Below, one piece after another: positions 1-20,346 of a stretch of 20,346 bases of DNA (positions are counted from its first letter, which is position 1; each line of letters opens with the position of its first letter). This stretch comes from Ignavibacteria bacterium (lineage in GTDB: Bacteria; Bacteroidota; Ignavibacteria; UBA10030; SZUA-254). A model generated the notes under the pieces. That model was not told the DNA's origin. It ran no database searches and saw only the letters and a list, made by a program, of their open reading frames with translations. The stretch is taken from positions 1-20,346 of the forward strand of contig VBOC01000044.1 in NCBI GenBank assembly GCA_005877655.1, in the 5' to 3' direction. A program made the position numbers and the translations under genes.

Positions 1-1348
1 GTCGTCGAGGCAATCGTCGAATCGTCGACGATGATCGACCCGAAGAGCGAATCAGCCGCGAGCTGAACATGATACGAAGACGCTCCGGGCGACGCCGTCC
101 ATGTGAGCGAGAGGCTTGCCGGTTGGCACAAAGCGCCGTTCGCCGGCGACGTCAGGGCAGGCGGCTGCGGCAGCGCAACTATGGTTGTAAAGTTCCATGC
201 GGACGAGAATCCGCTGCTCCCTCCTGTATTCTTCGCGCTGACATGCCAGTAATAGAGCGTGCTGTTCGACAGCGAGCTCACCTGCCTGGATGTCGTCGCG
301 ACGGTCGAATCGTCTAAAACAAGCGCCGTAAACAATGAATCGGTTGCGACCTGAACCCGGTACGATGCCGCAGTCGGGGATGAATTCCAACTCAGCGTCA
401 ACGTTGTCGGCTGATTCGTCGATCCGCTCACGGGGGAAACAAGCGCGGGGGCAGTCGGCGGCGCGATTCCGGTTGTGAAGTTCCAGACACCCGAATAGGC
501 GCTTGTGCCTCCCGAATTCTTCGCGCTCACCCGCCAGAAATAGATTGAATTGCTCGATAATGGTCCCGCCTGTCTCGAAGTTCCCGCGACCGTTGAATCA
601 TCGAGGACGATCGATGAAAACAGCGAATCGGTTGCGAGCTGAACATGATAGGATGTCGCGCCGGTTGCGGGATTCCACTGCAGCGCCGGTGAGGTGGACT
701 GATTCACCGCTCCGTTGCCGGGTGAAGAGAGGACAGGAGGCGACGGCGCCACAACGACCGTCGAGAATTTCCAGACTGCCGAATAGGCGCTCGTTCCCCC
801 GGAGTTTTTCGCATTGACACGCCAGTAGTATACCGTGCTGTTCGATAAGGAGCTGACCGGTCTCGATGTCGACGTGTTCGTTGAATCGTCGAGCGCGAGG
901 GCCGCGAACAATGGATCGGTCGCGATCTGGGTTCGGTACGAGGCCGCCCCGCTCGCGGGGTTCCAATTCAGCGTCAACGATGTCGGTTGATTGGTCGAGC
1001 CGTTCGCCGGTGATACGAGCGTCGGTGCCGGGGGCGGCGCGATCCCGGTCGTAAAATTCCAGACGCTGGAAAAGGCGCTTGTCCCCGAAGCATTCTTCGC
1101 ACTGACGCGCCAGAAATACTTCGTGCTTCCCGCCAGGGGTCCCACCTGTCTGGATGTTCCGGCGACCGTCGAATCGTCCAGGAATTTTGTCCCAAAAAGC
1201 GAGTCGGTTGAAACCTGAACACGGTAAGTCGACGCGCCAGCCGAGGCATTCCAGCTCACCGTCAGGGTGGCCGGCTGTCCGAGTGCGCCATTTGCAGGGG
1301 ACAACAACGATGGCGTCGGCGGAGGAGGAGGGGGCGGGCCCGCGATCG
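1..1348 (-). repeat. Tandem fibronectin-III repeats, exact 288-bp (96-residue) period
   Basis: Four complete repeats and part of a fifth lie at the 3' end of the protease gene. The Trp codon of the terminal W-[NK]-F-[TS]-T motif falls at 1059-1061, 771-773, 483-485 and 195-197, a constant spacing of 288 bases with no indels. Each unit reads roughly SPANGA..QP..LTL.W, then SYRVQVATDSLF, DDSTVA.TSR, and AKN.GGTSAYS.VWNFTT. Such FN3 arrays act as stalks or spacers in secreted enzymes. Equal length and similar DNA suggest expansion by unequal recombination. The array continues beyond the window. Confidence 0.9.
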
Positions 1349-3707
1349 GACTCACCTGAAAGTTGTCAAACCTGGCCGCCGTGGAGAAGACACACGTTCT
1401 GACGGCAAAAGACCACTGTGGCACCGTGTAGGTGGTGTCGGTGGCTATCAGAATCTGCTGGCCGTTCACCAGCACGGCCATGCTCTGATTGTCGCACATC
1501 ACCCGGAACGTCAGCACATCCCCGGGGTTTATTTCCCGGTTGGCCGAAGCCAGGTCGAACGAGTTCGCATAACCCGGACCCACGCGCTGGATCTGCAGGT
1601 AGTCTGGTCCGGATTGCTCCAGGTATCTCATCCGGTAACCGGTTCCGGTGTTGTAATCCTTGTTGGTCATGCGCGCATACATGAAGATCGATGTGAAACC
1701 GGTATTTCCACTCTTCTGTGTTACGGTAAGGCTTGCCTCCGTGCCGGCCCCATAGAGCGAGTCCCACACGACGCCGCCGAAGTTATTCACTCCCGCAGAA
1801 CTCGTTGCCTGGATCGCATTGCTGACGATCGACATCGAACCCGCGCTTGGCTGGTTTTGGATCAGGACCCATTTATTGCTGCCCGGCAAAGGCCCGTCGG
1901 ATCGATTGAAATCATCCCTTAGAGTACCCTTTGTCAAGCCGCCGCCATTGACGGTGACGGTGAATGTGCAGCGGTTCCCGGACGTATCGGAACAAGTGAC
2001 AACGGTTGCTCCGACGTGGAAAAATGAGCCCGAGGGCGGGGTACATGTCACCGGTCCGCAATTTCCGGTGGAGGTCGGAGGCGGAAACGTGGCAACCGAC
2101 CCGCAATGGAGGGAATCCACCGAGAGGGTAACCGGCGCCGGCGGTGTGAGGATGCAGCTCGATCGGACGGCATTGTAGGCGTTCACCATCCCCGAGCCGT
2201 AGATCTGATCCCAGCCGGCAGATCCGAGGTCCACGCTGCTGTTCTGCATCTTCGCTTCCACCTGCGGCGCGGTGAAGGATGGAAATCGCGAAAGGATCAG
2301 CGCGGCAACACCCGCGGCGTACGGGGACGCGAAACTTGTTCCGCGGTACATGAAATAATCGCCGCTCGAGTATCCGCTCGTGCCGGTCCGGTCCGTGACG
2401 AGGATTGAATCACCCGGCGCGGAGAAATCCATTGCCGGGCCGAAGTTGCTGAACGATGCCGCAACCCCCTTGCTGTTGATCGCACCCACGGCATTGACGA
2501 CCGGAAGGGAAGCCGGGTAATAAACACCCGTGCTCCCGTTCCCCGCTGCGGCAAAGTGAACAATCCCGTTATTGTCGTGAGTGGACTGGTATTGGGCGTC
2601 CATCGCGCTGGATGTAGTGAAATACGCGTTGCTGTTGTTCGTGATGCGGATACCGTGGGAAGCCGCATAGGCCAGCGCATTGACAACCCAGCTGAACTGA
2701 TTCGTGAATGAGTTGTCGCACGCTGAGTTCGCAATGTTGCACCGCGCCGATACCACGTAGCAATTGGGGGCGATGCCGGTGATTCCGATGCCGTTGTTGA
2801 TCGTGGCGGAGGCACATCCCGCAACGGCCGTTCCGTGATTGTCGCAGGAGTTCACTGGACCGCCTCCGCCCCCCTGGCCCGTAAAGTCCACTCCCGGCAG
2901 CTGGTGGATGTCCGGATGATTTTGCTGGACTCCGCAATCGATAATCATTATTTTTACGGATGTATCCCCCGTCGTGATATTCCAGGCAAGGTCGCCCTTC
3001 ATGTCGGCGCCGGGAGTGCCTCCGAATTGACCGGTGTTCCGGATTCCCCAAAGTTGCGAGAAGTTCGGATCGTTGGGTATCAGACCGAACTCACCCGTCA
3101 CGATCATGTCGGGTTCTGCCCATTCCACCCGGCCTTCCTCAGCAAGCTTATTCGCGCTCGCCAGAACGTCGAACCCGTTCCGCGACGAGCTTTTCAATCG
3201 GTAGGCGCCCTCCATCAATCCGAATTTCTCTTCAACGACGGTGAGTTCGGGCGCAATCGAATTCAACACCGCCTTCGCGTTCGATGCGTGCTCGGGCTTG
3301 ATCTTCACCAGGATGTCGGGAGTCATGACGATAGGGCCGCCGCGTTCGTCGTCGAACACAGGGGAGACAAAATCGACATCCGGCCCGGCTGTCAATTTCA
3401 GGATGTGATCTGAGGCATCCGACTCGTCGGCCAGAGGAGCTTGCAGGTAGAGGCGATGCCAGTGATCGAAATTCATCGGCTGGGATGAAGCAGCCGAAAC
3501 ACCGAAACCTGCCGCCTCCTTCAATCGCTGCGCGGGCGATTTGTCGTTGAGATACCGGACGGAAAGCGAGTTCTTATTGAGGTGGAGGTAGAGCCGGCTG
3601 CCTTTGTAAACGTAGTAGGGCTGGGTTTGCGCGGCCGCAGTGAAGCCCGCGAACAGGGTGGCCACCAGGATCGAATGAAACAGGTGCGGGCGGGGAGATC
3701 TAATCAT
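1..3707 (-). CDS. Secreted S8 subtilisin-like serine protease with HYR, LamG-like and tandem FN3 domains (3' end outside window)
   Basis: Extracellular endopeptidase of the subtilase family. The frame is open for 1235 codons from ATG 3707 and runs off the left edge; an in-frame stop at 3729-3731 fixes the upstream limit. Residues 1-26 form a signal peptide with a hydrophobic core ending in TAAA-QT. An N-terminal fervidolysin-type prodomain covers about 130-215. The catalytic domain shows Asp257 (IIDCGV), His291 (DNHGTAVAG), oxyanion Asn390 (AAAGNGS) and Ser458 (GTSFASP), so all catalytic residues are present. A HYR-like domain follows (about 516-591, ending SDTSGNRCTFTVTVNGG), then a concanavalin/LamG-like domain (about 596-788, starting RDDFNRSDGPLPG), a proline linker and five FN3 repeats. 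A C-terminal sorting tail (for example T9SS) is expected in such proteins but cannot be seen. The catalytic assignment is secure; the substrate is unknown. Confidence 0.95.
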   Translation of the reverse strand, partial: MIRSPRPHLFHSILVATLFAGFTAAAQTQPYYVYKGSRLYLHLNKNSLSVRYLNDKSPAQRLKEAAGFGVSAASSQPMNFDHWHRLYLQAPLADESDASDHILKLTAGPDVDFVSPVFDDERGGPIVMTPDILVKIKPEHASNAKAVLNSIAPELTVVEEKFGLMEGAYRLKSSSRNGFDVLASANKLAEEGRVEWAEPDMIVTGEFGLIPNDPNFSQLWGIRNTGQFGGTPGADMKGDLAWNITTGDTSVKIMIIDCGVQQNHPDIHQLPGVDFTGQGGGGGPVNSCDNHGTAVAGCASATINNGIGITGIAPNCYVVSARCNIANSACDNSFTNQFSWVVNALAYAASHGIRITNNSNAYFTTSSAMDAQYQSTHDNNGIVHFAAAGNGSTGVYYPASLPVVNAVGAINSKGVAASFSNFGPAMDFSAPGDSILVTDRTGTSGYSSGDYFMYRGTSFASPYAAGVAALILSRFPSFTAPQVEAKMQNSSVDLGSAGWDQIYGSGMVNAYNAVRSSCILTPPAPVTLSVDSLHCGSVATFPPPTSTGNCGPVTCTPPSGSFFHVGATVVTCSDTSGNRCTFTVTVNGGGLTKGTLRDDFNRSDGPLPGSNKWVLIQNQPSAGSMSIVSNAIQATSSAGVNNFGGVVWDSLYGAGTEASLTVTQKSGNTGFTSIFMYARMTNKDYNTGTGYRMRYLEQSGPDYLQIQRVGPGYANSFDLASANREINPGDVLTFRVMCDNQSMAVLVNGQQILIATDTTYTVPQWSFAVRTCVFSTAARFDNFQVSPIAGPPPPPPPTPSLLSPANGALGQPATLTVSWNASAGASTYRVQVSTDSLFGTKFLDDSTVAGTSRQVGPLAGSTKYFWRVSAKNASGTSAFSSVWNFTTGIAPPPAPTLVSPANGSTNQPTSLTLNWNPASGAASYRTQIATDPLFAALALDDSTNTSTSRPVSSLSNSTVYYWRVNAKNSGGTSAYSAVWKFSTVVVAPSPPVLSSPGNGAVNQSTSPALQWNPATGATSYHVQLATDSLFSSIVLDDSTVAGTSRQAGPLSSNSIYFWRVSAKNSGGTSAYSGVWNFTTGIAPPTAPALVSPVSGSTNQPTTLTLSWNSSPTAASYRVQVATDSLFTALVLDDSTVATTSRQVSSLSNSTLYYWHVSAKNTGGSSGFSSAWNFTTIVALPQPPALTSPANGALCQPASLSLTWTASPGASSYHVQLAADSLFGSIIVDDSTIAST

Positions 3708-3743
3708 GGAGAACTTTCGTATGATGGATCACCTGATGATTTC

Positions 3744-3814
3744 AAAAAAAATTCCCCCTCCGGAGATCGGGATGGGCAATCTCCACGCCTCGGTTCTCTC
3801 TTCGAGACAGACCG
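3744..3814 (-). promoter_or_regulatory. Structured 5' leader of the protease gene with a terminator-like hairpin
   Basis: Between the predicted promoter and ATG 3707 the minus-strand transcript can form a hairpin at 3814-3791 (CGGT...ACCG, with an inner TCTC-GAA-GAGA stem). It can also form one of two mutually exclusive hairpins: GGAGAT/ATCTCC (3784-3762), or ATCCC/GGGAAT (3773-3751) followed at once by eight U (3751-3744). The second looks like an intrinsic terminator, so the leader could work by attenuation. No known riboswitch class was recognised. Folding was done by eye only. Confidence 0.35.
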
Positions 3815-3852
3815 CTATCAGGCTCTATGATGCTTCGGGGGGCGACCTAAAT

Positions 3853-3895
3853 ATTGTAAAAAAAAGCGAATAGAAGCAACTTGATGGGTGTCACA
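3853..3895 (-). promoter_or_regulatory. Candidate protease promoter with a CRP/FNR-like half site
   Basis: On the minus strand a -10-like TACAAT lies at 3858-3853 and TTGCTT at 3879-3874, 15 bases apart. A TGTGA-N6-TCAAG element covers 3895-3880, with its centre 41.5 bases upstream of the start predicted from the -10 box. That is the class II position for CRP-family activators. Only the TGTGA half matches well. The predicted leader is about 139 bases long. Confidence 0.35.
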
Positions 3896-3932
3896 GCCTT
3901 TGGAAAAATGTACCCCCGCATGCGGAAATCTT

Positions 3933-3963
3933 CGTTTTATACCCCGACGGGGGTTCGAAAACG
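3933..3963 (-). terminator. Candidate hairpin downstream of the TonB-type receptor gene
   Basis: CGTTTT (3933-3938) pairs with AAAACG (3958-3963) around an inner ACCCC/GGGGT stem (3941-3945 with 3950-3954, loop GACG). It lies 76 bases beyond the receptor stop, where a terminator would be expected. On the minus strand there is no U-run after it; a T5 run occurs only on the plus side (3968-3972). The termination role is therefore weakly supported. Apart from this hairpin and the protease promoter and leader, I see nothing else in the 331-base gap 3708-4038. Confidence 0.3.
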
Positions 3964-4038
3964 GCACTTTTTCGCCTCCGTTAATCCCTGCCTTGAATTC
4001 CCCCTACTATCCTTCCAGGCGTCGCTCACCTCTGGTTG

Positions 4039-6496
4039 TTAGTCCCCATTTTCATAGCGCATTTGTTCCTCCTTCTGTTTCCTGGGAGGTGCGCCAAAAT
4101 GGTAGGTAAGGCCGATGTACGTTATTCGGGAATCGCGTGTGTTAACTACGGTCTGCTTCAGGAGAGGAGTATCGAGCCCGAGCTCCCGTTTCTGCGTTCT
4201 GAAGAGGTCCGAGACCGTTGCCACGAGGGAGAGCTTTCCGTCCATCAGTTCCTGGCGGAATCCTGTGTTGACAACGTATGTCGGCACATATTCTCCCTGA
4301 GGCGTCAGCCGGGCCGAATTATAGTTCGTATTGAGCTGCAACTTCGAAACCCCCGTGAGATTGATATTGACCGTGAAGCTGCTGCTCCAAGTCGTCGTGG
4401 ATTTATTTTGAATGAACCCCAGATTGGAGGCGTCGATCTGATTATAAAACCCGTTAATGCTCCAGTGAGCGGCAAGGAGGTTGCCCACGGTCGCAGAAAC
4501 GATCATTTCAAGTCCCCCCGACTGATCGTTTGAGAGATTCTGTCTGGTTGTCAGAAGCGTGGAGTCGTTGATCGCCCGTGTAATCTGCGTAAACCGATTA
4601 TAAGTGTACCGGTAATAGAGAGCCGGCAGAACGGATATTTGATCGTTCTGAAATTGGCATCCGAGTTCGAGTGCCTGGATGTATTCCGGCTGCAGGTACG
4701 GATTGCCCGCGGATACGTTTCTCGGGTCGCGGTATTCAGGGAATGGATTCAGGTCTTCCCCGCGAGGCCGGTTCGTACGGCGGCTGTAACTCAATTGCAG
4801 TTCGGCGACGTTGCTGATATAAGTGAAGAGTCGGATAAAAGTTGAAGTAGCTGTTTGAAACGGTGGAATCTCTGGTTACCAGCTCGGATTTTATGCTGGC
4901 TCCTTCAGTCCGCAGTCCCCCCTGCAGTCCGAACGCTCCGAACGATTGTTTGTACGTGGCATACACTGCATGTATCCTGCCATCGTAAAGAAATCGGTTG
5001 GTTTTTGTACTATCCTTCGCAAATTGCCCCTCGCTCGCATTGAAGGACTCCGCGTAGAAATCGAGATCATCGTTGTTGAACTCGCCGGAGTATCCGGCCT
5101 CCAGCGTGGACTTGTCGCTGAGCGGGTTCGAATAATCGAGCGAGAGCTGATTGCGGCGGTTGTCCTGCTTGATCAGCGTGTTATCATAGCTCGTCGAAGA
5201 GACGGGAAGCAGGTACGAATTCGTGAAATGATTGTCCTCCTGCTCGGGGGACCGGGATGCAGTGAACTCAAGACGGAGCCTGTGATCCTCCCTGGGAAAA
5301 TCGTGCTCAAGATAGGCGGTGAACCCGTATTCCTTTTCATATTCCGGATCGTACCGGTTCCTGCTGTATTCCTCCGTCGTCGCTCTTGAAGCATCCTGTA
5401 AAATGACATTCAAATTATCGGTTCTGGTAAAGGTATTGATAAAGAAGTTTCCCGAAAGGCCGAATTGATTGACCGCGTCCAGATGATAGTCCAGCCCCAG
5501 CGCCGCTATATTGGAAAGCGGGCTGGCATAGGACAAAAGATTCCCTCCGTAGTAGCTTGCCGAAGACGCCGAACCAATCTGTGTCCTGTTATCCGAGTTT
5601 GTGCGGTTGCGATTATCCTTGCGCAAGCTGTAGCTCGCCGAGAGGTTGTACTTGCCCGGGTTGTAATTCAGCCTGATATTGCCGTTGTAGCGCCCGGCGT
5701 TCCCCGCATTGCCGGTCAGATTGCCGTTGACGCCCTGGCTCGTGTTTTTCTTCATGACGATATTGATGATTCCCGCCGTCCCGTCGGGTTTAAACTTGGC
5801 GGACGGATTGGTAATCACCTCAATTTTTTCGATTGAACTGGCGGGCAGTTGCTGCAACACTTCTGCGCTGCTCTTGTCCATGAGCGCGGACGATTTCCCG
5901 TTCACCATGATGAGCACATTCGACGAGCCGCGGAGGCTCACATTCCCGTCGATGTCCACCTGTACGGAGGGAACGTGCTGCAGGAGCTCGCTCGCCGATC
6001 CTGCCTTGCTCATCAGGTCCTGCTCAACATTATAAACCTTCCGGTCGATCGAATTATTGAACATCGACTTCTCCGCGGTCACCAGAATTTCGTCCAGATT
6101 CACGGCTGCCGGCTCCAGTCCTACCGTGCCGAGATTGAGATGCCGGTGCAGCGAATCGATTTTAAAGAAGGGCGTCGATTTGTCCTTATACCCGATCAAA
6201 CCGAATGAGACAAAATACTCGCCGGCCGGCAGTTCCTGAAGCTCAAAGTTCCCCTGCTCATCGGTGACTTTTCCGGTGACGATGAGACTGTTGGCCATCT
6301 TGCGCAGGACGACGTTCACAAATGGCAGGGGACGATTTGCCGCATCGTCCTCTACCGTACCCTTGATCGTGCCTCCCGAGTGAGCTTGAGCGAGAAGCGC
6401 GTCCGATTGAAGAAAAGTAAGGAAAACCGCCGCGTGAAGGAGGGCTGGGAAGACCAATCCCATGCTGCGGGAGCGGCCGGTCAACGGAACGGGCAT
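4039..6496 (-). pseudogene. TonB-dependent-receptor-like outer membrane beta-barrel protein, frameshifted
   Basis: Family members form outer-membrane barrels that import ligands with TonB energy. After a hydrophobic signal segment ending DALLAQ come a CarboxypepD_reg-like domain (about residues 41-128, from GTIKGTVEDD), a plug-like domain (about 148-248: KVYNVEQDL, SLRGSSNVLIMVNGK, GTAGIINIVMKK) and a barrel. Near 4812-4823 the frame changes: TLH at the end of the first frame continues as ELQLSYSRRTNRP in another, which is contiguous sequence in intact relatives. The second frame runs to the stop at 4039 and ends with the usual IGLTYHFG strand. The shift fits one inserted base or two (mod 3) deleted, so it is either a recent mutation or an assembly indel. 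Start 6496 was chosen because an earlier ATG (6547) overlaps the upstream peptidase gene; ATG 6463 is also possible. Total length near 818 residues is normal. The ligand is unknown. Confidence 0.85.
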
Positions 6497-6510
6497 GCTC
6501 ACCGACCGGC

Positions 6511-8562
6511 TTACCAGATTTTCACCCGAACGCCTTCGTCTCGCCACATCGGATCGCCTTTCTTGATTCCGAACGTCGACAGGAACTCCGGCATGTCGGT
6601 GAGCGGACCGATCACCCGAAACTTCGCGGGAGAGTGTTCGTTGCTTCGAATCTGGCTTGCAATGGCTTCGGGCCGTTCGTTAATCATCCAGGCCAATGCG
6701 TATCCGAGGAAATAACGTTGGTCCGGATCCAAACCGCCGATCCGTTCATGCTTTGTGTACTGGCCGGTCTTCTGGAAAGCCTGATAACCCATCATGACGC
6801 CGCCGAGGTCTGCGATGTTCTCGCCCTGTGTCAGGTCGCCGTTGATGTGGAGCGTGTCGACGGGAATGTAAGCGTCGAATTGTCTGACGATCATCCTCGT
6901 CCTCGCATAGAACCTCGCGCTGTCTTCCGGCGCCCACCAGTTGTTCAGGTTTCCCCGTTCGTCATACTTGCTTCCCTGGTCGTCGAAGCCGTGCGTGATT
7001 TCATGCCCGAAGGTGGAGCCGCCGATGATGGAGTACAGCAATGCATCGTCCGCCAGCTTTCGCTCGTAACCCGGGACAAGGATGTTGCACCCCGGGACCA
7101 CGATCTCATTGTTGGAGGCATTGTAGTACGCATTGTAGGTTTGAGGCTCCATTTCCCATTCGGTGCGGTCGACGGGCTTTCCGAACTTCGAGATCATGTA
7201 ATTGAAGCTCCACTCATTTGCTTTTTTCACGTTTTGCACATACGATGCGCGGTCGATCTGCATGCTCGTCAGGTCTTTCCATTTATCGGGATAGCCGACT
7301 TTCATGATGACTGTGCTGAGTTTCCTGAGCGCCTTCTCCTTGGTCGCCTCGCTCATCCAGTCCAATGCCTTGATTCGTTCGGCATAGACAGATTTGATCG
7401 CATTTCCGATCTCAAGGAGTTTTTCCTTCGTCCCTTTCGGCAGATATTCCGCGACGTACACCCGGCCGATCAGTTCACCGAGCGAGCCGTCGGTTTGTTC
7501 AACCACGCGCTTCCACCGCGGCTTGGGCTCCTGCACTCCACGCAGCGTCGTGGAATAGAAACTAAAGGATTCTTGGTAGGTCTTATCATCCATGTAACGC
7601 GCCAGCCCGCGGATGAGATGAAACTTGAGATAATTCTTCCAGTCCTCAAGGGGGAAAGATTGGAGATAACCGTTCAGCGCGGTCAGAAATTCGGGCTGCC
7701 CGACGATTACCGTGTCCACGTCATGCAGCCCGGCGCCCTCCGCGAACACCGCCCAGTCGAGATTCGGCGTGCTTTCCGTTAGTTGTTTAAACGACATCTT
7801 GTTGTAATTCTTGAGCGGGTCCCGTGTGTCTTCCCGCTTCCGGGATGTGTTCGCAATCGCACTTTCCAGCTTTATCAGATTATCCGCCGCCTGCTTCGCT
7901 CCGGCATCGTCATACCCCATGATCATAAACATGTTCTGAAGATGCTCGCCAAATTTCTTGCGGATCATCACGGCGCGCGCGTCGGTATCGAAATAGAAAT
8001 TCCGGTCCGGCAGGCTCAATCCGCCCTGCGCGACAAAAATCGCATTCTTGCTGCTTATCTTGTCATCCTGTCCCACGCCGAATCTGAATAGCGGCGACCC
8101 GGATACGCGGTGAATATACGAAGCGGCTGCCACAACTCCCTTCCTATCCTTGACGCCGTCAATCCGGTCCAAATCGCTTTTCAGATCCCGGAGCCCGTTC
8201 TTATTGAGCGCGACGCTGTCCATGCCTGTCAGAAAGAAATCGCCGATTTTCTGTTTGTCGCTCCCCTTTTCGGCATTCGTTAATCGGGAAGACGACTCGC
8301 AGAGCGTGCGAATCTGGGCGTTAATCGTATCCTGAATCAACTGCCAGAGGCCGTTGCTCTGCTCGCTGGCGGGAATGGGGTTTGCCTTGAACCAATTCCC
8401 GTTCGCATAGAGGAAAAAATCGTCTCCAGGTTTTATGCCGGGGTCTATATGTGATGCCAGTGGATCAGTCACCTCCGCGTCGCCGTTCGATTGACCGAAT
8501 GCGGAAGTCAGGCCGAGCGCGATGGCGGGTACAAGTGACAGGAGGAATATGCGTGCTCTCAT
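6511..8562 (-). CDS. M13 family (neprilysin/PepO-like) zinc metallopeptidase
   Basis: Secreted zinc endopeptidase of 683 residues acting on peptides. A signal peptide (MRARIFLLSLVPAIAL...AFGQ) is followed by an M13 N-terminal domain (about 45-425, beginning GDDFFLYANGNW) and a catalytic domain. The catalytic domain holds NAYYNASNNEIVVPG, the zinc motif HEITH (H520, E521, H524) in FGHEITHGFDDQG, and the third ligand E581 with D585 in ENIADLGG. The end is VKIW where many M13 proteins end in C-x-x-W. An AAAGGA Shine-Dalgarno lies 7-8 bases before ATG 8562. The stop is 14 bases from the preferred start of the receptor gene, so the two are probably cotranscribed and may link peptide cleavage to uptake. 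All metal ligands and the catalytic Glu are present. Confidence 0.96.
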   Translation of the reverse strand: MRARIFLLSLVPAIALGLTSAFGQSNGDAEVTDPLASHIDPGIKPGDDFFLYANGNWFKANPIPASEQSNGLWQLIQDTINAQIRTLCESSSRLTNAEKGSDKQKIGDFFLTGMDSVALNKNGLRDLKSDLDRIDGVKDRKGVVAAASYIHRVSGSPLFRFGVGQDDKISSKNAIFVAQGGLSLPDRNFYFDTDARAVMIRKKFGEHLQNMFMIMGYDDAGAKQAADNLIKLESAIANTSRKREDTRDPLKNYNKMSFKQLTESTPNLDWAVFAEGAGLHDVDTVIVGQPEFLTALNGYLQSFPLEDWKNYLKFHLIRGLARYMDDKTYQESFSFYSTTLRGVQEPKPRWKRVVEQTDGSLGELIGRVYVAEYLPKGTKEKLLEIGNAIKSVYAERIKALDWMSEATKEKALRKLSTVIMKVGYPDKWKDLTSMQIDRASYVQNVKKANEWSFNYMISKFGKPVDRTEWEMEPQTYNAYYNASNNEIVVPGCNILVPGYERKLADDALLYSIIGGSTFGHEITHGFDDQGSKYDERGNLNNWWAPEDSARFYARTRMIVRQFDAYIPVDTLHINGDLTQGENIADLGGVMMGYQAFQKTGQYTKHERIGGLDPDQRYFLGYALAWMINERPEAIASQIRSNEHSPAKFRVIGPLTDMPEFLSTFGIKKGDPMWRDEGVRVKIW

Positions 8563-8782
8563 GTAAATGTCCTTTGTTTTTATATGTGGAACGTCCGGGG
8601 CAGGCGCTTATGTATCCGTAATAGAGCCGAAAGTGTTTCAGAGTCGATTGGTCGCGCTCATCACCTCCCTTGCGCGCCCGATCGGAAAACGGCGCCGCTC
8701 TCTTCCCGCTTCCGTCGCATATATAGTGTACGGAATGCCCCCTGGATTGTCAATCCCCACAAACATGTCCCCCGACACCCTC

Positions 8783-8824
8783 TGTGATAGATATGACATG
8801 GGGGGTGGGCAAACTTGCTAGAAT
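8783..8824 (+). promoter_or_regulatory. CRP/FNR-like operator and extended -10 promoter before the C0 remnant
   Basis: A dyad TGTGA-N6-TGACA covers 8783-8798. It is followed by an extended -10 element TGC-TAGAAT (8816-8824; five of six matches to TATAAT). The dyad centre is about 40.5 bases upstream of the predicted start near 8831, the class II activator position. The same elements at the same spacing recur before A1. The rest of the 275-base gap 8563-8837 shows only the AT-rich upstream region of the divergent M13 gene. Confidence 0.45.
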
Positions 8825-8837
8825 TGGTACATTGATC

Positions 8838-9074
8838 ATGAAAAACCTTAATTCAGGCACGTTCCGCGGGCTTCTCATTGCCGACGATATCATTCATATC
8901 CATGGTACAATCGTGGGAGCTGTCGTTTCTCTCACACCATCTCCCTCTTCGGGCAATGCGATCGGAAACGGCTCGGGGTTCGCGCTCTTCTCGAATACCA
9001 ATATTCTCAAGGCAACGGAAGGGGCCGTATTGGTACCCAACGGCAGTCAGGATGCGGTCGCTTGGCGGGAGTAG
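8838..9074 (+). pseudogene. C0: 3' remnant of a PilX-like pseudopilin family gene
   Basis: The 78-codon frame contains only the last quarter of a family C protein: SGTFRGLLIADDIIHIHG, SGNAIGNGSGFALFS and NGSQDAVAWRE align with the end of C1 (10431-11534). The N-terminal membrane helix and most of the extracellular domain are missing. Homology begins near 8845, immediately after a promoter region like the one before A1. This suggests a deletion fused the promoter of a lost cassette to the tail of its last gene. No Shine-Dalgarno precedes ATG 8838, so translation is doubtful. Confidence 0.8.
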
Positions 9075-9173
9075 TTTCGATCTTTCGGCCGGCAATCATA
9101 GGGCCGCAAGAATCGGACGTATGGGCCGATTTCAGTGCCACCCGCCCCCACGATCTTGTCGCAAGACACTGCC

Positions 9174-9215
9174 TGTGATACGGCTAACAGGGTGGGTGAG
9201 CCATCTTGCTAAATT
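9174..9215 (+). promoter_or_regulatory. CRP/FNR-like operator and extended -10 promoter of the A1-B1-C1 cassette
   Basis: A dyad TGTGA-N6-TAACA (9174-9189) is followed by TGC-TAAATT (9207-9215). The distance from TGTGATA to CTTGCTA is 31 bases, the same as in the copy at 8783, and TACATT also recurs at the same offset. The predicted start is near 9222, leaving a leader of about 70 bases. The leader can form a small hairpin (CGGGG 9238-9242 with CCCCG 9251-9255). Upstream, TCTTG-TCG-CAAGA (9154-9166) is another short inverted repeat. Confidence 0.5.
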
Positions 9216-9292
9216 GGTTACATTCTTAGGAAGAAATCGGGGAAAACAGACCCCGCGGACGAATTCAATGCACAATAACGGGATCGGATGCT

Positions 9293-9844
9293 ATGGGCGC
9301 TAATATGATACTCACGATAGGCGCAATTCTGTTGTTCGGAACGCTCCTCGTGAATTCGAACAATATCATCTCCAGCAATAGCCAGATTGCCGCCCAGAAC
9401 GAGTATTACATTTCCGCGCTGGCCATTGGCCAATCGGTTGTCGACGAGGCGAAGACGAAAGCATTCGATCAGCAAACTGTTTCTTCCGGAGTTGCTTCGC
9501 CCGGCGCCATGACACATTGGAGTTCACTCGGACGGGATGGGGGGGGCGAAGCTGTGCCGAACCCGGATACACTGTCGACAAGCTCGCCCTTCACCACGAC
9601 GGCCCCGGGTTACTGGTCTTCGGTAAAATTTAACGACGTCGACGACTACAACGACTACAAACGCATCGTCAATACTCCGCGAGCCGAAGGCTTTAATGTT
9701 CTCGTGAAGGTCAAGTATGCAAGTCCCACGTACCCCGATTCCCTGTACGCAAGCAGCCGATCATACTGTAAATGGATGAGGGTATACGTCTGGAGCAAGT
9801 ATATGGCGGATACGGTGAAAGTCTATTACTCCTTCTTGTACTAG
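9293..9844 (+). CDS. A1: PilV-like pseudopilin family protein
   Basis: Protein of 183 residues with an N-terminal hydrophobic helix (about 5-21, MILTIGAILLFGTLLV) and an amphipathic extension ending in EAKTKAFDQ. The rest resembles a small periplasmic domain containing FNDVDDYNDYKRIVNTPRAEG and YASPTYPDS. This architecture, and the helix text AIGQSVVDEAKTKAFD, resemble PilV/GspI-type minor pseudopilins; that is inference, not a database match. There is no cleavable prepilin leader of the usual form and no Glu5. The stop overlaps the Shine-Dalgarno of B1 (TAGGAGAGAG), so A1, B1 and C1 form one operon. A2 is a full-length paralogue. Confidence 0.8.
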   Translation: MGANMILTIGAILLFGTLLVNSNNIISSNSQIAAQNEYYISALAIGQSVVDEAKTKAFDQQTVSSGVASPGAMTHWSSLGRDGGGEAVPNPDTLSTSSPFTTTAPGYWSSVKFNDVDDYNDYKRIVNTPRAEGFNVLVKVKYASPTYPDSLYASSRSYCKWMRVYVWSKYMADTVKVYYSFLY

Positions 9845-9853
9845 GAGAGAGAT

Positions 9854-10420
9854 ATGCAGGTCATTTTAGATATCCTCGGATCTATGGTCATCGGCGGGCT
9901 CCTCATCATCATGATGTTGAATCTGAATTCCAACATCAGCGAAAGCGCCGCCACGCAAACATTCAATAACATAACCCAGCAAAATCTTACCACGGTCTCC
10001 GACATTTTGGAAAACGATTTCAGGAAAATGGGTTATCACATTTTCGACTCGGTCAAAGTGACGTATACCGACACCTCCGAGATCAAATTTCAGACCGACC
10101 TTTACGGAGATTCAGCGATCCATGTCGTGCGATATTACTTCAACCCGGCTGCGGTCTCGGGGCAGGAAAATACAAACACACACGTGCTCTATCGCCAGAT
10201 TGACAATAAGCCGCAAATGCCGATCAATCTCGGGCTCACAAAGGTCCGGCTCTGGTACTATAGCGGCGCAGGAAACCTGTTGACCGGCAACTCTACCGCG
10301 ACGCTGGCGAAAATAAGAGCCATTAAAGTTGCAATGAGTATCGAAAGCGTGTCCGCATGGAACAAAAAGTATTCAGGCGCTTACTGGGAGCGCACAATTA
10401 AACCGAAAAATCTATTTTAA
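9854..10420 (+). CDS. B1: PilW-like pseudopilin family protein
   Basis: Protein of 188 residues with an N-terminal hydrophobic segment (about 7-22) and the motif LTTVSDILENDFRKMGYHI, which resembles the start of PilW/GspJ-type minor pseudopilins (an R-x-x-GY pattern after the helix). Later blocks are INLGLTKVRLWYY and a conserved tail SGAYWERTIKPKNLF shared with B3. An acidic residue sits at position 6 (MQVILD), which becomes position 5 if only Met is removed, matching the place of Glu5 in pilins; B3 also has Asp there. Start ATG 9854 follows GGAGAGAG by 4 bases. Family assignment is by architecture. Confidence 0.78.
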   Translation: MQVILDILGSMVIGGLLIIMMLNLNSNISESAATQTFNNITQQNLTTVSDILENDFRKMGYHIFDSVKVTYTDTSEIKFQTDLYGDSAIHVVRYYFNPAAVSGQENTNTHVLYRQIDNKPQMPINLGLTKVRLWYYSGAGNLLTGNSTATLAKIRAIKVAMSIESVSAWNKKYSGAYWERTIKPKNLF

Positions 10421-10430
10421 CGGATAAACT

Positions 10431-11534
10431 ATGAGCGGCAGAGCAATCATCATCTTCATCGCAGGCCTCATCGTCATCTCGGGCGTTGTATTCCACAACA
10501 TCGAAGCGTCGAGCACGCTCATCACACAGAACTTCAACAAATACTATCTGCGGCAGACAGCCCAGGACATAGCGCAGACCGGCGCGGCAATGGCGCTGCG
10601 GCAAATTGGAAACGACATCACGTGGAGAACCGGCTTCCCCCTGATGAACCTGGCCTCCGGCAAGGTGCAGGTGACGGCGTCCGACTCGACGTTCTTTGGA
10701 AGGAAAGTTATCAAGATCGTTTCTATCGGCTATTCGCAATACGGGACCTCCCTTGAGCGGCGGGATACATGCATCACGTACCAGCGCAGATCGTTTGTGC
10801 CCTCATTTGTCTATGGAGCCGTGACGACGAATAATCCCGTCAGCGCGGCCGGAAGCATGATTATCGATGGAAGAGATCACGACACGATAGGTACGACCGT
10901 CATTCCGGGGCAGGGACAATGGGGCATCTGGACAACGAAAACCTTTGTTCAGAGCGGCGCTTCCATGGTCGGCGGGACGGCAGCCGGCACCGATTATGCG
11001 CCGGCCAACCCGGGGAACCCCGCGGTCATCAAACAACTGCAAATATTAACAGGGGGGTATCCTGGAACTCCTGATAGCGTTATGGGGGCCATATCAATCG
11101 GTTATCCGGAGGGCACCCTGAAAGCGATTGCGCAGAGCGGCATCAACGGAAGCCGGTACACGACAAACCCGGCGACACTGACCATGCCGTTGAAGGGCGT
11201 AACCTACGTCGAGCTCCCTTCGGCGGGAACCTGGTCCCCGGGGCCTCTGAGTGGCTCGGGAATTCTCGTCGTCCACAACAGCAATAAGAACTCACTTCTC
11301 TCGAATGTTAATGGCGGCATTTTCCGGGGACTCATTATTAGCGACGACATCGTTCACCTCCATGACACAATCGTCGGAGCCGCTGTTTCTCTCACGCTCG
11401 CGCCCTCCGCGGGCAATGTGATCGGCAACGGCACAGGGGCGGTTCTGTTCTCCAAAACCTCCATTAAGAAAGCAACCGAAGTGGCGGTCATGCCGCCCAA
11501 CGGGAGTCAGAATGCCGTGGCCTGGCGGGAATGA
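10431..11534 (+). CDS. C1: PilX-like pseudopilin family protein with conserved C-terminal domain
   Basis: Protein of 367 residues beginning MSGRAIIIFIAGLIVISG, an N-terminal membrane helix followed by a long helical region with AQDIAQTGAAMALRQI, like the AEAG region of PilX-type minor pilins. The middle holds GYPEGTLKAIAQSG and LKGVTYVELPS. The C-terminal domain (about residues 265-367) has SGILVVHN, GIFRGLIISDDIVHLHD, GNVIGNGTGAVLFS and ends AVAWRE. This last block is the part preserved in C0. It starts 10 bases after B1 stops. A surface or pseudopilus role is inferred; no enzyme motif is seen. Confidence 0.78.
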   Translation: MSGRAIIIFIAGLIVISGVVFHNIEASSTLITQNFNKYYLRQTAQDIAQTGAAMALRQIGNDITWRTGFPLMNLASGKVQVTASDSTFFGRKVIKIVSIGYSQYGTSLERRDTCITYQRRSFVPSFVYGAVTTNNPVSAAGSMIIDGRDHDTIGTTVIPGQGQWGIWTTKTFVQSGASMVGGTAAGTDYAPANPGNPAVIKQLQILTGGYPGTPDSVMGAISIGYPEGTLKAIAQSGINGSRYTTNPATLTMPLKGVTYVELPSAGTWSPGPLSGSGILVVHNSNKNSLLSNVNGGIFRGLIISDDIVHLHDTIVGAAVSLTLAPSAGNVIGNGTGAVLFSKTSIKKATEVAVMPPNGSQNAVAWRE

Positions 11535-11567
11535 TGCACAGTTCGAGTCAGCGATTTTAAGCCCTCC

Positions 11568-11600
11568 GGAGGACCGAAGAGTCCTCCTCGGTCCGATTTT
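11568..11600 (+). terminator. Hairpin with short U-run between C1 and A2
   Basis: Two overlapping stems are possible: GGAGGAC (11568-11574) with GTCCTCC (11581-11587), loop of 6, and GGACCGA (11571-11577) with TCGGTCC (11588-11594), loop of 10. The second is followed by GATTTT (11595-11600). The position, 34 bases after the C1 stop and before the A2 Shine-Dalgarno, suits an intrinsic terminator or attenuator separating two transcription units. The U-run is short, so termination may be partial. Confidence 0.6.
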
Positions 11601-11625
11601 CGTCTGTTAAGGATAGAGTAAACCT

Positions 11626-12168
11626 ATGGGAACAAACGTCATCCTGGCTGTCGGCGCTTTAGTGATCTTCGGGACGTTTCTCGCTTCCTCGAATCGCCTG
11701 ATGACCGTTAATACGCAGATCGCGGAACAGAACGAATATTACATCAGCGCGATCTCGCTTGCTCAATCGATCATCTCCGAGGCAAAGGCGAAAGCATTCG
11801 ACGAGAACACCGTTTCGGGGTCCGTCCCGAGTCCCGATTCGCTGAGTTTAACACTGGGGCCCGACGGTTTTACCGAATCTGTGCCCACCACGGATACGCT
11901 GATAACGAGCAGCCCGTATGACGCGCAGAATCCGGGATATCGTTCGACGTTTAGATTCAACGATGTGGACGATTACGAAGGCTACAAACGGCTGGTCAAC
12001 ACACCGCGGGCTGAAGGTTATACGCTCACGGTAAGGGTCGCCTATGCGAGTCCAACGTACCCTGACTCGATGAAATCATCGCCTACTTTTTGCAAGAAGA
12101 TGACCGTCTCCGTCAAGAGTCCTTTCATTCCCGATTCGCTCTCGCTTTCCTATGCTTTTGTGTATTGA
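11626..12168 (+). CDS. A2: PilV-like pseudopilin family protein
   Basis: Paralogue of A1 with 180 residues and the same layout: hydrophobic helix (MGTNVILAVGALVIFG), QNEYYISAISLAQSI, EAKAKAFDENTV, FNDVDDYEGYKRLVNTPRAEG and YASPTYPDS, ending SYAFVY. The shared aromatic C-terminus (FLY in A1, FVY in A2) may matter for folding or contact. An AAGGATAGAG Shine-Dalgarno precedes ATG 11626. The terminator-like hairpin just upstream suggests separate or attenuated expression from C1. Unlike A1 it is followed directly by a C gene, with no complete B gene between. Confidence 0.8.
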   Translation: MGTNVILAVGALVIFGTFLASSNRLMTVNTQIAEQNEYYISAISLAQSIISEAKAKAFDENTVSGSVPSPDSLSLTLGPDGFTESVPTTDTLITSSPYDAQNPGYRSTFRFNDVDDYEGYKRLVNTPRAEGYTLTVRVAYASPTYPDSMKSSPTFCKKMTVSVKSPFIPDSLSLSYAFVY

Positions 12169-12176
12169 GGACTGCC

Positions 12177-12215
12177 ATGACGGTGCAGAACGACAAATGG
12201 GTGCGTAAATCATGA
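12177..12215 (+). other. Micro-ORF of 12 codons coupled to C2
   Basis: ATG 12177 follows AGGACTGCC, almost the same as the AGGATTGCC before B3, and encodes MTVQNDKWVRKS. Its TGA overlaps the C2 start as ATGA. A similar-sized frame with the same ATGACG start precedes C3. It may be the stub of a lost B gene or a coupling peptide that aids reinitiation at C2. The ATGA overlap arises because every C gene starts ATGAGC, so it is weak evidence alone. Confidence 0.3.
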
Positions 12216-13277
12216 GCGGCAAAGCTATTATTATCATCGTGGTCGGAATCGTTGTGGTCTCGGGGATCGTTCTCTACAATATCGAAGCGGGAAGCATAGC
12301 GATCACCCGAAACGTCGATCGGTTCTTTTCGGGACGAGCCGCACAGAACATTGCTCAAAGCGGCGTGAACATGGCCCTCAGGCAGCTTGCCAATAACAAG
12401 GACTGGAGAACGGGTTTTCCTTCAATCGATATGCTTGGCGGAAAAGGTTTCGTACAGGTCAGTGATTCGACATGGTACGGCAAGAAAGTGATCAAGATAG
12501 TTTCGGTCGGAATCCTGAATCAGGGACAACCGTTCGAAGTGCGTGATACGTCGATGGCGTACCTTCCCCGGGGCGGGGTTCCAGGGACAATCAGAGGGTT
12601 GATTACAACCGATAGCCCGACATCTCTCGAAGGAAATCCTCTCCTAGACGCTCGGGATCATACCGCCTTGGGCGCCCTCGTTCCGGGTAACGGGACCCTG
12701 GCGGTCTGGACTACAAAAACCATATCGCCCGCGGGAAACCCGATAATTGGTGGAACGGTCTTGGGAGTAGACTACGTTCCCTCGGATCCCTATCTTCCCG
12801 TTGTTGTCCAGAGCGGGCAATCGTATCCAAACTATCCTTCGACGCCCGACAGTGTCCTGGGCGGATCGGCGGAAGGTTACCCCGAAGGGACATTGAAAGC
12901 CATCGCTCGGAGCGGCAATGGAAATCAATACGCGACGGATCCGTCCACGCTTACCTATCCTCTGAACGGAGTCACGTACGTTGAACTCCCTTCCGGGGAG
13001 TCCTTCACGAATACGAATATCACCGGATCAGGCATTCTGTTTTACAGGACTGGTCCTGGTGGATGATTGCTTGAAACAAAGCGACATACCCCACTCCGGG
13101 TCACCCGTTTTGACCGGTGCCGTTTTCGCCATGTCGCCCGACGGTAAGAAGGGCCGGTGGGGGAATAGCAACGGCAGCTACCTCTACTCGTCGGAAGCAA
13201 TTGAGAACGCCATGAAGACCGCTGCAATCGCATCAGGCAGAAGTCTTGCCTCGAGCGTTTTGGGCTGGTGGGAATAA
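12212..13277 (+). pseudogene. C2: PilX-like pseudopilin gene disrupted by deletion and frame change
   Basis: The first frame (12212-13066) matches C3 closely from MSGKAIIIIVVGIVVVSG through YPEGTLKAIARSG and LNGVTYVELPSGES. After SGIL it diverges and stops. The continuation lies in the next frame from about 13046: FTGLVLVDD, GNSNGSYLYSSEAIENA and the ending VLGWWE at 13277. Compared with C1 and C3, about 50 bases are missing between SGIL and FTGL (in C3 the missing text is VVHNSSRSAVYNNSTGT). The junction is at about 13038-13050. As written it encodes a 284-residue protein without the conserved C-terminal domain. An assembly gap is possible, but a deletion of this size is not a simple base error. 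Confidence 0.8.
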
Positions 13278-13294
13278 TCGTCTAGAGGATTGCC

Positions 13295-13857
13295 ATGAAT
13301 GCCATGTATGATCTCCTGTGCTCAATTGTTATCGGCGGCATTCTCCTCGTGATGCTGGTGGGATTCAACGGGACGATCACCGAACAGGCGGGGGCCCAGA
13401 CCGTGAGGATGATGGCGCAGTCCAGCCTTACCACAATCGGCGATCTGGTGGATTACGAATTCCGAAAAATGGGATATCAGGTGCCTAAGGGAACCGACAG
13501 CGCGATCGTCTTTGCCGACACAAGCAAGATCACGTTCAAGGCGGATATCGACAACGACGGCACAGTCGACATCCTCACATACGAGCTTGTACGAAGACCC
13601 ATTATCTGTATAGAACAAAGAACGGACAGACGGAATTGATTAATCTGGGACTGACGCAATTTCGGATAACCTATTATGATGCATCCGGGAAGCAATTGAC
13701 ATCGTATCCCATACAGCGTCCATCCAAGATCAAGTCTATTAAAATCGCAATGAATGCCGAGAGCCTTGTGCCCTACATCGAACGATCCGAGAACTATCTC
13801 AAAGCCAGTCCCGGCGCTTACTGGGAACAGACGATCAAGCCGAGGAACATACGGTAA
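13295..13857 (+). pseudogene. B3: PilW-like pseudopilin gene with a one-base frameshift
   Basis: Paralogue of B1. The first frame from ATG 13295 (Shine-Dalgarno AGAGGA five bases upstream) has MNAMYDLL, a hydrophobic helix, LTTIGDLVDYEFRKMGYQV and ILTYELV. Near 13594-13600 the frame shifts and continues HYLYRTKNGQTELINLGL through PGAYWEQTIKPRNIR to TAA 13857. Restoring one base before CCCAT would give THYLYR, aligned with THVLYR in B1, so a single deleted base explains it. All domains are otherwise present. This could be a recent mutation or a sequencing indel next to the CCC run. Confidence 0.8.
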
Positions 13858-13898
13858 TGACGATCATCATCAACAACGAGCGGGGGGGTGGCGCATGA
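13857..13898 (+). other. Micro-ORF of 13 codons between B3 and C3
   Basis: ATG 13857 overlaps the B3 stop as TAATG and encodes MTIIINNERGGGA; its TGA overlaps the C3 start as ATGA. The run of seven G (13882-13888) inside it can serve as Shine-Dalgarno for C3. It matches the micro-ORF before C2 in start context (ATGACG), length and frame. Both overlaps suggest termination-reinitiation coupling from B3 to C3. Expression as a peptide is unproven. Confidence 0.3.
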
Positions 13899-14980
13899 GC
13901 GGGCGGGCGATCATCATCATTGTCGTCGGCATTATTGTCGTCTCCGGGATCATCCTCTATAATATTGAGGCGGCAAGCGTATCCATCACCCAAAACGTCA
14001 ACCGATTCTACTCCGGACGGGAGGCCCAGAATATCGCTCAAAGCGGTGTCAATGTCGCTCTCGGACAACTTGCAAATGACAGGCAATGGAGGACCGGGTT
14101 CCCCTATATGAAGATGCTCGGCGGAAAAGTCTCCGTGACCGTGAGTGATTCCATCTGGTACGGGCAGAAGGTAATTAAGATCGTCTCTGTTGGAATCATG
14201 AACTCCGGAACTGCCTCGGAAGAAAGGGATACATCGATCGCGTATCTTTCGAAAGGGATTTTCCCACCCGGCGTCAAGGCACTGGTGACCGCCCGCACTG
14301 ACATAACCGTGAATGGAAATATGACAATCGATGCCCGGGATCACCTCCCATCCGGAGCACTGGGTCCAGGAGTCGGCACCTATGCCATCTACAGCACGAA
14401 AAGCTTCACCCCGGGGGGAAGCTCGCAGACCGGAGGTACGAATTCATCCGGAACAGATTATGCTCCGGCGTCGACTCCAGGCCCAGGCGTCGTTCTGACC
14501 GATGTTACGTGGCCGGACTATCCCGGTACGCCCGATAGCGTGATGGGGGGAACCGGCAACGGGTTTCCCGAAGGAACGCTCAAGGCAATGGCGAAAACCG
14601 GCGCGCGGGGCAGCCAGTATTCGCCGGACGGAAGCGGAATCAGGACTCCGCTAAAGGGCGTTACCTACATCGAGGGCAATTATGCGGGCAGCATGGACGG
14701 GACGGGCATCCTCGTGGTTCACAACAGCAGTAGGAGCGCCGTGTACAATAATTCAACCGGCACTTTTATGGGGCTTCTCATCGTCGACGATATTATTCAC
14801 GACCATTCAACTCTTTACGGAGCTATGGTGGTTTTGACCCCCAACCCTCCGGCGGGCAATGTCTTCGGAAACGGAAACGGCGGAGTATATTTCTCGCGGG
14901 ACGCGATTTATAATGCCGTTGGGGGGCTCCAATCGCTCGGACACGGAAGTTCCGCCGATGTCCTGGGCTGGTGGGAATAA
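13895..14980 (+). CDS. C3: PilX-like pseudopilin family protein with conserved C-terminal domain
   Basis: Intact 361-residue paralogue of C1 and C2. ATG 13895 was chosen because MSGRAIIIIVVGIIVVSG matches the starts of C1 and C2 and follows a G-rich Shine-Dalgarno; a longer frame from 13754 reads through B3 out of frame. The helix is followed by REAQNIAQSGVNVALGQL, then FPEGTLKAMAKTG and LKGVTYIEG. The C-terminal domain has GTGILVVHN, GTFMGLLIVDDIIHDH, GNVFGNGNGGVYFS and the tail VLGWWE. It is the last gene of the island and is followed by a strong terminator. Function is inferred only from architecture. Confidence 0.78.
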   Translation: MSGRAIIIIVVGIIVVSGIILYNIEAASVSITQNVNRFYSGREAQNIAQSGVNVALGQLANDRQWRTGFPYMKMLGGKVSVTVSDSIWYGQKVIKIVSVGIMNSGTASEERDTSIAYLSKGIFPPGVKALVTARTDITVNGNMTIDARDHLPSGALGPGVGTYAIYSTKSFTPGGSSQTGGTNSSGTDYAPASTPGPGVVLTDVTWPDYPGTPDSVMGGTGNGFPEGTLKAMAKTGARGSQYSPDGSGIRTPLKGVTYIEGNYAGSMDGTGILVVHNSSRSAVYNNSTGTFMGLLIVDDIIHDHSTLYGAMVVLTPNPPAGNVFGNGNGGVYFSRDAIYNAVGGLQSLGHGSSADVLGWWE

Positions 14981-14986
14981 ATCTCG

Positions 14987-15022
14987 AAAAAAATCCCGGG
15001 TCTTTTGGATCCGGGATTTCGT
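14987..15022 (+). terminator. Intrinsic terminator after C3
   Basis: AAATCCCGG (14991-14999) pairs perfectly with CCGGGATTT (15011-15019) around an 11-base loop. It is preceded by an A-run and followed by a U-containing stretch, 10 bases after the C3 stop. It could also act from the opposite direction, ending the convergent glycosidase transcript. The remaining 169 bases to 15191 hold a weaker stem (GGCTT 15050-15054 with AAGCC 15059-15063) and no gene. Confidence 0.8.
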
Positions 15023-15191
15023 CTCATTATCAGGATGATGGGACTTGGGGGCTTAAAAAAGCCTCTGCGGGAATGTACTTACGGAATCGGGGAAAGTCAA
15101 GAAAACCTTACCCGATCTATCCATTTTTTTATGAAAAATATATCGGTGAAGGGAGCCGCCAACTCTCGAATCAAGAGCCCGTGATGACACG

Positions 15192-17771
15192 TTATTCGCT
15201 CACAAACGGGCGCTGCCCGGATGTTTCAGTCTTTATCCGGAGTGTAGCGGTCTTCAGTCCCTCGGAGAATGCCTTAAGGGATACCCCGCCCGCCCGGCGT
15301 CCGGCCTGAATGATCACCTGGCACTTACCGCCGAACAACTTCCTCCGGTAACCTCCCGCAAGGTACTTGTCCGGCTCATGGCTGCTGGGATTGCCGTTTC
15401 CGACGCCGATGATGGTTCCATCCCCCTCGATTTCGAACCGGATCAGACTTTCGGCGGTGGCGATCTCCCTCCCTTCGCGATCAAGGGCATTCACTTCGAC
15501 GACACAGACATCCTCTCCGTCGGCACGGATGGCTGATCGGTCGGGTGTGAGTCCGATTGCGGCCGGTTCTCCGGTAGTCTCGACTCTTGACCGGATCGTT
15601 CTACTCTTTCTCCAGCCGCGAGCCTCGAGAGTACCCGGCTCGTATGCGACCTTCCACTGGAGATGCGAATTCGGCTCCATGATTTTTCTTCCCAGGCTCC
15701 TGCCGTTGAAGGACAACTCCACGCTGTCGCAGTTGCTCTGGCACCAGACGTCGATTGGCTGACCGACTCTCCCGCTCCAGTTCCAGTGGGGCGCGAGGTG
15801 AAGCACGTCTATGTCCGACCACCAGGATTGATAATAGTAAAAATTATTCTTCGGGAACCCGCACACATCGACGATGCCGAAATGTGAGCTGATGCAGGGC
15901 CAGTCGTACGGGCTCGGCTCGCCGCGGTAGTCGAATCCGGTCCAGACGAACGCCCCGGCCATCCATTTTCTTGCGGCGCAGTATTTCCACCAGGGTTCGG
16001 CGAGCGATCCATACCCGGGCGCGTTGACGTCATAATCACTGATGAACCCGTTGAGCGTATCGTTCGCGTAAATTCCGCGGGTGCAGTATGTGCTTGCTTC
16101 CTCGCTACCAAGGAGCGGTTGATCGGGATGATCGCGGTGATATTTGTCGATGTCCCCCCGCCCGATGTAATTCACACCCCTCACGTCGACCACGCTGTTA
16201 ACCCCTTCATAATGGTCGCCGTTGTCGGCCGCGAACGTGCAGAGGCGGCTTGGATCGAATTCCTTCTGGACTCGTTTCAGCGATCGGGCGATGTTTCTTC
16301 CCGTCTCGTTGTTCTGGATCCACCACTCCTCGTTCCCGAGCGACCAGATCATCACCGACGGGTGGTTCCGGTCCCGGAGAATGAGCTCCTGAAGCTGCCC
16401 CGCCGGTTCCGGCGTACTTCCCATCAGGCGATTCTCATCCATGACGAGCATGCCCAGCCGGTCGCAGGCCTCAAGGAGTTCAGGCGTCGGAGGATTGTGG
16501 CTCGTCCTGTAGGCATTGCATCCCATTTCCTTCAGCTTCCTGATCCGAAAGTATTGCAGGCCGTCGGGAAGCGCGGATCCGACTCCGGCATGATCCTGAT
16601 GACAGCATACTCCCTTGATCTTTACCGGCTTTCCGTTTAGAAAAAGGCCGCTATCCTTGTCGAACCGCACGGTTCGAATTCCAAACGGGGTTTCAGCCCG
16701 ATCCACGGTGTCCTGGCCCGAATGAATCGTCGAAACAAGCTTGTAGAGTTGCGGGGACTCGATCGACCAGAGCCTCGGGTTGGAGACGACGATGCTCTGT
16801 CGCAGATTTCTTTGCTCATTGGGGGCGAGGTTTAGAATATCCGACGACCCCCTTCCGACAACCGCGCCATCTTCGCCGGTGGCGGCGGAAACAAGCATGC
16901 AGCTCACCCGGGCATCGTTCTCGTTAAGGATCGTGGTCTCGATATTCACGCGACTCCAGCCGGAGGCGGGCTCGGCGGTCTCAGTCGTCACAAACGTTCC
17001 GTACAATGGGATATGCAGCGGGGCAGTTTTCAACAGCCAGACGTGACGGTAAATGCCCGCGCCTTCGTAGAACCAGCCTTCATACTGGCTCGCATCCACC
17101 CGTACGACGACAACATTTTTGCCTCCGTATTTCAGATAATCTGTGATGTCGAAGCTGAACTCGTTGTAGCCGCTGAGGTTGCGCCCCAGGAAATGCCCGT
17201 TCAGCCACACGACGCAGTCGCGGAACACACCGTCGAACTTCAGGGTAAGCCTTTTCCCCTTGTCCCCCTCGGGGACAATGAAGGTGCGACGGTACCATCC
17301 GATCGTGGTTTTCGGAAATCGCCGGCCGATAGGTTTGTAACCGTGGCTTCTTACGTCTTCGTCGTTCAACGAGCTGTCGTTGAAATCGGGCTTTGCGGGG
17401 CCGGCAGCATCCCCCGCTTTTGCGAAAGAGGCATGCGCCCCATAGCCGAAGTCCCCTTCCACAGATGCGGCGTCTCCAAGGTGGAACCTCCACCCGAAGT
17501 CAAACAAAAGCTGCTCTCTGACCGATTTCCCGTGAGTCTGCCCGAAGATCGGGCCGGTCACGGTCAGGCACATGAATGCCGCGAGGATCGCCGGATGGGA
17601 GGATCGAATCAGCCTCACCAGGAGTGCCGCCAATACCCCCGGATGACGAACGCGGAGCGGCCTCGCCGCGAACGCCTCGGACACGACCGGCCGGGGAATT
17701 CGCGCCGGCATCATAACGTCTTGCCTGCCTGTCCCGTACACCACCGGAGCAATTATATCCGTTAACCTCAT
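15192..17771 (-). CDS. Exported glycoside hydrolase family 2 enzyme (beta-galactosidase-like)
   Basis: Retaining glycosidase acting on beta-linked sugars. Counting from ATG 17771, a sugar-binding jelly roll covers about 87-247 (GWYRRTFIVP, DCVVWLNGHFLGRN, YEGAGIYRHVWL), an Ig-like domain about 249-357, and a TIM barrel about 362-650. The barrel has GVCCHQDHAGVG, CNAYRTSHNPP, acid/base Glu481 in SLGNEEWW and candidate nucleophile Glu557 in LLGSEEAS. Later parts include WCQSNCDSVELSFNGRSLGR, typical of extra C-terminal beta domains. A hydrophobic stretch ending PIFGQ fits a signal or lipoprotein-less export segment after a long basic N-terminus. The start is uncertain: 17771 lies just after the methyltransferase stop, 17714 is possible, and 17855 overlaps that gene. 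GH2 also includes beta-glucuronidases and mannosidases, so the sugar is not certain. Confidence 0.9.
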   Translation of the reverse strand: MRLTDIIAPVVYGTGRQDVMMPARIPRPVVSEAFAARPLRVRHPGVLAALLVRLIRSSHPAILAAFMCLTVTGPIFGQTHGKSVREQLLFDFGWRFHLGDAASVEGDFGYGAHASFAKAGDAAGPAKPDFNDSSLNDEDVRSHGYKPIGRRFPKTTIGWYRRTFIVPEGDKGKRLTLKFDGVFRDCVVWLNGHFLGRNLSGYNEFSFDITDYLKYGGKNVVVVRVDASQYEGWFYEGAGIYRHVWLLKTAPLHIPLYGTFVTTETAEPASGWSRVNIETTILNENDARVSCMLVSAATGEDGAVVGRGSSDILNLAPNEQRNLRQSIVVSNPRLWSIESPQLYKLVSTIHSGQDTVDRAETPFGIRTVRFDKDSGLFLNGKPVKIKGVCCHQDHAGVGSALPDGLQYFRIRKLKEMGCNAYRTSHNPPTPELLEACDRLGMLVMDENRLMGSTPEPAGQLQELILRDRNHPSVMIWSLGNEEWWIQNNETGRNIARSLKRVQKEFDPSRLCTFAADNGDHYEGVNSVVDVRGVNYIGRGDIDKYHRDHPDQPLLGSEEASTYCTRGIYANDTLNGFISDYDVNAPGYGSLAEPWWKYCAARKWMAGAFVWTGFDYRGEPSPYDWPCISSHFGIVDVCGFPKNNFYYYQSWWSDIDVLHLAPHWNWSGRVGQPIDVWCQSNCDSVELSFNGRSLGRKIMEPNSHLQWKVAYEPGTLEARGWRKSRTIRSRVETTGEPAAIGLTPDRSAIRADGEDVCVVEVNALDREGREIATAESLIRFEIEGDGTIIGVGNGNPSSHEPDKYLAGGYRRKLFGGKCQVIIQAGRRAGGVSLKAFSEGLKTATLRIKTETSGQRPFVSE

Positions 17772-17779
17772 CGTGATCG

Positions 17780-18526
17780 TTACCCGTTTAGCGATTTTCT
17801 TCCGACTCTCATGAAAAATGGAAAGGTAACTTTCTTTTTCGGTTCGCTCCCCCATGTTTTTCTGAGCTTCCCGGCAATCTTATCGACCGGATTCGCGTTG
17901 TTCTTATCGATGTAATGCTGAACCGCGGACCACGTGTTGAGATACCCGACGAGCTGGTCGAACTCCCATTCATGCTCGAGGAGGAACGACGGGGCGTTTA
18001 TTTCCCGGAACGGAAATGGTATGGTTTGATAATTATCGTCCACAAATTTTCGTTCTTCGTCCCAATAAGGATCGGTGATCTTGGTATAGAACTTATCGAT
18101 CACCGCGTCCGTTTCGTCTCCCGTCTTCAGGAGCGAATAGGCGAAGACTGCCAGGATTCCGCCGGATTTTAACGTTCGATCGACTTCCTTGTAAAACCGG
18201 GGAAAGTCAAACCAGTGGACGGCTTGCGCGACGGTTATCAGATCAAAGAGTTCGTCTGGAAAAGAGGTTTGTTCTGCCGCCTCGATCTTATAGACGACGT
18301 TGGGTTTTGCGACGGCATGCTTGATTTGATTTTCGCTGATATCGGTGGCATAGACCTTTTCGAAGTATTCTGCGAGCACTGCGGCGACCTGCCCATTTCC
18401 GGTACCGCAATCCCACGCCGCTTGGCGTTCAGGAACCAACGAAATCAGGAATTCAAAAAGTTGCCGGGGATAGGTGAGCCGGAACCGGGCATACAGGTGG
18501 GATCGCTTTGAGAAATTGTCTTTCAT
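17780..18526 (-). CDS. Class I SAM-dependent methyltransferase
   Basis: Cytoplasmic methyltransferase of 248 residues with motif I DCGTGNGQ (39-46), the acidic strand-2 residue in YATDIS (Asp62), EAAEQTSFPD (82-91) and FDLITVAQAVHWFD (94-107). The AVHWFD block is typical of Methyltransf_11 proteins related to trans-aconitate methyltransferases; the substrate here cannot be assigned. GGGGAG lies 8 bases before ATG 18526. It is 22 bases downstream of the SRAP gene and ends 8 bases before the glycosidase start, so the three are probably cotranscribed. Confidence 0.92.
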   Translation of the reverse strand: MKDNFSKRSHLYARFRLTYPRQLFEFLISLVPERQAAWDCGTGNGQVAAVLAEYFEKVYATDISENQIKHAVAKPNVVYKIEAAEQTSFPDELFDLITVAQAVHWFDFPRFYKEVDRTLKSGGILAVFAYSLLKTGDETDAVIDKFYTKITDPYWDEERKFVDDNYQTIPFPFREINAPSFLLEHEWEFDQLVGYLNTWSAVQHYIDKNNANPVDKIAGKLRKTWGSEPKKKVTFPFFMRVGRKSLNG

Positions 18527-18548
18527 GAGGCACGCTCCCCGTCGTGGC

Positions 18549-19256
18549 TTACACGGGCCGGATGAGTTCCGGCGAATCTATCCTGGCGTTATTGACTGCA
18601 GTCGATACAACCTGTGCCTTCATTTTCGATTCCGGGAACGGCCTAAGGTACGCCTTCAGTTTGTCGAAGTCCTCATAGGCCGGATCAAGCCACTCCTTCA
18701 ACGCCTTGTCGTCGAGGATGACGGGCATCCGGTTGTGGATCGGTTTGAGCAGCTCGTTCGGGCCGGTCGTGATGATCGCTCCCGTCAGGATGGATTTCTT
18801 GCCCTCCTCCTTCATTCGCCAAAGCCCGGCGAGGGGAAATATTTCGTTATCCTTCAGGAAAATTCTATGGGGAGTCTTGCGAACCCCTTTCGGAAGGGGC
18901 TTCTTTCCGGATTCTTTCGGCGCCTGCCATTCGTAGAACCCGTCGGCCACAAATACGCACCGATTTCGGAGCAGCAATGCCCGAAAGAATTTATTTCTCG
19001 CTACCGTGTCATCCCGGATGTTGATCTGCGTGGAAAACTTGCTCCCTTCCTTCTCGGCCCAGGGAGGAGTCAACCCCCAGAAGACATTCGTGAGATAGCG
19101 CTTCCCATCCTCTTTGGAAACGATTCCAGGGACGAACTGTGCCGGCGCGGCGTTGTACCTCGGTTTATAGTCCCGGAAATCAGGGGCGAGCTCGGCCTGG
19201 AACCGTTTCAGGATGAAGTCGACCTTGTCCGCAGTTATGGTGAACCGGCCGCACAT
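18549..19256 (-). CDS. SOS response-associated peptidase (SRAP, YedK/HMCES-like)
   Basis: SRAP proteins crosslink to abasic sites in single-stranded DNA through Cys2 and protect them. This 235-residue protein has MCGRFTI with Cys2, KPRYNAAPAQ, FWGLTPPWA, Asn79 in INIR, Glu109 in DGFYEWQ and His174 in IHNRMPVIL, matching the family active-site set. The INIRDDT stretch differs from the common INARAET. Length is normal for the family. It lies 58 bases after the small membrane protein gene and 22 bases before the methyltransferase gene. No LexA-type operator was recognised upstream. Confidence 0.95.
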   Translation of the reverse strand: MCGRFTITADKVDFILKRFQAELAPDFRDYKPRYNAAPAQFVPGIVSKEDGKRYLTNVFWGLTPPWAEKEGSKFSTQINIRDDTVARNKFFRALLLRNRCVFVADGFYEWQAPKESGKKPLPKGVRKTPHRIFLKDNEIFPLAGLWRMKEEGKKSILTGAIITTGPNELLKPIHNRMPVILDDKALKEWLDPAYEDFDKLKAYLRPFPESKMKAQVVSTAVNNARIDSPELIRPV

Positions 19257-19314
19257 ATTTATTCGGCGATGTCACGCATGCCGCGCAGCGCCACGGTGGG
19301 CGATTGCAATTTTG

Positions 19315-19653
19315 CTATCTGGCCAGGAGTAGTGATAATCCGGCGATGACGATGAGAATCGGCCACACGACTCCCCAATGCAGCCCGAGGAGAAAGATCA
19401 GCATCACTGCCGAGAGCGTTACAAGACCGATCAACGACGAGCGCATGCCGGCCATGAAGCTTCCCTGCGAGTCCTTTCGGGGGTGCATGACGTTTGACAA
19501 CAGGTACGAGATGGGAATCAGGAAGAAGAGGGCCCACCAGCGATTACCGATGCGGATCACATCGAGGTTTCGCAGGAGGAAAATCAGACCGAGGATGGTG
19601 ACCGTGAGTCCGACAATGGAGATATATCTATTTCTTGCGTCCGATCGATCCAT
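19315..19653 (-). CDS. Small four-helix membrane protein (LiaI/LiaF-like transmembrane region)
   Basis: Protein of 112 residues with four predicted membrane segments: about 12-30 (ISIVGLTVTILGLIFLL), 38-55 (RWWALFFLIPISYLLS), 72-90 (LIGLVTLSAVMLIFLLG) and 93-111 (GVVWPILIVIAGLSLLL). Short, partly charged loops separate them. The WWALFFLIP and WPILIVIAG patterns resemble the LiaI/LiaF-type (DUF5668-like) membrane region, a loose match. A strong Shine-Dalgarno (AGAGGAGAGGAAG) precedes ATG 19653. It is probably first in the run leading to SRAP, methyltransferase and glycosidase. Function unknown. Confidence 0.85.
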   Translation of the reverse strand: MDRSDARNRYISIVGLTVTILGLIFLLRNLDVIRIGNRWWALFFLIPISYLLSNVMHPRKDSQGSFMAGMRSSLIGLVTLSAVMLIFLLGLHWGVVWPILIVIAGLSLLLAR

Positions 19654-19761
19654 CAGTGACTTCCTCTCCTCTGAAAGCCGGGCCTACCCCCGTGGCTCTC
19701 CGGTCATATCGTTCACAGTCACCACCAATGATTGTCGCCGGTGGCGGGGAGCCCAAAAACT

Positions 19762-20346
19762 TCAGCGCCCGACAACCAGGATCGTAAACGTCCCCGGTTC
19801 GATCGTGGGGCGCGGGCGCGGGTGATCCGCCGTCGGGGCGGGAGCCGGCCCGAAATTCGCCGTCACCGTGTACACTCTGTGGGTCGACTCGTCGAGTGAC
19901 ATCGTCCGGGCCCCCCGTTGCGTGGAATCGTTCTCCATAACCCTATATTTCTCCGGTGTATCTTCATGGATGACCGTGAGGGTACCCTCGCCGTTCGATG
20001 CGAACGCAAGCCCTGTCCCCGGATCAAATCCCGCCGCATCGACGCCCTGACCGATGGGCAGTGTGGTGATGACTTTTCCGTTGTCGGCGTCGACGACGGC
20101 CATCATTTTATTTCCGCAGGCGCTGAAGAGCCGCCGATGGACCCGATCGATTGCCAGGCCGCTCGGCTCCTCGCCCGGAGCGATCGACCATCGGCTCTTC
20201 ACGCTTAGTGTCTTCGAATCGAACGTTACGATAACGCTGCTGTCTTCGATATTCACATACATGCTCCCCTTCCCGTCCGATACCCCAAATTCCGGTTTGC
20301 CGTCCAGGGGGACGGTGCCGACGACCGAGTCGGTTTGCGCATCGAT
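19762..20346 (-). CDS. YVTN/YncE-type beta-propeller protein, 5' end outside window
   Basis: The last 194 residues of a longer protein; the frame is open to the right edge. Repeating blade text such as DAQTDSVVGTVPLDGKPEFG, DSKTLSVKSRWSIAPGEEP, IDRVHRRLFSACGNKMMAVV and DADNGKVITTLPIGQGVD is typical of 40-residue YVTN repeats with a D-x-x-T/N-x-K-V pattern. The C-terminal blade contains a proline-rich loop (GPAPAPTADHPRPRP). Such proteins are usually secreted or periplasmic propellers with varied binding roles; ligand unknown. An internal ATG at 20262 is unlikely to be the start because repeat sequence continues upstream. Confidence 0.88.
   Translation of the reverse strand: MDAQTDSVVGTVPLDGKPEFGVSDGKGSMYVNIEDSSVIVTFDSKTLSVKSRWSIAPGEEPSGLAIDRVHRRLFSACGNKMMAVVDADNGKVITTLPIGQGVDAAGFDPGTGLAFASNGEGTLTVIHEDTPEKYRVMENDSTQRGARTMSLDESTHRVYTVTANFGPAPAPTADHPRPRPTIEPGTFTILVVGR

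Follow-up and report, generated by a model that had tools for sequence, protein, structure and literature searches.

Repeated cassettes of putative leaderless minor pilins in an Ignavibacteria genome: candidate alternative tips of a type IV filament

Results

Organization of the array

The window, by which we mean the whole analysed stretch of 20,346 nucleotides from an Ignavibacteria bacterium (contig VBOC01000044.1), contains an isolated island of plus-strand genes flanked by genes of the minus strand. According to the list of open reading frames and to tblastn, members of three families, A, B and C, follow each other there in the order C0 fragment-A1-B1-C1-A2-C2-B3-C3 (Table 1), and every part named in the original prediction was found in its place. 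A2 is followed by C2 with B missing from between them, and A is likewise missing between C2 and B3.

Table 1. Features of the A-B-C array in the window
Feature	Position	Strand	Description
C0	8796..9074	+	3' remnant of a C gene: solenoid end and last strand
A1	9293..9844	+	183 aa; putative leaderless minor pilin; GspI/PilV class from gene order only
B1	9854..10420	+	188 aa; putative leaderless minor pilin, GspJ/PilW class
C1	10431..11534	+	367 aa; putative tip pilin of the GspK/PilX class, leaderless, carrying a ComZ-like beta-solenoid insertion
A2	11626..12168	+	180 aa; second A; stop 3 codons upstream
C2	12212..13277	+	second C, full length; one frame change near 12986-13066
B3	13295..13857	+	second B; one frame change near 13583-13597
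C3	13895..14980	+	third C, 361 aa, intact; start placed from homologues

The C0 fragment was recognized by a tblastn match at 8796-9071 to residues 267-367 of C1 (58% identity), and its nearest full-length relatives are P0005 (86%) and P0006 (84%), both over 79 aa. A1 matches the profile of family A with an E-value of 2e-73, and 21 codons are open upstream of its start. C2 lies in two frames (12212-13066 and 12981-13277), as does B3 (13295-13639 and 13636-13857). The identity of C3 to P0073 is complete over 361 aa; 47 codons are open upstream of it, and a longer start is formally possible. Scanning for promoters and terminators gave 8 and 6 candidates, respectively, against 5.3 and 6.4 in shuffled sequence.

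Folds and homology of families A, B and C

The structure model of B1 consists of a helix (residues 2-57) and a sheet, and it matches pilin structures; the pseudopilins XcpW/EpsJ/GspJ and the Thermus pilin TTHA1219 are equally close. The best match of B is TTHA1219. By this model, family B has the fold of GspJ/PilW minor pilins. Pilins were also matched by the model of C1, in which a helix (3-61) is combined with a sheet, the strands reach to residue 119, a solenoid spans residues 121-343 and the last strand lies at 362-366. By this model, C is a pilin of the GspK/PilX class with a beta-solenoid inserted ahead of the last strand of the sheet. The best structural matches of the solenoid are ice-binding proteins; Foldseek with C returned no row at E<=0.001. 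On these folds of B and C we reject a reading as unrelated surface proteins, an outcome that would have counted against the original prediction.

Leadered homologues from other phyla support the same relationship, in that 5 of 7 tested C proteins scored over the PilX_N cut-off (E from 2e-13 to 8e-9) and all 3 tested B proteins over that of N_methyl. Unlike these Pfam-matched pilins, the eight window frames tested gave no Pfam family over cut-off, and the NCBIfam search of window proteins was likewise unproductive. The proposed likeness to PilV-PilW-PilX holds for families B and C, on the grounds of their folds and of their homology to PilX_N and N_methyl proteins, while the assignment of A to the GspI/PilV class is plausible from gene order only; neither the sequence search of solved structures nor profile comparison gave support for a GspI-type A. 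In the solved-structure search, the best pilin row for the B alignment was TTHA1219 (E 0.07, ranked below an unrelated row), and alignments A4 and A1 (the latter being that of family C) found no match. Profile-profile comparison gave probabilities of 13% for A against B and 2% for B against C. The C alignment comprised C1 of the window and 92 of 120 listed proteins (498 were found), and the B alignment 65 rows. An acidic residue stands in the Glu5 column, corresponding to +5 of the mature pilin, in 64 of the 65 leaderless B rows; none was seen at +5 in the relatives of family f28.

Absence of leaders

As judged from their sequences, the pilins of the array and their relatives appear to lack a leader. 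The original prediction noted neither this nor the missing prepilin peptidase. Among distinct proteins matching from one of the first 8 positions of the profile (14 loci classed by eye as leadered were left out), 49 of 71 in family B have an in-frame stop at most 5 codons upstream of the start, as have 65 of 85 in C, 17 of 22 of the pilin-like type and 30 of 68 in A. In the window, this applies to B1, C1, A2, C2 and B3, not to A1 and C3. A leader hidden by a wrongly chosen start codon can be rejected for most B, C and pilin-like proteins, as the stops are too close, but not for most A (30/68). In 55 of the 65 leaderless B rows, the initiator Met falls in the column that holds Gly(-1) in 7/7 leadered B proteins. 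Residue 3 of C is Gly in 90 of 93 sequences, and the same column holds Gly(-1) of 16/16 leadered C proteins; a Gly near the Met was also seen, by eye, in the 125-aa pilins described below and in many A. No class III signal peptide, that is a leader of 6-26 residues ending in Gly (the length of 6-26 aa is given in PMC4471445), was found. In the literature searched, which included few subscription papers, we came across no account of such leaderless pilins.

Distribution of prepilin peptidase

In the set formed by the window's own genome and 58 relatives, the prepilin peptidase domain PF01478 exceeded its cut-off in 5 of 59 genomes, and the pilus-type ATPase PF00437 was present in 53. PF06750 agreed with this picture, being over cut-off in 5/59 genomes, four of which also had PF01478, and below cut-off only in 12 more. 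Neither domain was detected in the own genome (G000, 79% complete) or in G001, of the same genus and 99% complete. Incompleteness of the own assembly is rejected as the mere cause, because PF01478 is missing as well from G001 and from all but one of the 10 B-positive genomes of the phylum that consist of a single contig (found in 1/10). A relaxed PF01478 search of 12 genomes besides G121 gave no match even at E 10 in seven, and matches below cut-off only in the other five, the best with E 0.04 over 48 positions. The Thermus control, T. composti, yielded its prepilin peptidase.

When 50 of 67 loci were compared, PF01478 was encoded by 7 of the 41 genomes whose loci are leaderless versus 8 of the 9 whose loci are leadered (Fisher p 9e-5); some of these genomes are shared with the 59-genome count, so that the two counts are not independent. 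Two of the seven positive leaderless loci carry the taxonomically ill-fitting titles Deltaproteobacteria and Gaiellales, behind which mixed bins may possibly stand. Three genomes (G007, G024 and G045) encode N_methyl proteins and gave no PF01478 match.

Pilus genes elsewhere in the genome

The statement that no core pilus gene is visible was correct for the window, but the same genome contains them. PF00437 occurs at four places, all outside the window and one beside another A-B-C set, which is preceded by pilB and pilC and by four small genes for pilin-like proteins. The pilC gene, on contig C90, was matched by its profile and is split in two frames, and a secretin (PF00263, E 3.7e-28) is encoded on contig C31. 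In G001, the locus begins with four pilin-like genes of 125-126 aa, followed by pilC (platform protein, PF00482, E 1.7e-28) and pilB. After these come A, B and C, then another gene for a PF00437 ATPase, a PilM-like gene whose weak match stays under the cut-off, one whose product has a single apparent membrane helix, and the secretin gene. The window's genome keeps this order, broken over C90 and C31. One 125-aa candidate for the major pilin and two more distant ones matched no family over cut-off.

The expected synteny of the three families was also confirmed, as A, B and C co-occur widely in relatives. Of the 93 distinct frames of C, 65 follow A-B (matches up to E 1e-10, counted with fragments at contig ends and with the split C2 of the window, but without leadered loci). 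In several loci, C is itself followed by a second ATPase. Twenty stretches were picked by hand from B-positive genomes.

Copies and frame changes

The copies in the array are real duplications, as is seen from DNA repeats and from profile E-values that lie far from chance. Ungapped repeats of 300, 223 and 137 nt show 72, 73 and 70% identity. By tblastn, A1 and A2 are 54% identical, and C1 is 50% identical to both C2 and C3; identity between C2 and C3 amounts to 59% over the first 260 residues and 34% after, and that between B1 and B3 to 38% and 42% over two parts. In a tree based on the first 277 residues of C (P0001 left out), C1, C2 and C3 each belong to a supported group of their own, together with close relatives from other assemblies, and recent tandem duplication was rejected on this ground. 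Near relatives are P0003 of C1 (82%), P0090 of C2 (90%; VES59_03865) and P0074 of C3 (67%; VES59_03875). An identical value for the longest contig (34,361) is given with all three, from which we infer that their genes share a contig and that a single gene separates those of P0090 and P0074. Since near relatives of all three C genes are thus apparently together elsewhere, the layout, including the missing B and A, looks inherited.

An intact 371-aa relative of C2, P0103, is 99.6% and 97.5% identical to the two C2 parts, and the B of locus L040 matches both parts of B3 (55% and 51%). A TonB-receptor gene in the window is frame-split like C2 and B3, as is the pilC on C90. Splits of the same type in such genes make base-level errors of the assembly or strain differences likelier than decay of the array as the source of the frame changes.

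Discussion

We consider it probable that the array provides alternative tip cassettes for a leaderless type IV filament machine whose genes lie at other places of the genome and which operates with no need of prepilin peptidase. A, B and C would form a complex similar to GspI-GspJ-GspK, which starts and caps the filament. C would act as the cap and display its ComZ-like beta-solenoid, the part that might touch a surface, sugar or DNA, and the extra cassettes would place different tips on the same machine. Translation of the subunits would start at the mature N-terminus itself or no more than one to three residues away from it; a prepilin peptidase would then be superfluous, and most of these genomes are without a detectable one. 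The 125-aa proteins encoded upstream of pilC may serve as the major pilin, assembled unprocessed, and the window cassettes would use that machine, their solenoids presumably binding a target.

The branch considered here comprises the Ignavibacteria together with further families and classes of their phylum, and it also includes loci whose titles name Calditrichaeota, Latescibacterota and Coatesbacteria. It appears fairly likely that this large bacterial branch makes its type IV filaments of subunits that already have the mature form when translated, that in B the initiator Met replaced Gly(-1), that the leader and, in most genomes, the prepilin peptidase were given up, and that solenoid-bearing tips diversified via tandem A-B-C cassettes.

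As regards the view that no described system has such a layout, the order of the three genes is that of GspI-J-K; for the A-C-B-C part of the window no described parallel was found in the literature searched. The classical GspI-GspJ-GspK (XcpVWX) subunits of type II secretion carry leaders and are cut by prepilin peptidase, whereas the array proteins appear leaderless. Pilin-like cassettes repeated in one genome are known from the Verru_Chthon proteins of Verrucomicrobia (TIGR02600), which have leaders; one leadered Nitrospirota homologue matched TIGR02600 weakly (E 0.02), and none of five window proteins tested did. The closest likeness to C is offered by ComZ of Thermus thermophilus, a pilin domain with a beta-solenoid before the last strand, for which ice-binding proteins were reported as similar to the solenoid, as for C (PMC6561018, on ComZ with PilA2). 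According to the same paper, ComZ is larger, its solenoid domain comprising about 380 residues, and is itself devoid of key sequence motifs of pilins. DNA binding has been shown for ComZ, and a ComZ-like tip pilin would bind DNA and a partner minor pilin; the insertion of GspK differs from the solenoid of C. A Thermus genome, that of the T. composti control, also has a prepilin peptidase, unlike most genomes studied here.

One could propose that the leader has shrunk to M-x-G or M-G and is cut after Gly by an unknown or strongly diverged prepilin peptidase. The Gly at residue 3 of C, aligned with Gly(-1) of leadered proteins, the Gly near the Met of the 125-aa pilins and many A, and the three genomes with N_methyl proteins and no PF01478 match are in favour of this idea; however, B, which should assemble with C, has Met in that very column, the relaxed PF01478 search and the agreement of PF06750 give little room for a diverged enzyme, and a leader of two or three residues would be shorter than the range in PMC4471445. 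We regard such a vestigial leader as unlikely. A type II-like secretion pseudopilus with cargo-specific tips, rather than an extracellular pilus, is possible but doubtful. It would agree with the close folds of XcpW/EpsJ/GspJ, with the near-equal secretin scores (GspD 87.1 and PilQ 86.8 bits, both below cut-off) and with the clustering of the Bacteroidetes 'T2SS' with T4aP in PMC6668835, but the Thermus pilins TTHA1219 and ComZ are equally close in fold, the second ATPase after C could be expected of a retraction ATPase, and the solenoid of C seems more receptor-like than a secretion part.

Loss of copies by deletion, as suggested by the original prediction, is weakly supported: the C0 remnant speaks for it, while the separate groups of close relatives of C1, C2 and C3 speak against it. 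The stronger view that the cassettes are decaying, functionless leftovers of duplication could also point to the split C2 and B3 and to the missing B and A, but we reject it as the main reading and find it improbable, given these relatives, the intact P0103 and the split genes unrelated to the array in the same assembly. Least credible of all would be membrane-anchored surface proteins that do not become part of any filament. Assembly genes are absent from the window and the filament is known here from genes, yet the folds, the homology to leadered PilW/PilX-type proteins and the operons with pilB and pilC in relatives argue for pilins. The suggested check for co-occurrence with core pilus genes found pilB, pilC and secretin genes in the own genome itself, with pilB and pilC beside another A-B-C set.

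Removal of the leader by a dedicated peptidase is held to be a defining, near-universal step for type IV filaments, and in the review PMC4471445 prepilin peptidases are reported in all listed phyla with these systems except Nanoarchaeota. If the proposed alternative-tip machine works without processing, a whole lineage devoid of the peptidase would mean that cleavage is unnecessary for assembly. This would also account for the Melioribacter roseus genome, described in PMC3534657 as having pilB, pilC and pilQ but neither pilA nor pilD; the set was taken there as probably incomplete, whereas we propose that the pilins are present but leaderless. A metagenome-bin locus (L062) on a contig titled Melioribacter roseus does contain two leaderless A-B-C sets. 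Pilins of this type would be overlooked by leader-based finders, and the question arises of how cleavage-independent pilins are prevented from untimely assembly. With its cassettes, the array offers a natural set of tip complexes on which binding by the pilus tip may be studied.

Results

The cassette array that had been proposed from the sequence is borne out, with all its parts on the plus strand in the order C0, A1, B1, C1, A2, C2, B3, C3 (C0 being a 3′ remnant of a C gene) between minus-strand flanking genes on contig C224, of which the window is bases 1-20346 in a draft genome that is 79% complete. DNA repeats of 137-300 nt at 70-73% identity confirm duplication. A1-B1-C1 make up a complete set, and A2-C2-B3-C3, in which C is present twice and A and B once each, resembles the ABCC sets of relatives. 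Named relatives of the window proteins come from Ignavibacteria and Bacteroidota bins.

C2 and B3 are each broken by one frame change. Since P0103, a relative of C2 with 99.6% identity to its first part and 97.5% to its second, is unbroken, and since pilC on contig C90 of the same assembly and the TonB-dependent receptor of the window are likewise split, the simplest cause lies in minor assembly errors or in differences between strains. The divided receptor indicates that assembly frame changes are not confined to the array.

Features in the window and at two further loci of the same genome
Feature	Location	Strand	Remark
TonB-dependent receptor, two overlapping frames	4039-4794 and 4736-6547	minus	frames match adjoining parts of one profile
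M13 peptidase gene	6511-8562	minus	flanks the plus-strand array on one side
Glycosyl hydrolase family 2 gene	15192-17855	minus	flanks the array on the other side
SRAP (SOS response-associated peptidase) gene	18549-19256	minus	ordinary
Four tandem 125-126-aa proteins, start MG(Q/S)QQLL	L007 5464-7326	minus	upstream of pilC; candidate major pilins
Second PilB-like ATPase, 658 aa	L125 7116-9092		contig C152

The original prediction had read the three families as minor pilins. This holds for B and C, whose leadered homologues in other phyla carry N_methyl (3 of 3 B proteins tested) and PilX_N (over the cut-off in 5 of 7 C proteins, from Syntrophaceae, Nitrospirota, Deltaproteobacteria and two Zymogenus-type loci); A is placed by position. 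Of 93 distinct C frames in leaderless loci, 65 come straight after an A-B pair and 9 after B-C; tandem sets (ABCABC, ABCABCABC, ABCC) are common in these loci. The A-B-C order was kept in 19 of 20 further stretches, hand-picked from B-positive genomes of other families, the exception (L141) reading C-A-B; one extra frame separates A from B in L137 and L142, and the frame at the C position is under the profile threshold in L139, L143, L144 and L147. The gene series pilin-pilC-pilB-A-B-C-second ATPase is seen in L083 (titled Calditrichaeota), L102 (titled Coatesbacteria) and L087 (titled Latescibacterota). Two further Latescibacterota-titled loci (L082, L091) have C ahead of the pilin gene and separated from A and B. 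Locus L061 (2440-8820) holds a rearranged array, B-C-A-B-A-C on the plus strand and one C on the minus strand. The C domain may also exist outside the pilin context, because a C-like stretch (E 5e-76) is embedded in a 1415-aa frame of L044 (4934-9181, minus strand, genome G006).

A classical prepilin leader comprises 6-26 residues with a final Gly (PMC4471445). Leader room was measured in codons from the aligned Met back to the first in-frame stop, any start codon being allowed. Among distinct proteins, this stop lies at most 5 codons away in 49 of 71 B, 65 of 85 C, 17 of 22 125-aa proteins and 30 of 68 A. In the window the distance is 3 codons for B1, A2 and B3 and 1 for C1 and C2, the exceptions being A1 (21 codons open upstream) and C3 (47). 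For 19 of the 20 further stretches, the longest possible B frame opens no more than 3 residues away from where the profile starts; in L140, 46 additional residues are open ahead of B. The Met of 55 of 65 leaderless B proteins aligns to the Gly(-1) column of all seven leadered ones, so B looks trimmed exactly to Gly(-1). The Glu5 column holds an acid in 64 of the 65; by eye, the acid of B is absent from family f28. In leaderless C, the Gly of M-x-G aligns to the position that Gly(-1) occupies in all 16 leadered proteins, and C therefore looks trimmed to two residues ahead of it.

Among 59 genomes (our own and 58 relatives), the pilus-type ATPase domain PF00437 exceeds its cut-off in 53, the prepilin peptidase domains PF01478 and PF06750 in 5 each, and N_methyl in 7. 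Four of the PF06750 genomes are PF01478 genomes; in the fifth, G046, the match spans just 36 positions, and 12 more genomes have PF06750 below the cut-off. In G004, G009, G018 and G047, peptidase, N_methyl protein and ATPase share one contig, the arrangement that a second, ordinary system should show. Counter to this pattern, G007, G024 and G045 have N_methyl proteins and no PF01478 match. In G007, three N_methyl proteins lie at C237 2905-3858; contamination, an absent contig or a peptidase that has diverged would each account for this case.

PF01478 was found in 7 of 41 genomes with leaderless loci versus 8 of 9 with leadered loci (Fisher p 9e-5; n=50, via named loci). In a phylum sample of 247 genomes, 84 have B, 35 have PF01478 and 9 have both; the peptidase is not depleted relative to B-negative genomes (p 0.34), taken regardless of a pilus machine, because most of these also have no peptidase. 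Of ten single-contig B-positive genomes, one (G121) has the peptidase; when 13 genomes were searched for PF01478 at E 10, besides G121 seven gave no match and five sub-threshold matches only. In a control set PF01478 was detected in 12 of 14; a limit of this search is that it missed Lactococcus lactis, where PF06750 was detected.

Genes for a pilus machine lie outside the window but in the same genome. On contig C90, the four 125-126-aa proteins, which have no acid near +5, are followed by pilC, pilB, A, B and, at the contig end, the start of C. Contig C31, also of this genome, opens with a frame matching the C profile (E 1.8e-15), followed by a second ATPase, a PilM-like gene (named by eye from its likeness to that of G001) and a secretin. 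In G001, of the same genus and 99% complete, all these genes stand together in that order; its secretin exceeds the Pfam cut-off, its PilM-like label rests on a match (E 3.6e-8) far under the family cut-off, and the copy tested among its 125-126-aa proteins matched no Pfam family.

Discussion

The main result, which goes beyond the original prediction, is a leaderless type IV filament system that is apparently free of prepilin peptidase. We class it as functioning like a type IV filament but not as an ordinary member of the superfamily, because two defining features are lacking and the others tested are present. A type IV pili cluster of Caldithrix abyssi has been mentioned without detail (PMC5317091), and a survey of the filament superfamily describes that the Bacteroidetes 'T2SS' cluster with T4aP and that MSH loci have no peptidase of their own but may rely on that of a different system (PMC6668835). 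The literature searched, in the form of partial texts, yielded no description of pilins that lack a leader in this way.

The likely mechanism would involve a tip complex of B, C and, by position, A, onto which PilB and PilC would add the 125-aa pilin, the filament passing through the secretin. C, the largest and the one bearing a solenoid, would cap the tip, a role that has been argued for ComZ. We infer that the window cassettes work either with the C90/C31 machine or with the extra PilB of C152, which may serve satellite cassettes, since PilB-like genes adjoin cassettes in five loci (L036, L037, L039, L040, L041).

C1, C2 and C3 each cluster with their own close relatives from other assemblies, and several tips have thus apparently been retained side by side.
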